Assembly (NCBI GenBank): GCA_900637705.1 | Contig: LR134390.1 | Span: 1,116,001-1,180,000, forward strand | Direction: 5' to 3' | Length of the DNA: 64,000 nucleotides | Source: Fusobacterium varium | Lineage (GTDB): Bacteria; Fusobacteriota; Fusobacteriia; Fusobacteriales; Fusobacteriaceae | Shown: in pieces, positions 1-64,000 of the stretch | Numbering within the stretch: the first letter of the stretch is position 1 | How the letters are laid out: each line of letters starts with the position of its first letter | Position numbers and translations under genes: made by a program | The notes under the pieces: generated by a model | Seen by the model: only the letters and a program-made list of their open reading frames with translations | The model's database searches: none | Told to the model about the DNA's origin: nothing

Positions 1-554
1 TATGTAGGAAATGTAATGGAGCTTTGTCAGGAGAAAAGGGGAATATTCATAGGAATGGATTTCATAGATGAAACTAGATCCCTTCTCACTTATGAACTTC
101 CACTAGCTGAAATTGTAATTGATTTTTATGATAAGTTAAAATCAAGAACTAAAGGATATGCTTCTTTTGAATATGAACTTGTAGGATACAAAGAATCTGA
201 TCTTGTAAAAGTTGATATACTTGTATCAGGAAAACCAGTAGATGCTTTTTCATTTATAGCTCATAGAGATGGAGCTTATTCCAGAGGAAGAGCTATTTGT
301 GAAAAACTTAGAGAAGTTATTCCAAGACAACAGTTTGAAATACCTATTCAGGCAGCATTAGGTTCAAAAGTTATAGCAAGAGAAACTATAAAAGCTTTCA
401 GAAAGAATGTTATAGCTAAGTGTTATGGTGGAGATATAACAAGAAAGAAAAAACTTCTTGAAAAACAAAAGAAGGAAAGAAGAGAATGAAGAGTATTGGA
501 AATGTTGAAATTCCTCAGGAAGCATTTGTATCAGTACTTAAATTGAATGATTAA
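1..554 (+). CDS. lepA: Elongation factor 4 (LepA), C-terminal part, with frameshift
   Basis: This is the C-terminal third of LepA/EF4, the ribosome-associated GTPase that back-translocates stalled ribosomes; the GTPase domains lie upstream of the window. The frame is open from base 1. Family landmarks are the segments [48 protein letters not shown] and [17 protein letters not shown]. The reading frame hits a stop at 487-489, but adding one A to the A-run near 466-470 gives [13 protein letters not shown] and continues to the usual LepA end ([13 protein letters not shown]) with a stop at 552-554. I therefore read this as one gene with a missing base, probably a sequencing indel. The residues themselves leave no serious alternative identity. 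Confidence 0.95.
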
Positions 555-783
555 TCAGTAGAATAAAAGAGAGTGACTAATAATCATAGAAAAATAGATT
601 TAGAATTTTTTAATAGAAAAGTTTATTATTAATTTAGTTCATAAAAAATAAAATACTCACAGGATATTGTTTTTTATGATTTGCTTACTTTATTAATTAC
701 AAGAATTTTTTATTATCGAGATTTCTAAAATTTATTCTGGTTTTTTAGTTATTCTCTTTTTAACAGTAAAGGGGGAGAATGTT

Positions 784-1995
784 TTGAATATAGGAAGAGA
801 AATATTAGATAAACTAAATGTGTTGAGTAAAATAAGCGAACCTTCCAAAGGGGTAACAAGATTATATCTGACAAAAGAATATTTAGAAGCTAGAAATATT
901 ATAGAAAACTGGATGAAAGAAGCAGGACTTACAACAAGAATAGATGGAGTAGGAAATCTTATTGGAGAATATAAAAGTAATAATGCAGAAGCAAAAACTC
1001 TTGTAATGGGTTCACATCAAGATAGTATAGAAGATGGAGGAAAATTTGATGGAATACTAGGGGTAATACTTCCAATAGTATGTATAAAAAATCTTCTTAA
1101 AGAATATAGAGAATTAAATTGTAATATAAAAATAATATCATTTGCATATGAAGAAGGAACAACTTATGGAGCAGCCTGCTTAACAAGTAAAGCAGTAGCT
1201 GGAACCTTTAAAGAACATCTTTTGGAATTAGAATATAAAGGGAAAAAACTTAAAGATGCTATGGAGGAATATAGACTTAATCCTCAAAAAATAGATGAGT
1301 GTAAAATGAAAAAAGAAGATATAGATACTTTTTTAGAAGTACATATAGAACAGGGACCAGTTCTAGAATATGAAAATCTTCCTGTGGGTATAGTAACTGC
1401 TATTCAATCTTGCAACAGATATCTTGTAAAGATAAAAGGTCAGGCAGGGCATTCTGGAACTATTCCTATGAAGCTGAGAAAAGATGCAGGAGCTGCAATG
1501 GCTGAAATAATATATAAAAGTACAAAACTTGCAGAAGAATTAGGAGAAATGGTTTTAACTTTTGGAAAAATGTCTGTTACTCCAGGAGCAGTAAATGTAA
1601 TACCAGGGGAGGCAGAGTTCACAATAGATATAAGAGCTATGAAAAATACTATTTTAGTGGATACCATAGAAAAAATAGAAAATATCATAAAAGAGATAGT
1701 TGAAAGAAAGGGAATGTCATATTCTATTCAAATGACAAATGAAATAATGGAAACAGCTTGTAGTCTATCAGTAATGGAAGCTTTAGAAAAAAGTTTTATG
1801 AGGCAGAATATTCCTGTATTTAAACTTCCAAGTGGTGCAGGGCATGATGCACAGGAAATGGCAAATATTGCTGAAATGGGAATGCTTTTTGTAAGGTGTG
1901 TAGATGGAATAAGTCATAATCCAATAGAAGATGTAAGAGAAAAAGATTTAGATATAGCAGGAAATATAATTATGGATTATATTTATAACTTTTAA
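784..1995 (+). CDS. M20 family amidohydrolase (N-carbamoyl-amino acid hydrolase / allantoate amidohydrolase type)
   Basis: A 403-residue zinc peptidase-fold hydrolase of the M20/hydantoinase-carbamoylase group. Metal-site motifs are visible: GSHQDS (His78, Asp80), the GGKFDG motif with Asp89, the EEG pair near 123-125, the EVHIEQG motif and a C-terminal GAGHDAQEMA motif. Family members hydrolyse N-carbamoyl-L-amino acids, ureidoglycolate or allantoate; the sequence alone does not fix the substrate. The start at 784 is TTG, preceded by GGGGGAG, and the protein begins at the usual position for the family. No hydantoinase, allantoinase or transporter lies next to it, so the pathway cannot be read from context. 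The gene ends just before the folded element at 2008-2117. Cytoplasmic; no signal peptide. Confidence 0.85.
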   Translation: MNIGREILDKLNVLSKISEPSKGVTRLYLTKEYLEARNIIENWMKEAGLTTRIDGVGNLIGEYKSNNAEAKTLVMGSHQDSIEDGGKFDGILGVILPIVCIKNLLKEYRELNCNIKIISFAYEEGTTYGAACLTSKAVAGTFKEHLLELEYKGKKLKDAMEEYRLNPQKIDECKMKKEDIDTFLEVHIEQGPVLEYENLPVGIVTAIQSCNRYLVKIKGQAGHSGTIPMKLRKDAGAAMAEIIYKSTKLAEELGEMVLTFGKMSVTPGAVNVIPGEAEFTIDIRAMKNTILVDTIEKIENIIKEIVERKGMSYSIQMTNEIMETACSLSVMEALEKSFMRQNIPVFKLPSGAGHDAQEMANIAEMGMLFVRCVDGISHNPIEDVREKDLDIAGNIIMDYIYNF

Positions 1996-2007
1996 AATTT
2001 GATAAAT

Positions 2008-2117
2008 AAAAATATAGGTGGCTAAAAGGAAAGTAATTAAGTAGTTGAATTAACTGTTATAATTACTGAGATACAGCAGAGGAACTGCTGTATTCCTAAT
2101 AAGCCACCTATATTTTT
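2008..2117. repeat. Structured intergenic element: 16-bp outer stem enclosing two hairpins
   Basis: The sequence at 2008-2023 is the perfect reverse complement of 2102-2117 (core GGTGGCT/AGCCACC). Inside it sit a hairpin at 2032-2067 (8 perfect outer pairs, extended by weaker pairs to an apical AGTT/AACT) and a hairpin at 2071-2093 (ATACAGCAG/CTGCTGTAT, loop AGGAA). The whole would fold as a three-way junction on either strand. It lies between convergent genes and ends in a T run on the plus strand, so a bidirectional terminator is the simplest reading. It is far more elaborate than the other terminators in the window. Confidence 0.75.
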
Positions 2118-2124
2118 TATAATT

Positions 2125-3009
2125 TTACTTTTTATTTTTTTTATGAAGTTGGCTGTATAAATTCCATCTATCGTGAAACCACATCCATTGTTCTGGGTAT
2201 TCTCTGATTACTTCTTCCATTTTACTTATGAGAAGCTGCGTATTTACTTGAACATCTTCTTTAAAATTATCAGTTTTAATAAATTCTACCTGCTCTACAA
2301 CTTTTATTGTACAGGAATTGTCTTTGTGCATAATGTTGTATCCCCATACAAATGGAATATCATATTTTAATGCAAGGGAAACAGCTCCAGTAGGAGCTTT
2401 GGTTGATTCACCAAAGAAATTGACAATAGCTCCCTTATCTCTATGGTCGCTGAATAATGCAATTATTCCTTTATTATTAAGTCTTTCTATGAGCTCCCTG
2501 CTTGTTCTCTTACTCTTTTTTAAAATTGTAAGATTAAGATCATTTTTTCTGCTTTCTGTTATAAATTTATCAAGATATGGATTTCTCTGTTTTTTAGCAA
2601 CAGTAGTAATATCATATCCCTCTCCAGCTTTTACAGTAGCTTCCATATTACCTAGATGGAGTGTTGAAACTACAACACCTTTATTTTCAGCAGCAGCTTT
2701 ATGTAGAATTTCTATATTTTCAATTTTTACTCTGCCAGGTTCATGGAGATATTTTCCAAACCATAAAGTACATAAAAAAGCTTTCAACATTATTTTGAAA
2801 GATTCAAGAGCTATTCTTTCTCTTTCTTCCTGAGTTTTTTCCGGGAAAGCAAGTTTAAGATTAGCAAGAGCTATTTCTCTTCTTTTTTTGACTACATGGT
2901 ATCCTAACCAGCCTAAAAATTCTGCAAATTTAAATCTAGCATTTTCAGGAAAAAGAAGGATAATAAATCTAAAGAACATAATTATCCAATATTGTATTCT
3001 ATATATCAT
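2125..3009 (-). CDS. Lysophospholipid / lipid A acyltransferase (LpxL-HtrB family)
   Basis: 294 residues. It has an N-terminal hydrophobic segment (YWIIMFFRFIILLF), the family region around KKRREIALANLKLAFPEKT, and the acyltransferase active-site motif HLGNMEA (H-x4-E) within STLHLGNMEA. It also has the later family region (FFGESTKAPTGAVSLAL) and ends with the EQWMWFHDRW motif typical of LpxL/LpxM. These inner-membrane enzymes transfer secondary acyl chains to the Kdo-lipid A precursor, which fits an outer-membrane bacterium. The gene is monocistronic and divergent from the lipoprotein at 3290. Exact acyl position (LpxL versus LpxM-like) cannot be told. Confidence 0.9.
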   Translation of the reverse strand: MIYRIQYWIIMFFRFIILLFPENARFKFAEFLGWLGYHVVKKRREIALANLKLAFPEKTQEERERIALESFKIMLKAFLCTLWFGKYLHEPGRVKIENIEILHKAAAENKGVVVSTLHLGNMEATVKAGEGYDITTVAKKQRNPYLDKFITESRKNDLNLTILKKSKRTSRELIERLNNKGIIALFSDHRDKGAIVNFFGESTKAPTGAVSLALKYDIPFVWGYNIMHKDNSCTIKVVEQVEFIKTDNFKEDVQVNTQLLISKMEEVIREYPEQWMWFHDRWNLYSQLHKKNKK

Positions 3010-3050
3010 AAAATTATCTCCTATATTAAAGTTGTTATTTTAGCAGAAAC

Positions 3051-3079
3051 ATTATAACATAAAATATTGAAAAGGTAAA
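3051..3079 (-). promoter_or_regulatory. Probable promoter for the lipid A acyltransferase
   Basis: On the minus strand TTTACC (3079-3074) and TATAAT (3056-3051) are separated by 17 bases, about 45 bases upstream of the gene start. The -10 box is perfect and the -35 box is moderate. Confidence 0.55.
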
Positions 3080-3229
3080 TGAATCTATTAGAGCATATAA
3101 TTTTATAGAAATTTTATAAACTATTTATAAATTGGCTTGGTATTATTTTTAACTTTGAATAATTTCCAGTAATATAGATGTTTTTTTAGTTTTATAATTT
3201 TTTATATTTTCATTTTATCTGTATTAACA

Positions 3230-3258
3230 TTGTTGAGTACAAAGACAAATGGTATAAT
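3230..3258 (+). promoter_or_regulatory. Probable promoter for the MORN2 lipoprotein gene
   Basis: TTGTTG (3230-3235), a 17-base spacer and a perfect TATAAT (3253-3258) lie about 30 bases before the start codon at 3290, with a GGAGGG ribosome site between. Confidence 0.6.
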
Positions 3259-3289
3259 AAAAATATTGACATCTATGGAGGGCTGATTT

Positions 3290-3877
3290 ATGAAAAAAGT
3301 AATATTTATATTGGTTATATTATTATTAACAAGTTGCTATAAAAAGAGAATCGAAGATATTTCAAAGCAGGAAATAAGAGATGGAATAGTATATGTAGTC
3401 AATGAAGATAAATCATACAGTGGAGTATTTATAGAAAAGTATGAAAAGGATAAATTTTATGTAATGCAAGATAAAAACGGAGAAAATAAAAGTTATTATA
3501 AGGGTGGAAAACTAAGAAAAGAAATAACATATAAAAACGGAATAAAAGATGGGATAGAAAAAATATATTATCCAAATAATCAATTAATGTTGGAAATTGC
3601 ATATAAAAAAGGAGAAAAGGAAGGAAAGCTAAAAAAATATTATCCAGATGGAAAGTTGCAGTATGAAGTTTTTTATAAAAATGGGTTAAAAGAGGGAATA
3701 GAAAAAACATATTATAAAAATGGAAATTTAAGATTGGAAATTCCTTATGAGAATTCTAAAATAGTTGGAACAGAAAAAAGATATTATGAAAGTGGAGAAT
3801 TATTTGGAGAAATTACATATAGTGATGAAGATGTAAAAGAAGTATATTATGAAAAAAATGGAGAAATAAAAAAATAG
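3290..3877 (+). CDS. MORN2 / YwqK-type repeat lipoprotein
   Basis: 195 residues. The N-terminus is a lipoprotein signal with lipobox LTSC (Cys near residue 16), so the protein should be anchored in a membrane and face the periplasm or outside. From about residue 70 it contains consecutive MORN2-type repeats of the form YYxxGKLxxExxYKNGxKEG, such as YYPDGKLQYEVFYKNGLKEG and YYKNGNLRLEIPY. Databases often name this family toxin-antitoxin YwqK antitoxin; that name does not establish a function. Comparative work on fusobacteria has linked expanded MORN2 genes with invasive species and adhesin loci. A second member lies at 33598 next to the autotransporter. The gene stands alone here. Confidence 0.85.
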   Translation: MKKVIFILVILLLTSCYKKRIEDISKQEIRDGIVYVVNEDKSYSGVFIEKYEKDKFYVMQDKNGENKSYYKGGKLRKEITYKNGIKDGIEKIYYPNNQLMLEIAYKKGEKEGKLKKYYPDGKLQYEVFYKNGLKEGIEKTYYKNGNLRLEIPYENSKIVGTEKRYYESGELFGEITYSDEDVKEVYYEKNGEIKK

Positions 3878-3977
3878 TTTTAACAGCAGAATAAACTGAA
3901 GCTAAACTTATAGTGACAAGATGTATTTGAAATAGCTTAAAATCTATAACATAAAAAATCAAAATTTGGTATTATAA

Positions 3978-4006
3978 TTGCCTAGAATAAGTTCCTGTGT
4001 TATAAT
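3978..4006 (+). promoter_or_regulatory. Probable promoter for mtnN and the genes after it
   Basis: TTGCCT (3978-3983), a 17-base spacer and TATAAT (4001-4006) lie 50 bases before the mtnN start. The following genes run close together to sepF, so this may drive much of the cluster. Confidence 0.6.
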
Positions 4007-4056
4007 TTTAAAGAAAATAGAAATAAAAAAATAATTAAAATCATAGAGGTGAAGTA

Positions 4057-4752
4057 ATGAAAATAGGTATAATTGGTGCAATGAATGAAGAGGTAGTAGA
4101 ATTAAAAACTGTAATGAGTGATATAAAATCTGAAAATATTGGAAATTTAGAATTTTTTAAAGGCAAACTTTTGGGAAAAGATGTAGTGTTGGTAGAGGGA
4201 GGAATTGGAAAAGTAAATGCTGCTATATGTGCTACACTTATGATAAATCATTTTAAAGTGGATAAAGTACTTTTCACAGGAGTAGCAGGTGGAGTAAATC
4301 CTGATATCAATATAGGAGATATAGTTATAGGAAAGGATCTTATAGAACATGATTTTGACAGTACAGCCTTTGGATATGAACTTGGTCAAATACCAAGAAT
4401 GGATACTTATATATTTAAAGCAGATCAGGAATTAATTGATATAGCCTGTGATGTAGCTGAAAAAGAATTTGGAAAATCTAAAGTATGTTTAGGGCGTATA
4501 GTAAGTGGTGATGAATTTGTTGCTTCGTTGGAAAGAATTGAATGGCTGAGAAATACTTTTAATGCTGACTGTACAGAGATGGAAGGAGCAGCAGTAGCCC
4601 ATGTATGTCATGTTTTCAAAATGCCTTTCCTTATAATAAGGGCAATATCTGATAAAGCCAACCATGATGCAAAAGTTGATTTTCCTGAATTTGTAAAATT
4701 GGCAGCTAAAAATTCTAAAACTATAATAGAAGGTATATTGAATAGACTTTAA
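4057..4752 (+). CDS. mtnN: 5'-methylthioadenosine / S-adenosylhomocysteine nucleosidase
   Basis: 231 residues, the normal length for MtnN/Pfs. It cleaves the glycosidic bond of methylthioadenosine and S-adenosylhomocysteine, clearing SAM by-products and feeding methionine salvage or AI-2 production. Visible landmarks are GIIGAMNEE at the N-terminus (catalytic Glu near 12), the VFTGVAGGVNP-like segment, the EMEGAAVAHVC motif with Glu174/Glu176, and ISDKAN with the proton donor Asp199. The start is preceded by GAGGTGA. It leads a run of housekeeping genes, with folC 16 bases behind. Confidence 0.96.
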   Translation: MKIGIIGAMNEEVVELKTVMSDIKSENIGNLEFFKGKLLGKDVVLVEGGIGKVNAAICATLMINHFKVDKVLFTGVAGGVNPDINIGDIVIGKDLIEHDFDSTAFGYELGQIPRMDTYIFKADQELIDIACDVAEKEFGKSKVCLGRIVSGDEFVASLERIEWLRNTFNADCTEMEGAAVAHVCHVFKMPFLIIRAISDKANHDAKVDFPEFVKLAAKNSKTIIEGILNRL

Positions 4753-4768
4753 TGAAGTTATTGGAGAG

Positions 4769-6010
4769 ATGAAAATGAATATAAATGAATTATTAGATGA
4801 ACTTTATTCATATTCGATGCATGGAATAAAGCTGGGATTAGAAAATATAAAAAAGATATGTGAAGAATTGGGAAATCCTCAAAATTCATATAAAATAATT
4901 CATATAGCAGGAACTAATGGGAAAGGGTCAACTGCTACAACTTTGGAAACTATACTGTTGGAAGCAGGTTATAGTGTAGGAAAATATACTTCACCTCATA
5001 TATTGAAATTTAATGAAAGAATAAGAGCAGATGGGAAAGATATATCAGATGAAGATATAGCATATTATTATGAAATGGTAAAAAAAGCCATAGAAAATAA
5101 AAAAGTAAAACCAACATTTTTTGAAGTGACAACTGCAATGATGTTTAAATATTTTCAAGATAAAAAAGTGGATTATGTAGTACTTGAAACAGGTATGGGT
5201 GGCAGATTTGATGCTACCAATATCACTAAAGCAGATTTGTGTATAATAACTAATGTTACTTTGGATCATACTGAATATCTGGGAGATACTATTTATAAAA
5301 TAGCAAGAGAAAAAGCAGGAATAATAAAAGATTGTCCTAAAGTAATAGTAGCAGATAATAATAGTGAATTTTTAAAAGCTATAAATGAAGAAAAAGCAAA
5401 AGTGATTAATGTTTTAGAAAAATATAAATATGCTGAAGAAAAACTTGATTTTGAAAATTTTGTAACAGAAATAAAAATAGATGGAGATATTTTTGAGTTT
5501 TCTCTATTTGGAGATTATCAATTTAAAAATTTTCTTTGTGCTTATGAAGCAGCTTTGGAATTAGGAATATCAAAAGAAATAATAAAGAAAGCCAGCAAAA
5601 AAGTAATATGGCAGTGCAGATTTGAAAGATACAGCAATAATCCTCTTGTAGTATTAGATGGAGCTCATAATCCAGATGGAATGACAGAGCTAAAAAAAAT
5701 AATAGAAAAAGGTTATAAGCCAGAAGAAGTAGTAGCTATTGTATCAATATTGAAGGACAAGGATATAAAAAGTATGTTGAAGATTTTAAAAAGTATTTCA
5801 TCTACTTTGATATTAACATCTCTTGCAGAGAATCCAAGAGGAACTTCTGGAGAAGAGATATATAGACAACTCTCAAATATAGATGGCTGCAGTATAGAAA
5901 ATGATTTAATGAAAGCCTATAAAAAAGCTTTAGATATGAAGAAAAAAATAATTCTTATATGTGGGTCTTTTTATCTTTTAAGTAAATTTAAAGAGGAAAT
6001 AAATGAGTAA
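4769..6010 (+). CDS. folC: Folylpolyglutamate synthase / dihydrofolate synthase
   Basis: 413 residues of the Mur-ligase fold. It adds glutamate to (dihydro)folates, retaining them in the cytoplasm. The ATP-binding loop GTNGKGS is at about residues 48-54. Further family motifs are the ETGMGGRFDATN segment, LDHTEYLG, and a C-terminal VVLDGAHNPDG. Two ATG codons lie close together at the start (4769 and 4775); the first was kept. The 3' end overlaps the next small gene by 8 bases, suggesting translational coupling. Whether it also acts as dihydrofolate synthase cannot be told from sequence. Confidence 0.95.
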   Translation: MKMNINELLDELYSYSMHGIKLGLENIKKICEELGNPQNSYKIIHIAGTNGKGSTATTLETILLEAGYSVGKYTSPHILKFNERIRADGKDISDEDIAYYYEMVKKAIENKKVKPTFFEVTTAMMFKYFQDKKVDYVVLETGMGGRFDATNITKADLCIITNVTLDHTEYLGDTIYKIAREKAGIIKDCPKVIVADNNSEFLKAINEEKAKVINVLEKYKYAEEKLDFENFVTEIKIDGDIFEFSLFGDYQFKNFLCAYEAALELGISKEIIKKASKKVIWQCRFERYSNNPLVVLDGAHNPDGMTELKKIIEKGYKPEEVVAIVSILKDKDIKSMLKILKSISSTLILTSLAENPRGTSGEEIYRQLSNIDGCSIENDLMKAYKKALDMKKKIILICGSFYLLSKFKEEINE

Positions 6011-6284
6011 AAAAGTAAATACTTTGGGAATTTTAATAAAGATTTCATTTTTGGGAGCTTTTATATTTTATGAGCATAAAATGTATGAAGAATATAAGAG
6101 AAGTAAGAGAAATCTTGAGTATAGTCAAAAAACGATAAATAAAGAAGTTCGAGATTCTTTTTTGTTGAGAAAAGAAAATTTTTATCTGGATAAGGATTAT
6201 CAGAAAAATTTTGATAAATTAAAGAAAAATGTACCTAAAAATGAAATACAAGAAGAATTTCAAGGAGGAATAGTCTTTGAATAG
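6003..6284 (+). CDS. Small single-pass membrane protein, unknown function
   Basis: 93 residues with no family I recognise. One hydrophobic segment (residues about 8-23, TLGILIKISFLGAFIF) is followed by a charged, helix-forming tail rich in Lys, Glu and Arg. By position it looks like a cell-division or envelope accessory protein, but that is only a guess from size and topology. It overlaps folC by 8 bases upstream and the TTG start of hprK by 8 bases downstream, so it is co-translated with both. The overlapping frames and coherent topology support it as a real gene. Confidence 0.7.
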   Translation: MSKKVNTLGILIKISFLGAFIFYEHKMYEEYKRSKRNLEYSQKTINKEVRDSFLLRKENFYLDKDYQKNFDKLKKNVPKNEIQEEFQGGIVFE

Positions 6285-8223
6285 AGTTAGAAAATATAAA
6301 GAAAGTATTATTGTAAGGGATATAATGGAACATTTTAATATGGAACTGATAAATGAAGGTGATCTTGATTTTGAAATAACTACACCAAGTATATATCAGA
6401 TAGGGTATGAATTGATAGGTTTTTTTGATGAAGATGGAGATGAATTAAATAAATATCTTCACATATATGGAAAAAAAGAAGCTATGTTTGTAGATAAATT
6501 GTCTTCAGAAAAAAAATCTGATATGTGGAATAAATATTTTACATATAACTTTCCAGCACTGATTATAACTGGGGAAACTAAAGTTACGAAAGAAATGGTT
6601 GAAGCTGCCAAAAAAAATAATAAGACTATATTAAAAAGTCCTATGAGAACATCTAAGACTATAAGAGAATTAAAGTTTTTTCTATCTAAAGAGTTAGCAG
6701 AAGAAAAAATGATTAATGGATATATGCTTCTTGAAATACTAGGTGTAGGAGTAATGCTTACTGGATATGAAGATGCAAAACTTGGAGTAACTATAGAACT
6801 TTTAGAAAGAGGACATAAACTTATAACTGACAATAATCTTATTATAAAAAGAGTGGCAGAAAATGATCTTGAAGGATATAATCGTTTTGATAAAAGTATA
6901 ATGGATAGCCATTTTTTTATAGTAAATAATAAAGATGGAAGTAAAATAGATGTAACTACTCAATTTGGAATAAAAGCAACAAGAAATATGAAAAGAATAG
7001 ATATGCTTGTAGTACTCGAAGAATGGGACGAAAAAAAGTTTTATGATAGACTTGGTTTAGATGAAGTATATGAAGAATTTTTAGGAGAAAAAATTCCAAA
7101 AGTAACAGTACCTGTAAGAAAGGGAAGAAATCTTGCTATAATTTTAGAAACAGCAGCTTTGAATTATAGATTAAAAATGATGGGAGTAAATTCGGCTGAA
7201 TACTTTATGGAGGAATCAAAAAAGATAATAGCAGCAAATAGAGTAAAACAAGGAGATAGTGATATGAATAATGATAAACTGCTTCCAGTTAGAAAATTAA
7301 AAAATGAATTTAATCTAAAAGTTTTACATGGAGAAGAAAAATTAGACAGTACATATATAAAAACTACAGGAATACATCGACCATCTTTAGCATTGTCAGG
7401 ATATGTTGATATGTATGAAGATGAAGGATATACAGGAGTTCAGCTTTTTTCAAAAGTAGAATTTAAATATTTGGAAAGTTTATCTGAAGAAAAGAGAATA
7501 GAAAATTTAAAAAGATATTTAGAATTTCATTTTCCAATAATAGTACTTACATCAGACGCTGAAATGCCACAGTATTTCTTTGAACTGATAAAAGAAAAAG
7601 ATTTAATACTGTGTAGAAGTCCATATAAAAAATCCTCTCAATTAATAGCAAATTTCAATGGATTTTTAGAAACATATTTTACACCTAACTTATCACTTCA
7701 TGGAGTATTTTTAGAATTATATGGTTTTGGAGTACTTCTTGTAGGGAAAAGTGGAATAGGAAAAAGTGAAACTGCACTGGAGCTTATTCATAGAGGACAT
7801 AGACTAATAGCTGATGATATGGTAAAATTTGTAAAAGATGTAAGTGGAGATATAATTGGTAAAGCAGCCAAACTTCCATATTTTATGGAAATAAGAGGTT
7901 TAGGAATAATAGATATAAAAACTTTATACGGATTGGGAGCTGTAAGAATAAATAAAAAATTGGATATAATAATAGAATTAAAAGAGCAGGAAAGAGATAA
8001 TTATCTTACATCTGTAGATTATCAAAGTACTTCATCAGAAATATTAGGAAATAAAATACCTAAGGTAATATTGTATATTTCTTCTGGAAGAAATGCTGCT
8101 GCAATGGTAGAGATAGCTGTTATGAATCTTATGGCAATAATGCTTGGTCATGATCCAGAAAAACTTTATGAGGAAGGATTAAAAAGAATGACTGAAGAAG
8201 AAAGAAAAATTTTAGAAGCATAG
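6277..8223 (+). CDS. hprK: HPr kinase/phosphorylase, tandem double-length form with degenerate N-terminal copy
   Basis: 648 residues, about twice the usual 310-330 of HprK, which phosphorylates HPr on serine for carbon catabolite control. The C-terminal half (about 335-648) has an intact Walker A GKSGIGKS at 490-497, followed by RGHRLIADD and IRGLGIIDIKTLYG. The N-terminal half aligns to the same fold (ILGVGVMLTG, ERGHKLITDN) but has GYEDAKLG at 163-170 in place of the P-loop. Conversely the N-terminal half keeps the canonical IPKVTVPVRKGRNLA signature, while the C-terminal half has a diverged IPKVILYISSGRNAA. So each half keeps one of the two family signatures best. Start is TTG at 6277 behind GGAGG (6264-6268); ATG is not available in frame nearby. 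Confidence 0.9.
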   Translation: MNRVRKYKESIIVRDIMEHFNMELINEGDLDFEITTPSIYQIGYELIGFFDEDGDELNKYLHIYGKKEAMFVDKLSSEKKSDMWNKYFTYNFPALIITGETKVTKEMVEAAKKNNKTILKSPMRTSKTIRELKFFLSKELAEEKMINGYMLLEILGVGVMLTGYEDAKLGVTIELLERGHKLITDNNLIIKRVAENDLEGYNRFDKSIMDSHFFIVNNKDGSKIDVTTQFGIKATRNMKRIDMLVVLEEWDEKKFYDRLGLDEVYEEFLGEKIPKVTVPVRKGRNLAIILETAALNYRLKMMGVNSAEYFMEESKKIIAANRVKQGDSDMNNDKLLPVRKLKNEFNLKVLHGEEKLDSTYIKTTGIHRPSLALSGYVDMYEDEGYTGVQLFSKVEFKYLESLSEEKRIENLKRYLEFHFPIIVLTSDAEMPQYFFELIKEKDLILCRSPYKKSSQLIANFNGFLETYFTPNLSLHGVFLELYGFGVLLVGKSGIGKSETALELIHRGHRLIADDMVKFVKDVSGDIIGKAAKLPYFMEIRGLGIIDIKTLYGLGAVRINKKLDIIIELKEQERDNYLTSVDYQSTSSEILGNKIPKVILYISSGRNAAAMVEIAVMNLMAIMLGHDPEKLYEEGLKRMTEEERKILEA

Positions 8224-8236
8224 TTAGGAGGAAATT

Positions 8237-9185
8237 TTGAATAGTTTTTTAGATATAAAAAATAAAATAATAGAAAGTAAAAAATATTTATAACTGCTCA
8301 TGTAAATCCAGATGGAGATGCAATTGGAGCAGGATTAGCTCTATTATCTGGTATTGAAAAATTCAATAATAATTGTGAAGTAAGATTTGTACTTCAAGAT
8401 AAAACTCCAGATAGAGTAAAATTTTTAGAATTGGAAAAAAGAGCAGAAATATATAATGAAGATGAAAATTATGATATGGATCTTGCTATATGTGTCGATA
8501 GTGCTGCTTTGAGCAGAATAGGAGATGTAGAAAAAGCAATAAAGAATACATTTACAATAAATATTGATCATCATATCAGCAATCCAAAATATGGAGATAT
8601 TAATTATGTAGAAAATGTTTCTTCTACAAGTGAAATAATATATAAATTTTTAAAATTTTTAAATGTTGAAATAGATATAAATATAGGAGAAGCTCTTTAT
8701 ACTGGACTTGTAAATGATACAGGAAATTTTAAACATGATAATGTAACTGAGGAAACATTTAAGATGGCAGGATATTTGGTCAAAATAGGAGTAGATAATT
8801 CTAAAATAGTTAGAGAATTTTTAAATACTAAAAGTATGGCTGCAATAAAGTTCTTAGGTCAAGCTATGTATGAAATGAAATTTGATGAAAAAAAGAAATT
8901 AGCTTATTTTTTCCTTTCTAATAAAGATTTTATAAAAATGGTGGGAGAAAAGAAGATACAGAGGAAATAGTGGAAAATTTAGTATCATATGAAAAAGCAG
9001 AAGTATCTCTATTCTTAAGAGAAGATAAACAAGGAGTTATCAAGGGAAGTATGAGAAGTAAGTATGACATAGATGTAAACTCTATAGCAGGTATGTTTGG
9101 TGGTGGAGGACATCGTAAAGCTTCTGGTTTTACAAGCGAACTTTCAGCAGATGAGATAGTTAGAATAATTTTAGAAAAACTATAA
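8237..9185 (+). CDS. nrnA: DHH-family oligoribonuclease / pAp phosphatase (NrnA-like), two frameshifts
   Basis: About 315 residues once two single-base losses are repaired. NrnA degrades nanoRNA (2-5 nucleotide oligos, pGpG) and dephosphorylates pAp. The N-terminal DHH domain shows AHVNPDGDAIGAGLA, a VDSAA motif, NIDHHISN and GLVNDTGNFKHDN. The C-terminal DHHA1 domain shows the glycine-rich GMFGGGGHRKASGF. The first break is in the A-run at about 8278-8284 (SKKIFITAHVNPDG is restored with one A); the second is near 8950 (VGEKEDTEEIVENL restored). Start is TTG at 8237 behind GGAGG. Both breaks are homopolymer losses, so I think the gene is intact in the organism. Confidence 0.88.
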
Positions 9186-9197
9186 GGAGAGTGAAGA

Positions 9198-10115
9198 ATG
9201 AAATCAAGAAATATTATAGGAATGATTTTTATATCCCTTCTTCTTTTATCTTGTGGAAAAACAGGAGTAGAAAGCAATATAAAAAAAGATGATAAAATAG
9301 TCAGTTTAAGAGAATACAATAATTTAAAAGAAACTGCCCTTCCTAAAAGAAGAGTAGTTATAGGGAAAGTAAAAAATTATTCAAGGTTTGGAACACAAAG
9401 AACAGATATAACAACAAAGGATATTCTTGCTTCAGAATTTTCAAATTCTGGAAGGTTTAATGTATTGGAAAGAAGTGACTTAGATTCTGTTATAGAAGAA
9501 TTAGCATTTTCTAATACTTTAGGAGAAAAATCTCTCTTATCTAAACAAAAATTTCTTGATACAGATTTTGTAATAATAGGAAGTGTGACAAAATATGCAT
9601 TAAATACTACAGGAAATAAATCTTTATTTTCAAAAAGTAAGGAACAAAAGGCAGAAGTTGTTATAGAATTAAAAGTAATAGATGTAACTAATGGGAAAGT
9701 ATGGATTGAAACTGGTGAAGGAAGTTCTAGTGTTACTTTTGGAACAGTACTTGGAGCAGGGACATATGGTTCATATACTTCTTTGGAAGAAGAGGCATTT
9801 AGAGCAGCAGTAATACAAGGAGTAGAAAAAATAGTAAAAAAATTGGATTCAATGCCTTGGAGTGCAAGTATTGTTAAAAAATCGGGAAATAATATAATAA
9901 TCAATTCAGGAGTTAATAGTAATTTAAAACTTGGAACTGAAATGGAAGTGTATAAAATAGGAGCTCCAATAGAGTATAGAGGAGAAATTTTAGGTTATGA
10001 AGAAGAAAGAGTTGGAAATGCAGTAGTAACAAATTATATTGGTGAAGATGCAGCATCTTTGAGATATGAAGGAAAAAATTTTAATGTTCCCGGAATTGTA
10101 AAAATAAAAAAATAA
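9198..10115 (+). CDS. CsgG-like lipoprotein
   Basis: 305 residues with a lipoprotein signal (lipobox LLSC near residue 19). The mature part resembles CsgG, the curli secretion channel family, with KRRVVIGKVKNYS, RFNVLERSDLDSVIEEL, TDFVIIGSVTKY, VVIELKVIDVTNGKV and ETGEGSSSV. After the CsgG-like core (to about residue 225) there is a C-terminal beta-rich extension with LKLGTEMEVYK and VGNAVVTNYIGEDAASLR. No curli subunit gene (csgA/B) or csgE/F lies nearby, so this is better seen as one of the widespread CsgG/LpoB-fold periplasmic lipoproteins than as a proven curli exporter. Downstream of nrnA by 12 bases. Confidence 0.8.
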   Translation: MKSRNIIGMIFISLLLLSCGKTGVESNIKKDDKIVSLREYNNLKETALPKRRVVIGKVKNYSRFGTQRTDITTKDILASEFSNSGRFNVLERSDLDSVIEELAFSNTLGEKSLLSKQKFLDTDFVIIGSVTKYALNTTGNKSLFSKSKEQKAEVVIELKVIDVTNGKVWIETGEGSSSVTFGTVLGAGTYGSYTSLEEEAFRAAVIQGVEKIVKKLDSMPWSASIVKKSGNNIIINSGVNSNLKLGTEMEVYKIGAPIEYRGEILGYEEERVGNAVVTNYIGEDAASLRYEGKNFNVPGIVKIKK

Positions 10116-10187
10116 ATAGGTTGAAAAAATATAAATAAAATAGTATCCTTAATATATAAGTACTAAATGAGTAAGAGGAGATAAAAT

Positions 10188-10559
10188 ATGGATATGGATG
10201 TTAATATAGTTTTTGTAAAACCAACTAAATTTGAAGATTGCATGAAATGTATAGAACATATAAAGAAAGATAGAATAGTACATATAAATCTTTATGATTT
10301 AGATGCAAGTGACTCTCAAAGAATTTTGGATTATATCAGTGGAGCAGTATATATTCAAGAAGGGCAGATAGTGAACCCAGGAGAAAAAGTATTCTGTACT
10401 ATTCCTAAGAATAAAAAATTTGTATTTGAATATAAAGATAGAAATAGTGTTATGGACTCAAGATATGATGAGGAAGAGGAAATAATTCCATCATATAAAA
10501 ATAATTATTTGAAAAAATTATTAAAAAACAGAAAATTACTGACTGAGAATTTATTTTAA
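10188..10559 (+). CDS. sepF: Cell division protein SepF
   Basis: 123 residues. The SepF core is clear: VFVKPTKFEDC, HINLYDLDASDSQRILDYISGAVY, and a Gly/Ile-rich end ahead of VFCTIPKN. SepF binds the C-terminus of FtsZ and tethers the Z ring to the membrane. The short N-terminus lacks the long amphipathic helix and linker found in Bacillus SepF, so how this version meets the membrane is unclear. Start has AAGAGGAG upstream. It is followed by a terminator and then the rRNA operon. Confidence 0.85.
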   Translation: MDMDVNIVFVKPTKFEDCMKCIEHIKKDRIVHINLYDLDASDSQRILDYISGAVYIQEGQIVNPGEKVFCTIPKNKKFVFEYKDRNSVMDSRYDEEEEIIPSYKNNYLKKLLKNRKLLTENLF

Positions 10560-10582
10560 ATACATTCAGGTCAGTTTTTTTT
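10538..10582 (+). terminator. Probable terminator after sepF
   Basis: ACTGAC (from 10538) pairs with GTCAGT (10570-10575), closing a large AT-rich loop that can add TGA/TCA pairs; eight T residues follow at 10575-10582. The stem overlaps the last codons of sepF. Confidence 0.5.
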
Positions 10583-10657
10583 ATTTCAAAGAGTTTAATG
10601 AAATCAATGGTTTACTAAATAAAAAATAAAATACTTAAAAAAATGTAAAAAAAATTG

Positions 10658-10689
10658 TTGACGGAAGATATTAATTGTGATATTATAAT
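10658..10689 (+). promoter_or_regulatory. rRNA operon promoter
   Basis: TTGACG (10658-10663) is followed after 17 bases by TATTAT (10681-10686), which overlaps a perfect TATAAT at 10684-10689 (20-base spacing). The leader runs about 130 bases to the 16S gene. No second promoter was evident. Confidence 0.7.
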
Positions 10690-10824
10690 CCTTGTCCACG
10701 AGAAAAGGGGACAGAAAAGAAAAGCAATAAAAAAGGACATTAACAACAGAATAGAGAGAGATGAAAAAATCAACAAACAATAAATAGGTGTAAACAATCA
10801 GTTGAAAAAACTGAGTAAATAGAT

Positions 10825-12332
<1,508 letters not shown>

Positions 12333-12426
12333 CTAAGGAGATCATTTCTCTTTCTCTATTCTATTGATGGTGTTCTTGTGGTAACGGCAGTTATCAGTTA
12401 AAAGATAGAACAGTATCTTTATGAAT

Positions 12427-12503
12427 GCGTTTGTAGCTCAGCTGGTTAGAGCACACGCCTGATAAGCGTGAGGTCGGTGGTTCGAGTCCACTCAAACGCA
12501 CCA
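12427..12503 (+). tRNA. tRNA-Ile (GAT anticodon)
   Basis: 77 bases including encoded CCA. Acceptor GCGTTTG pairs with CAAACGC; the anticodon loop in CGCCTGATAAGCG presents GAT. It sits in the 16S-23S spacer, the standard place for this tRNA. Confidence 0.97.
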
Positions 12504-12511
12504 TATGGTAT

Positions 12512-12588
12512 GGGGATATAGCTCAGTTTGGGAGAGCGACGCACTTGCACTGCGTAGGTCAGCGGTTCGATCCCGCTTATCTCCACCA
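12512..12588 (+). tRNA. tRNA-Ala (TGC anticodon)
   Basis: 77 bases including encoded CCA. Acceptor GGGGATA pairs with TATCTCC (one G-T pair); the anticodon arm CGCACTTGCACTGCG presents TGC. Second tRNA of the 16S-23S spacer, 8 bases after tRNA-Ile. Confidence 0.97.
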
Positions 12589-12609
12589 AATTTTTTTTCA
12601 ATTTTTTAT

Positions 12610-12632
12610 GGACATTGGAAACTATATAGTAG
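12610..12632 (+). other. 5' half of the 23S rRNA processing stem
   Basis: This stretch, with core AAACTATATAGTAG, is complementary to 15640-15662 (core CTACTATATAGTTT) on the far side of the 23S gene. The pair would bring the ends of the 23S precursor together for RNase III cleavage. A further short pair GTGTC/GACAC (15658-15662 and 15678-15682) brackets the 23S-5S spacer. Confidence 0.75.
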
Positions 12633-12702
12633 ATAATACAATTTTAACTCTTGTTTATATAAACAGAGTTAGCTGTCAATCAAATTAAACAAAAACAAAA
12701 TA

Positions 12703-15612
<2,910 letters not shown>

Positions 15613-15683
15613 AAAGATTGAAAAGCGCGAAGGCGTAAGCTACTATATAGTTTCAAGTGTCTATTGGAAAAGAAAAAGACACA

Positions 15684-15801
15684 GCTTGGTAAGAATAGCT
15701 GCGGGGGTACACCTGGTCCCATTCCGAACCCAGAAGTTAAGCCCGTAAACGCTGAAAGTACTTGGAGGGAAGCCTCCCGGGAGGATAGGAACTTGCCAAG
15801 C
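15684..15801 (+). rRNA. rrf: 5S ribosomal RNA
   Basis: About 118 bases. The terminal stem GCTTGGTAAG pairs with CTTGCCAAGC. Internal landmarks are GGTCCCATTCCGAACCC and GAAGTTAAG. Its maturation enzyme in low-GC bacteria, RNase M5, is encoded at 20053. Confidence 0.95.
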
Positions 15802-15820
15802 TTTTTTTATAATATTTTTT

Positions 15821-15850
15821 AGAACTCTCCATTTGGGGAATATTTTTTTA
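15821..15850 (+). terminator. rRNA operon terminator
   Basis: A short TCTCC/GGGGA stem with loop ATTT (about 15825-15839) is followed by a T-rich run. A T run directly after 5S (15802-15808) can also terminate using the 5S terminal stem. Confidence 0.55.
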
Positions 15851-15876
15851 TTTTTTGAAGTTTATGTGGAGGACAA

Positions 15877-17097
15877 ATGGCTAATATAAGTGCAGATAAT
15901 AAAAATATATATCATAAAATAAATGTTCTCAAGAAAGGGCAAAAAGAAAAAGAGGAGAGAAAAAGAAAAAAAAGAAGAAATATAACAATGATAGGGTGTA
16001 TCCTTATTTTGATTATATTGAGTATTCTAAATATGCTAAGTGCTAGTTTTTATACTATTTATACAAGAGGTATAGGAATATTTACTAATCATCTTGTATA
16101 TATGATTGTCAGTTTTATTACTTTAATAATTACAGGAAATATAAACTATAAGAAATACAATAAAAATGGTTTTAATTTATTTCTCCTGATAATAACAATA
16201 ATTTTATTCAGTTTTATATTGATAGGGGCAAGAGTGTTTCCTAGTGTAGTTCCTAGAATAAATGGTGCTATTGGCTGGATACGTTTATTTGGATTTAGTT
16301 TGCAGCCAGCAGAATTATTAAAAGTTCCTTTTATAATTTTGATTGCTCATATTTTAGAAAGATGTGAAAAAGATGGTGTTAAAAATCTTGCAATAGTTTT
16401 GTCTGTCATGCCTATAATGGTTTTATTTGGATTTTTTATAATATTTCAAGATGATTTAGGAACAATGATACATTACATAGCTATACTACTTTTTATGCTG
16501 TTCATGTCAAAAATAGATACAAAGTGGATAGTTTCTACTATAACAGCAGGTATAGTAGGGATATCAGGAATATGTCTATATGTCCATCACTTAGGAGATG
16601 TTTCAGATAAAGGGTATAAAATGAGAAGAATAGGGAGTTTTTTAAATGGGCTTCTTCATAATGAGTATGATAATGCTATTGGATATCAAGTAGGACAATC
16701 TCTTCTAGCTTTTGGAAGTGGAGGAATTTTGGGAAAAGGATATGCAAATGGAGTGCAAAAATATAGCTATCTTCCAGAAATTAGAACAGATTTTATTTTA
16801 GCTTCATATGGAGAAGAGCTTGGTTTCATTGGAATGTTTATTATAATGATATTTTTCTTTTTAATATTTAATCTTATAAAAAGAACTGCCATGGAGTGCA
16901 AAAGTTACTTTGGAAAATATTTGGCAATAGGAATAGGAGGGTATCTTATAACTCAAGTATTGATAAATATATATGTTGCACTTGGAATGCTTCCAGTGTT
17001 TGGAATACCTATGCCTATATTTAGTTATGGGGGGACTTCCCTTATAACCATATTTTCAGCCTTTGGAATAATAGGAAATATAAATTCAGAAGAATAA
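15877..17097 (+). CDS. FtsW/RodA/SpoVE family peptidoglycan polymerase
   Basis: 406 residues with a basic cytoplasmic N-terminus (about 1-35, KGQKEKEERKRKKRR) and roughly ten membrane segments. SEDS-family proteins polymerise glycan strands from lipid II with a partner class B PBP. Family signatures are GAIGWIRLFGFSLQPAELLK near 130-150, FQDDLGTMIH, and the C-terminal IPMPIFSYGGTSLI. Whether it is the division (FtsW) or elongation (RodA) member cannot be settled, since no mur, ftsQ or pbp gene is adjacent. It starts 27 bases after the rRNA terminator with a GGAGG site. Confidence 0.88.
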   Translation: MANISADNKNIYHKINVLKKGQKEKEERKRKKRRNITMIGCILILIILSILNMLSASFYTIYTRGIGIFTNHLVYMIVSFITLIITGNINYKKYNKNGFNLFLLIITIILFSFILIGARVFPSVVPRINGAIGWIRLFGFSLQPAELLKVPFIILIAHILERCEKDGVKNLAIVLSVMPIMVLFGFFIIFQDDLGTMIHYIAILLFMLFMSKIDTKWIVSTITAGIVGISGICLYVHHLGDVSDKGYKMRRIGSFLNGLLHNEYDNAIGYQVGQSLLAFGSGGILGKGYANGVQKYSYLPEIRTDFILASYGEELGFIGMFIIMIFFFLIFNLIKRTAMECKSYFGKYLAIGIGGYLITQVLINIYVALGMLPVFGIPMPIFSYGGTSLITIFSAFGIIGNINSEE

Positions 17098-17256
17098 AAA
17101 ATATAGATATTTAAGTAAAAAAATGAATAACTTGTAAAAGAGGGGCTTTAATTCCCAACTCATATATGATATAATGACATTATTAATTTTTTATTGTGAA
17201 AATTAAGCATTTTTTCGGGAAAGAAAATAAAATAATTAATAAGGAGATTAGGTAAA

Positions 17257-17457
17257 ATGGAAATGAATAAAATAATAGAAAAAATAAATTATTTTACAAA
17301 ACTTTCAAGAGAAAGAGAACTTACTCTTGATGAAAAAAAAGAGAGAGAATTATTTAGAAAAATGTATATGGAACAATTTAGAGCTCAAGTAAAAGGACAT
17401 TTAGATAATATAAAAATAGTAGATGGAGAAGTTGAAAACAGTACAAAAATAATATAA
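17257..17457 (+). CDS. DUF896 / YnzC family small protein
   Basis: 66 residues, matching the UPF0291 family: INYFTKLSRERELTLDEKKERELFRKMY and the end FRAQVKGHLDNIKIVD. The Bacillus member YnzC is a small helical cytoplasmic protein of uncertain role. The start follows AAGGAGATTAGG. It is probably cotranscribed with asnS, 18 bases downstream. A TATAAT at about 17168 may be its -10 box, but no good -35 was found. Confidence 0.9.
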   Translation: MEMNKIIEKINYFTKLSRERELTLDEKKERELFRKMYMEQFRAQVKGHLDNIKIVDGEVENSTKII

Positions 17458-17475
17458 AGTTTTACGGGGGTAAAA

Positions 17476-18867
17476 ATGGAAAAAGTAACAGTAAAATCTC
17501 TATACAGAGATAAAGAAAAATTTATTGATCAAGAAGTAGAAATATCAGGTTGGATAAAAAAAATCAGGGTTCAAAAGAATTTTGGATTTATAGAAATTAA
17601 TGATGGATCATTTTTCAAAGGAATCCAAATAGTATTTGATGCAAAGCTAAATAACTTTGATGAAATCTCACGTTTATCTATAATATCTTCAATCAGAGTA
17701 AATGGAAAACTAGTAAAATCTCAAGGAGCTGGACAAGATATTGAAATAGTAGCAGATAGTATAGAAATATATCAAAAAGCTGATTTAGATTATCCTTTAC
17801 AAAATAAAAGACATACTTTTGAATATTTGAGAACAAAAGCTCATTTAAGACCTAGAACAAATACATTTTCAGCTGTATTCAGAGTAAGATCGGTTATAGC
17901 TTATGCTATTCATAAATTTTTTCAAGAAAATGGATTTGTATATGTGCATACTCCAATAATAACTGGTTCTGATGCTGAAGGTGCTGGAGAAATGTTCAGA
18001 GTAACTACTTTAGATTTAAATGATTTACCTAAAGGTGAAGATGGAAAAGTAGATTCTTCTAAAGATTTTTTTGGAAAAGAAACTAACCTAACTGTAAGTG
18101 GGCAGCTAAGTGGAGAAACTTATTGTGCTGCTTTTAGAAATATATATACATTTGGACCAACATTCAGAGCTGAATATTCTAATACAGCAAGACATGCTTC
18201 AGAATTCTGGATGATAGAACCAGAAATAGCTTTTGCTGATCTTGAAGCTAATATGGAACTTGCTGAAGCTATGGTAAAATATATAATTAAATACGTTTTG
18301 GAGCAATGTCCAGAAGAAATGGAGTTCTTTAATCAATTTATTGAGAAAGGATTATTTGATAAACTTAACAATGTATTAAATAGTGAGTTTGGAAGACTTA
18401 CATATACAGAAGCTATAGAAATACTTGAAAAATCAGGAAAGAAATTTGATTATCCAGTAAAATGGGGAATTGATCTTCAAAGTGAACATGAAAGATATTT
18501 AGCAGAGGAATATTTTAAAAAGCCAGTTTTCCTTACTGATTATCCAAAAGATATAAAAGCATTTTATATGAAGCTGAATGAAGATGGAAAAACTGTAAGA
18601 GCTATGGATTTATTAGCTCCTGGAATTGGAGAAATTATTGGTGGTTCTCAAAGAGAAGACAATCTTGAAATTCTTGAAGGAAGAATAAATGAATTAGGAA
18701 TGAATATAGAGGACTATGGATTTTATTTAGACTTAAGAAAATATGGAAGTTTTCCACATTCAGGATATGGATTGGGATTTGAAAGAATAATTATGTATAT
18801 AACAGGAATGACAAATATTCGTGACGTAATTCCATTCCCAAGAACACCTAATAATGCAGAATTTTAA
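17476..18867 (+). CDS. asnS: Asparaginyl-tRNA synthetase
   Basis: 463 residues, full length. It charges tRNA-Asn with asparagine. The N-terminal OB-fold anticodon-binding domain (about 1-105) contains [23 protein letters not shown]. The class II catalytic core includes motif 2 [21 protein letters not shown] and motif 3 [15 protein letters not shown] with the closing [12 protein letters not shown]. The asparaginyl rather than aspartyl assignment rests on the overall pattern, including the EPE motif region and the closing PRTP. Start preceded by GGGGG. No T-box leader is seen upstream. Confidence 0.96.
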
Positions 18868-18891
18868 TTAAAATATTAATTAAGGGGATTA

Positions 18892-19921
18892 ATGATGGTA
18901 TTGAAATTTTTTTTACTCTGGGTAATGATTATACTTGGAATATTCTATATAATAACTTATCCATATAAATCAAAGCTTGCCAGAAAATTGAAGAGGGTTA
19001 ATAGTTTTGAAGAAGTTGAGTTTATAAAAAATTCAGATGAAAATTATTCTGATATATCACAAGAAGAAATTAATGAGTACGTAATTTTAGAAGAGAGAAA
19101 AATTAAAAGTTCTTTTGTGAATGAAGAAATGAAATATACTATTATTACTCCTAAAAATAATACAAAAGATAATATTCCTTGTCTTTTTCTTCTTCATGGA
19201 TTGAGAGATGAAAATAAAGATTGGTTGGAAAAAGGAAAATTATTAGAGAATTATATTTCCCTATTGAAAAAAGGAGAGATAAATCCTATGATATTTGTCT
19301 TGGCAGCTTCTGGAAGAGAAGGACAAAGTTGGTATTCCAATTTTGCCACAGAAAAAAACTGTCAGTATGAGGACTATATGATAGGAGAGCTTGTTCCAGA
19401 GATAAAAACAAGGCTTCCAAAATCACCTTTAGGAATAGCTGGGTTTTCTATGGGAGGATATGCAGCCTTTAAACTTGGGCTTAAGTATATAGATATATTT
19501 AAAGTTATTGGAAGTTTTTCAGGGGCAATAAACCTTATAAGAATGAGTGTTAATAGAAGAGTTATAAGGTTATTTCAATTTATTTATATTCCTAAATTTT
19601 TTTTAATAATGTTGATAAAAACAGTTTGTAAAGGTTTTTGGTTCATGGGGATATAAGATATTGAAAGAGGATCCCTACAGCATAATAAAATATATGAAGG
19701 CAGAAAAACTGAACAATAAATACTTTTATGCCAGTGTTGGAATAGAAGATAGAGTAAATCATTTAATGCTTCAGCAGTGGTTAGATGTAATGGGCAGAAT
19801 GAAAAAGAATAAATATAATTTTAAAGGTTATCTATGTGCTGGAGAAACTCATACATGGGATTATGTAGCTAGAGATATGGTCAATTTTTTAAAATTTTTC
19901 AACGAAAAAATAAATAAGTAA
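18892..19921 (+). CDS. Membrane-anchored alpha/beta hydrolase (esterase D-like), frameshifted
   Basis: About 342 residues after repair. An N-terminal membrane segment (residues about 4-22) is followed by an esterase domain: oxyanion region FLLHGLRDENKDW, nucleophile elbow GFSMGG, acid region SVGIEDRVNH, and catalytic His in ETHTWDY. This is the putative-esterase/S-formylglutathione hydrolase-like group; the substrate is unknown. The frame breaks at about 19633-19636: removing one G there gives KVFGSWGYKILKEDPYS and joins the two halves. Unlike most breaks in the window this one needs a base removed rather than added. A terminator follows at 19929. Confidence 0.78.
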
Positions 19922-19928
19922 ATATATA

Positions 19929-19969
19929 AAACTCTTTGTTGATGTTAAAAATCTTCAAGGAGTTTTTTT
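19929..19969 (+). terminator. Terminator after the esterase gene
   Basis: ACTCTTTGTTGAT pairs with ATCTTCAAGGAGT (two mismatches, one G-T), followed by seven T residues. Confidence 0.7.
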
Positions 19970-20052
19970 ATTAAACTCTATTAATTTTCTGTTATTTCTG
20001 TTACAATATATAAGTTAATAAATCAAGATAAAGAAGTATTTGAGAGGTAATA

Positions 20053-20598
20053 ATGAAAAAAAGTATAAAAGAGATAATAGTTGTAGAGGGAAGAGATGAC
20101 ATATCAGCAGTAAAAGCTGCTGTTGATGCTGAAGTAATACAAGTAAACGGATTTGCAGTGAGAAAACAGGGAACCATTGAAAAAATAAGAGTGGCAGAAC
20201 AAAATCGTGGAATAATAATTCTTACTGATCCAGATCATGCTGGAGAAGAAATTAGGAAATATATACATAAATTTTTTCCAGAAGCAAAAGATGCATATAT
20301 TAGAAGAATAGAAGGAACAAAAGATGGCGATATAGGAGTTGAGAATGCTTCCCCAGAAGCTATTATAAATGCATTAGAGAAAGCCAGATGTAGTACACTA
20401 GAAGTGAAAGATAGAATTTTTACAATGGATTATTTAATGGATTGTGGATTGATAGGAAGTGGAGATGCAAGTATAAAGAGAGAAAAAGTTGGTGGAAAAT
20501 TGGGAATAGGATATTCTAATGGAAAACAATTTCTATCGAGATTAAATAGATATGGAATATCTAAAGAAGAATTTGAAGAGGCCTTAAAAAGTATTTAA
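20053..20598 (+). CDS. rnmV: Ribonuclease M5
   Basis: 181 residues. RNase M5 makes the final cuts that mature 5S rRNA in low-GC bacteria. The Toprim domain is clear: VVEGRDD with Glu12 and Asp15/16, then LTDPDHAGEE with Asp59/Asp61. The C-terminal RNase M5 domain includes GVENASPEAIINAL, GLIGSGDASIKRE and IGYSNGKQFLSRLNRYGI. Often this gene sits with ksgA; here it is alone, about 4 kb after the rRNA operon whose 5S it should process. Confidence 0.95.
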   Translation: MKKSIKEIIVVEGRDDISAVKAAVDAEVIQVNGFAVRKQGTIEKIRVAEQNRGIIILTDPDHAGEEIRKYIHKFFPEAKDAYIRRIEGTKDGDIGVENASPEAIINALEKARCSTLEVKDRIFTMDYLMDCGLIGSGDASIKREKVGGKLGIGYSNGKQFLSRLNRYGISKEEFEEALKSI

Positions 20599-20599
20599 G

Positions 20600-20765
20600 A
20601 TGAGAAAGAAGATTTAAAAAATTTTAATAGAAATTCTAATATATTTAGTTTTTAATGGAGGAGCTTCTCACTTTAAATTAAAATTATACTCTGATTATGA
20701 AGTGATTTTAAGTAGTGAGAGCTTCTCATTTAGGTTTAAATATGATGATGAAAGTTAAAAGGATA
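20600..20765 (+). pseudogene. Remnant of a small unknown coding gene
   Basis: From the ATG at 20600 one frame reads MRKKI, a stop, then KILIEILIYLVFNGGASHF, KLKLYSDYEVILSSESFS and FRFKYDDES, another stop, then KDKIVYDIFKIEFGYDVATK. The amino-acid composition, with a hydrophobic signal-like start and alternating beta-type residues, looks like former protein rather than random AT-rich DNA, but the in-frame stops mean it is not translated whole. No family recognised. It merges into the tandem repeat that follows. Confidence 0.4.
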
Positions 20766-21075
20766 AAATAGTCTATGATATATTTAAAATTGAATTTGGG
20801 TATGATGTTGCTACTAAAAACAAATAAATTTCTGTGATTATGAGGTAATTTTAAGTAGTGAAAGCTTCTCAGTTAGGTTTAAATATGAATGATGAAAGTT
20901 AAAAGGATAAAATAGTCTATGATATATTTAAAATTGAATTTGGGTATGATGTTGCTACTAAAATAAATAAATTTCTGTGATTATGAGGTAATTTTAAGTA
21001 GTGAGAGCTTCTAAGTTAGGTTTAAATATGATGATGAAAGTTAAAAGAAAATTAGTCTATGACATATTTGAATGT
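20692..21075 (+). repeat. Tandem repeat, 143-bp period, three copies (last partial)
   Basis: The marker ATTTTAAGTAGTGA followed by AGCTTCT occurs at 20705, 20848 and 20991, exactly 143 bases apart. Copies one and two are nearly identical across the whole unit (including GTCTATGATATATTT and GGGTATGATGTTGCT); the third diverges and ends near 21075. Since 143 is not a multiple of three, no frame stays open across copies. The stretch 20599-21177 holds no other gene. Confidence 0.9.
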
Positions 21076-21177
21076 AATGTTACTGTAAAATTATTAAATA
21101 AAATATTTAGATTATATTGTTACAAATAAATTTAAATTAGTTTATGTTTAGAAGGGATTTTTTTTATAAAATTATTA

Positions 21178-21206
21178 TTGACTTTTTAATGTGTAACATA
21201 TAAAAT
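21178..21206 (+). promoter_or_regulatory. Promoter of the queuosine salvage operon
   Basis: TTGACT (21178-21183), 17 bases, TAAAAT (21201-21206). It lies about 40 bases ahead of the preQ1 aptamer. Confidence 0.65.
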
Positions 21207-21235
21207 ATAGTGTCAAATTAAATAAATCACTAAAT

Positions 21236-21329
21236 CCTCTGTAAGAGGGAGATGTCCTAGCGTGAACCAACCATCTATAAAAAACTAGTCTTTTTTATTT
21301 ATGCAGGGTTTGGACTCTGCTTTTTTTAT
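21236..21329 (+). promoter_or_regulatory. preQ1-I riboswitch with terminator
   Basis: AGATG (21250-21254) pairs with CATCT (21272-21276); between them lies TCCTAGC, and after the stem comes ATAAAAAACTAG. This matches the preQ1-I aptamer, where the A-rich tail folds back as a pseudoknot onto the loop. A small CCTCT/AGAGG hairpin precedes it (21236-21248). The expression platform is a GCAGGG...CTCTGC hairpin (about 21303-21320) with seven T residues, so control is probably by premature termination when preQ1 binds. It governs the radical SAM gene and yhhQ. Confidence 0.85.
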
Positions 21330-21353
21330 TGAAAATTTTAAGAAGGAGTAAAA

Positions 21354-22058
21354 ATGGGAATAAGATACAACAAGATTACTGATAAGCATCAAAGAGAAAT
21401 AGTTCTTTTGAAAAGCTTTCCATGCAAGTATGGAAAATGTAGTTTTTGCAATTATATAGAGGATAATTCTTTAGATGAAGAAGAAATAGATAATGTAAAT
21501 ATGGAAGTGTTAAAAGAAATAACAGGAGAGTATGGAGTTTTAGAAGTTATAAACTCTGGTTCTGTTTTTGAATTAACACAAAAAACTTTAGAAGAAATAA
21601 AAAGAATTGTTAAAGAGAAAAATATAAAAATTCTTTATTTTGAAATTTATTATGGCTATATAAAAAGAATTGAGGAAATTAAAAAATATTTTTCAGGTGT
21701 AGAAATACGTTTTAGAATGGGGATAGAAACATTTGATAATAATTTTAGAGTGAAAGTATATAATAAAAATTTTATTTTAGAAGAAAAGGAAATTATAGAA
21801 ATTAGTAAAAAATTATTTTCTGTCTGTTTACTTATATGTGTAAAAGGGCAAACGAAAGAAATGATAGAAAACGATATAAAAATTGCTTTGGAAAATTTTC
21901 AAGGTGTAACTATAAATATTTTTATTAATAATGGAACTGTTATAGAGAGAGATAATGAATTAGTAAAATGGTTCATCGAAAAATATTCATATTTAGCATT
22001 AGATGATAGAGTAGAACTACTTTTAGATAATAAAGATTTAGGAGTTTTTGAACAATAA
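21354..22058 (+). CDS. Radical SAM protein, probable queuine lyase (QueL-like)
   Basis: 234 residues, short for a radical SAM enzyme. The N-terminus carries Cys24, Cys29 and Cys32 in CKYGKCSFC, a CX4CX2C arrangement instead of the usual CX3CX2C. A GSVFEL segment follows at the place of the SAM-binding GG-type motif, and EIYYGYI and FRMGIETFDNNFR resemble later core strands. Position between a preQ1 riboswitch and yhhQ points to queuosine precursor salvage. A radical SAM subgroup (QueL) that makes preQ1 from queuine has been described in gut bacteria; I infer this is a member. Start has AAGGAGT. Confidence 0.7.
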   Translation: MGIRYNKITDKHQREIVLLKSFPCKYGKCSFCNYIEDNSLDEEEIDNVNMEVLKEITGEYGVLEVINSGSVFELTQKTLEEIKRIVKEKNIKILYFEIYYGYIKRIEEIKKYFSGVEIRFRMGIETFDNNFRVKVYNKNFILEEKEIIEISKKLFSVCLLICVKGQTKEMIENDIKIALENFQGVTINIFINNGTVIERDNELVKWFIEKYSYLALDDRVELLLDNKDLGVFEQ

Positions 22059-22077
22059 ATGAACTGCAGGAGGAAAA

Positions 22078-22784
22078 ATGAGAAATGAATTTTTATGGGC
22101 AATAATGCTGTTAGTAAACTTTTTAGCAATAATATTTGCTTATTCCAGATTTGGAAAAATAGGATTATATATATGGATACCAATATCAACTATACTAGCT
22201 AATATACAAGTAGTCATGCTGGTTGACTTATTTGGATTTGGAACTACTTTGGGAAATATACTTTATGCTGGAGGTTTTTTAGTAACTGATATACTTGCAG
22301 AAAACTATGGGAAAGAGCATGCTAAAAAAGCTGTGAAAATAGGATTTTTTCCTTAATAGCAATGACATTAATAATGCAGATAGCTGTAGCTTTTACTCCT
22401 TCAAATGTAGAAGAAGGACTGATTACTTTTAGTGGAGTAAAAAGAATATTTGATTTTATGCCAAGGATAGCAATAGCTTCTCTTGTTTCTTACTGGATAT
22501 CTCAAAGCCATGATATATGGGCATATGAAATGTGGAAAAAGAAATTTAGTGAAAGAAAACATATTTGGATTAGGAATAATATGAGTACTATGATAAGCCA
22601 ACTTATAGATAATAGTATTTTTACATTGATAGCTTTTTGGGGTGTTTATCCTAGAGAAGTATTGTTAGAAATATTTGTTACTACTTACTGTATGAAATTT
22701 ATAGTAGCAGTTTTTGATACACCATTTGTATATATTGCCAACCATTTAAAAATAACTGGAAGAATAAAGGAAACAGAATTATAA
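22078..22784 (+). CDS. yhhQ: Queuosine precursor transporter, YhhQ/VUT family, frameshifted
   Basis: About 235 residues after repair; a polytopic inner-membrane protein of the VUT1 family, which imports preQ0, preQ1 or queuine. Motifs include LVDLFGFGTTLGNILYAGGFLVTDILAENYGKEHAKKAV, visible in order, and later LVSYWISQSHDIWAYEMWKKK and NNMSTMISQLIDNSIFTLIAF. The frame breaks at a run of six T at about 22348-22353; a seventh T restores KIGFFSLIAMTLIMQ. RBS AGGAGG precedes the start. Regulated with the upstream radical SAM gene by the preQ1 riboswitch. Confidence 0.88.
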
Positions 22785-22789
22785 ACAAT

Positions 22790-22874
22790 AAAGAGGAAAA
22801 CTTCTGTGTAATGCACTCTCCCTCCCTCTAGGAGATATCTAAGAAAGAGAATGCATTACCAAGGCTACCTCTTT
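22790..22874. terminator. Nested-stem terminator or structured element
   Basis: An outer stem AAAGAGG (22790-22796) / CCTCTTT (22868-22874) with a T run encloses an inner stem GTAATGCA (22808-22815) / TGCATTAC (22852-22859), which itself encloses pyrimidine-rich CTCTCCCTCCCTC and a TAGGAGATATCTA hairpin. It separates the convergent yhhQ and 22877 genes and probably terminates both. Confidence 0.65.
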
Positions 22875-22876
22875 TT

Positions 22877-23242
22877 TTATATTAAACTTTCATCGATATA
22901 AAGGCTTATTTTATTTCTCAATTTTTCTCTTATTTCTTTTGATATGGGAGTATTTTTAATTTCTCCATTTTGAATATAATAAAGCAGTTTCATATTTTCT
23001 TTAACAGAAATGATATTGTTTGTATATACTTTTATTAAATTTTTCCATTCCTCCATGCTATCGCATACTTTTTTCAAAAGTTGAACCTCTCTAAGAAGAA
23101 TATCAAATATTTCCAAAGGAAAATTATGTTCATTTTCACTAAATAAAAATTTTACTACAAGAGTATTATTATCTTCAAGATAATTTATTAAAGCATTTAA
23201 ATCAAAATCTTTATATAAGTTTTTCTTCTCTAATTCTGTCAT
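22877..23242 (-). CDS. Hypothetical protein
   Basis: 121 residues, no family recognised. Soluble, mostly helical, acidic and lysine-rich, with no signal peptide or membrane segment (segments such as LNALINYLEDNNTLVVKFLF and DILLREVQLLKKVCDSMEEW). Its RBS region GGGGTGG is good and codon use matches its neighbours, so I treat it as real. Context gives no clue to function: it lies alone between the yhhQ terminator and a long AT-rich gap. Confidence 0.6.
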   Translation of the reverse strand: MTELEKKNLYKDFDLNALINYLEDNNTLVVKFLFSENEHNFPLEIFDILLREVQLLKKVCDSMEEWKNLIKVYTNNIISVKENMKLLYYIQNGEIKNTPISKEIREKLRNKISLYIDESLI

Positions 23243-23793
23243 ATTTCCACCCCTAAGATTATTAATATATTATTGTTAAAATTATAACATTTTTATTGTT
23301 AGATTTAAACTTGTTAGTTAAATATTTATGTGGCAAAAATTTAAAAAAGTTATTTTTAAAAAATATTTTATGAGAACAAAAAATAAATTTAAAGGAATAA
23401 ATTGTCTTAAAATAAAGTTATAAAACAAAATAAAGATAATTTAAAAAAATAAAATTTTTTTAGTGGAAATTTATTAATATTATAGAATGTTTTTAGTATA
23501 TTATTTTTCAAAATTTTTTTATTATCTTTTTTGTATGCTATAATGATTATGTGTTCTCATTTTGTCACACAAAAAATAAACAAATATTTAAAAAATTAAA
23601 ATAATGAAGCAGAAGGAGGGTGATTAAAAATATAAATGCTTTAAATTAAAGAAATAAAAAACATTTTAGGGAGGGGAAATACTAGAAATTTTATTGTGAA
23701 TTTTATTTTAAAAAATTATATTTGAAAAAATTTAGAAAATAAAAAGAGAAATAAGAACTATTTATAAAAAATAAAATACCAGAGGGGAAAAAG
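23243..23793. other. AT-rich intergenic region with a possible extended -10 promoter
   Basis: 550 bases without a gene I can support. An extended -10 box TGCTATAAT is at 23536-23544, so a leader of about 245 bases may precede the gene at 23794. Two Shine-Dalgarno-like sites lie in that leader (GAAGGAGGGTG at about 23612-23622 and GGGAGGGG near 23671) but they front only tiny frames (the first is nine codons). No repeat or RNA family was recognised. Confidence 0.45.
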
Positions 23794-24221
23794 ATGATAA
23801 GATTAACAGAAAAAGAATTAAAAAATGTGAAAGAAAATAAAGATGCAATAGCACAGTTGCTTGTAAAAAAAGCTATTTTAAATGAAATAAAAGAGAAAAA
23901 TATAATGATGAAGAAAAAAAATCTTTGGAAGAATTAAAAACAAATATAGAAATTGAATTTTATTTGACTTCTATTGCACAAAATAATATTACAATATCTA
24001 ATTATGAGATTTTGGAAATATATAAAAATAATTCAGAAACTTTGAAAGATAAACCAGTAGCAGAGATATACCCACAGCTTCAGCAAGCTTTAATAAATAA
24101 AAAAGTTAATGAAAATAAACTTGGGGTAATTAATGAAATAATAGAAAGATATAAAGTAAATGAAATTTTAAAAGAGTATGTTGGGGAAGATAATAAAGAG
24201 AAAGAAGAAATAATAGAATAA
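23794..24221 (+). CDS. SurA N-terminal-like protein, frameshifted
   Basis: About 142 residues after repair. The start ATG at 23794 follows AGAGGGG. One base is missing at about 23905; restored, the text reads KEKNINDEEKKSLEELKTN. It is a paralogue of the lipoprotein at 25694: both carry the pattern FYL/FIE...ITxxE...YKxxxxxxKDKPxxEIxPxLxxxL and end in INEIIERYKVNEIL or similar. That pattern resembles the chaperone domain of SurA-type peptidyl-prolyl isomerases, without the isomerase domain. This copy lacks a signal peptide at its apparent start. A terminator follows. Confidence 0.6.
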
Positions 24222-24262
24222 TTAAAGAAAAAGTAAGTTAAGCTACAATTCATAAAATATGA

Positions 24263-24296
24263 AAGCCTGACCTAAAAGATTCAGTCAGGCTTTTTT
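24263..24296 (+). terminator. Terminator
   Basis: AAGCCTGAC (24263-24271) pairs with GTCAGGCTT (24284-24292), with six T residues from 24291. Confidence 0.85.
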
Positions 24297-24535
24297 AGTA
24301 AAAGATATAATTTTTGTCTGAAATGGTACTTATTGATTGGAAAAATTATGTAAAAAATCAAAATCCATCTATTAATACAGAATTTATTTTGAAAAAGAAA
24401 ATAAAAAAAGTTTTTAAAATGTTTAAAAACGAGTTTTATATTTTTAATTAAATATTATTTTGTAAAAATATTTTTTTAAAAGGAAATAAGTATTTTTCTT
24501 GTAATATCTAGTATATAAGAGATGATAATTAAATA

Positions 24536-24567
24536 ATGGTTAATATAAATATCTTATATTAACCATT
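24536..24567 (+). repeat. Left copy of inverted repeat flanking the recombinase remnant
   Basis: 24547-24567 is the exact reverse complement of 25298-25318 (21 of 21). The left site is also an internal palindrome: ATGGTTAATATAA (24536-24548) pairs with TTATATTAACCAT (24554-24566). Because of that palindrome 24535-24548 is also a direct 14-base repeat of 25298-25311, so either an att-type direct repeat or an inverted repeat can be argued. Confidence 0.8.
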
Positions 24568-24657
24568 TCTCTTTTTATGATATCGTATTTTAAAAATAAA
24601 TCAACTATTTTTTAAATAAATCAACTATTTTCTTTCTATAAACTTAAAAATTGAACT

Positions 24658-25270
24658 CATATCTTGAATTTATCGTATACTTTATTAATCATTTCTTGCT
24701 CTATTCCTATATATTTTAATGTTTGTTCGGCAGAGGAATGATTGAATATAGACATTACAGTGCTATGTCTAAAGTACCTCTGTAAACTGTATGCCATGTT
24801 TTCTTAAAGAATGGGTCCTATAGGATATGCAATGTTTAAATCTGCCTTAGCTTGATTTAAATATTTGCTTATTGAAACAGTTGAAATAGGCTTATCAAAC
24901 AGTTCTTTTACATACTTTCTATTTAGAGATTTAAATAAAAATCCTTTTCTCCAGAGTATCCTAACGTTTCATAATACCTCTTTAATTCTTCAATTGACTT
25001 TTGACATACTGTATTCAATTTAATCTCTCTCATTTTTTAGTTTCTTTTCCTTTAATTTTACTACATAATCACTATTTATATCTTCAAATCTTATTTTAGA
25101 CAAATCAGAAATTCTTAATCAACATTTACTCCTATATTTATCAATGCTAAAATTACAACTTTATCGTTTAATTTGAAGTATTTCTTAGCTTTCTTAAATC
25201 TTCCTTACAAATATATTTAACTTCTTGTCCTCTTTGTCCATTTTTTTCTCCTTTTTTGATTTTATTGAAA
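24658..25270 (-). pseudogene. Tyrosine recombinase (integrase) remnant
   Basis: On the minus strand, pieces in different frames read like an integrase. From the N-terminal side: KGEKNGQRGQEVKYICKEDL, VVILALINIGVNV, RISDLSKIRFEDINSDYVV, FLFKSLNRKYVKELFDKP, LNQAKADLNIAYPIG, THSLRK (catalytic His-x-x-Arg box), then IFNHSSAEQTLKYIGIEQE (second His box) and KVYDKFKI with stop at 24660-24658. At least three frameshifts and several stops interrupt it, more than the single indels elsewhere, so this gene is dead. Inverted repeats of 21 bases flank it at 24547 and 25298. Confidence 0.75.
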
Positions 25271-25297
25271 ATTATGATAAATTCATCAATAGATACT

Positions 25298-25318
25298 AAT
25301 GGTTAATATAAGATATTT
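25298..25318 (+). repeat. Right copy of inverted repeat flanking the recombinase remnant
   Basis: AATGGTTAATATAAGATAT plus two T; exact inverse of 24547-24567. It lies just upstream of the recombinase remnant's 5' end. Confidence 0.8.
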
Positions 25319-25412
25319 TTATTACCTAATGAAAAAACGTAATTTAATAAAAGAAGTTGCAGCTCCTTTTAATTATTATAAGTTACGAATAAGATGAAAT
25401 TGGGAGGGAATT

Positions 25413-25655
25413 ATGAAGAAATTAAGTTTTTTATTTCTATCAGCCATTTTAGTTGTTAGCTGCTCAAGTGCTAAAGAGAGTAGTGATGATCCTTTAGATA
25501 TTCTTAATCAGAGAAGAAGAGAATATTATGAGAAGGAAAGAGAAAAAGAAGCAGAACAAGCTAGAAAAGCTGCTGAAATCTCTAGAATGACAGAAAAAGA
25601 AAGAAATGAGTATGAAATTCAGAGAGCAAAAGAAAAAATTAAAGAAATGAAATAG
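25413..25655 (+). CDS. Small coiled-coil lipoprotein
   Basis: 80 residues. Lipoprotein signal with lipobox VVSC near residue 17, then a linker SSAKESSDDPLDILNQR and a strongly charged helix (YYEKEREKEAEQARKAAEISR and on) that would form a coiled coil. No family name recognised. RBS GGGAGGG precedes the ATG. First gene of a run (25413-27614) of exported small proteins ending with two FadA-like adhesins, so it probably acts at the cell surface or periplasm with them. Confidence 0.75.
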   Translation: MKKLSFLFLSAILVVSCSSAKESSDDPLDILNQRRREYYEKEREKEAEQARKAAEISRMTEKERNEYEIQRAKEKIKEMK

Positions 25656-25693
25656 TAATTTTCTTTAAAAACAAAATATCGGGAGGATTTTTA

Positions 25694-26229
25694 ATGAAAA
25701 AGATTTGCGGAATAGTATCTATTATCGCTGCAGGAATATTAATAACAGGGTGTAATGAAACAAATAATAAAACTACTAACAATGTTCCAGCACAAATTAC
25801 TTTAACTGAAAAGGAGAAACAGAAAGATAAAGATGAAGTTGCAAGAATATTGGTTTATAAGGCTTTATTGGAAGAAGTAAAAAAAGCTGAGTTCACACCT
25901 GAAGAGCTTGAAAACATTCAAATAGCTCAAAATCAAATTAAAATAAATTATTTTATAGAAAGAGAACTAAAAAATAAAACTCAAATTACAGATGAAGAAG
26001 CAGCAGATTTTTATAAGAAACATAAAGATCAATTTGATGATAAACCTTTAGAGGAAATGCTTCCAATATTATATAAAAGTCTGGCTGTAGAAAAATACAA
26101 TCAGGCACAAGTTGAATACTACAATTCTATAATTGAAAAATATAAATTGAATGACATCTTAAAAAAGAAGGAATTATTAAAGATGAGAAAGCTGAAAAGA
26201 TTGATGGGAAGGAAGTGGAAAAAATATGA
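25694..26229 (+). CDS. SurA-like lipoprotein, frameshifted near the C-terminus
   Basis: About 178 residues. Lipobox LITGC near residue 20. The mature region (DEVARILVYKALLEEVKKAEFT, FIERELKNKTQITDEEAADFYKKH, FDDKPLEEMLPILYKSLAVEKYNQAQVEYY) resembles the N-terminal chaperone part of SurA/PrsA foldases but has no parvulin domain. Adding an A to the run at about 26161-26166 changes the tail to KKEGIIKDEKAEKIDGKEVEKI with a stop at 26227-26229, overlapping the next start as ATGA; without it the frame runs on to 26278 through unlikely sequence. Paralogue of the gene at 23794. Likely periplasmic helper for the adhesins of this locus (inference). Confidence 0.72.
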
Positions 26230-26720
26230 AAAAGATACTTATAATTTTAAGTTCTTTACTATTAATAAGCTGTTCTAACAACAATGCTGGAAATACTTCA
26301 AATATGTCAGAAAAAGATATGCAAAGAGAAAGACTGGTTAAGCTGGCATTAGAGAAGAAAGAAAAAGAAGAAGCAGCTAAAAAAGAAGAGTTAAGACAAA
26401 AAGCATTAGCTGAAGAAGCAGAAATGAAGCAAAAGGCAGCTATTAGAGAAGCTGAGTTAAAACAAAAAACTTTAGAAAAAGAAGCTGCTATGAAAGAAAA
26501 AGCAGAAGAAGCTAAAAGACAGGAAATGTTAAAAGCTCAGGAAGCTAAAGAAAAAGCAGCAGCCAAAGAACAGGCTCTAAAAGATCAAAGAATGTCTAGA
26601 GAAGAGATATTTAGAGAAATAATTAATATAAATAATGAATTAGATGGAAAAAATTTAAGCAAGGAAAGAGTAAAAGAATTAGAAAAAAGACTTGCTGAAT
26701 TGGAAAAATTAAATAAATAA
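26226..26720 (+). CDS. Lipoprotein with long coiled coil
   Basis: 164 residues. Lipobox LISC near residue 16, then an Asn/Ser linker and an unbroken heptad-rich Lys/Glu/Ala helix from about 35 to 120 with AAxxEA-type imperfect repeats (KQKALAEEAEMKQKAAIREAE), ending in a second helical part (ELDGKNLSKERVKELEKRLAEL). Likely an elongated envelope-anchored protein. Composition makes family assignment by eye unreliable. Its ATG overlaps the restored stop of the preceding gene by ATGA. Confidence 0.7.
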   Translation: MKKILIILSSLLLISCSNNNAGNTSNMSEKDMQRERLVKLALEKKEKEEAAKKEELRQKALAEEAEMKQKAAIREAELKQKTLEKEAAMKEKAEEAKRQEMLKAQEAKEKAAAKEQALKDQRMSREEIFREIININNELDGKNLSKERVKELEKRLAELEKLNK

Positions 26721-26774
26721 TAAATGTTAAAAAAGTTTTCTAAACAAAACTATATTATAAACTTGGAGGTAAAC

Positions 26775-27164
26775 ATGAAAAAATTATTAGTAGCAGGAAC
26801 AATTTTATTATCAGCATCAGCATTTTCTACAGGGGTGACAGCAGAATTTGAAAGCCGTTTCAACACTCTTGAGCAAGAATATAAAATGCTTATGCAAAAA
26901 GAAGACGAGAGATATAATTCTGAAAAACAAATAGCTGAAACTGCAAAAGCAACTCTAGCTAAACAAAGAGAATTATACAATCAAATTTCAACTAAAGCAG
27001 GAAAATTAGGACAAATCAAAGACGTTAAATTCTACAAAGAGCAATATGGAGAATTAGCTAAAAAATACCAAGATGCACTTAAAGAATTAGAAGGACAAAT
27101 GAAAGAGCAAGAAAGTATCATCAACAGATTCCAACAATTACAAGCTGTAAAAGAAGGAAAATAA
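26775..27164 (+). CDS. fadA: FadA-type adhesin
   Basis: 129 residues from the ATG at 26775, which has GGAGG ten bases upstream; an upstream in-frame ATG at 26724 would add a non-signal sequence and is rejected. Signal peptide MKKLLVAGTILLSASAFS, then a mature all-helical protein of about 108 residues matching FadA: FNTLEQEYKMLMQKEDERYNSEKQ, FYKEQYGELAKKYQDALKELE and a C-terminal INRFQQLQAVK. FadA of F. nucleatum is an alpha-helical hairpin that polymerises into amyloid-like filaments and binds host cadherins. Binding by this paralogue is inferred, not shown. The next gene is a second member. Confidence 0.88.
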   Translation: MKKLLVAGTILLSASAFSTGVTAEFESRFNTLEQEYKMLMQKEDERYNSEKQIAETAKATLAKQRELYNQISTKAGKLGQIKDVKFYKEQYGELAKKYQDALKELEGQMKEQESIINRFQQLQAVKEGK

Positions 27165-27215
27165 TTAATATTTTTTAAATACAAAAGAAAATAAAACCAG
27201 GAGGAAAGTATTATT

Positions 27216-27614
27216 ATGAAAATAAAAACAACTATGTTATTAGGAGCAGCATTATTACTAGTATCAAGCGTATCATTAGCAGCACCAGCAGCAGCAGGAG
27301 TAGATTCAAGATTTTCTCAATTAGAAGCAGAATTAAAAATGCTTGAGCAAAAAGAAAATGAAAGATTTAAAGAAGAAGAGCAAATTGCAAAATCAGCTCA
27401 AAATAATTTAAATGTACTTACAAATCTTAAAAATAAATGTGAAGAAAGAATTAACTACATGACTACTATGGAAGGAAGAAGTATTTACTCTAACGAAATG
27501 AAAAACTTGTTAAAACAATATCAAGGTTTTCTTGGAGAAATAGATAAGCAGTCTAAAGTAGAAGAAAGAAAAATATTTGAATTTAATCAATTAAAAAGTT
27601 TAAGAGCAGAGTAA
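27216..27614 (+). CDS. FadA-family adhesin-like protein (second copy)
   Basis: 132 residues. Signal peptide with cleavage after about SLAAPAAA. The mature helix pair follows the FadA plan: RFSQLEAELKMLEQKENERFKEEEQIA, then a turn region, then LLKQYQGFLGEIDKQSKVEERK and NQLKSLRA at the end. It is more diverged than the copy before it and has an unusual cysteine (NKCEERI) in the middle of the hairpin, since FadA proteins are normally cysteine-poor as far as I recall. RBS AGGAGG. Probably cotranscribed with the preceding gene; two hairpins follow. Confidence 0.8.
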   Translation: MKIKTTMLLGAALLLVSSVSLAAPAAAGVDSRFSQLEAELKMLEQKENERFKEEEQIAKSAQNNLNVLTNLKNKCEERINYMTTMEGRSIYSNEMKNLLKQYQGFLGEIDKQSKVEERKIFEFNQLKSLRAE

Positions 27615-27618
27615 TTTG

Positions 27619-27692
27619 TTTAACTATATTCTCCTAGATATAGTTAAATGAGTAGAGGATTAAGAGTACTACTCTTAGTTCTCTCTCATTGA
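27619..27692 (+). other. Two consecutive hairpins after the FadA-like genes
   Basis: First, TTTAACTATAT (27619-27629) pairs perfectly with 27638-27648, loop TCTCCTAG. Second, AATGAG...TAAGAGT pairs with ACTCTTA...CTCTCATT (about 27646-27691), loop ACT. Neither is followed by a T run, so they look more like mRNA-stability or processing structures at the end of the adhesin message than simple terminators. Confidence 0.65.
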
Positions 27693-27724
27693 TTAAATAG
27701 AGATAGAGAAAGTGAGATATAAAA

Positions 27725-28153
27725 ATGAATTATTTAGACTCAAAACTAATTTTATATTTGGTAGTTATATTTTTTATAGTATTTATCTTTATTAAATTAA
27801 AAACTGCTTTAGCAATAAGGAATTTAAATAATAAAATTGGAGTGAGATTTTACTATAAATTCTTAGGAAATATGCAATGGCTGAAAGAACAGATACTTAT
27901 GGGTAAATATTTAGAAATGAAATATTTGAATGCAGTAGATGATAAAGCTAATTCAAATATAATAATATTATTAGAAAAAAAAGAAGAAAGTACTATTATA
28001 AATATTTATTCAGCCAGAAATAAAACTGTGATAATTAAGAATTTAAAATTAAATGATCAAAGATTTAAAAAATTTATTGAATTTCTTCCTAGAACACTAG
28101 CAGAAGATGATTTTTCCAAAGAAAGTGAAACAAACAACTTAGGGAGGGAATAA
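27725..28153 (+). CDS. Hypothetical single-pass membrane protein
   Basis: 142 residues. One membrane segment at about 8-26 (ILYLVVIFFIVFIFI), followed by a soluble domain with alternating strands (SNIIILLEKKEESTIINIYSA, KTVIIKNLKL) and an acidic tail. No family recognised. The stop overlaps the first base of the next gene's start (TAATG), so it is coupled to the HU-like gene. Its place between adhesins and HU-like genes does not define a job. Confidence 0.65.
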   Translation: MNYLDSKLILYLVVIFFIVFIFIKLKTALAIRNLNNKIGVRFYYKFLGNMQWLKEQILMGKYLEMKYLNAVDDKANSNIIILLEKKEESTIINIYSARNKTVIIKNLKLNDQRFKKFIEFLPRTLAEDDFSKESETNNLGRE

Positions 28154-28434
28154 TGAAAGAGAAAGATTTTATTAAAGTTTACAAAGAAGAAAGAAATTTG
28201 AAGAACTTAAAAGAAGCTCAGCATAGAATTTCAACTTTTTGGGAAACTGTAGAAGAAATATTACAAGAAGATAAAAAGTTAGTATTCAAAGGTTGGGGAA
28301 TATTTGAAATAAAACCTGTAAGAGCCAGAGAATACTGTGATCCTAGAATAAAAAAAATTAAGAAGACTTTACCTAAAAATAAATTGGTTTTCAGACAGGG
28401 AAAAATACTTAAAGAAAATATCAATGTTGACTAG
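28153..28434 (+). CDS. HU/IHF-like DNA-binding protein (first of three)
   Basis: 93 residues, the size of HU. It starts KEKDFIKVYKEERN, in the place of the HU N-terminal helices, with helices continuing to VEEILQEDKKLVFKGWGIFEIKP (equivalent to the VxLxGFGTFxV strand), then an arm region REYCDPRIKKIKKT and a closing KLVFRQGKILKENIN. It is diverged from canonical HU, lacking the NP-x-T-G arm motif. Probably binds DNA as a dimer. Overlaps the previous gene by one base and precedes another HU-like gene by 9 bases. Confidence 0.75.
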   Translation: MKEKDFIKVYKEERNLKNLKEAQHRISTFWETVEEILQEDKKLVFKGWGIFEIKPVRAREYCDPRIKKIKKTLPKNKLVFRQGKILKENINVD

Positions 28435-28443
28435 AGGGGTACT

Positions 28444-28728
28444 ATGAATAAGAAAGATTTTATTAAACTATATAGAAAAAAATTAAATAATTTAACAATT
28501 GCAGAAGCGAAAGAAGATGTAGAAGCAATTCTAGAAATTATAGAAGCTGGTTTAAAAAAAGATGGTAAAGTACAATTCTTCAATAAGGGAGTATTTACTG
28601 TTGGAAATATAAAACCAAAAACTATAAGCAATCCAAAAACTAGAGAGCTTATGCAGACAACTGAAATGAAGAAAGTAAAATTCAATGCTTCATTTAAGTT
28701 AAAAGATAAAATTCAAGATAAAAAGTAA
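28444..28728 (+). CDS. HU/IHF-like DNA-binding protein (second of three)
   Basis: 94 residues: MNKKDFIKLYRKKL, then helix AKEDVEAILEIIEAGLKKDGKV, the strand QFFNKGVFTVGNIKP, arm ISNPKTRELMQTTE (close to the canonical NPxTxE motif) and end VKFNASFKLKDKIQ. The fit to HU is better than for the gene before it. RBS GAGGGG. A terminator closes the unit about 100 bases downstream. Dedicated HU-like genes in an adhesin locus could act on local DNA topology, for instance at the inverted repeats at 29044, but that is speculation. Confidence 0.8.
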   Translation: MNKKDFIKLYRKKLNNLTIAEAKEDVEAILEIIEAGLKKDGKVQFFNKGVFTVGNIKPKTISNPKTRELMQTTEMKKVKFNASFKLKDKIQDKK

Positions 28729-28820
28729 TTTATTAGATATTTTTTTATCTTTAATTATGATATTAACGGTAAAGATAATGATAATATATTGCATTTCTAA
28801 GACAATTAATTGTAATAAAA

Positions 28821-28874
28821 AAAGCTGTTACAGATTGATGATTTTTAATCATTAATTTGGACAGCTCTTTTTTT
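28821..28874 (+). terminator. Terminator after the HU-like pair
   Basis: AGCTGT (28823-28828) pairs with ACAGCT (28861-28866), inside which GATGAT/ATCATT pairs; eight or so T residues follow. From here to 29043 there is only A-rich low-complexity sequence. Confidence 0.8.
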
Positions 28875-29043
28875 ATTAAAAATGGTGGTGAAAAATAAGA
28901 GATAGTTATTAAAAATTCTTCTATAACTTTAATTTTATTTTTAAATTTATCAGAAAGAAATATAAAGAATTAAAAAAGTGAAAAAAAGAATAAAAAGGTA
29001 AAAAAATAAAAAAATAAAGAGGAATAAAAAATAAAAAACAAGA

Positions 29044-29265
29044 GTTCTTGTTTATGTATAAATGCGAACACTTGTAGAACTTTAAAGTGTCTAAAATACT
29101 CTTTATTTCTATTAAATATATATACCATAAAAAAGTAAAATAATCAATTTTTATTTTTTAAAAATTTTTAATTTTGAAAAAAGTATATTTTAAAATTTGA
29201 ATTTAAGATTATTTTTAATAAAAGAAAAAAATTAAAAAAGTTCGCATTTATACATAAAAGAGAAC
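29044..29265. repeat. Inverted-repeat-bounded segment, candidate invertible promoter
   Basis: 29044-29069 and 29240-29265 are inverted copies of one 26-base site, 24 of 26 identical with 19 contiguous matches. Each site has its own dyad: GTTC at one end, GAAC at the other, and a central TTTAT-GT-ATAAA, as expected for a site-specific recombinase target with paired half-sites. The enclosed 170 bases are non-coding and contain a sigma70-type promoter on the minus strand. The segment lies 358 bases ahead of the autotransporter gene. In the sequenced orientation the promoter points away from it. Confidence 0.75.
29119..29147 (-). promoter_or_regulatory. Promoter inside the inverted-repeat segment
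   Basis: On the minus strand TTGATT (29147-29142), exactly 17 bases, then TATATA (29124-29119), with a TGG just before the -10 box. After inversion of the segment this promoter would read toward the third HU-like gene and the autotransporter. Confidence 0.65.
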
Positions 29266-29305
29266 AGTTTTTTTTAGTGGTTGTTTTAACGAAAAAGAGA
29301 ATGTT

Positions 29306-29570
29306 ATGACAGAGGTTAGACTTCTTAAATTGTATAAAAAGAAGAAAAAAATTGAAAAATATAAAAAAGACAAAAAAAGAAGCTTGAATTTTTTAGAGGA
29401 TAATTTTTACAAAAATTGTTTTTGAGAAAAAAGTAACAGTAAAAAATTTTGGAACATTAAATATTTTATATATGACAAAAGAAAGAACAGCAGTGAGATT
29501 CAGAGTAAAAAATAATTTTATAGAAAAAGTGAATAACTGTAACTTATCAGATGAAACTGGGATGAAGTAA
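29306..29570 (+). CDS. HU/IHF-like protein (third of three), frameshifted or decayed
   Basis: About 88 residues if one base is removed from the A-run near 29411-29416. It then reads MTEVRLLKLYKKKKK at the start, YKIVFEKKVTVKNFGTLNILY in the middle and RTAVRFRVKNNFIEKVNN near the end, a clear HU-type strand-arm-strand pattern. As sequenced the frame stops after FYKNCF. Either a base was over-called or the gene is damaged. It is the first gene after the right inverted repeat and would be the first transcribed if the promoter segment flips. Confidence 0.55.
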
Positions 29571-29622
29571 AGTAGTCTGATAAAAAGTGCAGTTAAAATA
29601 AAATTAATGGGAGGAAAAAGTT

Positions 29623-32600
29623 ATGATTAGCAATTTTAATGAGGTGGAAAAATCTTTAAAAAGATGTCTAAAGGAGAAGATATCAATAACAACAGCTACA
29701 GTTGTAGGATTTTTGATAGCAGGAACAGTTGCATTTGGGGTAGATTATACTACCAATGAGGCTTTTTCAAGTGCAGTAAATGGAAAAGGTTCAAATTTTA
29801 ATGGATTAGAAATAAAAGAAGAATCAAAACTTGAGGGTGTTACATATGAATATAAAAAAGGAGATGGGGATACAATTAAACGTCTTATAACAGTTGAGGG
29901 AGGAAAAACAACATTAGATGAAAATACAAGTATTTCAACTGTAGAAAATATAACTTTATTAAATATATATGGAGCAGAAGTAGAAAATAAAGGGACTTTA
30001 ACAAATACAAACACTGGTGGGATGTCAACAGTTACTGTAAATGGTTTTGCAAGAGATGCTTCTTTCACAAACTCTGGAACAATAACAAAAGAAGGACAAG
30101 GAGGAGCTGCAATAGATTTAGCTGCTGGTAAAAGCACTAACACTGATGAAGTCTATACATCAACTTTTACAAACACTGGAACAATTAACGGACTTATAAA
30201 ATCTGATAATGATAAAGACGGTAGACAATTAGGAAAAATTGTTATAAACTTAAAAGATTCTTCAAGAATAAACGGAGAGTTCTCTTTTGCTGGTGGTGGA
30301 ACAAGAACAATAAATATTGATAATAATAAGGATGAGATAACAGTTAATAATACTGAAGACAATGAAACTTTTATAAAAACTAATAACAGTATTATAACTT
30401 TAAGAGGAAAAATACAGTCAAAAGGGACAACAGTAGAATTAAGTAATAGAAATGGAAATAATACTTTAACAAACTATGCTGATATAATTGGAAAAACAGG
30501 AATAGGAGTAGCAGATACAGGACAAGATACAGGTGCTGGAGCTGCAGATAGAACAGTAACAATAAAAAACAATGGAAATATTACTGCATCATTTGAAGGA
30601 ATACATAATAATGGGTACTATATGAAGCATAATAAAGTGTATATAGAAAATAATGGAAAGATTGTAGTAAATGATTTTGAAAAAGATGAGGATACTTATG
30701 ATAGACCTTATTACTATAATACAGGAATATATTCAGCATCAGCACCATATATGGAAACTCCTGGAAAAGTAGTTAATAATGGAAATATAACTATCGAATT
30801 AAGTGAAGATCAACAGAATGAATTAGAAGAAAAATATAAAGAAACAGAAGGAAAGATGTTTCTTAATATCCATGGCTTAAGACTTCATGAACATACATAT
30901 GGATACAATAATGGAACTATACTTGTTAATTCATATGGTGGTGTAGGAGTTGTACTTTCTGATCAAGATACAGGAGCAAATAAATTTGAAGATATATATG
31001 GATATTTTGAAAATAACGGAACTGTTGAAGTAAATGGAGAAAATGGAATAGGAGTACAACTTAGAAATACAAAAGGAATAACTGCTAAAAAAGAAGCAAT
31101 AAATACAGAAAAAGGAAGCATCTTAGTTTCTGGAGAGAATGCTATAGGAGTAGTAGTAGAAGGAAGCTCAACAACTTTCACAAATAATGGAACAATCACA
31201 TTAAAAGATGGAACAACTAATGGAATAGGAATTTCTATTAGTGGAGGAACAGCTATAAATAATGGTACAATAGCATTAGGATTAGGAAAAATAGAAAATT
31301 CTAATAATAATATTGCTATTAAAAATGTAGAAGGTACAGCTAAAAACACTGGTAAAATAAAAATAACAGATAAAACATCTGAAGAGTTAAAAGATTTTGA
31401 TATTTCAACTTTATTCAAGGGAAGTTATATTAACTCTGGAATGCTTGTAGACAAGAATGGAATAGCAATAGAGAAAAAGAATGATGTTACAATTAGTGGA
31501 AATACAGATGCAGGAGATATAAATAATGCAGAGAAAGAAGGAGGCAGTATAGTTTTAAAAGATAATACTACAATAAAAGGTTCAACAGACCAACCTATTA
31601 AAGTAGAATCTTTAAATGTTACAGGAACTGTCACTATTGCAAATGGAGAGAGTGGCAAAGGTGTAGAAATAGCTGGAACTACAACTAACCTAGATGTTAA
31701 TGGAAGTCTAGCAATAGGTGAAGCAGCTAGTTTAACAATTACTAATGGAACAGTAAATGCAGAAGATACTGGAACAGCAGTAACATTTGGGAATGCAGGT
31801 TCAACTTTAACATTAGCAGGAACAACTTTTAATGGAAATATAGGAACTAGTATTGACAATGGAATATTGAAAACAGAAGGAATAGAAAAAGTAACAGTAA
31901 TAACAGGAAATATTGAAGCTAAGTCAGTTGAATTAGCTGGAACAACATCAATAACTGGAGATATTGAAACTAAATCAGTTGAATTAGCTGGAACAACAGC
32001 AATAACAGGAAATATTAAAACTGAATCAATGGCTGTAACAGCTGGAGAAACTAAAATAGATGGAATAATAACAGGTGCTACAGAAATTAATATAGGAATT
32101 AATCCAGAAATTGAGCTTATTTTACTTAGCAGAGCAGCATCTACTTCTAGTAATTCAGAAAATGCAACAGTTGCATATTCAGCAGATTCAAAAATAATAG
32201 GAAAAGGTGTTGATGAAAAAACAACAGTAAATATTGGAGCTAATGGAATACTTAAAGCTGAAGTAGATAATGATGGAAAAAATCTATTTGGAAATTCTAC
32301 AGACATAGATGTAAGTGGAGATGGAACAATTCAATTTCTTGTTTCAAATGTAACTAAAGAAAACTTAGAATTACAATTTGGAACTACTGTAAATATTAGT
32401 GAGATTTCTAATATTTTAACTGATAGCGAATTTTATTCATACGATAATACAAATAAAATGTTGAGTTTTATAAAAAACAATGTAAATAATAAAGACTTAG
32501 CTGATATATATAATAAATCTTTTGTAATTAATAATGTTCTTGCTCAAACTAGAGATGCCAGAGAAGCTCAATTAGATTCTATTTATTCAAATAATGTATA

Positions 32601-33501
32601 TTCAGAAACAGTGAAAATGTCTATGGATACTTTAAGAATGAATGAAGAAGCAGTGTTGTCATTAGGAGGAAAACCAGAAGAAGGAAAATGGACAGCTCAA
32701 GGTAAAATGCTGTTTAGCAGAACAGAGTATGACAGAGATGGAAAAGTAAATAGTTATGGAGTAGAAACAAAAACAGCAGGTCTTTTAGGAGCTATGGAAT
32801 ATGGATTATCTGAAAAATCATCAGTAGGATTTGCTTTCTCTGGAACTAAACAAGACCTTGATATGAAAAAAGCAAGTGCTGATGGAGATGCTTTCTACTT
32901 TGGAGTATATGGAAAACAAGATATAAATAATTTCAAATTAACAGCAGGATTAGGATATCAGTTAAATAAAATAGATGCTGATAATGATGTAATAGTTTCT
33001 ACAGGAGATAAATATGATTCAAAAGCATTTAGTGGATATGCGCAAGGAAAATATGTAATAAATGCTGGAAATGATGTTACAGTAGAACCAAAGGTTAAAT
33101 TAGCATTGACAAGATTAACTCAAGAATCTGCAAAAGATAAACACTTTGAAATGGAAAAAGAAAACATAACAACATTTGATACAGAAGTAGGAGTAGATTT
33201 AGTAAAATCAGTAAAACTAGAAAGTGGAAAAATGAATTTATTAGCAGGAATCAGCTATACTAGAACTGTAGGTGATACAGATGATAAATTCAAAGGAAAT
33301 TTCATAGGTACTGATGGAACAAGAGGAGATAAATTTGATTTAATAGGAGCAAATTTAGGAGAAAATACATTAAAAATCAATATAGGAGCAGAAGTAGAAA
33401 AAGATAACGGATTCTTCTATAATGGTGGATTAAACTATAAATTTGACAATGAAGATAGAGAAACATTTGGAGCGACAATAGGAGCAGGATATAAATTCTA
33501 A
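29623..33501 (+). CDS. Type V autotransporter adhesin
   Basis: 1292 residues. A long signal region (residues 1-45) has a charged start then TATVVGFLIAGTVAFG, as in Fusobacterium autotransporters. The passenger (about 46-1000) is a repetitive Asn/Gly/Thr-rich beta-helix with many NNGT(I/V)- and TNSGTITxEG-type turns; around residues 760-810 a short element, KSVELAGTTxITGxI, is repeated. The beta-barrel translocator covers about 1020-1292 (starts WTAQGKMLFSRTEYD) and ends in Phe (AGYKF), the usual outer-membrane assembly signal. It probably mediates attachment or aggregation; the ligand is unknown. RBS GGGAGGAAAA. Regulation may be by the invertible segment upstream. Confidence 0.92.
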   Translation: MISNFNEVEKSLKRCLKEKISITTATVVGFLIAGTVAFGVDYTTNEAFSSAVNGKGSNFNGLEIKEESKLEGVTYEYKKGDGDTIKRLITVEGGKTTLDENTSISTVENITLLNIYGAEVENKGTLTNTNTGGMSTVTVNGFARDASFTNSGTITKEGQGGAAIDLAAGKSTNTDEVYTSTFTNTGTINGLIKSDNDKDGRQLGKIVINLKDSSRINGEFSFAGGGTRTINIDNNKDEITVNNTEDNETFIKTNNSIITLRGKIQSKGTTVELSNRNGNNTLTNYADIIGKTGIGVADTGQDTGAGAADRTVTIKNNGNITASFEGIHNNGYYMKHNKVYIENNGKIVVNDFEKDEDTYDRPYYYNTGIYSASAPYMETPGKVVNNGNITIELSEDQQNELEEKYKETEGKMFLNIHGLRLHEHTYGYNNGTILVNSYGGVGVVLSDQDTGANKFEDIYGYFENNGTVEVNGENGIGVQLRNTKGITAKKEAINTEKGSILVSGENAIGVVVEGSSTTFTNNGTITLKDGTTNGIGISISGGTAINNGTIALGLGKIENSNNNIAIKNVEGTAKNTGKIKITDKTSEELKDFDISTLFKGSYINSGMLVDKNGIAIEKKNDVTISGNTDAGDINNAEKEGGSIVLKDNTTIKGSTDQPIKVESLNVTGTVTIANGESGKGVEIAGTTTNLDVNGSLAIGEAASLTITNGTVNAEDTGTAVTFGNAGSTLTLAGTTFNGNIGTSIDNGILKTEGIEKVTVITGNIEAKSVELAGTTSITGDIETKSVELAGTTAITGNIKTESMAVTAGETKIDGIITGATEINIGINPEIELILLSRAASTSSNSENATVAYSADSKIIGKGVDEKTTVNIGANGILKAEVDNDGKNLFGNSTDIDVSGDGTIQFLVSNVTKENLELQFGTTVNISEISNILTDSEFYSYDNTNKMLSFIKNNVNNKDLADIYNKSFVINNVLAQTRDAREAQLDSIYSNNVYSETVKMSMDTLRMNEEAVLSLGGKPEEGKWTAQGKMLFSRTEYDRDGKVNSYGVETKTAGLLGAMEYGLSEKSSVGFAFSGTKQDLDMKKASADGDAFYFGVYGKQDINNFKLTAGLGYQLNKIDADNDVIVSTGDKYDSKAFSGYAQGKYVINAGNDVTVEPKVKLALTRLTQESAKDKHFEMEKENITTFDTEVGVDLVKSVKLESGKMNLLAGISYTRTVGDTDDKFKGNFIGTDGTRGDKFDLIGANLGENTLKINIGAEVEKDNGFFYNGGLNYKFDNEDRETFGATIGAGYKF

Positions 33502-33536
33502 TTAAAAAAGTAAAGATTTATCATAACTAAGTCCTA

Positions 33537-33571
33537 ACAGCGAGGGTGACCATATGAGTCATCCTTGTTGT
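33537..33571 (+). other. Hairpin between autotransporter and MORN2 lipoprotein genes
   Basis: ACAGCGAGGGTGAC pairs with GTCATCCTTGTTGT over 14 positions (three G-T), loop CATATGA. There is no T run after it, so it may be a processing or partial-termination site rather than a full terminator. Confidence 0.6.
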
Positions 33572-33597
33572 ACTTTATAGAATAAAAGGAGATATAG

Positions 33598-33957
33598 ATG
33601 AAAAAAGTATTAATACTAATAGTAGCTTTATCAATGATAAGTTGTGGAAATAATTCAAAAGAAATAGATCTTTCATTATTAGAGAACAGAAGTGGAACTT
33701 TCTATGAAAAAGGAATGGATAAGCCATTTACAGGAAAAGTAACAGCTCAATATCCAGATGGACAGAAAATGCTTGAAAGTTACTGGAAAGATGGAAAGCA
33801 GGAAGGAAAACAAATCCAATACTATAAAGATGGAAAACCAAAAATAGAAGGAATATTTAAAGATGGAAAGGCAAATGGACTTATAAAAGTATATGATGAA
33901 TTTGGAAAAATAATAGTACAGGAAGAGTGGAGAGATGGAGTAAAAGTAAAAAAATAA
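33598..33957 (+). CDS. MORN2 / YwqK-type repeat lipoprotein (second in window)
   Basis: 119 residues. Signal peptide with lipobox MISC near residue 16. The mature part has three MORN2 repeats: GTFYEKGMDKPFTGKV, YPDGQKMLESYWKDGKQEGK, YYKDGKPKIEGIFKDGKANG. Shorter relative of the protein at 3290. It lies 97 bases after the autotransporter, with only a hairpin between, and may share its transcript. Coupling of MORN2 genes with large fusobacterial adhesins has been noted in comparative genomics; what the protein does for the adhesin is not known. Confidence 0.85.
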   Translation: MKKVLILIVALSMISCGNNSKEIDLSLLENRSGTFYEKGMDKPFTGKVTAQYPDGQKMLESYWKDGKQEGKQIQYYKDGKPKIEGIFKDGKANGLIKVYDEFGKIIVQEEWRDGVKVKK

Positions 33958-33976
33958 GTGCAGAGGAAAATTAGGA

Positions 33977-34013
33977 AAAGCTGACAAGAAGGAACTCTTC
34001 AAGTCAGCTTTTT
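33977..34013 (+). terminator. Terminator closing the adhesin locus
   Basis: AAGCTGAC (33978-33985) pairs with GTCAGCTT (34003-34010), followed by TTT. Confidence 0.75.
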
Positions 34014-34082
34014 GATAATTGAGCCATTTTTTAACATTTTTCTTTAAGTCATTATACAGCCCTAAAATCTTAGGTAATTAAG

Positions 34083-34211
34083 ATGAAGGATATATTTTTT
34101 ATAACAATAGAAGAATACATAGAGTACTGCAATGATAAGAGAACAAAAGTAAAATTAAAAGGATTAACTCCTGTACAATACAGAAATCAATCCCTATCAA
34201 TTAATATTTAA
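34083..34211 (+). pseudogene. IS3-family transposase remnant (C-terminal end of OrfB)
   Basis: 42 codons reading IEEYIEYCNDKRTKVKLKGLTPVQYRNQS near the end; the segment N-x-KR-x5-LKG-x-(T/S)PVQYR is the hallmark C-terminus of IS3/IS150-type transposases. Nothing of the rest of the transposase remains upstream. It marks the downstream edge of the accessory locus. The 33958-34252 gap holds this and the terminator before it. Confidence 0.8.
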
Positions 34212-34252
34212 AATATATTGTCTAAGAAAATAGATTCACTACACTTTGTGTT

Positions 34253-34837
34253 CTATGCTCTTTTAATTTGAATACTGTAAATTATAAATAATATACCCAT
34301 AAATAAAAGATAGAATCCAATAGTTATAGGAAGAATATATCCCATCAAAAGTGGACATACTACTAATAAAATTCCAAAGATAATGTCAAGAATCCCTCTT
34401 GTTACCAGGATTGACCTGATATTGTGTACTTCTGGTATTTCATCAGCAACAGCTTTTCCTCTTGTGAAGATAAGAGAAAAACCTCTAAATAGCATAAGTA
34501 TACCTAAATATATAAGAAGTATTACAGCACTCTCAAAAGGATTATAAAATATTGAAATAGCAGCTAAAATATCAATTATACCACTTACTAGTACTATTCC
34601 CCAATGGAAATATTTATTTTTTCTTCCCTGATAAGCATAATAAATATTAAGTAGTCCCATTAATAGAAATCCCCAGCTTAAAACATAAATAAGGGAAATA
34701 GAAAATCCAAGTGGATTAAATATTCCAATCAACCCTGTTATAGCAAGAAGAATACCTAGAATGAGATAGTAATACCATATCCTTTTTAAAGAACCTCCTA
34801 AATCAAACATATCAATATAAAACTTTTCATTAGCCAT
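34253..34837 (-). CDS. HdeD / DUF308 family membrane protein
   Basis: 194 residues with six hydrophobic segments in three pairs, the pattern of the HdeD family (LILGILLAITGLIGIFNPLG, GIVLVSGIIDILAAISIFYNPFES, ILVTRGILDIIFGILLVVCPLL). E. coli HdeD is linked to acid resistance at high density, but most family members are uncharacterised. A gene on the minus strand with its own GGAGGT site, monocistronic as far as seen. Confidence 0.8.
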   Translation of the reverse strand: MANEKFYIDMFDLGGSLKRIWYYYLILGILLAITGLIGIFNPLGFSISLIYVLSWGFLLMGLLNIYYAYQGRKNKYFHWGIVLVSGIIDILAAISIFYNPFESAVILLIYLGILMLFRGFSLIFTRGKAVADEIPEVHNIRSILVTRGILDIIFGILLVVCPLLMGYILPITIGFYLLFMGILFIIYSIQIKRA

Positions 34838-34901
34838 AAGACTACCTCCAATAAAATTATTTGTCTAATTTAAATATTCAAATTTAATAAAATTTTCCTT
34901 T

Positions 34902-35894
34902 TTAATCGACAAAAAAATTTAAGATAAAGGTTTCTACTGCTATTTCATCATCTAATGTTCCATTTTTTATATTATATTCAGTATATAAAAGTTCTTCTAG
35001 TTTTTTTTCTATAAATTCTGAGCTGAATGTATCAATATTTTTAAATTTTAGAAATATTTGATATGGGTGTATAAATCCATTATCTTTTTTAAAATATTTT
35101 TTTGTATTTTCAAAAATAGAATCATTGAATTTTTTATAAGAAGTATTTTTAGTTATTATTGATTCTTTTGAAAGATAATTGAGTTTAAGATTGATTAGGA
35201 GTTCTTCAGTAGTCATATAAAGAAATCCCATATATTCTTTTTCTTTTTGTAGAAATTCCAATAGAGGGGTAATATTCTTATTATAAAGAAAATCTTCTAT
35301 CAGAGTTTTATGGTTGTATTCTTTAGTAATGGAAAGTACAGGCATAACCTTAGTTAAATTAAATGTATCTCCATCTAAATAATTTTTAACTTTTTCAACT
35401 TCATTTTTTATTTTGAAAAAATCATCTCCAATAATTTCTACAAATTTTTCAGCTTCATATTCAGATATATTTAATTCATTCTGTAGATAGAAAGTAACAG
35501 CTTTTTTTTCATTTTCTTTTCTGTAGCAAATTATCTGTGCTATTTCACCGATAGAATCCATAGCTTTTTTTGATAATGGATTTTTAATTTTTCCATAGTC
35601 ATTTAAAAATTCTTCATATATTATGATAATTTCTTTTTGAGAAAGATTAAATAATTTTAAAGTTTTAAAAAAAGCTTCTATATTTTTAATATCTTCAGCT
35701 CTTCTTAAAATTAATAATTCTTTAGGGTTAAAAATAGAATTGGTAGAAACAGTTTGAAGAAAGACTTCGTCCTCTTTCTGTGAAGCATCAAAATATTTTT
35801 CTGGTATATTAGGAAATTCATTTTTAATTTTATTTAATAACTCTTCATATTTTATTTGAAGAGGAGAAGTGTCACCATGTAAAAAATAAAGCAT
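34902..35894 (-). CDS. holA: DNA polymerase III delta subunit
   Basis: 330 residues. HolA belongs to the clamp loader and opens the beta clamp. It starts MLYFLHGDTSPLQIKYEELL (the family's FLxGxxxxLixxxxxxI pattern) and contains SIFNPKELLILRRAEDI (the hydrophobic clamp-contact region), LEYSISEYEAEKFVEIIGDDF-type helices, and the LIEDFLYNKN segment typical of domain III start. HolA proteins are poorly conserved; start, length and order of motifs all fit. AGGAGG precedes the start. No partner gene (rpsT or comEC) sits beside it. Confidence 0.88.
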   Translation of the reverse strand: MLYFLHGDTSPLQIKYEELLNKIKNEFPNIPEKYFDASQKEDEVFLQTVSTNSIFNPKELLILRRAEDIKNIEAFFKTLKLFNLSQKEIIIIYEEFLNDYGKIKNPLSKKAMDSIGEIAQIICYRKENEKKAVTFYLQNELNISEYEAEKFVEIIGDDFFKIKNEVEKVKNYLDGDTFNLTKVMPVLSITKEYNHKTLIEDFLYNKNITPLLEFLQKEKEYMGFLYMTTEELLINLKLNYLSKESIITKNTSYKKFNDSIFENTKKYFKKDNGFIHPYQIFLKFKNIDTFSSEFIEKKLEELLYTEYNIKNGTLDDEIAVETFILNFFVD

Positions 35895-36049
35895 TTTTCC
35901 TCCTTAGAAATGAATCATCTTGAAAATTATTACAACTTAAGTATATCATAAGAAAAAAAGAATATAAAGGGATTCTTAAAGAGAGATTGAGAGAAACTTG
36001 ATATAGTGTTATAATAGAATGGAAAGTGAAATTTGAAAGGAATACTGGA

Positions 36050-37570
36050 ATGAAAAATAAAGAAAAAACAAAAATTTATATAAATATATTTTATGCACTG
36101 GTATGGTTTATACCTCTCTATTTTTTTATGAGGGATTTTTTTAAGATAGAAGATATAAGTATCCTTTTTGAAACAAAAACTTTTGATATAATTTTATTTT
36201 CGATAAAACAGGGACTATATTCAACAGCAGCAGCTCTTGTTATAGCAATTATACCAGCATATTTTGCAGCTTATGAAAAAGGGATAGTGAGCAGACTTCT
36301 TCATGGTCTTCTTTTTATCCCATTCTTTTTTCCAATAATATCTACTGTAACAATATTTTCAATTATTTTTAATATGGAATTTTTTAAGGGTCTTGGAATA
36401 TTATATTCTCTTAAAGCTATCATAATAGCCAATGTATTTTATAATTCGCCTATATTTATAAAGTACATCAGCGAAGGGTTGAAAAGAGTACCTAAGGAGC
36501 TCATAGAGGCATTGAAAATGGAAGGAGCAGGAAATATAAGAATATTTTTTTCAGGACAGCTTCCACTAATAATGCCACAGATATTTAGAGGATTTATTTT
36601 AGTTTTTACATATTGTTTTACAGGGTTTGGAATAATCTTATCCCTTGGGGGAATAAAGTTTTCTACTTTAGAAGTTGAAATAGCTTCTACACTTATGGGA
36701 GAACTTAATTTTTCTAAAGCTATGATTTTTGGAATTGTTCAATTTTTTATATTAATAATATTAAATTTATCTGGAGTATTTGTTAAGGAATATGAACTAG
36801 AAGGAGAAATGGAATATAAAAAGCAGAATATTTTTTTCAGAGGATATTCAATAATTTATCTGCTGCTGCAATATCTGATAGTTGCTTCAAGTTTCCTTTT
36901 TTCCTTCTACAATTATTATACTGGAGAATTTTCAATCAAAGCTTATTTAAAGATATTTTCTAAAAGTTTTAATGAAGATTATGAAGTGGTAAAAGGGATA
37001 ATAAATTCCATTGGAATATCTGCTGTAGTGAGTTTTATTTCAATAATAGTAATTTATTTTATAATTAAAAATTACAGCAGGATAACAGATGTAATAATTT
37101 TTTCAAATCTAGGAATATCAGGAGCTTTTCTGGCAGTGTCACTTTTTTATTTAAATGTGCTTTTTAATGTTCCTTTACTATTGTTACTGGGAATAGGATA
37201 TGTTTTAGTAAGTATTCCAATTGGTTATTCCTTTATGTATCAGTATGTAAAGAAATTTCCAATAAATATTTTAGAAAGCTCATTATTAGATTGTAATAAT
37301 GGATTTGAAAGATTTATATATATTGAATTTCCAATTTTAAAAAATATTTTTTTGTCAGCATTTCTGCAAATATTTGCAATTGTTTTCGGAGAATTTACAA
37401 TAGGATATACTATGCAGCTGGGAGATATAGTTCCTGTAGCTTCGCTGGTAAATTACTCTCTGGTATCTAATAAAAAATATTTAGAAAGTGCAGCTTTTAG
37501 TTCAGTGATACTTTTGATAGTATTTTCGTTGTTTATTTTAGGAGAGTATTTAAAAGATAAAGAAAAATAA
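36050..37570 (+). CDS. Two-domain ABC transporter permease (thiamine/iron type)
   Basis: 506 residues from the ATG at 36050; an upstream GTG at 36026 is possible but its frame start overlaps the likely ribosome site. Roughly twelve membrane segments in two homologous halves, each a binding-protein-dependent permease domain. The EAA loops are EALKMEGAGNIRIFFSGQLPLI in the first half and ESSLLDCNNGFERFIYIEFPIL in the second. This fused form is used by ThiP (thiamine) and FbpB-like (ferric iron) importers. No ATPase or binding-protein gene is adjacent, so the substrate is open and the partners must be elsewhere. Confidence 0.78.
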   Translation: MKNKEKTKIYINIFYALVWFIPLYFFMRDFFKIEDISILFETKTFDIILFSIKQGLYSTAAALVIAIIPAYFAAYEKGIVSRLLHGLLFIPFFFPIISTVTIFSIIFNMEFFKGLGILYSLKAIIIANVFYNSPIFIKYISEGLKRVPKELIEALKMEGAGNIRIFFSGQLPLIMPQIFRGFILVFTYCFTGFGIILSLGGIKFSTLEVEIASTLMGELNFSKAMIFGIVQFFILIILNLSGVFVKEYELEGEMEYKKQNIFFRGYSIIYLLLQYLIVASSFLFSFYNYYTGEFSIKAYLKIFSKSFNEDYEVVKGIINSIGISAVVSFISIIVIYFIIKNYSRITDVIIFSNLGISGAFLAVSLFYLNVLFNVPLLLLLGIGYVLVSIPIGYSFMYQYVKKFPINILESSLLDCNNGFERFIYIEFPILKNIFLSAFLQIFAIVFGEFTIGYTMQLGDIVPVASLVNYSLVSNKKYLESAAFSSVILLIVFSLFILGEYLKDKEK

Positions 37571-37596
37571 AACATTATAAATTCAGGGAGGGAAAA

Positions 37597-38556
37597 ATGG
37601 TAAGGTTTGGGATAATAGGAACAAGCTGTATAAGCGACAAATTTGTTGAGGCATTAAAAACTATAAAAAAATGTAAGGTAACAGCAGTATATTCAAGAAG
37701 TGTAGAAAAAGGAGATTATTTTGCTACAAAACATGATATAGAAACAATATATCTTTCATTGGAGGAAATGGCTGAAAGTCAAAAAGTTGATGCAGTATAT
37801 ATTGCTTCCCCAAATGGACTTCATCCATCACAAGCTATAAAAATGATGGAAAATGGGAAACATGTAATTTGTGAAAAAGCTATTGCTCCAACAGTGAAAG
37901 AATTGGACGAGATGATAAAAACTGCAAGAGAAAATAATGTGGTATTGATGGAAGCTATGAGGCCTACTTTAAATCCAAACTTTAGGATAATAAAAGAGAA
38001 CTTGGAAAAAATAGGACCTGTAAGGGGGATAACAGCTAGTTATTGCCAATATTCTTCAAGATATGATAATTTAAAAAAAGGTGAACTTACAAATATATTT
38101 GATCCAAAATTTTCAGGAGGAGCATTATATGATATAGGAGTTTATCCATTATATTTTACTATTGGAATGTTTGGAATTCCAGAAGAATATATAGGAAAAA
38201 ATTATCTGGTAAGCAGTGGTGCAGATGGATATGGAAATATAATTTTAAAATATAATGATAAAATAGCAAGTATTATATATTCAAAAATAACTGATTCTAA
38301 AACACCTTCAGAAATTCAAGGAGAAAAGGGTTCCATAATAATTGACAAACTTTCTACTGTAAAGGGAATAAAAATATTGTATAGAGATGGAAGAGAAGAG
38401 AAAATAGAAATGGAGATAGATGAAAATGATATGGTTTATGAAGCAATGGAATTTATAAATCTTATAAAACAAGGAAAACTTGAATCAGATATAAACAGTC
38501 ATAAAAATTCAAGAAAAGTAGTTGAAATTATGGAAAATCTAGCTAATAAAAATTAG
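37597..38556 (+). CDS. Gfo/Idh/MocA family oxidoreductase
   Basis: 319 residues. NAD(P)-binding Rossmann start RFGIIGTSCISDKFVEAL (a G-x-x-G variant), then YIASPNGLHPSQAIKMMENGKHVICEKAIAPTVKEL, which holds the family EK-P-x-A-like motif with Lys of CEKAI. The catalytic region is GALYDIGVYPLYFTIGMFG (Asp and Tyr of the D-I-G-x-Y/H motif). Members are sugar or inositol dehydrogenases; the substrate is unknown. 26 bases after the ABC permease with its own GGGAGGG site, possibly in one operon with it. Confidence 0.88.
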   Translation: MVRFGIIGTSCISDKFVEALKTIKKCKVTAVYSRSVEKGDYFATKHDIETIYLSLEEMAESQKVDAVYIASPNGLHPSQAIKMMENGKHVICEKAIAPTVKELDEMIKTARENNVVLMEAMRPTLNPNFRIIKENLEKIGPVRGITASYCQYSSRYDNLKKGELTNIFDPKFSGGALYDIGVYPLYFTIGMFGIPEEYIGKNYLVSSGADGYGNIILKYNDKIASIIYSKITDSKTPSEIQGEKGSIIIDKLSTVKGIKILYRDGREEKIEMEIDENDMVYEAMEFINLIKQGKLESDINSHKNSRKVVEIMENLANKN

Positions 38557-38568
38557 GAGGAGAGTAAA

Positions 38569-40525
38569 ATTTTTGAAATATTTTTAAAGGCATTCCATAA
38601 TTTAAAAGAAAAAGAAGAAGTAAAATTTTTTAGAAAAAATGAAAATAACAGGGAAAATAAAAATGAAGAGGAATTGAGATATCTTATAAAAAAACTTGAA
38701 AAACGAGAAATAAAAGATTTTAATAGGGATATTTTGAATGAAAGTTATAAAATAAATTACTGCAAAGAACTCAATGAAGAACAATTAAGAGCATTGACTT
38801 CTTTAGAGGGGCAGTATTTAGTAATAGCTGGTGCAGGTTCAGGAAAGACGAGAACAATAGTTTATAGAACTGCTTTTATGATAGAAAGAGGGATACCAGA
38901 AAAAAAAATATTAATGCTTACTTTTACAAAAAAGGCTGCTTTGGAAATGGAGGAAAGAATAAAAAATCTCACTTCGGAAAAAGAGATAAAAGTTTCTGTT
39001 TCAACATTTCATTCTCTTTGTGCTGAATTGCTTATTAAATATAAAAATATATTTGGAATAGAAAAATTTAGTATAATAGATGAGAATGAAAGTAATGCAG
39101 TAATAAGCCTTCTTATTCGGGAATACTCACTAAAAAATAAAAATAACGGCAGCTTTCTTTCAGAAAAAAGAGTAGTTGAAATATTTGGAGCAGCTAGAAG
39201 CAGAGAAAAAATATAATAGAATTTTTATCTGATAAAGAAAAGATTTATTTAAGGGATTTAGAATTCTTAGAAATGAAATATAAAAGATTTAAAAAAGAGT
39301 TTCAAATATTTGATTTTGAAGATTTAACAGAAAAGGTATTAAAGAAGCTAAAATCAGATAAAAATTTTCTTAAAATGTTAAGAGAAAAATATAAATATAT
39401 AGTAGTAGATGAATATCAGGATACTAATTCTGTTCAAAGAAAATTTTTAAAAACATTGGTAGGTATAGAAGGAAATATCATGGCTGTGGGAGATGACTAT
39501 CAGAGTATATATGGATTTAGAGGAGCTGATTTTAAAAATATACTTAGATTTGGGAAAGATTTTCCCAATAGCAAAATGATAAAATTAGAAAGAAATTATA
39601 GAAGCAGTGATGAAATAATAAAGTATATAAATGGAATATCTGAAAGCTTTCTTTTAAAATATAATAAAAATACAAGAGGAACTATGAAAAATGGAGAGAA
39701 TCCACATATCATTAGTTTTCTTAATGAAGAAAAACAGGGAGAATTTATTTGCAGGAAAATAGAGGAGCTGAAAGAAAAAGGAGTTCCCTATGAAGAAATA
39801 GCTATTCTCTATCGCAATAAATACATAATTCATAAGTTAGAAAAATTAATGAAGAAAAAAGAGATACCATTTAATTTACAGTTAGATAAAGAAAATTTTT
39901 TTGGAAGTCCTTTGGATATTTATTTAAAAATATTAGAAGTATGGAATGATAAAGAAAATATTTTAAAGTGGGAAGAATTAGTTAGAAGACTACCAAAAAG
40001 TTATTTATATTCTGTATTGGATATAGTAAAAAGAAGAGAAAGTGATGATGCTTTACTAAATAAAATAATAATGATAAGCAATAAAATATCACATTATTCT
40101 ATAGATGAAATATTGGATAAATGTGAAAAATTGACATTTGAAATTCTTAAAATAAAAACAACATTTTCTAGAGAAGAAGTTAATTTTTTTAAAACAGTAA
40201 AAAATAATATAAAAAAAGCTGAAGATTTAGAAACATATATAATGGAAGTGAAAAATATTTTAAATGCTGAAAAAAAGATAACAAAAGGAAAGATTTCTAT
40301 ATTATCTGTTCACAGCTCCAAAGGATTGGAATGGGAGGCTGTATTTATACCAACATTGTTGGAAGGAATATTTCCAAGTGGTATTGGAGAAAAAATATTG
40401 AAGAGGAAAAAAGATTATTTTATGTAGCCTGTAGCAGAGGAAAAAAATATTTGTATCTCTTGTATCCAGAATATTTTTATGAAAAAGTTGGATATTTTAA
40501 TAAAAAATCTTCATTTTTAAAATAG
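38569..40525 (+). CDS. UvrD/Rep-type superfamily 1 DNA helicase, two frameshifts
   Basis: About 653 residues after repair. A 60-residue Lys/Glu-rich N-terminal extension precedes the helicase core: motif I AGAGSGKTRTIVYR, Ia TFTKKAA, II VVDEYQDTN, III GDDYQSIYGFRGAD, IV LERNYRSSDEI, V SVHSSKGLEWEAVF, VI FYVACSRGKKYLYLLYP. Missing A residues at about 39206-39211 (SREKNIIEFL restored) and 40391-40396 (GENIEEEKRLFYVACSRG restored) split it into three frames. The start is uncertain: ATT at 38569 follows GGAGGAG, or a TTG at 38573 if another T is missing nearby. After motif VI only about 30 residues remain, shorter than usual for UvrD or Rep. Confidence 0.85.
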
Positions 40526-40775
40526 ATGTGTAAAATAATTAAATGTTTGTAAAAAATATAATAAAATTTTTTGAATATTATATCATAAGTTTAAAATTGC
40601 TTGGTAGTTTTTGAAGTGGAAAATTTCTTGTATATTTAGCTAAAAATTAATTTTAAAATTAACAGATATTTTTATTTGTAAAATTTTTCTTTTTGTTTTA
40701 TAAATAAAATAGATTAACTTTTTTTTATACAGTTATTTTCTGCATAATTCCCAGTAATTTAAGAGCTTAAAAAGC

Positions 40776-40804
40776 TTGACTAAAGTATTAATAATTTGTA
40801 TAAT
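40776..40804 (+). promoter_or_regulatory. Promoter of the cobalamin operon
   Basis: TTGACT (40776-40781), 17 bases, perfect TATAAT (40799-40804). It lies about 25 bases ahead of the riboswitch. The stretch 40526-40775 before it holds no gene. Confidence 0.75.
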
Positions 40805-40828
40805 TGGTATGTGAAAAATAAATTTTTT

Positions 40829-41049
40829 AAGGTTTGCATATCTGCGATTAAAAGGGAAGATAAGTGAAAAGCTTACACGGTCCCGCCACTGTGAAGATGA
40901 CGAAAACAGATTAACCACTGAAATATTTCGGGAAGGGCTGTTAGTAGAATGAGTCTGAGTCAGGAGACCTGCCTTAAAAATTTTTACTATCCTGCGGGGA
41001 CGGGAAGTGTGTATTTATTATGCTTCTCTCCAGTATTAAATTTGGAGGA
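40829..41049 (+). promoter_or_regulatory. Cobalamin (B12) riboswitch
   Basis: The aptamer core shows GCCACTG at 40885-40891 and the B12 box AGTCAGGAGACCTGCCT from 40958, with the surrounding arms. A small TCC-TGCG-GGGA hairpin (40989-40999) is where a kissing loop would form. Downstream, TTCTCTCC (41023-41030) can pair with GGAGGAGAA (41044-41052), hiding that ribosome site, so control of the following short frame by translation looks likely; I see no clear T-run terminator. Adenosylcobalamin would repress the operon. Confidence 0.9.
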
Positions 41050-41056
41050 GAAAAAA

Positions 41057-41110
41057 GTGCTTGAAAATAATATATTGAAAATGATAAAGGTGACCAAGAA
41101 GCTAGATTAA
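41057..41110 (+). CDS. Short open frame after the B12 riboswitch, possible leader peptide
   Basis: 17 residues from GTG at 41057 (MLENNILKMIKVTKKLD), with a strong GGAGGAG site 6-12 bases upstream that is the one the riboswitch appears to control. It ends 211 bases before cbiP, and nothing else in that gap looks coding. It could be a leader peptide whose translation affects downstream message, or the scar of a deleted first gene. No family recognised. Confidence 0.4.
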   Translation: MLENNILKMIKVTKKLD

Positions 41111-41321
41111 GTTTTAGAAATTTGGAAATTAGAAAGATTTGTGTAATTAACGAAGTGAATAAAATATAAAAACAGTATGTTTGAAAGAAATGAATCTATT
41201 GTTTTTAGTTTTATAAACAAAATCAATAACAAATATTTCTACTGAAAAAATTCTAAAATTATATTTCTGCATATATGGCACCTTTTTTTAGTACAAAAAT
41301 ATTTATGAGGGAGTAGGGGTT

Positions 41322-42800
41322 ATGAAACATAGAAATCTAATGATAGTAGGGACATCGTCTGGAGCTGGCAAAAGCATAACTGTAACAGGGCTATGTAGAA
41401 TTTTTTATAATGATGGATATAGTGTAGCTCCTTTTAAATCACAGAATATGGCATTAAATTCATTTATAACAAAAGATGGAGATGAAATGGGGAGAGCTCA
41501 GGTAGTTCAGGCTATGGCTGGAAAAATCGAACCTCAGGCTTTTATGAATCCAATTTTGCTGAAACCTACAACTGCTAAAAAAATACAGGTTATAGTAAAT
41601 GGAAAATCTATTGGAAATATGAGTGGATTGGAATATGGAAAGTTTAAGCTAACTTTAAAACCAGAGATAATGAAATCATACAATAAAATCAAAGAAAACT
41701 TTGATATATGTATAATAGAAGGAGCAGGAAGTCCAGTCGAAATCAACATTAAAGAAGAGGATATCGCCAATATGGGAATGGCTGCCATGGCAGATGCACC
41801 TGTGATTTTGGTTGCAGATATAGACAGGGGTGGGGTATTTGCTTCTGTATATGGAACTATAATGCTTATGACACCAGAGGAAAGAGCCAGAGTAAAAGGA
41901 GTAATAATAAATAAATTCAGGGGAGATGTAGAAATACTTAAACCAGGATTAAAAAAATTGGAAGAACTTACAGGTGTTCCAATTGTAGGAGTACTTCCAT
42001 ACAGTGATGTTGATATAGAAGATGAAGACAGTTTAACAGATAAATTTAAAAAATCAAAAAATACTAAAGGAATAAAAGTTTCTGTTATAAAATTAAAGCA
42101 TATTTCCAACTTTACAGATTTAGATGCTTTAGGAATACAAGAAGATGTAAATATAAATTATGTAACATCAGCCGAGGAATTAGGTGATGAAGATATAATT
42201 GTCATACCTGGTTCTAAAAATACAATAGATGATCTGAAAGATTTAAAAGATAGAGGAATTGCTGTTGAAATTATAAAAGCTTCAAGAAAAGGAACTGTAA
42301 TAATAGGAATATGTGGTGGTTTCCAAATGCTTGGAGAAAGAGTAAAAGATCCATATGGAATTGAAAGCGACATTAAAGAGATACCAGGATTAGGTATATT
42401 AGATATGGAAACTATAATGGAGAAAGAAAAAAATACTACTCAGTATTCAGGAGAATTAAAAAATACAACTGGAATTATTTCAGGGTTAGATGGAACGAAA
42501 ATAAAAGGATATGAGATACATCAGGGAGTTACAGCTGGAAATGAGAGAGCAGTAACAAAGGATGATCATACAGTTGCAGTGGTAAAAGATAATATATTTG
42601 GAACATATCTTCATGGAATATTTGATAATGAAGAAGTGACAAGAAATATATTAAATAAAATAAGAGAGAAAAAAGGCTTGGAAAAAATGGAAGCTGGAAT
42701 AACTTTTGATGAATATAGAGAGCAGGAATTTGATAAGCTTGAAAAAATATTCAGAGAAAATTTAGATATGAAAAAAATATATGAAATACTAGGTGAGTAA
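41322..42800 (+). CDS. cbiP: Adenosylcobyric acid (cobyric acid) synthase
   Basis: 492 residues, standard length for CbiP/CobQ. It amidates four side chains (b, d, e, g) of adenosylcobyrinate a,c-diamide using glutamine. N-terminal dethiobiotin-synthetase-like ATPase domain: GTSSGAGKSITVTGLCRIF with PFKSQNMALNSF. Class I glutamine amidotransferase domain: nucleophile Cys331 in GICGGFQMLGE, later GYEIHQGVT and the histidine in YLHGIFDN. First large gene after the B12 riboswitch; four bases separate it from cbiB. Confidence 0.96.
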   Translation: MKHRNLMIVGTSSGAGKSITVTGLCRIFYNDGYSVAPFKSQNMALNSFITKDGDEMGRAQVVQAMAGKIEPQAFMNPILLKPTTAKKIQVIVNGKSIGNMSGLEYGKFKLTLKPEIMKSYNKIKENFDICIIEGAGSPVEINIKEEDIANMGMAAMADAPVILVADIDRGGVFASVYGTIMLMTPEERARVKGVIINKFRGDVEILKPGLKKLEELTGVPIVGVLPYSDVDIEDEDSLTDKFKKSKNTKGIKVSVIKLKHISNFTDLDALGIQEDVNINYVTSAEELGDEDIIVIPGSKNTIDDLKDLKDRGIAVEIIKASRKGTVIIGICGGFQMLGERVKDPYGIESDIKEIPGLGILDMETIMEKEKNTTQYSGELKNTTGIISGLDGTKIKGYEIHQGVTAGNERAVTKDDHTVAVVKDNIFGTYLHGIFDNEEVTRNILNKIREKKGLEKMEAGITFDEYREQEFDKLEKIFRENLDMKKIYEILGE

Positions 42801-42803
42801 AAG

Positions 42804-43772
42804 ATGAACTTTATAATGAAGTATGGAATTGCATATGTAATGGATTTAATATTTGGAGATCCACACTGGTTTCCACACCCTGTAAGGATAATAGGAAAAC
42901 TTATCAGCTTTTTAGAAAAAATATTATACAAGGCTTTCAATAAAAAAATATCAGGAGCTTTTCTTACTGTGATAGTAGTAGGGGTCACATTTGTTGTTTC
43001 TTATTATATATCATCTATTTCATATATTTTAGAAATCTTCTTTCTGTATACTACTCTTGCTACAAAAAGTCTGGCAGATGAAGGCTTCAGAGTATGTAAA
43101 ATTCTTACAGAGGGGGATTTGGAAAAGGCTAAAAAAGAGTTATCTTATCTTGTAAGCAGAGATACTGGAAATATGGATATAGGACAGATTACAAGAAGTG
43201 TACTTGAAACAATAAGCGAAAACAGTGTAGATGGAGTGATAGCTCCAATGTTCTTTGCTTTTCTTGGAAGTTTTCTGCACATAGATGGAGTTTCACTTGC
43301 TCTGCCCTTTGCCATGGGATATAAGGCAATAAATACCCTTGATTCTATGGTAGGGTATAAAAATGATAAATATATAGATTTTGGAATGGTATCTGCAAAA
43401 ACAGATGATGTTGCTAATTTTATACCTGCAAGAATAGCAGGAGGTTTTGTTATACCCTTGGCAGCAATGATATTGAGATATGATTATAAAAATACTTGGA
43501 AAATATTTTCTAGAGACAGATTGAATCATTCAAGTCCTAATTCAGGGAATTCAGAAGCAGCATTTGCAGGAGCATTGGGAGTACAATTTGGAGGAAAAAC
43601 AAGTTATTTCGGAAAAATACATGAAAAACCAACTATTGGAGATAGAAAAAAAAGTTTTGATTTGAAAGATATTATGAAAGCTATAAAGCTTTTATATGTA
43701 TCTTCATGGATAGGAATAGTATTATTTACATTAATTACTTATTTAATAGATTTACTACTAAAAAAAATGTAG
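42804..43772 (+). CDS. cbiB: Adenosylcobinamide-phosphate synthase
   Basis: 322 residues, an integral membrane protein. It attaches (R)-1-amino-2-propanol phosphate to cobyric acid. Motifs: YVMDLIFGDPHWFPHPVRIIGKLI near the N-terminus, YLVSRDTGNMD, ETISENSVDGVIAPMFF and GYKAINTLDSMVGYKNDKY. Its substrate aminopropanol phosphate comes from CobD, encoded next. Confidence 0.96.
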   Translation: MNFIMKYGIAYVMDLIFGDPHWFPHPVRIIGKLISFLEKILYKAFNKKISGAFLTVIVVGVTFVVSYYISSISYILEIFFLYTTLATKSLADEGFRVCKILTEGDLEKAKKELSYLVSRDTGNMDIGQITRSVLETISENSVDGVIAPMFFAFLGSFLHIDGVSLALPFAMGYKAINTLDSMVGYKNDKYIDFGMVSAKTDDVANFIPARIAGGFVIPLAAMILRYDYKNTWKIFSRDRLNHSSPNSGNSEAAFAGALGVQFGGKTSYFGKIHEKPTIGDRKKSFDLKDIMKAIKLLYVSSWIGIVLFTLITYLIDLLLKKM

Positions 43773-43784
43773 AAGGAGAAAGAA

Positions 43785-44843
43785 ATGGATCTGCATGGAG
43801 GAAATATCTACAGACTGAAAAGAGAGGGGAAAGGGAATCTATTAGACTACAGCTCTAATATAAATCCTTTGGGAGTACCTGACTCTTTTAAAAAAGCAAT
43901 AATAGAAAACTTTGATATTCTTGAAAAGTATCCAGACCCTGACTATATAGAATTGAGGGAAAATATAGGAAGATATAATGATATTGAAGCTAAAAATATA
44001 ATAGCAGGAAATGGAGCAACAGAAATTTTATTTCTGTATATGAAAGCTATGCAGCCTAAAAAAACTTTAATAGTATCTCCAAGTTTTGCTGAATATAAAA
44101 GAGCATTGGAAAGTGTAGGAAGTGAAATAATTTATTATCCACTACTGGAAAATAATGATTATAATCTAGATGTGGATAATTTTTTAAAGGAAGTACCTCA
44201 ATGCGACCTTGTTGTTATATGCAACCCAAATAACCCTACTGGAAGTTTTATTTCTTTAGAAAATATAAAAAGAATAAACAGCATTTTATCTGAAAGAAAA
44301 ATAAAATTATTTATAGATGAAGCTTTTATAGAATTTATAAAAGGCTGGGAAGATATGACAAGTGTGCTTTTAAAAGATGAAAATATTTTTGTAATGAGAG
44401 CTTTAACTAAGTTTTTTGCTGTACCAGGGGTAAGACTGGGATATGGAATAACTTATGATGAAGAGATAATGAAAAAAATGGAGAAATATAAAGAACCTTG
44501 GAGTGTAAATAGTTTTGCTGATATAGCTGGAAAGGTTATGCTCTGGGATAAAAAATATATAGAGGCAACTGAAAACTGGATAGAAGAAGAAAAAAAATGG
44601 TTTTATGAGGAAAGCTGCAAAATTGAAAATATAAAAACTTTTAAAACAAATGTGAATTTTATTCTGGTGAAGCTTTTGAAGAAAAATTCATCTGCTGTAA
44701 GAGATGAAATGATAGAAAAAGGTGTAGTTGTAAGAGATGCTTCTAATTTTAAATTTTTAAATAATCAATACATAAGACTTGCAATAAAAAATCGAGAAAA
44801 CAATATAAAGGTATTACAGGCTTTGAAAGAGGTGATGTCATGA
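43785..44843 (+). CDS. cobD: L-threonine-O-3-phosphate decarboxylase
   Basis: 352 residues, a PLP enzyme of the aspartate aminotransferase fold close to histidinol-phosphate aminotransferase. It makes aminopropanol phosphate for the cobalamin linker. The start DLHGGNIYRLKRE with LLDYSSNINPLG is characteristic of CobD, and the PLP lysine is Lys209 in ALTKFFAVPGVRLGYG; CNPNNPTGSF precedes it. Context between cbiB and cbiA settles CobD over HisC. Its end overlaps the cbiA start by 4 bases. Confidence 0.93.
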   Translation: MDLHGGNIYRLKREGKGNLLDYSSNINPLGVPDSFKKAIIENFDILEKYPDPDYIELRENIGRYNDIEAKNIIAGNGATEILFLYMKAMQPKKTLIVSPSFAEYKRALESVGSEIIYYPLLENNDYNLDVDNFLKEVPQCDLVVICNPNNPTGSFISLENIKRINSILSERKIKLFIDEAFIEFIKGWEDMTSVLLKDENIFVMRALTKFFAVPGVRLGYGITYDEEIMKKMEKYKEPWSVNSFADIAGKVMLWDKKYIEATENWIEEEKKWFYEESCKIENIKTFKTNVNFILVKLLKKNSSAVRDEMIEKGVVVRDASNFKFLNNQYIRLAIKNRENNIKVLQALKEVMS

Positions 44844-46165
44844 AAGCCTTTATGCTTGCAGGAATAAGCAGTGGAATAGGAAAAACGACAGTTTCTATGG
44901 GGCTTATGTCACTCTTTGAAAATGTATCACCATTTAAGACTGGTCCTGACTATATAGATCCTGGCTTTCATCAGTTTGTAACTGGAAATAAAAGCTATAA
45001 CCTAGATTTGTTTATGATGGGAGAAGAGGGAGTAAAATACAGTTTTTATAAACATCAAAAAGACATATCAATAGTAGAAGGAGTAATGGGACTTTATGAT
45101 GGAATAGATAATTCACTGGACAACAACAGTTCAGCACATCTTTCAAGAGTTCTAGGAATTCCAGTGGTGTTGGTAGTAGATGGAATAGGAAAAAGTACAA
45201 GTATAGCTGCTCAAGTCTTAGGATATCAATTATTAGATAAAAGAGTGAACATAGCAGGTGTTATTATCAATAAAGTTTCAAGCAGGAAAACATATGATAT
45301 ATTCAAAGAAGCAATAGAGATGTATACAGATGTAAAATGTCTGGGATATGTTCCTAAAGATGAGTCGCTTCATATAGGGAGCAGACATTTAGGACTACTT
45401 CAGGCAGAAGAAATTGGAGATTTAAAAGTCAAAATATCTTCTCTTGCTGAAGTTTTAAAAGAAACAATAGATGTAGATGGAATATTGGAAATAGCTTCTA
45501 AAGTCAAAATAGAATCAGTAGAAAATCCTTTTAAAAAAGATAAAGACAAGTATAAAGGATTGAAAATAGGAATAGCAAAAGACAGAGCTTTCAGTTTTTA
45601 TTATAATGACAATATAGAACTATTGAAATATTTAGGTGCTGAGATAGAATATTTTTCTCCTGTATATGATAAAAAAATACCTGAAAATGTAGATATACTA
45701 TATTTTGGTGGAGGATATCCTGAGAATTTCGCAAGGGAGCTTTCTGAAAACAAAAGTATGATAGAATCAGTAAATAAATTTTATCATAACAATGGAAAGA
45801 TATTTGGTGAATGTGGAGGATTCATGTTTTTATCTAAAGAGATAGAAACAATAGATGGTGAAAAATTTCCAATGTGCAGTTTGATAGATTGTAGTATAAA
45901 AATGGGAAACAGGCTTGATATTTCCAGATTTGGATATATAAGTTTATTAAAAGAAAATAAGATTATTGGAAAGGGACATGAATTTCATTATTCTAAAATA
46001 AAAGAGATAGGAAATGATACAAGAAAGTATACTGCCAGAAAAAAAGATGGCAGAGAGTGGAATTGTATATTTGAAGAAAAAGGATTAAAAGGTGGATATC
46101 CCCATATTCATTTTTTCACAAGTTTTGATTTATTGAAAGATATCTTAGAAAAGGAAGGTAAATAA
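44840..46165 (+). CDS. cbiA: Cobyrinate a,c-diamide synthase
   Basis: 441 residues. It amidates the a and c carboxylates of cobyrinate using glutamine. ATPase part: GISSGIGKTTVSMGLM, PFKTGPDYIDPGFH, VVEGVMGLYDG (VEGVMGLYDG is a CbiA hallmark). Amidotransferase part: FGGGYPENFA and the nucleophile Cys325 in GECGGFMFL, with the closing GHEFHYS. Start overlaps cobD (ATGA), stop adjoins cbiC. Confidence 0.96.
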   Translation: MKAFMLAGISSGIGKTTVSMGLMSLFENVSPFKTGPDYIDPGFHQFVTGNKSYNLDLFMMGEEGVKYSFYKHQKDISIVEGVMGLYDGIDNSLDNNSSAHLSRVLGIPVVLVVDGIGKSTSIAAQVLGYQLLDKRVNIAGVIINKVSSRKTYDIFKEAIEMYTDVKCLGYVPKDESLHIGSRHLGLLQAEEIGDLKVKISSLAEVLKETIDVDGILEIASKVKIESVENPFKKDKDKYKGLKIGIAKDRAFSFYYNDNIELLKYLGAEIEYFSPVYDKKIPENVDILYFGGGYPENFARELSENKSMIESVNKFYHNNGKIFGECGGFMFLSKEIETIDGEKFPMCSLIDCSIKMGNRLDISRFGYISLLKENKIIGKGHEFHYSKIKEIGNDTRKYTARKKDGREWNCIFEEKGLKGGYPHIHFFTSFDLLKDILEKEGK

Positions 46166-46813
46166 ATGAATAATTATATAAAAGTACCACAAGACATAGA
46201 AAAAAGAAGTTTTGAGATAATTGGAGAGGAACTGGGAGATAAAATAAATAAATTTGATGAGGCAACTCTTCCAGTTATAAAAAGAGTTATACATACCACT
46301 GCTGATTTTGAGTATGCAGATTTAATTGAATTTATGAATGATGCCATAAACAGTGGGAAAGAAGCTCTTAAAAAGGGCTGCAAAATATATTGTGATACAA
46401 ATATGATAGTGAATGGTGCAAGTAAAATGGTACTTTCTAAATTTAATTGTGAAGCTTACTGTCTTGTGGCAGATAGCGAAGTAGTTAAAGAAGCAAAAGA
46501 AAAAGGAGTTACAAGATCAATAGTAGGAATGGAAAAGGCAGCAAAAGATCCAAATACAAAAATATTTCTTATAGGAAATGCACCTACTGCTCTTTATCAA
46601 TTAAAAGAAATGATAGAAAGAAATGAAATAGAAAAGCCTGCCCTTGTAGTTGGAGTTCCAGTGGGATTTGTTGGAGCTGCCGAATCAAAAGAGGCTTTTA
46701 AATCATTGGGAATTCCATATATAACGATAAATGGAAGAAAAGGAGGAAGTACAGTAGCAGTTTCTATTCTGCATGGTATATTGTATCAAATGTATCAAAG
46801 AGAGGGATTCTAA
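46166..46813 (+). CDS. cbiC: Cobalt-precorrin-8 methylmutase
   Basis: 215 residues. It moves the methyl group from C11 to C12, giving cobyrinate. Motifs: PQDIEKRSFEIIGEEL at the start, RVIHTTADFEYADL (containing the catalytic His), IYCDTNMIVNGASK, and the end NGRKGGSTVAVSILHGIL. It begins immediately after the cbiA stop and overlaps the cbiD start by one base. Confidence 0.96.
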   Translation: MNNYIKVPQDIEKRSFEIIGEELGDKINKFDEATLPVIKRVIHTTADFEYADLIEFMNDAINSGKEALKKGCKIYCDTNMIVNGASKMVLSKFNCEAYCLVADSEVVKEAKEKGVTRSIVGMEKAAKDPNTKIFLIGNAPTALYQLKEMIERNEIEKPALVVGVPVGFVGAAESKEAFKSLGIPYITINGRKGGSTVAVSILHGILYQMYQREGF

Positions 46814-47934
46814 TGAATGAAGAATTAAGAAGTGGTTATACTACTGGTACTTGTGCAGCAGCTGGAGCAAAGGCAGCTTTAGAAGCTCTTCTTTATGGAA
46901 GGGAATCTTCTGAAATAGAAATAACAACTCTTAATGGAGTGGAGCTAACTATTCCTGTTTTTAAGTTGAGAGTGAGAAATAATTTTGCTACTTGTGCTGT
47001 GGTTAAATTTGCTGGAGATGATCCTGATGTAACTAATGGAATCAGAATATGTACAAAAGTAAAGTTGGTTAAGGAACTTCCTCAAATAGAAAAGGGATAC
47101 TATTTTGATAAATTTGTTTTGGTAGGAGGAAGAGGAGTAGGAACAGCAACTAAAAAAGGAGTACAGGTTCCATTGGGAAAATCAGCAATAAATCCTGGAC
47201 CATTGAAGATGATATCAGAAGTGGTTAATGAACTGTTAGAGGATAAAGAAGTAAAAGCTGTAGTCACTGTCTATGTGCCTGAGGGGAAAGCAAAAGCTCA
47301 AAAAACTTTTAATCCTAAGTTAGGAATAAAAGGGGGAATATCTATATTAGGCTCTACTGGAATAGTGAAGCCTATGAGTGAAGAAGCTCTGAAGGATTCC
47401 ATGTATGCAGAATTGAAAGTACTGAGAATGGATAAAGACAGGGATTGGGTAGTTTTTGCCTTTGGAAACTATGGAAAAAATTACTGTGAGCGACTGGGAT
47501 TGGATTTGGAACAGATGATAGTCATAAGCAACTTTGTAGGATTTATGGTAGATTCTGCTGTTAAACTTGGTTTTAAAAGAATAATACTTCTAGGTCACAT
47601 AGGAAAAGCTGTAAAAATAGCAGGGGGAATATTTAATACCCACAGCAGAGTGGCAGATGCAAGAATGGAAATAATGGGAGCAAATGCTTTTCTTGTGGGA
47701 GAAAGCTATGAAAATATAAGAAAAATATTGGAAGCTAATACAGTGGAAGAAGCTTGTGACTATGTAGAGAAAAAAGAACTCTTTACAGTGATAGCAGAAA
47801 AAGTTAAGAAAAAAGTTATGGAATACAGCAGAACAGATGATTTGAGATGTGAATCTTTAATATTTTCATTTAAGGGAGATACTTTAGGATATAGTGATGG
47901 ATTCTATAAATTGGCAGGTGAGGTAGCTGAATAA
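46813..47934 (+). CDS. cbiD: Cobalt-precorrin-5B C1-methyltransferase
   Basis: 373 residues. It methylates C1 in the anaerobic branch and is a marker for that branch. Motifs: RSGYTTGTCAAAGAKAAL at the start, VVKFAGDDPDVTNG, GRGVGTATKKG, AINPGPLKMI, and later ILLGHIGKAVKIAGGIFNTHSRVADAR. Its stop lies within the beginning of the cbiE frame. Confidence 0.96.
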   Translation: MNEELRSGYTTGTCAAAGAKAALEALLYGRESSEIEITTLNGVELTIPVFKLRVRNNFATCAVVKFAGDDPDVTNGIRICTKVKLVKELPQIEKGYYFDKFVLVGGRGVGTATKKGVQVPLGKSAINPGPLKMISEVVNELLEDKEVKAVVTVYVPEGKAKAQKTFNPKLGIKGGISILGSTGIVKPMSEEALKDSMYAELKVLRMDKDRDWVVFAFGNYGKNYCERLGLDLEQMIVISNFVGFMVDSAVKLGFKRIILLGHIGKAVKIAGGIFNTHSRVADARMEIMGANAFLVGESYENIRKILEANTVEEACDYVEKKELFTVIAEKVKKKVMEYSRTDDLRCESLIFSFKGDTLGYSDGFYKLAGEVAE

Positions 47935-48570
47935 GATAAATGTAGTAGGATTAGGACCGGGAAATTTAGATTATCTTACTGGTGCTGGAATAAAAGCTAT
48001 AAAAGATTGTGAAATAGCTGTTGGAGGAAAAAGACAACTTGAAGAAATCGGTATACTTTTATCAGAAAATTGTGAGAGATATACTTTGGGAAAACTTTTA
48101 GATTTAATTGATTATATAAAAAACAACAGAGATAGAAAATAACAGTGGTAGTATCAGGAGATACAGGATTTTATAGTCTTCTTCCATTTTTAAAAAAATA
48201 TTTTTCTAATGATGAATTAGAAGTTATTCCAGGGATATCTTCATATCAGTATCTGTTTTCAAAAATAGGAGAATGCTGGCAGAATTTTGTTCTGGCAAGT
48301 GCCCATGGAAGAGATTTTGATTATATAAAAGCAATGGATGAAAAAGAGGGAGTAGTGCTTCTTACAGATGAAAAAAATACTCCATATACTATTGGAAAAA
48401 AAATTTATGATTCAGGAATAAGAGGAGTGGAAATAATAGTAGGAGAAAGACTTTCTTATCCTGATGAAATAATAACCAGAGTAGATGTAGAAAATTTTGA
48501 AGAATTAAATAAAGAATTTAAAATGAATATTGTGATATTGAAAAAAGGAGAAAATTATGCACATCTATGA
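47927..48570 (+). CDS. cbiE: Cobalt-precorrin-7 C5-methyltransferase, frameshifted
   Basis: About 214 residues after repair. SAM-dependent methyltransferase of the tetrapyrrole family: INVVGLGPGNLDYLT at the start, AVGGKRQLEEI, then VVSGDTGFYSLLPFL and IPGISSYQYLFSKIGE. One A is missing from the run at about 48136-48139; RDRKITVVVSGDTG is restored with it. No ATG, GTG or TTG fits the start: CTG at 47927 and ATA at 47936 are the in-frame options before INVVG, so the start is uncertain, or another base is missing here. Its end overlaps cbiT. Confidence 0.88.
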
Positions 48571-49135
48571 CAATGAATTTATACATGGGGAACTTCCTAT
48601 GACTAAACAGGAAGTGAGGGCAGTATCTATTGCTAAACTTAGATTGAAAGAAGATTCTGTATTGATAGATGTGGGAGCAGGAACAGGAACTATTGGAATA
48701 GAAGCTGCTACATATTTAAAAGATGGAAAAGTAATAGGGATAGAAAAAGAGGAGAAAGGGCTTGAAGTAATAAGAGAAAATGTAAAAAAGTTTAATCTTG
48801 AAAACTATTATCTTATACATGGAAGAGCACCACAGGATATTCCAGAAACAAGCTATGACAGAATGTTCATAGGAGGTTCTACTGGAGGAATGAGAGAAAT
48901 AGTAGAACATTTCATAAAGTATTCTAAACCTGATTCAAGATTAGTCATAAATGCAATAACACTTGAAACATTAAATAGTGCTATGACTATATTAAAAGAA
49001 AAAGGTTTTAATAATATAGAAGTTGTAAATATGTCAGTATCAAGAGGAAAGAAAGTTGGACCATACACTATGATGTATGGAGAAAATCCAATCTATATAA
49101 TAACAGCTGTGAAGGAGGAAAATGTAAATGGATAA
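48557..49135 (+). CDS. cbiT: Cobalt-precorrin-6B C15-methyltransferase (decarboxylating)
   Basis: 192 residues. It methylates C15 and decarboxylates the C12 acetate; in many bacteria it is fused to CbiE as CobL, here it is separate and overlaps cbiE by 14 bases. Motifs: the start [28 protein letters not shown] loop [14 protein letters not shown], and [15 protein letters not shown]. The end overlaps the cbiL start by 8 bases. Confidence 0.95.
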
Positions 49136-49848
49136 CAAATTTTATGGGATTGGAGTGGGAGTAGGGGATCCTGATCAAATCACTTTAAAAGCGATAAAGA
49201 CATTAAAAAAATTAGATGTTGTAATATTACCAGAAGCAAAAAAGATATGGGGAGTACAGCTTATTCAATAGCTAAAGAATATTTAAAAGAAGATGTAGAA
49301 CTTGTATTTATGGAATTTCCAATGCTGAAAAATCCTTTAGATAGAGTAGAGGGAAGAAAAGCTAATACAAGAATTGTAGAAAAATTACTTGATGAAGGAA
49401 AAAATGTAGGATTTCTTACTATAGGAGATACTATGACATACAGTACATATGTATATATATTAGAGCACCTTGATAAAAAATATGAAGTGGAAACTATTCC
49501 AGGAATATCTTCATTTGCTGATATATCTTCAAGATTCAACCTGCCTATAGTAATGGGAGATGAATCATTAAAAATAATCGGACTTAGTGAAACTACTGAT
49601 ATAGAAAAAGAGATAGAAGGAAGCGACAACCTTGTGTTTATGAAAGTCAGCAGAAATTTTGACAGATTGAAAGCAGCATTGGAAAAAACAGGAAATATGG
49701 AAAATGTAATAATGGTTTCTAATTGTGGAAAGGAAAATCAGGAAGTATATTTTGATATTTCTCATTTAGAAAAAGATGATATTCACTATTTCTCTACAAT
49801 GTTATTAAAAAAGGAGGAATTGAGCAATGGAAAAAGTTTATTTCATAG
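49128..49848 (+). CDS. cbiL: Cobalt-precorrin-2 C20-methyltransferase, frameshifted
   Basis: About 240 residues after repair. First corrin-ring methylation of the set. Motifs: [47 protein letters not shown], and [17 protein letters not shown]. Two A-runs appear one base short: about 49238-49243 ([19 protein letters not shown] restored) and 49807-49812. The second repair changes the end to [15 protein letters not shown] with a stop at 49846-49848; without it the frame continues to 49870 through improbable residues. It overlaps cbiF by about 22 bases. Confidence 0.9.
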
Positions 49849-50585
49849 GAGCAGGACCTGGGGATCCTGAATTAATAACTATAAAGGGACAAAGAATAGT
49901 AAAAGAAGCAGATATCATTATATATGCTGGGTCTTTGGTTCCAAGACAGGTAATAGAGTGTCATAAAGAGGGAGCAGAGGTATATAATTCAGCTTCTATG
50001 ACATTGGAAGAAGTTATGGACGTAACTATAAAGGGAATAAAAGCTGGGAAAAAAGTGGCTAGAGTACATACTGGAGATCCTGCAATATTTGGTGCTCATA
50101 GAGAGCAGATGGATATTTTAGATGAAAATGGAATTGAGTATGAAGTTATTCCAGGAGTGAGTTCATTTCTTGCTTCAGCAGCAGCAGTAAAAAAAGAATT
50201 TACACTTCCCTCTGTATCACAGACAGTTATCTGTACAAGATTAGAAGGAAGAACTCCTGTTCCAGAGAAAGAATCATTAGAAAGCCTTGCTGCTCACAGA
50301 GCTTCAATGGCAATATTCCTTTCTGTACACATGATAGGAGATGTAGTAAAAAGACTTGCTACTTCTTATCCTATGACAACTCCTATTGCAGTAGTTCAAA
50401 GAGCTACATGGGAGGATCAAAAAGTTGTAATGGGAACATTGGAAACAATAGAAGAACTTGTGAAAGAAGCAGGAATATCTAAAACTGCTCAAATATTAGT
50501 TGGAGATTTCTTAGGAAATGAATATGAGAAGTCTAAATTATATGATAAAACTTTTACACATGAATTCAGAAAAGGAATAGAATAA
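49827..50585 (+). CDS. cbiF: Cobalt-precorrin-4 C11-methyltransferase
   Basis: 252 residues. Motifs: [35 protein letters not shown] in consecutive blocks, RVHTGDPAIFGAHREQMDIL, VIPGVSSFLASAAA, and PVAVVQRATWEDQ-like PIAVVQRATWEDQ. RBS AAGGAGGAATTGAGC lies inside the end of cbiL. Full length with no anomaly. Confidence 0.96.
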   Translation: MEKVYFIGAGPGDPELITIKGQRIVKEADIIIYAGSLVPRQVIECHKEGAEVYNSASMTLEEVMDVTIKGIKAGKKVARVHTGDPAIFGAHREQMDILDENGIEYEVIPGVSSFLASAAAVKKEFTLPSVSQTVICTRLEGRTPVPEKESLESLAAHRASMAIFLSVHMIGDVVKRLATSYPMTTPIAVVQRATWEDQKVVMGTLETIEELVKEAGISKTAQILVGDFLGNEYEKSKLYDKTFTHEFRKGIE

Positions 50586-50586
50586 A

Positions 50587-51573
50587 ATGAAACTGGCTGT
50601 ATGGACTGTTACAAGAGGAGCAGGTCATTTAGGAAAAAAATATGGAGAGATATTAAAAGCTGATGTTTTTACACTGAAAAAATTTCAGATAGAAAATACA
50701 CTGCAAATGGAAGATTTTACAGGTACTTTAAATGAAAAATTCAATGAATATGATGGACATATATTTGTTATGGCCACTGGGATAGTTATAAGAAAAATAG
50801 CTTCTTTAATAAAAAGTAAAGATGTAGATCCAGCAGTATTAGTTGCAGATGAAGGAGAAAATTTTATTATTTCTCTTCTTTCTGGACATTTAGGTGGTGC
50901 TAATGAACTTGCAAATGAGGCTGCTGAAAAGTTAGGACTTCTGCCTATAATCACTACTAGTTCAGATGTAACAGGGAAAATAGCAGTTGATACTATTTCT
51001 CAAAAGATACAGGGAGAATTAGAAAGTCTTGAAAAAGCAAAAAATGTTACTTCCCTTATAATTGATGGAAAAGAGGTAAACATTCTGCTTCCTAAAAATG
51101 TGAAATTTAACAGTGATGTAAATGAGGAAGGAGTAATACTAGTTTCCAATAGAGAAAAAATAGAAACAGTAAGAATATATCCTAAAAATCTGATTCTTGG
51201 TATAGGGTGTAGAAGAGGAATAGAAACAGAAGTGATAATGGAAGGAATAAAGAAAGCCATGGAAGTTCATAATCTTTCTATTAAAAGTATAAAAAAAATA
51301 GCTACTGTTGATTTGAAAGCTGATGAAGCTGGGATAATAGAAAGCAGTAAGCTACTGAAAAAAGAATTGGTTATAATTTCCAGAGAAGATATAAAGAAAG
51401 TTGAGGATAGATTTGAAGGTTCAGAATTTGTAAAAAAACAGATAGGGGTATCTTGTGTATCTGAGCCTTGTGCACTTTTAGCTTCAAATGGAAAAGGGAA
51501 ATTTATTGAAAATAAATTTATTTATAATGGAATGACAGTATCTATTTATGAGGAGAGTTTTAATGATGAATAA
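50587..51573 (+). CDS. cbiG: Cobalt-precorrin-5A hydrolase
   Basis: 328 residues. It opens the delta-lactone and releases C20 as acetaldehyde. Motifs: an N-terminal region ending IFVMATGIVIRKIASLIKSKDVDPAVLVADEG, then FIISLLSGHLGGANELA, TTSSDVTGKIAVDTIS, and a C-terminal domain starting LILGIGCRRGIETEVI, with VSCVSEPCALLAS near the end. It starts one base after the cbiF stop and overlaps the cbiH ribosome site and start. Confidence 0.95.
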   Translation: MKLAVWTVTRGAGHLGKKYGEILKADVFTLKKFQIENTLQMEDFTGTLNEKFNEYDGHIFVMATGIVIRKIASLIKSKDVDPAVLVADEGENFIISLLSGHLGGANELANEAAEKLGLLPIITTSSDVTGKIAVDTISQKIQGELESLEKAKNVTSLIIDGKEVNILLPKNVKFNSDVNEEGVILVSNREKIETVRIYPKNLILGIGCRRGIETEVIMEGIKKAMEVHNLSIKSIKKIATVDLKADEAGIIESSKLLKKELVIISREDIKKVEDRFEGSEFVKKQIGVSCVSEPCALLASNGKGKFIENKFIYNGMTVSIYEESFNDE

Positions 51574-52297
51574 AGGAAAAATATATGTAGTGGGAATAGG
51601 TCCAGGTAATATGGAAGATATCAGTGTAAGAGCATACAAAACGCTTAAAAATGTTGATATAATTGCAGGATATACAACTTATGTGGATTTAGTAAAAGAT
51701 GAATTTAAAGATAAAGAATTTTATGTATCAGGAATGAAAAAAGAAATAGACAGATGTGAAAAAGTTCTTGAATTAGCAAAAGAAGGAAAAATAGTTGCAT
51801 TAATCAGCAGTGGAGATGCAGGAATATACGGAATGGCTGGAATTATGATAGAAGTAGCTGCTGACAGTGGAATAGAAGTAGAAGTAATACCTGGAATAAC
51901 TGCATCAGTAGCAGGAGCAGCTTTAGTAGGAGCTCCTATAATGCATGATCAGGCTGTTATCAGTTTGAGTGATCTTTTGACTGATTGGGAGGTAATTACT
52001 AGGAGAATCGATAAAGCAAGTGAGGGAGATTTTGTAATTTCTTTATATAATCCTAAAAGTAATGGAAGAACTACACAGATTGTTGAAGCAAGGGAAATAA
52101 TGATGAAACATAAAGCACCAACTACTCCAGTAGCTTTATTAAGACATGTAGGGAGAGAGGATCAGAATTATACTTTAACTGATCTAGAACACTTTCTAGA
52201 CCATGAGATAGATATGTTTACAGTAGTTATAATAGGAAATTCAAAATCTTATGTGAAAGATAATAAAATGATTACACCTAGAGGATATAAATTATGA
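51563..52297 (+). CDS. cbiH: Cobalt-precorrin-3 C17-methyltransferase
   Basis: 244 residues from the ATG at 51563 (or 51566), which has GAGGAGA eight bases before it; an in-frame ATG at 51548 precedes that site and is not favoured. It performs ring contraction with C17 methylation. Motifs: KIYVVGIGPGNMEDISVRAYKTL, VALISSGDAGIYGMAGIM, VIPGITASVAGAALVGAPIMHDQAVISLSDLLTDW in blocks, and SLYNPKSNGR. Overlaps cbiG by 11 bases and cbiJ by 4. Confidence 0.95.
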   Translation: MMNKGKIYVVGIGPGNMEDISVRAYKTLKNVDIIAGYTTYVDLVKDEFKDKEFYVSGMKKEIDRCEKVLELAKEGKIVALISSGDAGIYGMAGIMIEVAADSGIEVEVIPGITASVAGAALVGAPIMHDQAVISLSDLLTDWEVITRRIDKASEGDFVISLYNPKSNGRTTQIVEAREIMMKHKAPTTPVALLRHVGREDQNYTLTDLEHFLDHEIDMFTVVIIGNSKSYVKDNKMITPRGYKL

Positions 52298-53040
52298 TAT
52301 GGGTTATTGGTGGAACAAAAGATTCAAGAATCTTTTTGGAGAAATTTGCATCTGCCGATAAGAATATTGTAGTTACAACAGCTACTGAATATGGAGGGAA
52401 GCTTTTAGAGGGGCTTCCAGTAAAAGTAGTATCTGAAAAATTACCTTTGGAAAATATGAGAGTATTCATAGAAAAAAATTCTATTAATATGATTATAGAT
52501 ATCAGTCACCCTTATGCTTTTGAAGTGTCTAAGAATGCAATGAAAGTTGCAGAAGAATTTTCAATAGTTTATTACAGATTTGAAAGAGAAGAGATTCACA
52601 TTATCCCTGATAAGTTCACTGAGTTTGAAAATATAGAGGATTTAATAAATTATTGTGATGGACTGAATGGAAACATTCTTGTAACATTGGGAAGTAATAA
52701 TATTGAACATTTTTCCAAAGTGAAAGAGTTAAAAAAATTCTATTTTAGGATACTTCCTAAATGGGATATGGTAAAGAAATGTGAAAATAATGGGATACTT
52801 CCTAAAAATATAATAGCAATGCAAGGACCTTTTTCTTTGAATATGAACAAAGCCATGATAGAACAGCTGAATATAGAATATCTAGTGACTAAAAAAGGTG
52901 GAGATACAGGAGGAGAAAGAGAAAAAATAGATGCCTGTAATGAAAAAGGGATAGAAGTAATATTGCTGGATAAACCCAAAATCAAGTATCCTAATTGTTA
53001 TAGGAATATAGATGAATTAATAAAAAATATTATATTATAA
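52294..53040 (+). CDS. cbiJ: Cobalt-precorrin-6A reductase
   Basis: 248 residues. It reduces the macrocycle of cobalt-precorrin-6A. Motifs: MIWVIGGTKDSRIFLEKF at the start, TATEYGGKLLEG, MIIDISHPYAFEVSKNAM, ILVTLGSNNIEHFS, and MQGPFSLNMNKAMI with VTKKGGDTGGEREKI. Last gene of the cobalamin operon; a strong terminator follows within 10 bases of the stop. Confidence 0.95.
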   Translation: MIWVIGGTKDSRIFLEKFASADKNIVVTTATEYGGKLLEGLPVKVVSEKLPLENMRVFIEKNSINMIIDISHPYAFEVSKNAMKVAEEFSIVYYRFEREEIHIIPDKFTEFENIEDLINYCDGLNGNILVTLGSNNIEHFSKVKELKKFYFRILPKWDMVKKCENNGILPKNIIAMQGPFSLNMNKAMIEQLNIEYLVTKKGGDTGGEREKIDACNEKGIEVILLDKPKIKYPNCYRNIDELIKNIIL

Positions 53041-53047
53041 AATTAAA

Positions 53048-53088
53048 GCAGCTTTTTATGTGTATTGCATAAAAAGTTGTTTTTTTTA
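53048..53088 (+). terminator. Terminator of the cobalamin operon
   Basis: GCAGCTTTTTATG (53048-53060) pairs with CATAAAAAGTTGT (53068-53080) over 13 positions with two G-T pairs, followed by eight T residues. Confidence 0.88.
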
Positions 53089-53194
53089 TGATAATATTTT
53101 TTTAAAAAATAAAAAAATAAAGAGTTTTCGCCACGAATTTGTCACAAAAGAATGATATATTAAAAATATAAAATCTTTCCCCAAGATGTTTTAT

Positions 53195-53227
53195 AAAAAA
53201 TCCTCCTAAAAAATTAGGAGGATTTTT
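53195..53227. terminator. Terminator of the minus-strand gene at 53226, symmetrical
   Basis: AAAATCCTCCTAA pairs perfectly with TTAGGAGGATTTT around a short A-rich loop. A- and T-runs flank both sides, so it can stop transcription in either direction. Confidence 0.85.
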
Positions 53228-54238
53228 AGCATATAAGGTTAGTCAATTTTTTCAATTCTTTCAAAATGATATATTTCATTCTTATTTTTTCTTTTTCTCG
53301 ACATAAATATATACAATTTTTTTCTATAAAAGTTTTATGATTATTTTCTTTAGTAACAGAAGTTACTTTTAATCTAAAATATTTTTCCTCTTTTTTATTT
53401 AGTTCTTCTTCTTCATCATAAAATAGATCAGCATCAAAATTTTTCTCAGGTATTCCAAGAAAATCCCTAAAATAGAACAAACTATTTTTAAAGCTTTTTT
53501 CTCTTAATATCTCTATTATAAATTTTTTAAGGTTGCTTTCAGAATAAGGGCTTCTATTATACACCAAAGCATCAATTCGTTTTGTATATTCAATATGCTT
53601 TATACTTGTAATTCCTAGAGTAATATGTGCATCTGCTCCAATCATTTTAAGAAGATTAAGAGGTTTGCTGTCGTCTTTTCCTTTAAGTGATATTATAGTT
53701 ATATCTGGATAAAGATTTTTAACTTTATGGTAATTACACATGATTTTATCATATGTATTGTCACTGATAAAAAGAATTCCAGTACCATTAACAGATGTAA
53801 TCCAAGGATCATTTTCATCATATATATCTATTTTATATGAAAATTCTGCTGAGTTTTCTATAAGAAAATTATCTAGATTTTTTCTGAAAAATTATATTTT
53901 TCATATAATAAATTTAAAGAATTAACATCAAAATTACTAATATCTTTTACTGTAATAATAGCTTTAACTCCCATATCATTTGCAAGATATTCTCTTTCAG
54001 TAAATATTATTGTATTAGATAGATATTCACTTTTAGCAGGATTGAAAAAATATCTTTTTAGTTCTTTAAGGAGCTCAAGGTTTTCTTCAATATTATTTTT
54101 GAAAACTAAAAATATCAAATAATTTATATCAGGCTCTCTTAAAATTAAAGCTATAGAAGATTCAAAATTTGTTTTATCTATTAATATTATTTTTTTAGAT
54201 TTAAGAAAAGTGGAATTTTTTCCATAAAGTGACCTCAA
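53226..54238 (-). CDS. Hypothetical protein, frameshifted
   Basis: About 338 residues after repair. Two frames join if one A is added at about 53883-53889 (NFSEKNLDNFLIENSAEFSYKI restored); the join then runs smoothly through GTGILFISDNTYDKIM into the second half. No family recognised. Soluble and mixed alpha/beta, with regularly spaced strands such as KKIILIDKTNF, NYLIFLVFKN, KAIITVKDI and DITIISLKG, suggesting repeated Rossmann-like or receiver-like units: two such units of about 150 residues would fit. No signal peptide. The first residues overlap no other gene. Confidence 0.6.
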
Positions 54239-54957
54239 TTTTAAAATTAATTATGATAAAATTATTCTACCATTTTTTATGTGAATTACAATGAAGTAGA
54301 TTAATAGTTGTTTGAAAAATAAAAAATGAAAATTATTTTATGAGGGAGTATAATATAGATTTAATGTCAAAAAAAGGTAAGTAAAGAGTGAAATAAAAAA
54401 TAACTTGTATAATAATTAAAAAAATTAAGATGACAACAGATTTAAGTTTAAACTAAGGTAAAATTTTAATTTTTTTAATTTTGAATTTAGAAAATTTTAA
54501 ATGAAAGGTTTTTAAAAATTTTAAAATAAAATAAGAACTGAAGGATATGTACAAATTAAAAAATATTTGAAATATATTATGAATATCTATTTTTGATAAA
54601 AATAGAAATTTTATTTGAAAAAATATAAATTTAGAGTGATAGTATAAAATAATTGGAGCAAAGAGAAATATGGAAAAATATTTTGTGGTTATTTATCTTT
54701 AGTTTTATATAAAATTAATTAATTTTAATATAGTTTTGATTACTTCTTTAATTTGAAAAATAAAATAGTTTTTAAACTATTATCAAATTTATAGAAAAAA
54801 ATAAGAAAAAAATTTTTATTTTTATTTTTTTGAATCCTAATTTTTTAAATAGGAATTATAAAGGGTTTAAAGAAAAATTTGCTTTTAAATTTGAATAAAA
54901 TATGCTATAAAATAGGATAATGATATTTATATGATTAAAATATTCAAGGAGGAAATT
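54239..54957. other. AT-rich intergenic region, nothing recognised
   Basis: About 720 bases of extreme A+T with no supportable coding frame. The only structure I see is a weak ATCCTA/TAGGAT-like hairpin near 54834-54855. Upstream promoter elements of the DUF969 operon should lie near its right end (TATAAA at 54906), but no convincing -35 box is present. Confidence 0.5.
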
Positions 54958-55620
54958 ATGATTAAATTAATAGGAGTATTGATAATACTTTTAGGATTTG
55001 TATTAAAATTCGATACTATAGCTGTTGTACTTATAGCTGGAGTAGCAACAGGATTAGTTGCAAATATGGGATTTGTTGAGATTCTTGAGGTGCTTGGTAA
55101 AGCTTTTGTAAGTACAAGATATATGACACTTCTTCTTTTAACATTGGCAGTGGTAGGAATTTTAGAGAGAAATGGACTTAGAGAAAGAGCAGCAAAATGT
55201 ATCTCTGAACTGAAAGGTGCTACATGTGGAAAAGTTTTAAGCATTTATGTTATTGTGAGAACAATTGCAGCAGCATTTTCACTTAGATTAAGTGGACATG
55301 TGCAATTTATAAGACCTCTTGTTTATCCTATGGTAAAAGGAGCTGCAGAAAAAGAAGGAACAGTAGATGCTAAAACTGATGAAAAATTAAAAGCACTTGC
55401 TACAAGTATGGAAAACTATGGAAATTTTTATGGACAGAATGTATTTATAGCTTCATCGGGAGTATTATTAATAGTTGGAACTCTAAAAGAATTGGGAATA
55501 ACTAATGTTGAGCCTTACACTGTAGCAAAATGCAGTATTCCTGTTGCAGTAATTTCAATAGTTGTTTCTATTATAAGAAACTATATGTTTGATAAGAGTT
55601 TAAGAAATACTAAGAGATAA
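54958..55620 (+). CDS. DUF969 family membrane protein
   Basis: 220 residues from the ATG at 54958, chosen for the AAGGAGG site just upstream; an earlier ATG at 54931 lacks one. Multiple membrane segments: LIGVLIILLGFVLKFDTIAVVLIAGVATGL, then ALGKAFVSTRYM-like VLGKAFVSTRYMTLLLLTLAVVGILERNGLRERAA, and the end region with NYGNFYGQNVFIASSGVLLIVG. DUF969 nearly always pairs with DUF979, which follows 14 bases later. With pcp downstream the pair is likely a transporter for pyroglutamate or related compounds; this is inference from gene order. Confidence 0.85.
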   Translation: MIKLIGVLIILLGFVLKFDTIAVVLIAGVATGLVANMGFVEILEVLGKAFVSTRYMTLLLLTLAVVGILERNGLRERAAKCISELKGATCGKVLSIYVIVRTIAAAFSLRLSGHVQFIRPLVYPMVKGAAEKEGTVDAKTDEKLKALATSMENYGNFYGQNVFIASSGVLLIVGTLKELGITNVEPYTVAKCSIPVAVISIVVSIIRNYMFDKSLRNTKR

Positions 55621-55634
55621 TGGGGGAGAACTAA

Positions 55635-56557
55635 ATGAAAGAAACTATAAATTTAATTTTAGAAATAATGTATGTTATCTGTGGAGTAATTTCTATACTA
55701 TGTGGAATATATGCATTGAGAGATCAGAAAAATGAAAAGAGAATAGGAAGTGCAGCATTTTGGATAATCTTTGGACTTGTATTTATATTAGGACCATATA
55801 TAAATCCGGTTATAGTTGGAGCTTCTCTTCTTGTTATGGGATTAATTACAGCTACTAAAAATATAAAAATAGGTTCATTGGCAAACAGTAGTGAAGAATT
55901 TAGAGAAAAACAGGCAGCAAAATTAGGAAATCTTATATTTGTTCCTGCTCTATCAATAGGGATAGTAGCCTTTGCAATAGCTCAATTTACTCCATTAGGA
56001 GGACTTGTGGGGCTTGGAGGGGAGCATTAGCTGCTCTTGTTATATCGTTAATAGTGACTAAAGAATCACCTACTATGATACCTCATGAATCTTCAAGAAT
56101 ATTACAGCAAATGGGAGCAACAGTTATTTTACCACAGCTTCTTGGAGCGTTGGGATCTGTATTTGCAAAAGCTGGAGTAGGAGAAGTTATTGCTTCATTA
56201 ATGGGAGGAGTTATTCCTGATGGTAATAGATTACTTGGGGTAATAGGATATTGTGTAGCTATGGCAGTATTTACAATGATAATGGGAAATGCCTTTGCAG
56301 CTTTTGCAGTTATTACAGCAGGAATAGGGGTTCCATTTGTTATTAACTTAGGAGCTAATCCTGCATTAGTTGGAGCATTAGGATTAACAGCTGGATATTG
56401 TGGAACTTTAATGACACCAATGGCAGCTAACTTTAATATCGTTCCAGCTTCTATTTTGGAAATGGAGAATAAAAATAGTGTTATATTTGTTCAAGCACCA
56501 ATAGCTATAGTAATGCTTATAATTCATATTATTATAATGTATTTATTTGCTTTCTAA
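55635..56557 (+). CDS. DUF979 family membrane protein, frameshifted
   Basis: About 307 residues after repair, strongly hydrophobic. Begins EIMYVICGVISILCGIYALRD and contains WIIFGLVFILGPYINPVIVG, ESPTMIPHESSRILQQMGATVILPQLLGALGSVFAKAGVGEV in blocks, and GLTAGYCGTLMTPMAANFN toward the end, all typical of DUF979. One G is missing in the run at about 56018-56022; with it LVGLGGGALAALVISLIV joins the halves. Partner of the DUF969 protein before it. Confidence 0.86.
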
Positions 56558-56602
56558 TTGGCAATTTAAATAGAGTAAAGAAAAAATTGAGGAGGTAATA
56601 CT

Positions 56603-57247
56603 ATGAAAGTATTAATAACTGGCTTTGATCCATTTGGAGGAGAAAAAATAAATCCTGCATGGGAGGCAGTAAGAGCTTTACCTGATAATATTGATGGAAT
56701 AGAAGTAATAAAACTTCAAATTCCAACTGTATTCAAAAAATCAGCGAAAAAATTATTTGAAAATATAGATTCTGTAAAACCTGATGTGGTAATATGTGTA
56801 GGTCAGGCAGGAGGAAGATATGAGTTCTGTGTAGAAAGAGTGGCTATAAATTTAGATGATGGAAGAATACCTGATAATGAAGGATATCAACCAGTAGATA
56901 CTCCTGTATTTGAAGATGGAGATACAGCATATTTCTCTTCTCTTCCAATAAAAGGAATGGTAGAAGAATTGAAAAAAGCTTCTATTCCAGCAGCAGTATC
57001 TAACACAGCAGGAACATATGTTTGCAATCACATTATGTATTCTCTATTATATTATTTAAATAAAAATAAATTAAATAATATCAGAGGTGGATTTATTCAT
57101 GTTCCATATATACCTGAACAAGTAGTAGATAAGAAAAATACACCATATATGGAATTATCAAGAATAACAAAAGCTTTGGAAGTATCAATAAAAGCAGTTA
57201 AAACTTATCAAAAAGATATAGTTGTATCTGGTGGAAAAGAATTTTAA
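56603..57247 (+). CDS. pcp: Pyroglutamyl peptidase (pyrrolidone-carboxylate peptidase)
   Basis: 214 residues, family C15. It removes N-terminal pyroglutamate from peptides. Catalytic residues are visible: Glu78 in [21 protein letters not shown], Cys141 in [13 protein letters not shown], and His166 in [11 protein letters not shown]. The start [20 protein letters not shown] is diagnostic. Third gene of the DUF969-DUF979-pcp unit with RBS GGAGG, followed by a terminator. Confidence 0.96.
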
Positions 57248-57257
57248 TTGAAAAAGT

Positions 57258-57314
57258 AAAAGAGTCTGTTGCAAATTAGTAAATTAATTTACTAATTTCT
57301 CAGCTCTTTTTATT
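57258..57314 (+). terminator. Terminator after pcp
   Basis: Outer AAAAGAG (57258-57264) / CTCTTTT (57304-57310) and a perfect 12-base inner stem, AAATTAGTAAAT (57273-57284) / ATTTACTAATTT (57287-57298), followed by T-rich sequence. Confidence 0.8.
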
Positions 57315-57473
57315 TTTAAACATATTTTTTATGAGCATTTTCTATGTTGAGGTTATTTTTAAATTTATAACAACTAAAAAATAATTTAAAAGATTATCAT
57401 TGAAAGAGAGGTATATAATTGTAGCAAAGAAGAAGATATATAAGATAACATTGGAAATATATACAGTAATATA

Positions 57474-57501
57474 AAAAAACTCAAAACAAAATAGTTTTGA
57501 G
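57474..57501 (-). terminator. Terminator of tRNA-Glu
   Basis: On the minus strand CTCAAAAC (57501-57494) pairs with GTTTTGAG (57487-57480), followed by TTTTTT (57479-57474). Confidence 0.85.
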
Positions 57502-57514
57502 CTTAAATACATGG

Positions 57515-57589
57515 TGGTACCCCGTAGGGGAATCGAACCCCTGTTGCCAGAGTGAAAATCTGATGTCCTTACCACTGAACGAACGGGGC
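57515..57589 (-). tRNA. tRNA-Glu (TTC anticodon)
   Basis: 75 bases with encoded CCA. Acceptor GCCCCGT pairs with ACGGGGT (one G-T), the anticodon arm TCAGA-loop-TCTGG presents TTC, and the T arm reads CAGGGGTTCGATTCCCCTA. It has its own promoter and terminator. Confidence 0.96.
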
Positions 57590-57603
57590 TTTTAGACTAG
57601 GTT

Positions 57604-57632
57604 ATAATATCATAAAATATAATAAGTGTCAA
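57604..57632 (-). promoter_or_regulatory. Promoter of tRNA-Glu
   Basis: On the minus strand a perfect TTGACA (57632-57627), 17 bases, then TATTAT (57609-57604), 15 bases before the tRNA. Confidence 0.85.
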
Positions 57633-57659
57633 TTGTTTTTTTCTATAATTCTATATTTT

Positions 57660-58585
57660 TTATATATGATAATATTTTAATAGTGGCAAAAGCTCATAAT
57701 AAGTTTTATCTTCTATCAAAATATTTTGATTATCTTCCACAGAAAATTTATTTATTCTCAAAAAAATAAAGGCAAGAGCCATTTTTAATATTCCCATATC
57801 TAAAAGAGATTTTTCTATAGTAGAAAGTTTTCTGATACTTTCATAGGAAGTTAAAAATACTTCAATATATTTTTTTTCAGTTTCTGGTGAGAAATTTTTT
57901 ATTCTTATCCAATAATTTATAACTATTCCAAGATCAAAAATAAAAGGTGCATAGCTAGAATCATTAAAATCAATAATTCCAGAGATAAATCCATCTTTTA
58001 TGAGAATATTGTCTGGGAAGATATCATTATGAATTACACCACAGGGCAGAGAAGAGAAATCTATCATAGAAACCTTTTTATATAAAGATAGAAGATTTTT
58101 TTCTCATCTTCTGCAATGGGAACTTTTGTCATATCTATTTTTGAAAAATAGTATTTTTCATCTATTCTTGTTTTTCTATTTAATATCTTATTTTTAGAAA
58201 AAAGATGCATCTTTCCAAGGAGTATACCTATTTGAGAGAGAAAATGCTCATTTATTTCAGTAAGTTTTTCTCCTTCAATAAAATAAAAAAGAGTCATCAT
58301 TTTTCCATTATATTCTATCAAGATCTTACCATCTTTAGTGCTGCAGGGAAGAGAGCAGGGAATTATATCATTTAATTCTAGAAGGAAGTCTAATTCTTCT
58401 TTTTCAGATTGATAACTTCGATGACCTTCTAAAACTCTCAATACAAATTTTCCTTTTGTAGTGAAAATAAGATAGTTGGTATTAAGTATCCCATCTTTTA
58501 TACCCTCATAATGCAGAGGAATAAGATTATATTTAGTTAAAATAGTAGTAATGTCCTTTATATTAAGAACTGTGTAAACAGCCAT
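57660..58585 (-). CDS. thrB: Homoserine kinase (type II, aminoglycoside phosphotransferase fold), frameshifted
   Basis: About 309 residues after repair. The start MAVYTVLNIKDITTIL at 58585 is characteristic of ThrB of the APH-fold type and follows a GGAGGAG site; an upstream in-frame ATG at 58612 is not favoured. GIKDGILNTNYLIFTTKGKFVLRV matches the family nucleotide-binding start, and GVIHNDIFPDNILIKDG with IIDFNDS holds the catalytic Asp and metal Asp. One A is missing in the run at about 58076-58081 (KKVSMIDFSSL restored). Catalyses homoserine phosphorylation in threonine synthesis; another small-molecule kinase of the fold is possible. Confidence 0.8.
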
Positions 58586-58724
58586 TTCTCCTCCAGTAAA
58601 AAAACTTTTCAATAAATTTTAACATTTTTAACAAAATTTTTCTACTTAAATAAATACTTTAAATATATTTTTGAGGTTTATATATGATATAATTATGTAT
58701 AACTATCTAATAAAAGGAGATAAA

Positions 58725-59417
58725 ATGAAATTTGATTTAGTATTGTTTGATATAGATGGGACACTTCTTGATTTTGATTTAGCTGAAAAGAATGCATTAG
58801 CTGATACATTAAAAGAATATAATTTTATCTGTAATAATGAAATTTTAAATAGATATCATGAGATAAATATCTTTTATTGGAAGCAGTTAGAAAAAGGGCT
58901 TATAGATAAAAAACAGCTGGCATACAAAAGATATGAGCAGTTATTTTTAGAATATGGAATAAAAACCGACATAGATACATTTAACTTTAAGTATAGAAAT
59001 AGACTGAAAGAAGGAGCATATCTTCTGGATAATGCTATGGAAATATGTAAAGAGTTACATACTAATAAAATAAAATTAGGAGTAGCTTCTAATGGTGGAA
59101 ACGATATTCAAATAAGAAGAATAAGAAAGATAGGATTAGATAGATATCTCGATTATATATTTGTATCAGAGGAAATAGGATATAATAAACCTCATAAAAA
59201 GTATTTTGAGCATATATTTACAAAAGTGGGTAAGATGCCAAAAGAAAAAATTATGATGGTGGGTGATTCACTCACAGCAGATATACAAGGAGGGAAAAAT
59301 GCAGGAATAATGACATGCTGGTATAATCCTAAGGGTGAAACTGGCATGAAAAATATAAGACCTGATTATGAAATAAAAGATCTTTTAGAATTGAGAAAGA
59401 TAATAGGGATTGCATAA
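58725..59417 (+). CDS. HAD-family phosphatase, YjjG/YfnB-like nucleotidase
   Basis: 230 residues from the ATG at 58725 (AAAAGGAGAT upstream); an in-frame ATG at 58671 lacks a ribosome site. HAD motif I is LFDIDGTLLDFD with Asp9 and Asp11; motif II lies in LGVASNGG; motif III/IV are in KPHKKYF and MVGDSLTADIQGGKNAGI. The pattern, including TLLDFDLAEKNAL after motif I, fits the YjjG pyrimidine-nucleotidase subgroup, which clears unusual nucleotides. Cytoplasmic. A terminator follows directly. Confidence 0.85.
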   Translation: MKFDLVLFDIDGTLLDFDLAEKNALADTLKEYNFICNNEILNRYHEINIFYWKQLEKGLIDKKQLAYKRYEQLFLEYGIKTDIDTFNFKYRNRLKEGAYLLDNAMEICKELHTNKIKLGVASNGGNDIQIRRIRKIGLDRYLDYIFVSEEIGYNKPHKKYFEHIFTKVGKMPKEKIMMVGDSLTADIQGGKNAGIMTCWYNPKGETGMKNIRPDYEIKDLLELRKIIGIA

Positions 59418-59418
59418 T

Positions 59419-59458
59419 AAAAAAGAGATCAGTAGCAATAAACTACGATCTCTTTTTT
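59419..59458 (+). terminator. Terminator after the HAD phosphatase
   Basis: AAAAGAGATC pairs with GATCTCTTTT, with an internal GTAG/CTAC pair, followed by T residues. A second perfect hairpin, TTTTGGGA/TCCCAAAA, starts within its T run (59455-59479). Confidence 0.88.
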
Positions 59459-59492
59459 GGGACTAGGAATATCCCAAAATTGTATGGTTTAT

Positions 59493-59667
59493 AAAAACAA
59501 GCCCCAATCACAAAGCTTATTTTTGGTCACAAATTAAACAAAAATACTTACCATATATATATTTCATTTATTAATAAGGGAAACCCCAACCTATGTAAGT
59601 CAGGGTTATATGGGTTGTTCACATGAGTGAACTATGGGTATTAGAAACAAACTGTCATTGTTCTACC
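59493..59667 (-). ncRNA. Candidate small non-coding RNA with its own promoter
   Basis: Minus strand. TTGACT (59701-59696), 17 bases, TATTAT (59678-59673) would start transcription near 59666. The predicted transcript of about 175 bases contains GTTCAC-TCAT-GTGAAC, a CAACC/GGTTG arm, C-rich/G-rich tracts (AACCC, GGGGTT), and ends in AAGC...GCTT followed by GTTTTT (59499-59493). No protein can be read: the only frame near the promoter is five codons and its AAGGAGG (59672-59666) would lie at or before the transcript start. I do not recognise the family; 6S RNA, tmRNA and SRP RNA patterns are absent. Confidence 0.45.
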
Positions 59668-59816
59668 TCCTTATAATATCACACTATAAATGTATAGTCA
59701 ATCTTTTAATCAATTCATAGTTTATATGAAATAGATTTTTTATATAAATATGATTAAAAAATAATCCATAAATGAATATAAAGTATTCGAAAATATGTTT
59801 TCGTTATTAAAATAAC

Positions 59817-59845
59817 TTGTATAAAAATAGTTTATTAGATAATAT
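59817..59845 (+). promoter_or_regulatory. Probable promoter of the PqqB-like gene
   Basis: TTGTAT (59817-59822), 17 bases, TAATAT (59840-59845), about 27 bases before the start codon. A CGAAAA/TTTTCG hairpin lies just upstream (59788-59803). Confidence 0.5.
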
Positions 59846-59871
59846 ATATAGAAGATATAAAGTGGGAGGAA

Positions 59872-60735
59872 ATGATGAGTGTAATAGTAAAATTCTTGGG
59901 AACAGCACAAGATGGAGGAATTCCACAGATGGAATGTAATTGTGAAATATGTACAGATATAAGAGCAGGAAAAAGAAAAGAGATACTTCAAGCTGCAATT
60001 GGAATAGAAAATGCCAAAACTGGAAATAGATATATGATAGAGGCAACACCTGCTTTTTCCAAACAATATCAGAGTTTTATAGCAGATAAAAATGGAAAGT
60101 TAGATGGAATATTTTTAACACATGCACATATGGGACATTATACAGGATTGATGTATTTGGGAAGAGAAGCCCTTAATTCAAAAGGAATAAAAGTATATGT
60201 AAGCAGTAAAATGGCAGAGTTTTTGAGAACTAATGCTCCATGGAGTCAACTTGTAAAACTTAAAAATATAGATTTAATAGAATTTGAAAGTGGAAAAGAA
60301 TTAGTTTTAGATAATGATATAAGAATAATTCCAGTGGAAGTTCCCCACAGAAACGAATTTGCCGATACACATGGATTTATAGTAAAAGGAAAGAAAAGTT
60401 TTTTCTTTGTTCCTGATATAGATAGCTGGGAAGGATTTGAAAATCAATTAAATGACATATTTAAACAATGTGATTATTTGGCAGTAGATGCTACTTTTTA
60501 TACAAAGGAAGAAATAGGAAGTATAAGAGGAAGAAATTTTAAAGAGATACCACACCCTACTGTAGAGGAAACAATAGATTTTATAAAAAGTAACAATTGG
60601 AATTTGAAAGATAAAAAAGTTATATTAACTCATTTTAATCATACTAATCTTTTATTTACAAATAAAAAATTGAAAGAAAAGGTAGAAAAGGCAGGAATAA
60701 TAATATCTGAAGATGGAATGGAAATCACTCTTTAA
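59872..60735 (+). CDS. PqqB-like metallo-beta-lactamase fold hydrolase
   Basis: 287 residues. The start FLGTAQDGGIPQMECNCEIC is shared with PqqB-like proteins, including a C-x-C-x2-C cysteine cluster that could bind an extra metal. The metal motif is THAHMGHYTGL: H-x-H-x-x-H is kept, but Gly takes the place of the Asp in the standard H-x-H-x-D-H. Further ligands are probably His of VPHRNEF, Asp of VPDID and His of LTHFNH. No other pqq genes are present and PQQ synthesis is not expected, so the reaction is unknown. RBS GGGAGGA. Confidence 0.8.
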   Translation: MMSVIVKFLGTAQDGGIPQMECNCEICTDIRAGKRKEILQAAIGIENAKTGNRYMIEATPAFSKQYQSFIADKNGKLDGIFLTHAHMGHYTGLMYLGREALNSKGIKVYVSSKMAEFLRTNAPWSQLVKLKNIDLIEFESGKELVLDNDIRIIPVEVPHRNEFADTHGFIVKGKKSFFFVPDIDSWEGFENQLNDIFKQCDYLAVDATFYTKEEIGSIRGRNFKEIPHPTVEETIDFIKSNNWNLKDKKVILTHFNHTNLLFTNKKLKEKVEKAGIIISEDGMEITL

Positions 60736-60817
60736 AATAATATTATTATTTTAAATTGATTTTATTTGAAATATAGAGTATTATATAAGAGCAGAATATA
60801 TGTAAGGAGTGATAAGT

Positions 60818-61708
60818 GTGCAGAAAAAGACTGTATGTAAAATAGCACTGGTATGTGTAGCAGCAACTTGGGGAGGAGGGTTTCCTATAACTAAAATAGC
60901 TTTGGACAGTGGTATGGCACCAAATGCTATTATGAGTTTAAGATTTTTAATAGCTTCCCTTTTGATATTTTTATTTCTTTTTATAAAAAAAGTGAAAGTA
61001 ACAAAGGCTGAAATGAAATTAGGATTGGGAGCTGGTTTAGTATTAGGAACTGCTTTCTCGTTGCAGACAGTAGGACTTATGCATACAACTTCATCAAAAA
61101 ATGCTTTTATAACTGGAGCTTATGTTGTATGTGTGCCATTCATGTTATGGATTCTTACTAAGAAAAGACCTAAGTGGATAACTTACCTTTCTTCCATAAT
61201 ATGTTTTACGGGAATAGGATTTTTATCTTTAGATGGAGATTTGTCAATGAATTATGGAGATGTGCTGACATTGATATGTGCTTTTTTCTTTGCTCTTCAA
61301 ATATCTATTATAGGGGCTAGAATAGGTAATATGAATCCGGTAGTTATAAATGCTTTTCAGATGTTTAGTGGAGGATTGCTAACATTATTATTAAATATAA
61401 CTTATGAAAATTTTTCTATTGTTACTACAAAACTTACAGGCATACAGGTTATGGCAGTAGGGTTTCTAATAATATTTAATACTTTAATAGCATATTTAGT
61501 TCAAACAACTGCTCAAAAATATGTTGAGTCTTCAACAGCTTCTCTCATATTATCTACAGAAATACTTTTTGGAGCAATAACTTCTGTTATTCTTTTAGGA
61601 GATCCAATAACAATAAAAACTGTCTTAGGAGGATTATTGATATTTGCATCAGTAGTTATATCAGAAACAGAATTGAAATTTTTCACTAAAAAATATATAG
61701 AAAATTAA
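60818..61708 (+). CDS. DMT superfamily transporter (EamA type)
   Basis: 296 residues from GTG at 60818, which has AAGGAG eight bases upstream; a GTG at 60809 overlaps that site and is rejected. Ten membrane segments in two EamA repeats: LVCVAATWGGGFPITKIAL and PNAIMSLRFLIASLLI in the first, GDVLTLICAFFFALQI and ASLILSTEILFGAITSVILLGD in the second. Such proteins export or exchange amino acids, nucleobases or other metabolites; the substrate is not predictable. Followed by a strong terminator. Confidence 0.88.
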   Translation: MQKKTVCKIALVCVAATWGGGFPITKIALDSGMAPNAIMSLRFLIASLLIFLFLFIKKVKVTKAEMKLGLGAGLVLGTAFSLQTVGLMHTTSSKNAFITGAYVVCVPFMLWILTKKRPKWITYLSSIICFTGIGFLSLDGDLSMNYGDVLTLICAFFFALQISIIGARIGNMNPVVINAFQMFSGGLLTLLLNITYENFSIVTTKLTGIQVMAVGFLIIFNTLIAYLVQTTAQKYVESSTASLILSTEILFGAITSVILLGDPITIKTVLGGLLIFASVVISETELKFFTKKYIEN

Positions 61709-61734
61709 AAGGAGATTTTTTAATCTCCTTTTTT
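61707..61734 (+). terminator. Terminator after the DMT transporter
   Basis: AAAAGGAGATT pairs perfectly with AATCTCCTTTT, then T residues. The A run on the left means it may also serve the minus-strand gene at 61749. Confidence 0.9.
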
Positions 61735-61748
61735 GCTGCTGAATTTTA

Positions 61749-62822
61749 TTAAAAATATTGCACTATTATCTTGATTAGAATAGGATAAAAAGCTATTACA
61801 CATACTAATCTTATAAATTGCATGACAGCAACTTTAGGAGTATCAGCACCTAATTCTCCAGCTATAATAGCTATATCTGATATTCCACCAGGAGCAGCAG
61901 AAAACATAGAAGTAGGAATATTGAAATCACTTATCTTATATACCATTATCCCAAGAATAAGATTCATAAGACAGAAGCCACTGATGACTATAATTACAGG
62001 AATTGCAATTGTTTTCATTCCAAGAATATCTCCCATAGTCATTTTAGCACCTATCAAAGCTCCTCCCAATACCTGAATAAACTGTCTTAGTTTTATAGGC
62101 ATAAAGGCTTTATTGCTTTTTATATTATATGCAGCTACCCCAGCCATAGATACACTCATAGCACCAGCAGGAATACCGACATAATATCCAGCAAAACCAG
62201 ATATGACACCTATTGTCATTGTTATAATAATTTTTTTTAGATCTTCCATAAATGGAATTTTTTCTTTTTTCTTTTCAGAGATTGTTTCTTTTGAGGATTT
62301 TAAATTTTCAGTTTCCTCAGCAGGAGATTTTGATTTATAATACTTAATAACTCCTTTTATAAGCCAAGGAATAAGGCACATGACAGAAATCAGACGCATC
62401 ATCTGCATAACAGCCACCTTAGATGTATCAGCTCCAAAATCATAAGCTATCAGAGTCATATCCATTATTCCTCCAGGAGCAGTACAAAAAAGAGCTGTTT
62501 TCATATCAATATCAGAAGAACTATAAAGAAAATATCCCATAACAAAATTAATAAGAGCCATAAGAATTACCATTATAGCAGCAGGTTTAAAAACTTTTTT
62601 TAATTCAATAATATCATTGTATTTTATACGGGCTCCTATAAATGCTCCAGTAGATATTTGAGCTATAATTTTATAGCTTTGAGGAAGATAAGCTTTTCCT
62701 GTAACAACGCTAAAAATAGCAACTGCAAATAATGAACCAATCATAGCACCAGCAGGAACTTTGTATTTTAAGGCAATTCCAGCACCTATCAAACCAACAA
62801 AAAAAGTAATAAAAAACCACAA
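61749..62822 (-). CDS. AbrB-family membrane protein (putative transporter/regulator)
   Basis: 357 residues with about ten membrane segments in two homologous halves. Each half has the pattern IPAGAMxGSLxA...QxxxGALIGxKx...ILxxxI and a signature TAPGGIMDMTLIAYDFGADTSKVAVMQMMRLISV in the first half and SAAPGGISDIAIIAGELGADTPKVAVMQFIRLVCV in the second (quoted in part). This is the AbrB duplication family, named for E. coli AbrB, a putative regulator of aidB; members are probably carboxylate or similar transporters. The start is TTG with a strong GGGGGG site. Confidence 0.82.
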   Translation of the reverse strand: MWFFITFFVGLIGAGIALKYKVPAGAMIGSLFAVAIFSVVTGKAYLPQSYKIIAQISTGAFIGARIKYNDIIELKKVFKPAAIMVILMALINFVMGYFLYSSSDIDMKTALFCTAPGGIMDMTLIAYDFGADTSKVAVMQMMRLISVMCLIPWLIKGVIKYYKSKSPAEETENLKSSKETISEKKKEKIPFMEDLKKIIITMTIGVISGFAGYYVGIPAGAMSVSMAGVAAYNIKSNKAFMPIKLRQFIQVLGGALIGAKMTMGDILGMKTIAIPVIIVISGFCLMNLILGIMVYKISDFNIPTSMFSAAPGGISDIAIIAGELGADTPKVAVMQFIRLVCVIAFYPILIKIIVQYF

Positions 62823-62966
62823 AATACTTTCCCCCCTTATTGTATATATTTTAAATATCCATAGAGATATTATAACTCAAAACTAACATAAGTGAAATGA
62901 AAATCATAATTTTTCTAAAAATATGATATAATTATTATAAAAGATAATGGTTGAAAGGAAAAATTT

Positions 62967-64000
62967 ATGATAAAAATAGCAATTTTAACTCCTAAAAATT
63001 CATACTCCTATGTAAGAGATGCATTAAAAGATGTAGAGGGAGAAAAGGAATATATTTTTTATGATAATCTTAACCAATTAAAAGATATATACCGAGAAAA
63101 TGCGCATAAATTTGATGGAGTAGTTACCAGTGGGCCTATTGGTTTTGAGATTATAAGAAAAAATACAAAAATAACTACACCTGTATATTATATAGAGATT
63201 GCAAAATATGAATTATATAAATGTTTATTTCAGGTATTATCAGAGAATCCGGGAATAGATTTTTCAAGAGTTTATATAGATTTTGTATCTGAAGTTGAAA
63301 AAGAATACTGGCTGGAAGATACTTTTTCAAAAGGAAAAGAGCCGATATTCCTTCCTTTAGACTATAGTGATGTAAAATTATATGAAAACTTTAAGGAAAA
63401 ATATCTTAGATTGATAGCTGAGAACAAAGTTGATTTAATTTTGACAAGGATAAGTAATATGCTCTCATTTTTAGATACTTTAAATGTACCTTACATATTT
63501 TTGTTTCCATCTAAAAATACTATAAAGGAAACAGTAGAGTTTGCTATAAGAGATATCAAGGCTTCAAAAGCTGATAGTAAAGAGATAGTAATGGGAAAAA
63601 TAACTTCTGATGGAGATATAAATGAATTAAAAAATAGGCTGGGATATGATTTTAAAAATTTTATTACTCAGAAGGTAGATGATTATGTAGAAGTTTTTAT
63701 GTTGAAAAAAGAATTTTTCAATATTGTTCCCAAGGAAATAATTAAAAAAGAGTATAAATCAAAAGTGAACATAGGTTGGGGTGGTGGAGCTAGCATTAGT
63801 GAAGCTAGATTTTATGCTGATGAATCATATAGAAAAAATGTTGAATCTAATGGGGAAGTTTTGTGTTTAATAGAAGCTGGAGGCACTACAATTCTTACAG
63901 GAACTTCTGAAGAAAGTAAAAAGGATTTAGATATAATAGAAAGATTAAAAGAGATAAACATAACTGGAGAAAAGGCCAGAGAGCTTATAGAACTTTATAA
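62967..64000 (+). CDS. Large protein of unknown function, N-terminal part (runs off the window)
   Basis: 345 codons are present with no stop, from the ATG at 62967. It begins IKIAILTPKNSYSYVRDAL. The first 190 residues alternate strands and helices (FDGVVTSGPIGFEII, TPVYYIEIAKYELYKCL, NKVDLILTRISNMLSFL), resembling the PrpR N-terminal/Rossmann-type sensor domains of some transcription activators. The later part has NIGWGGGASISEARFYADES and GEVLCLIEAGGTTILTGTSEE, ending in a helix (LKEINITGEKARELIELY) that could lead into a DNA-binding domain. Function not assigned. The C-terminus is outside the window. Confidence 0.6.
   Translation, partial: MIKIAILTPKNSYSYVRDALKDVEGEKEYIFYDNLNQLKDIYRENAHKFDGVVTSGPIGFEIIRKNTKITTPVYYIEIAKYELYKCLFQVLSENPGIDFSRVYIDFVSEVEKEYWLEDTFSKGKEPIFLPLDYSDVKLYENFKEKYLRLIAENKVDLILTRISNMLSFLDTLNVPYIFLFPSKNTIKETVEFAIRDIKASKADSKEIVMGKITSDGDINELKNRLGYDFKNFITQKVDDYVEVFMLKKEFFNIVPKEIIKKEYKSKVNIGWGGGASISEARFYADESYRKNVESNGEVLCLIEAGGTTILTGTSEESKKDLDIIERLKEINITGEKARELIELY

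What the first reader, a model, noticed from the sequence alone, without database searches (positions are those of the whole stretch)
6277..8223. Double-length HPr kinase in which each half keeps a different family signature
Seen: 648 residues made of two HprK-like halves. The second half has the intact P-loop GKSGIGKS (490-497); the first has GYEDAKLG (163-170) instead. Conversely the first half keeps IPKVTVPVRKGRNLA, while the second has a changed IPKVILYISSGRNAA. Known: HprK is normally about 310 residues and hexameric, with the P-loop for catalysis and the C-terminal signature implicated in the phosphorylase reaction and subunit contacts. Inference: a fused pseudokinase-kinase in which the active site is assembled between halves, perhaps a trimer of fused dimers, with altered kinase/phosphorylase balance.
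Basis: partly seen in the sequence, partly recalled or inferred. Interest (0 to 1): 0.75.

Follow-up and report, generated by a model that had tools for sequence, protein, structure and literature searches.

The report
Split-duty tandem HPr kinase of Fusobacteria
In nearly all Fusobacteria that have it, the enzyme that switches sugar uptake through HPr is two fused copies of an ordinary HPr kinase, each of which has lost exactly the part of the active site that the other has kept, so evolution has dissected how this multi-subunit kinase works.

Summary
Window 6277-8223 encodes two complete HprK copies in one 648-residue chain, the only HprK in its genome. It is not a local oddity: 69 of 98 Fusobacteriota genomes carry HprK, essentially always as this tandem. 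About 235 HprKs checked in other phyla are all single-length. A 2008 paper already reported the tandem for F. nucleatum, so the fusion itself is known.

The main result is a strict reciprocal loss, for which I found no earlier description. All 66 second halves keep His140, the P-loop, Asp178/179, Glu204 and Arg206 (L. casei numbering); first halves lost most of these. All 65 first halves keep Glu235, Arg245, Gly247, Pro266 and Arg285; second halves lost these. Of residues conserved in at least 80% of single-chain HprKs, 20 before position 222 survive only in the second half and 12 after it only in the first; none go the other way (p about 4e-9). This matches how published HprK structures build each HPr site from two subunits.

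HPr with the Ser46 target motif accompanies HprK (67 of 69 genomes; 0 of 29 without). A reduced relative keeps mainly the live parts. Most likely each chain is a pseudo-dimer with one working composite site. Altered kinase/phosphorylase balance is not supported.

The parts
6277..8223 (+). tandem hprK gene, 648 aa: two fused HprK copies
   Evidence: only HprK in the genome
6313..6684 (+). first-half HprK_N domain (aa about 13-136)
   Evidence: model 10-314 aligned to 1ko7 1-297, Z 23.0
6697..7248 (+). first-half HprK_C domain (aa about 141-324): degenerate nucleotide core, intact tail
6763..6786 (+). degenerate P-loop GYEDAKLG (aa 163-170); one residue shorter than the canonical P-loop
7024..7056 (+). 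first-half live segment W250...YDRLG (aa 250-260) with Arg258 = L. casei Arg245, in the flexible loop that reaches the neighbouring subunit's site
   Evidence: inter-subunit role from PMC9399212
7111..7131 (+). first-half intact K3-loop PVRKGRN (aa 279-285; Pro279 = Pro266)
7189..7248 (+). first-half C-terminal HPr-docking helix (aa about 305-324), conserved across the phylum (F297 and I305 in 65/65)
7285..7668 (+). second-half HprK_N domain (aa 337-464)
7678..8163 (+). second-half HprK_C domain (aa 468-629): intact nucleotide core, degenerate tail
7699..7701 (+). His475 = His140, kept in 66/66 second halves
7744..7767 (+). intact P-loop GKSGIGKS (aa 490-497)
7813..7818 (+). Asp513-Asp514 = Asp178-Asp179 (proton acceptor/donor)
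   Evidence: role
7888..7905 (+). EIRGLG (aa 538-543) with Glu538 = Glu204 (metal) and Arg540 = Arg206
   Evidence: role of Glu204
8005..8019 (+). dead loop LTSVD (aa 577-581) in place of YDRLG: Ser579 at the Arg245 position
8071..8094 (+). changed K3-loop LYISSGRN (aa 599-606): Tyr600 in place of Pro266

Best explanation
The gene encodes a functional HPr(Ser) kinase/phosphorylase built as a covalent pseudo-dimer. An HprK gene duplicated in tandem at or before the base of Fusobacteriota. In ordinary HprK each HPr site is made by two subunits: one gives His140, the P-loop, Asp179 and Glu204 (ATP/Pi, Mg and catalysis), its neighbour gives the Arg245 loop and the C-terminal HPr-docking helix, with the neighbour's K3-loop close by. 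Once the two subunits were fused, one of the two reciprocal sites could decay: the second half kept the nucleotide/catalytic core, the first half kept the Arg245 loop, K3-loop and docking helix. Each chain therefore has one complete composite site and one dead one. Shown here: homology, phylum-wide reciprocal loss, co-occurrence with Ser46-bearing HPr, no other HprK in the genome. Inferred: that the halves pair as neighbouring subunits, that three chains make the hexamer (three live sites instead of six), that both kinase and phosphorylase activities persist, and that HPr-A (the HPr beside ptsI) is the substrate.
For: (a) 12 core residues complete in 66/66 second halves and 76/76 singles, only 1-6 kept in first halves; 7 tail residues complete in 64/65 first halves, 0-1 kept in second halves. 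(b) Of positions conserved in >=80% of singles, 20 core positions are kept only by the second half and 12 tail positions only by the first, none reversed, Fisher p 4.4e-9. (c) The split follows the published inter-subunit site of HprK: Arg245, Thr294, Leu301, Ile305 of one subunit with His140', Ser157', Asp179', Glu204' of the other (PMC9399212). (d) HPr with G-(K/R)-S-IMGLM in 67 of 69 HprK-positive and 0 of 29 HprK-negative genomes; two HprK-negative genomes have this HPr type with Asn at position 46. (e) G067's reduced ortholog keeps the live segments of both halves and little else. (f) Some second halves have lost the C-terminal helix altogether. (g) Both halves fold like HprK in the model.
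Against: No assay and no experimental structure of any tandem HprK. The AlphaFold2 model has pTM 0.40, so packing of the halves is untested. The inter-subunit assignment comes from one secondary paper that describes models built on 1KKM. The docking-helix residue Leu301 is Ser/Thr in first halves, so the HPr contact is not identical to L. casei.
Confidence: 0.83

Rival explanations
1. The second half alone is a stripped-down kinase (no Arg245, altered K3-loop, little or no phosphorylase), and the first half is only a scaffold or regulatory pseudokinase that completes the hexamer without contributing catalytic residues.
For: Second halves keep the whole nucleotide core. The published V267F mutant of L. 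casei HprK shows that K3-loop change can remove phosphorylase and spare kinase (own knowledge; the structure 2qmh appears), and second halves have Ile or Met at 267.
Against: A scaffold would not need to keep Arg245, Gly247 and Pro266 invariant in 65/65 species while losing nearly everything else of the active site; the kept set is the one that published structures place in the neighbour's HPr site; G067 dropped other parts of the first half but kept these.
Confidence: 0.1
2. The composite site is assembled between different chains (first half of chain A with second half of chain B) rather than within a chain, so the fusion mainly fixes stoichiometry.
For: Sequence alone cannot tell cis from trans pairing; the AlphaFold2 model did not place the halves (pTM 0.40).
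Against: In G067 only about 10-20 residues separate the first half's tail helix from the second half's His140 strand, which favours pairing within a chain.
Confidence: 0.2
3. The tandem arose by fusion of two already different HprK paralogues (or one acquired copy), not by duplication of one gene.
For: The tree with the wider sampling does not join the two halves directly; support for N+C as one group is 43 on all columns.
Against: On N-terminal-domain columns the halves group together with support 90. Reciprocal decay biases the catalytic columns against joining them.
Confidence: 0.2
4. The double gene is a sequencing or assembly artefact of this window.
For: The next gene downstream (nrnA) is broken by two apparent frameshifts in this assembly.
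Against: The uninterrupted tandem ORF of about 608-676 aa recurs in about 65 species, and the halves are only 26% identical.
Confidence: 0.005

Closest known systems
Canonical HPr(Ser) kinase/phosphorylase (HprK/P; S. xylosus 1ko7, L. casei 1jb1/1kkl/1kkm/2qmh, M. pneumoniae 1knx)
   Same: Both halves are HprK in sequence and predicted fold; the union of the halves has every catalytic residue; the same HPr Ser46 motif accompanies it
   Different: Two copies in one chain; each half keeps only one side of the inter-subunit active site
Tandem HPrK of Fusobacterium nucleatum (Comas et al. 2008, PMC2405797)
   Same: Same gene architecture, reported as a fusion of two HPrK domains in tandem
   Different: The passages read there report only the tandem state, not degeneration, reciprocal loss or distribution across the phylum
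Truncated HprK of alpha-Proteobacteria and Coxiella (C-terminal domain only; 3tqf)
   Same: HprK_C catalytic fold without the N-terminal domain, as in the reduced G067 protein
   Different: Single copy; G067 keeps the complementary pieces of two copies
Eukaryotic ATP-phosphofructokinase (fused duplicated halves with one kept and one altered site type)
   Same: Evolutionary logic: fusing a symmetric pair lets one of two equivalent interface sites decay or change function
   Different: Unrelated fold and reaction; comparison from memory, not tested here

Membership tests
HPr(Ser) kinase/phosphorylase (TIGR00679) | Match to the curated equivalog model over its cut-off | tested here: met
   498.9 bits against 240, two stretches
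HPr(Ser) kinase/phosphorylase (TIGR00679) | HprK_N plus HprK_C domain architecture | tested here: met
   PF02603 and PF07475, each in two stretches
HPr(Ser) kinase/phosphorylase (TIGR00679) | Walker A P-loop with His140, Asp178/179, Glu204, Arg206 | tested here: met
   Complete in the second half, in 66/66 species; mostly lost in the first half
HPr(Ser) kinase/phosphorylase (TIGR00679) | Arg245 loop and C-terminal signature with Pro266 and GRN | tested here: met
   Complete in the first half; second half keeps only GRN
HPr(Ser) kinase/phosphorylase (TIGR00679) | HPr substrate with Ser46 in the genome | tested here: met
   HPr-A with GKS-IMGLM beside ptsI; phylum-wide co-occurrence 67/69 against 0/29
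HPr(Ser) kinase/phosphorylase (TIGR00679) | Single chain of about 310 aa | tested here: not met
   648 aa; about 235 HprKs from other phyla are 300-465 aa. This is why it is called a variant; length is customary rather than defining
HPr(Ser) kinase/phosphorylase (TIGR00679) | Homo-hexameric quaternary structure | not testable with these tools
   Monomer prediction only, pTM 0.40
HPr(Ser) kinase/phosphorylase (TIGR00679) | ATP/PPi-dependent phosphorylation of HPr Ser46 and Pi-dependent phosphorolysis of P-Ser-HPr | not testable with these tools
   Needs an enzyme assay

The most novel reading that the evidence does not exclude
The Fusobacteriota enzyme is an obligately asymmetric kinase/phosphorylase: three live composite sites per hexamer plus three dead reciprocal sites kept as structural or regulatory elements (Gly155, Gly218, Gly270-Arg271-Asn272 and Glu278 stay near-invariant in both halves, and even the HprK_N domain shows reciprocal loss at a few conserved positions), giving half-of-sites regulation unlike canonical HprK and acting without a recognisable CcpA.
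Probability: 0.3. Interest if true: 0.75.

Novelty: new variant of a known kind. Interest (0 to 1): 0.64.

Why it matters
HprK is the master switch of sugar use in many Gram-positive bacteria and a proposed drug target, and how its identical subunits share active sites and cooperate is hard to dissect in a homo-hexamer. Fusobacteria have separated the two contributions into different, genetically addressable halves. That gives an evolutionary map of which residues act from which subunit and a ready-made system for testing trans-complementation, half-of-sites behaviour and the kinase/phosphorylase switch. A reduced relative (G067) suggests how small such an enzyme can become.

Tried and rejected
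AlphaFold2 of the full chain with the five sequences that its stated rule clearly admits gave halves that match HprK but pTM 0.40, so the packing of the halves was not read from it; a second job was not run because no coordinates are returned. Loci from the genome search and the fetch from genomes were deliberately not handed to structure prediction, as its rule does not list them. The second half as a lone intact HprK was rejected: Arg245, Gly247 and Pro266 are missing in nearly all species. A separate normal-length HprK doing the job was rejected: none in the phylum survey (weak third matches in G030 and G032, under 20 bits, are below the cut-off). Altered P-loop chemistry in the second half (Lys instead of Asp at position 156) was rejected as remarkable: 24 of 76 single HprKs also have Lys there. 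Literature: only PMC2405797 mentions Fusobacterium together with HPr kinase or HprK in the library; the pseudokinase and propeller searches gave nothing relevant. CcpA as partner: no match over the cut-off, best 201.5 of 442 bits.

Full report
What is there. The ORF at 6277-8223 (+) codes for 648 residues. Pfam finds HprK_N and HprK_C twice, and the HPr(Ser) kinase/phosphatase model scores 498.9 bits against a cut-off of 240. Each half alone finds the solved HprKs, and the model's residues 10-314 and 471-641 align with 1ko7 and 1kkm at Z 23.0 and 19.6. It is the only HprK in the 3.30-Mb single-contig genome.

Distribution. Of 98 Fusobacteriota genomes, 69 have HprK_C over the cut-off. Apart from fragments at contig ends, one broken draft copy (G056) and the reduced G067 protein, all have two matches in one ORF of about 608-676 aa, including genomes from other families. 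Most genomes of family f4 have none. In other phyla the tandem was not seen: 76 named single HprKs from many phyla, eight whole genomes that hold some of these, about 38 full-length matches in 199 genomes of the Enterococcus phylum and about 122 in 149 genomes of the Treponema phylum all lie in ORFs of about 300-465 aa. The tandem state of F. nucleatum HPrK was noted in 2008 (PMC2405797), so the fusion itself is known.

The reciprocal loss. I split the tandem proteins into halves and aligned 65 first halves, 66 second halves and 76 single HprKs, numbered as in L. casei HprK (the numbering agrees with the published His140, P-loop 155-162, Asp179, Glu204 and Arg245). Twelve core residues (His140, Gly155, Ser157, Gly160, Lys161, Ser162, Asp178, Asp179, Glu204, Arg206, Gly207, Gly209) are complete in 66/66 second halves and 76/76 singles; first halves keep 1-6 of them. 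Seven tail residues (Glu235, Trp237, Arg245, Gly247, Pro266, Arg285, Ile305) are complete in 64/65 first halves; second halves keep none or one. Among positions conserved in at least 80% of singles, 20 up to residue 222 are kept only by the second half and 12 after it only by the first, with none the other way round (Fisher p 4e-9). The test counts positions, not species, but neighbouring positions are not fully independent, so the p-value is a guide. Mean identity to single HprKs crosses over accordingly (core 0.30 and 0.53, tail 0.47 and 0.26, first and second half). Some second halves have lost the C-terminal helix altogether.

Why this split. PMC9399212, describing L. casei and E. faecalis HprK on the basis of 1KKL and 1KKM, lists the substrate site as Arg245, Thr294, Leu301 and Ile305 of one subunit and His140', Ser157', Asp179', Arg180', Ile198', Leu199' and Glu204' of the other, says that HPr touches the catalytic site of one monomer and the C-terminal helix of the next, and places the adjacent subunit's K3-loop by the P-loop. 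The split between the Fusobacterial halves follows that inter-subunit boundary. Inference: the chain is a covalent pair of neighbouring subunits, in which one of two reciprocal sites has been kept (second-half core plus first-half tail) and the other has decayed. Because a three-membered ring cannot alternate two kinds of unit, the pattern further suggests pairing across a two-fold axis and hence three fused chains per hexamer; this was not tested.

Function. The genome has two HPr genes. One, beside ptsI, has the classical target GKS-IMGLM; the other has GTS-LLKLL. Across the phylum the G-(K/R)-S-IMGLM motif occurs in 67 of 69 HprK-positive genomes and in none of 29 HprK-negative ones. Of the two HprK-positive exceptions, one (G097) has the near variant AKS-IMGI and the other (G060, 76% complete) has no detected HPr at all; two HprK-negative genomes (G064, G091) have HPrs of this type with Asn in place of Ser46. 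So the tandem enzyme is tied to Ser46 phosphorylation by comparative evidence.

A natural deletion series. Genome G067 (1.2 Mb) has at the same locus (an mtnN homologue upstream, nrnA downstream) an ORF of 287 codons, about 270 aa from its first Met. Both N-terminal domains and most of the first half's dead nucleotide core are gone, while NWNKEEHFDRLG, IPIKKGRD and a helix segment of the first half, followed after about 10-20 residues by HSVHG, GKSGVGKS, ADD and EVRGLG of the second, remain. Its HPr keeps Ser46-IMGLM. That the live pieces of both halves survive together supports joint function; the short linker favours pairing within a chain. It is a single draft genome, so the reduction should be confirmed in a relative.

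Origin. First halves form one clade (99) and second halves another (98). The two group together with support 43 on all columns and 90 on N-terminal-domain columns; the wider tree does not join them. This fits one tandem duplication at or before the base of the phylum with later losses, but a fusion of two paralogues is not excluded.

Limits. Nothing was assayed. The AlphaFold2 model rests on five sequences (pTM 0.40), so the packing of the halves is unread. The literature library is partial, so absence of an earlier description of the reciprocal loss is not proof of novelty.

Noticed in passing
window about 8236-9190 (+): The gene after hprK (nrnA-like DHH/DHHA1 phosphoesterase) is split over three reading frames by two apparent frameshifts near A-rich runs, whereas four relatives in the same genus have it intact (317-331 aa): an assembly error or a recent pseudogene.
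   Followed up: partly
G067 contig C10; L216:1558-2418 and L066:658-1518: A naturally reduced tandem HprK of about 270 aa that lacks both HprK_N domains and most of the first half's dead core, in a 1.2-Mb Fusobacteriota genome.
   Followed up: partly
L153, L154 and loci L155-L209: Fusobacteriota have two HPr types, one with Ser46-IMGLM beside ptsI and one with S-LLKLLS. The first type was not found with its motif in genomes that lack HprK, and in two of those (G064, G091) its Ser46 is Asn.
   Followed up: partly
own genome G000, whole: No CcpA over the curated cut-off (best LacI-family match 201.5 of 442 bits), so the partner that reads P-Ser-HPr in Fusobacteria is unclear.
   Followed up: partly
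window 6313-6684 and 7285-7668 (+): The HprK_N domains also show reciprocal loss at a few conserved positions: second halves keep S. xylosus Pro34, Leu36 and Gln51, first halves keep Gly35 and Gly54. This may point to a second shared interface or site.
   Followed up: no
window 6003-6284 (+): A 93-aa ORF with a hydrophobic N-terminal stretch overlaps the hprK start by 8 nt (possible translational coupling); in G067 this position holds a 205-aa protein that looks unrelated.
   Followed up: no

Follow-up and report, generated by a model that had tools for sequence, protein, structure and literature searches.

Invertible surface-gene promoters that are operated by a single enzyme (Mpi, Tsr0667, RecV) are known, as is an invertible autotransporter switch in Escherichia coli, so that the mechanism considered in what follows is not new. 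In uropathogenic E. coli, ipuS/UpaE has a 260-bp invertible promoter with 7-bp inverted repeats (PMC6083910). In Clostridioides difficile the pdcB element measures 174 bp with 19-bp repeats, and strain R20291 has seven elements (PMC9286219, PMC5903667). In Bacteroides fragilis, Mpi acts on 13 regions, while Tsr0667 and Tsr19 are of the tyrosine type (PMC4747536).

The system that we infer in Fusobacterium varium and its close relatives resembles each of these in part. With ipuS/UpaE it would share an invertible promoter before an autotransporter operon and FimB-size tyrosine recombinases, some of them distant (PMC6083910), but the E. coli system has one autotransporter switch with short repeats, whereas the genome studied here has 26-bp sites, about 20 switches, and overlaps that have diversified between elements. 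Like the RecV-type system it has several promoter elements of similar size spread through the genome, a tyrosine recombinase and a reference sequence often in the OFF state (PMC9286219, PMC5903667); the C. difficile elements, however, serve diverse targets, and the 23 pairs of this genome largely serve one autotransporter family. The likeness to B. fragilis lies in one enzyme acting in trans on many surface-gene promoters (PMC4747536), although Mpi is a serine enzyme working mainly on capsule loci, and phylum, site sequence and targets all differ.

As far as the literature searched shows, what is new is the Fusobacterium system itself, its focus on autotransporters, and overlaps that are diversified yet matched pairwise. 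We found no paper on Fusobacterium invertons in the open-access literature searched, though the 2019 PhaseFinder survey may list some of these loci in its supplement, which lay outside that search. A preliminary description of the locus, made from the sequence alone, knew of no such switch for a fusobacterial autotransporter, and none came to light in that literature. F. varium Fv113-g1 was reported to have 44 autotransporters and 13 FadA paralogues, the same gene families as in the genome studied here; the main text of that paper makes no use of inversion, recombinase, promoter or phase variation (PMC5720691).

The F. varium/ulcerans group carries more autotransporters than most bacteria and has been linked to gut inflammation, and the regulation of these proteins is open. 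A shared inversion system, if true, would explain how many related adhesins can coexist, why most of them could be silent under culture conditions and how differences between cultures of one strain may arise, and it would allow adhesin expression to be read off ordinary DNA reads.

The element at 29044-29265

The window analysed here is a stretch of 64,000 nucleotides, positions 1116001-1180000 of a single-contig genome of 3.30 Mb (G000:C1); its features are collected in Table 1. The preliminary description had placed inverted copies at 29044-29069 and 29240-29265, and these coordinates are exact: the copies match at 24 of 26 positions across a non-coding spacer, and the internal dyad GTTCnnnTTTAT-GT-ATAAAnnnGAAC is present in both arms. 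With up to three mismatches allowed, the site pattern occurs at these two places only in the whole window, where 0.02 would be expected, and none of 100 shuffles reaches it.

The leftward promoter inside the element was correctly located but is not strong, as had been claimed. Its agreement with the sigma-70 consensus, 8 positions of 12, is moderate and falls under the cut of our promoter scan (9/12); the same hexamers with the same spacing are found in four of five homologous elements. A rightward 9/12 match lies at 29577-29604, and matches of that quality occur in the window at about the chance rate (nine seen, 7.3 expected).

Table 1. Features of the two invertible elements and their surroundings (window coordinates)
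Feature	Position	Strand	Remarks
Second inverton, left site (27 bp, different family)	24538..24564	+	GGTTAATATAA-ATATC-TTATATTAACC
Second invertible segment	24565..25300	.	Recombinase gene and outward promoter; orientation differs between species
Second inverton promoter (TTGATT-N16-TATCAT)	24577..24604	-	Faces away from FadA operon here; faces it in G025 and G027
Wreck of FimB-size tyrosine recombinase gene	24660..25236	-	tblastn about 55% identity to intact 198-aa enzyme; stops, frame shifts
Second inverton, right site	25301..25327	-	GGTTAATATAA-GATAT-TTTTATTACCT
FadA-family adhesin	27216..27614	+	Operon behind second inverton; PF09403, E=9.9e-28
HU-like gene pair (93 and 94 aa)	28153..28728	+	End of upstream lipoprotein/FadA operon; PF00216, E=1.5e-11 and 4.2e-17
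Left recombination site	29044..29069	+	Arm GTTCTTGTTT, overlap ATGTAT, arm AAATGCGAAC; site model from 81 pairs
Invertible segment	29070..29239	.	170 bp between sites; exchange inside overlaps (inferred)
Predicted promoter (TTGATT-N17-TATATA), OFF orientation	29119..29147	-	Directed away from autotransporter
Right recombination site, inverted	29240..29265	-	Same 6-bp overlap, ATGTAT on - strand
Broken HU-like gene	about 29306..29570	+	Between switch and adhesin; no ORF of at least 60 aa
Autotransporter (1292 aa), switched gene	29623..33501	+	Pfam PF03797, E=8.5e-30, residues 1035-1264
MORN-repeat lipoprotein	33598..33957	+	Behind autotransporter, in putatively inserted cassette; PF07661

Among the features that mark an inverton are a promoter between inverted repeats beside a gene, and the occurrence of both orientations with collinear flanks. 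The first is present at 29044-29265, with the promoter predicted and not mapped; the second is seen between species and between paralogues, not within one strain. We regard it as very likely that the element is an inverton governing whether the autotransporter at 29623 is on or off, a judgement drawn from sequence, in which switching in live cells, promoter activity and the dependence of expression on orientation are inferred. The original proposal of an invertible promoter sequenced in its OFF state thus remains the best reading, given a reversed homologue in the relative G025, a genome-wide family of sites and a rule of overlap identity, each described below.

On this model a tyrosine recombinase would bind both 26-bp sites, each made of a 10-bp arm (GTTCnnnTTT), a 6-bp overlap and the mirrored arm, and strand exchange inside the overlap would flip the segment between them. 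As sequenced, the promoter points leftward and the adhesin would be OFF; after flipping it would read through an HU-like remnant into the adhesin. The preliminary description had expected the flip to turn on a third HU-like gene together with the adhesin, and only the part on the adhesin survives from that expectation, since here the HU-like gene is a wreck: compared with the intact 106-aa gene of G025 and G026 it has a 45-base gap and frame-changing indels. Switch, broken gene, adhesin and MORN lipoprotein make up a cassette at about 28.88-34.24 kb that G025 and G027 lack at the orthologous place, and which was therefore either inserted or lost.

A genome-wide family of sites

The preliminary description had pictured a single switch and had proposed a search for further copies of the 26-base site. 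The reading as a switch stands, but the element is not alone. The site pattern has 49 matches per strand in the genome (control, 0), and inspection of every place resolves them into 23 inverted pairs, with four sites left single. An autotransporter follows within 950 bases downstream in 19 of the 23 pairs, and HU-like genes are found at two more. Pfam autotransporter hits in the genome number 36, the giant ones of 2.7-3.4 kaa being without a site. Spacing is 151 in most pairs, and the inner segment of this common class holds a near-consensus promoter, TTGACT-N17-TACAAT or TATAAT. The F. varium group is thus probably able to switch many of its surface proteins individually.

Among 61 Fusobacteriaceae genomes the sites are carried only by the window genome and its close relatives G025, G026 and G027, the last being F. 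varium Fv113-g1. Relaxing the pattern so that the central 8 bp may take any sequence yields the same four genomes (reversed control, 0), and the exact pair pattern has no match in GTDB genome contigs. A lone IMG/VR match to the site (L120) lies inside a phage gene and was rejected as chance.

The single sites at 595782 and 2105540 each consist of two outer half sites with the inner segment gone, and look like deletion scars. At 595782 the flanks are identical to those of the intact element 3064001 at 234 of 259 and 159 of 161 positions, and the 151 bases between the sites of the latter have been lost. Such a scar is what misaligned sites would leave if they rarely underwent exchange, or what some other deletion between sites would leave.

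Candidate recombinase

The genome encodes one serine recombinase of 450 aa, eight intact tyrosine recombinases and one wreck; two are of FimB size. A 189-aa FimB-size enzyme was rejected as the main candidate because it is found genus-wide, independently of the sites. The search for an intact recombinase that the preliminary description had called for leads instead to a 198-aa tyrosine recombinase encoded at genome position 358177-358773 on the minus strand (PF00589, E=4.2e-22). Its relatives at the level of at least 75% occur only in the same four site-carrying genomes, and its copies in G027 lie at coordinates matching those on the Fv113-g1 plasmids AP017969 and AP017970. The catalytic residues R44, K68, H146, R149, H172 and Y181 are invariant in ten homologues, and the predicted fold resembles the Xer, Tn1549 and lambda integrases. 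The enzyme thus has what defines the FimB/RecV-size type: about 200 aa, a Phage_integrase domain and catalytic R-K-H-R-H-Y. No inverted site was found around its gene, which adjoins no site at all, and a scan of GTDB genome contigs for the recombinase returned just one clostridial protein, 25% identical.

The 23 pairs would stand under a shared enzyme, most probably this distant recombinase. That it is the enzyme of the site family, acting in trans, we consider likely, with the assignment made by co-occurrence only and the activity inferred. Some of the HU-like pairs may assist the switch as accessory proteins.

A second inverton upstream

Another inverton, at 24538-25327, lies 3.7 kb upstream of the first element and before the lipoprotein/FadA/HU operon. 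At the orthologous locus its segment is co-directional with the operon in G025 and G027 and opposite in G026 and in this genome, with 87-92% identity when the segments are compared in the proper relative orientation versus about 50% in the wrong one, and with sites and flanks collinear. Coming from truly orthologous places in four species, this comparison is the cleanest evidence of inversion. G025, G026 and G027 all have the recombinase inside the segment intact at this locus, and it is broken in the window genome only; the window copy was accordingly ruled out as an active enzyme. Two FadA genes of Fv113-g1 were reported to have high constant expression (PMC5720691), and the second inverton of that strain is in the ON orientation. 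The connection between those genes and this locus is a lead only, resting on locus-tag numbers placed by rough proportion.

Orientation among homologues

The preliminary description would have been refuted if the other orientation were never seen, and across species it is seen; the comparison is between species only, not between strains. At G025 2099442, a homologue of the 29044-29265 element, the inner segment matches at 146 of 172 positions (85%) when reversed versus 57% when direct, between collinear flanks (79% identity on the left, 63% on the right). Its promoter faces the intact HU-like gene and an autotransporter, which is the ON state. This homologue sits elsewhere than the orthologous place, which has no cassette in G025. 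Homologous segments at G025 2279891 and at G026 218373, 108402 and 44397 are in the direct orientation. The autotransporter element at G026 958543 is flipped relative to its paralogues (112/140 reversed versus 92/112 aligned direct; scores 157 versus 59), and at G026 3783353 the segment is reversed beside a gene-side flank matching at 106 of 110 positions, with a decayed promoter.

Orientation was called only where both promoter and gene side were clear. Fifty of the 52 callable autotransporter elements are OFF and two ON, and HU-only elements divide into eight OFF and five ON; in the window genome all 19 callable autotransporter elements are OFF. Switching may accordingly be an infrequent or strongly biased event, or one that lies dormant in culture.

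An inverton now frozen, with intact sites and a dead switch that leaves the adhesin permanently OFF or under another promoter, would fit these 19 uniform calls, and would fit equally the wrecked state of the linked recombinase and the broken HU-like gene behind the switch. Near-perfect sites and overlaps at 23 pairs, however, need either continued use or very recent loss, and an intact recombinase of the same family persists at 358177-358773. We therefore hold a dead switch to be improbable, though not negligible, and retain the reading of a working inverton.

Overlap identity within pairs

Across 81 pairs from the four genomes the arms (GTTC...TT/AA...GAAC) are constant, while the central 6 bp come in 10 kinds. 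These central bases are identical within 80 of the 81 pairs, whereas shuffling partners within genomes gave 35 on average and never more than 48 (5000 trials, the reverse complement also being scored as a match). Because related elements are not independent, the shuffle count cannot be taken as a strict probability. Before these statistics five false pairs from relaxed matching were removed by hand, because they were overlapped by a better-matching true pair or had no partner, which introduces a slight bias toward the matched count. Site position 10, directly left of the overlap, does not track pairing, which sets the overlap length at about 6 bp; position 17 tracks it partly. Several overlap changes must have happened in both sites of one pair. 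The lone mismatched pair, at genome 1564473-1564649, has ATACAT against ATCTAT, and its autotransporter is frame-shifted into two ORFs.

Inverted arms around a 6-8 bp overlap that is identical between partners are the mark of tyrosine recombinase sites, and all pairs but that one carry it; such pairwise matching is a requirement of strand exchange by these enzymes. Since the overlap differs among element groups, exchange should take place largely between the ends of a single element or between elements that share an overlap type. That one trans-acting tyrosine recombinase serves about 20 autotransporter switches in each genome of the F. varium/ulcerans group, with the 6-bp overlaps as address codes that prevent recombination between elements, we put forward tentatively, as a proposal with somewhat less than an even chance of holding in full. 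How tyrosine recombinases keep numerous target sites separate could be studied in these overlap types as a natural experiment.

The palindromes could instead be paired operators at which a DNA-binding regulator loops or represses the promoter without any inversion. Every site is a near-perfect palindrome, the spacing is very regular, and nearly all elements are oriented alike relative to their gene, all of which such a regulator would accommodate. Operator binding, however, does not require overlaps to match within pairs while differing between them, and it leaves unaccounted for the homologous segments reversed between collinear flanks, the scars from which a segment is cleanly gone, and a promoter that in the common orientation is directed away from any gene; we give this explanation very little credence.

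The hix sites have a 12+2+12 layout. A serine-invertase switch like that of Hin or Mpi, in which 12-bp half sites would enclose a 2-bp overlap, is hardly credible, for although our site also divides 12+2+12 and many overlaps differ at the central two bases only, other overlap types differ at further positions yet still match within pairs, so that the exchanged region is 6 bp and not 2, and the sole serine recombinase found in the genome (one hit) is of the large type, leaving both the 2-bp overlap and the small serine recombinase of such a switch wanting. Inversion by a tyrosine recombinase remains the preferred reading.

Overlap type also goes with state: seven of ten callable elements with A/T-only overlaps are ON and none of 55 with other overlaps, related copies again not being independent. 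Every callable ON element is A/T-only; examples of A/T-only elements are genome 3056156, G026 2467943 and G027 719361.

Genes beside other elements

Behind some elements lie polysaccharide-type genes, chain-length-determinant-like and MBOAT-like by the look of their sequences. Elements of this kind are at 885563 in this genome, at G025 271343 and 2372032, and at G027 1096384, and their promoters are mostly decayed. Autotransporters split into two or three ORFs stand behind intact switches at genome 932960-936572 and 1831868-1835119. Many switches (L051, L117, L145 and similar loci) follow a repeated gene set of an initiator-like protein, an IstB/DnaC-like ATPase (PF01695) and two small proteins, which suggests a copied or mobile cassette.
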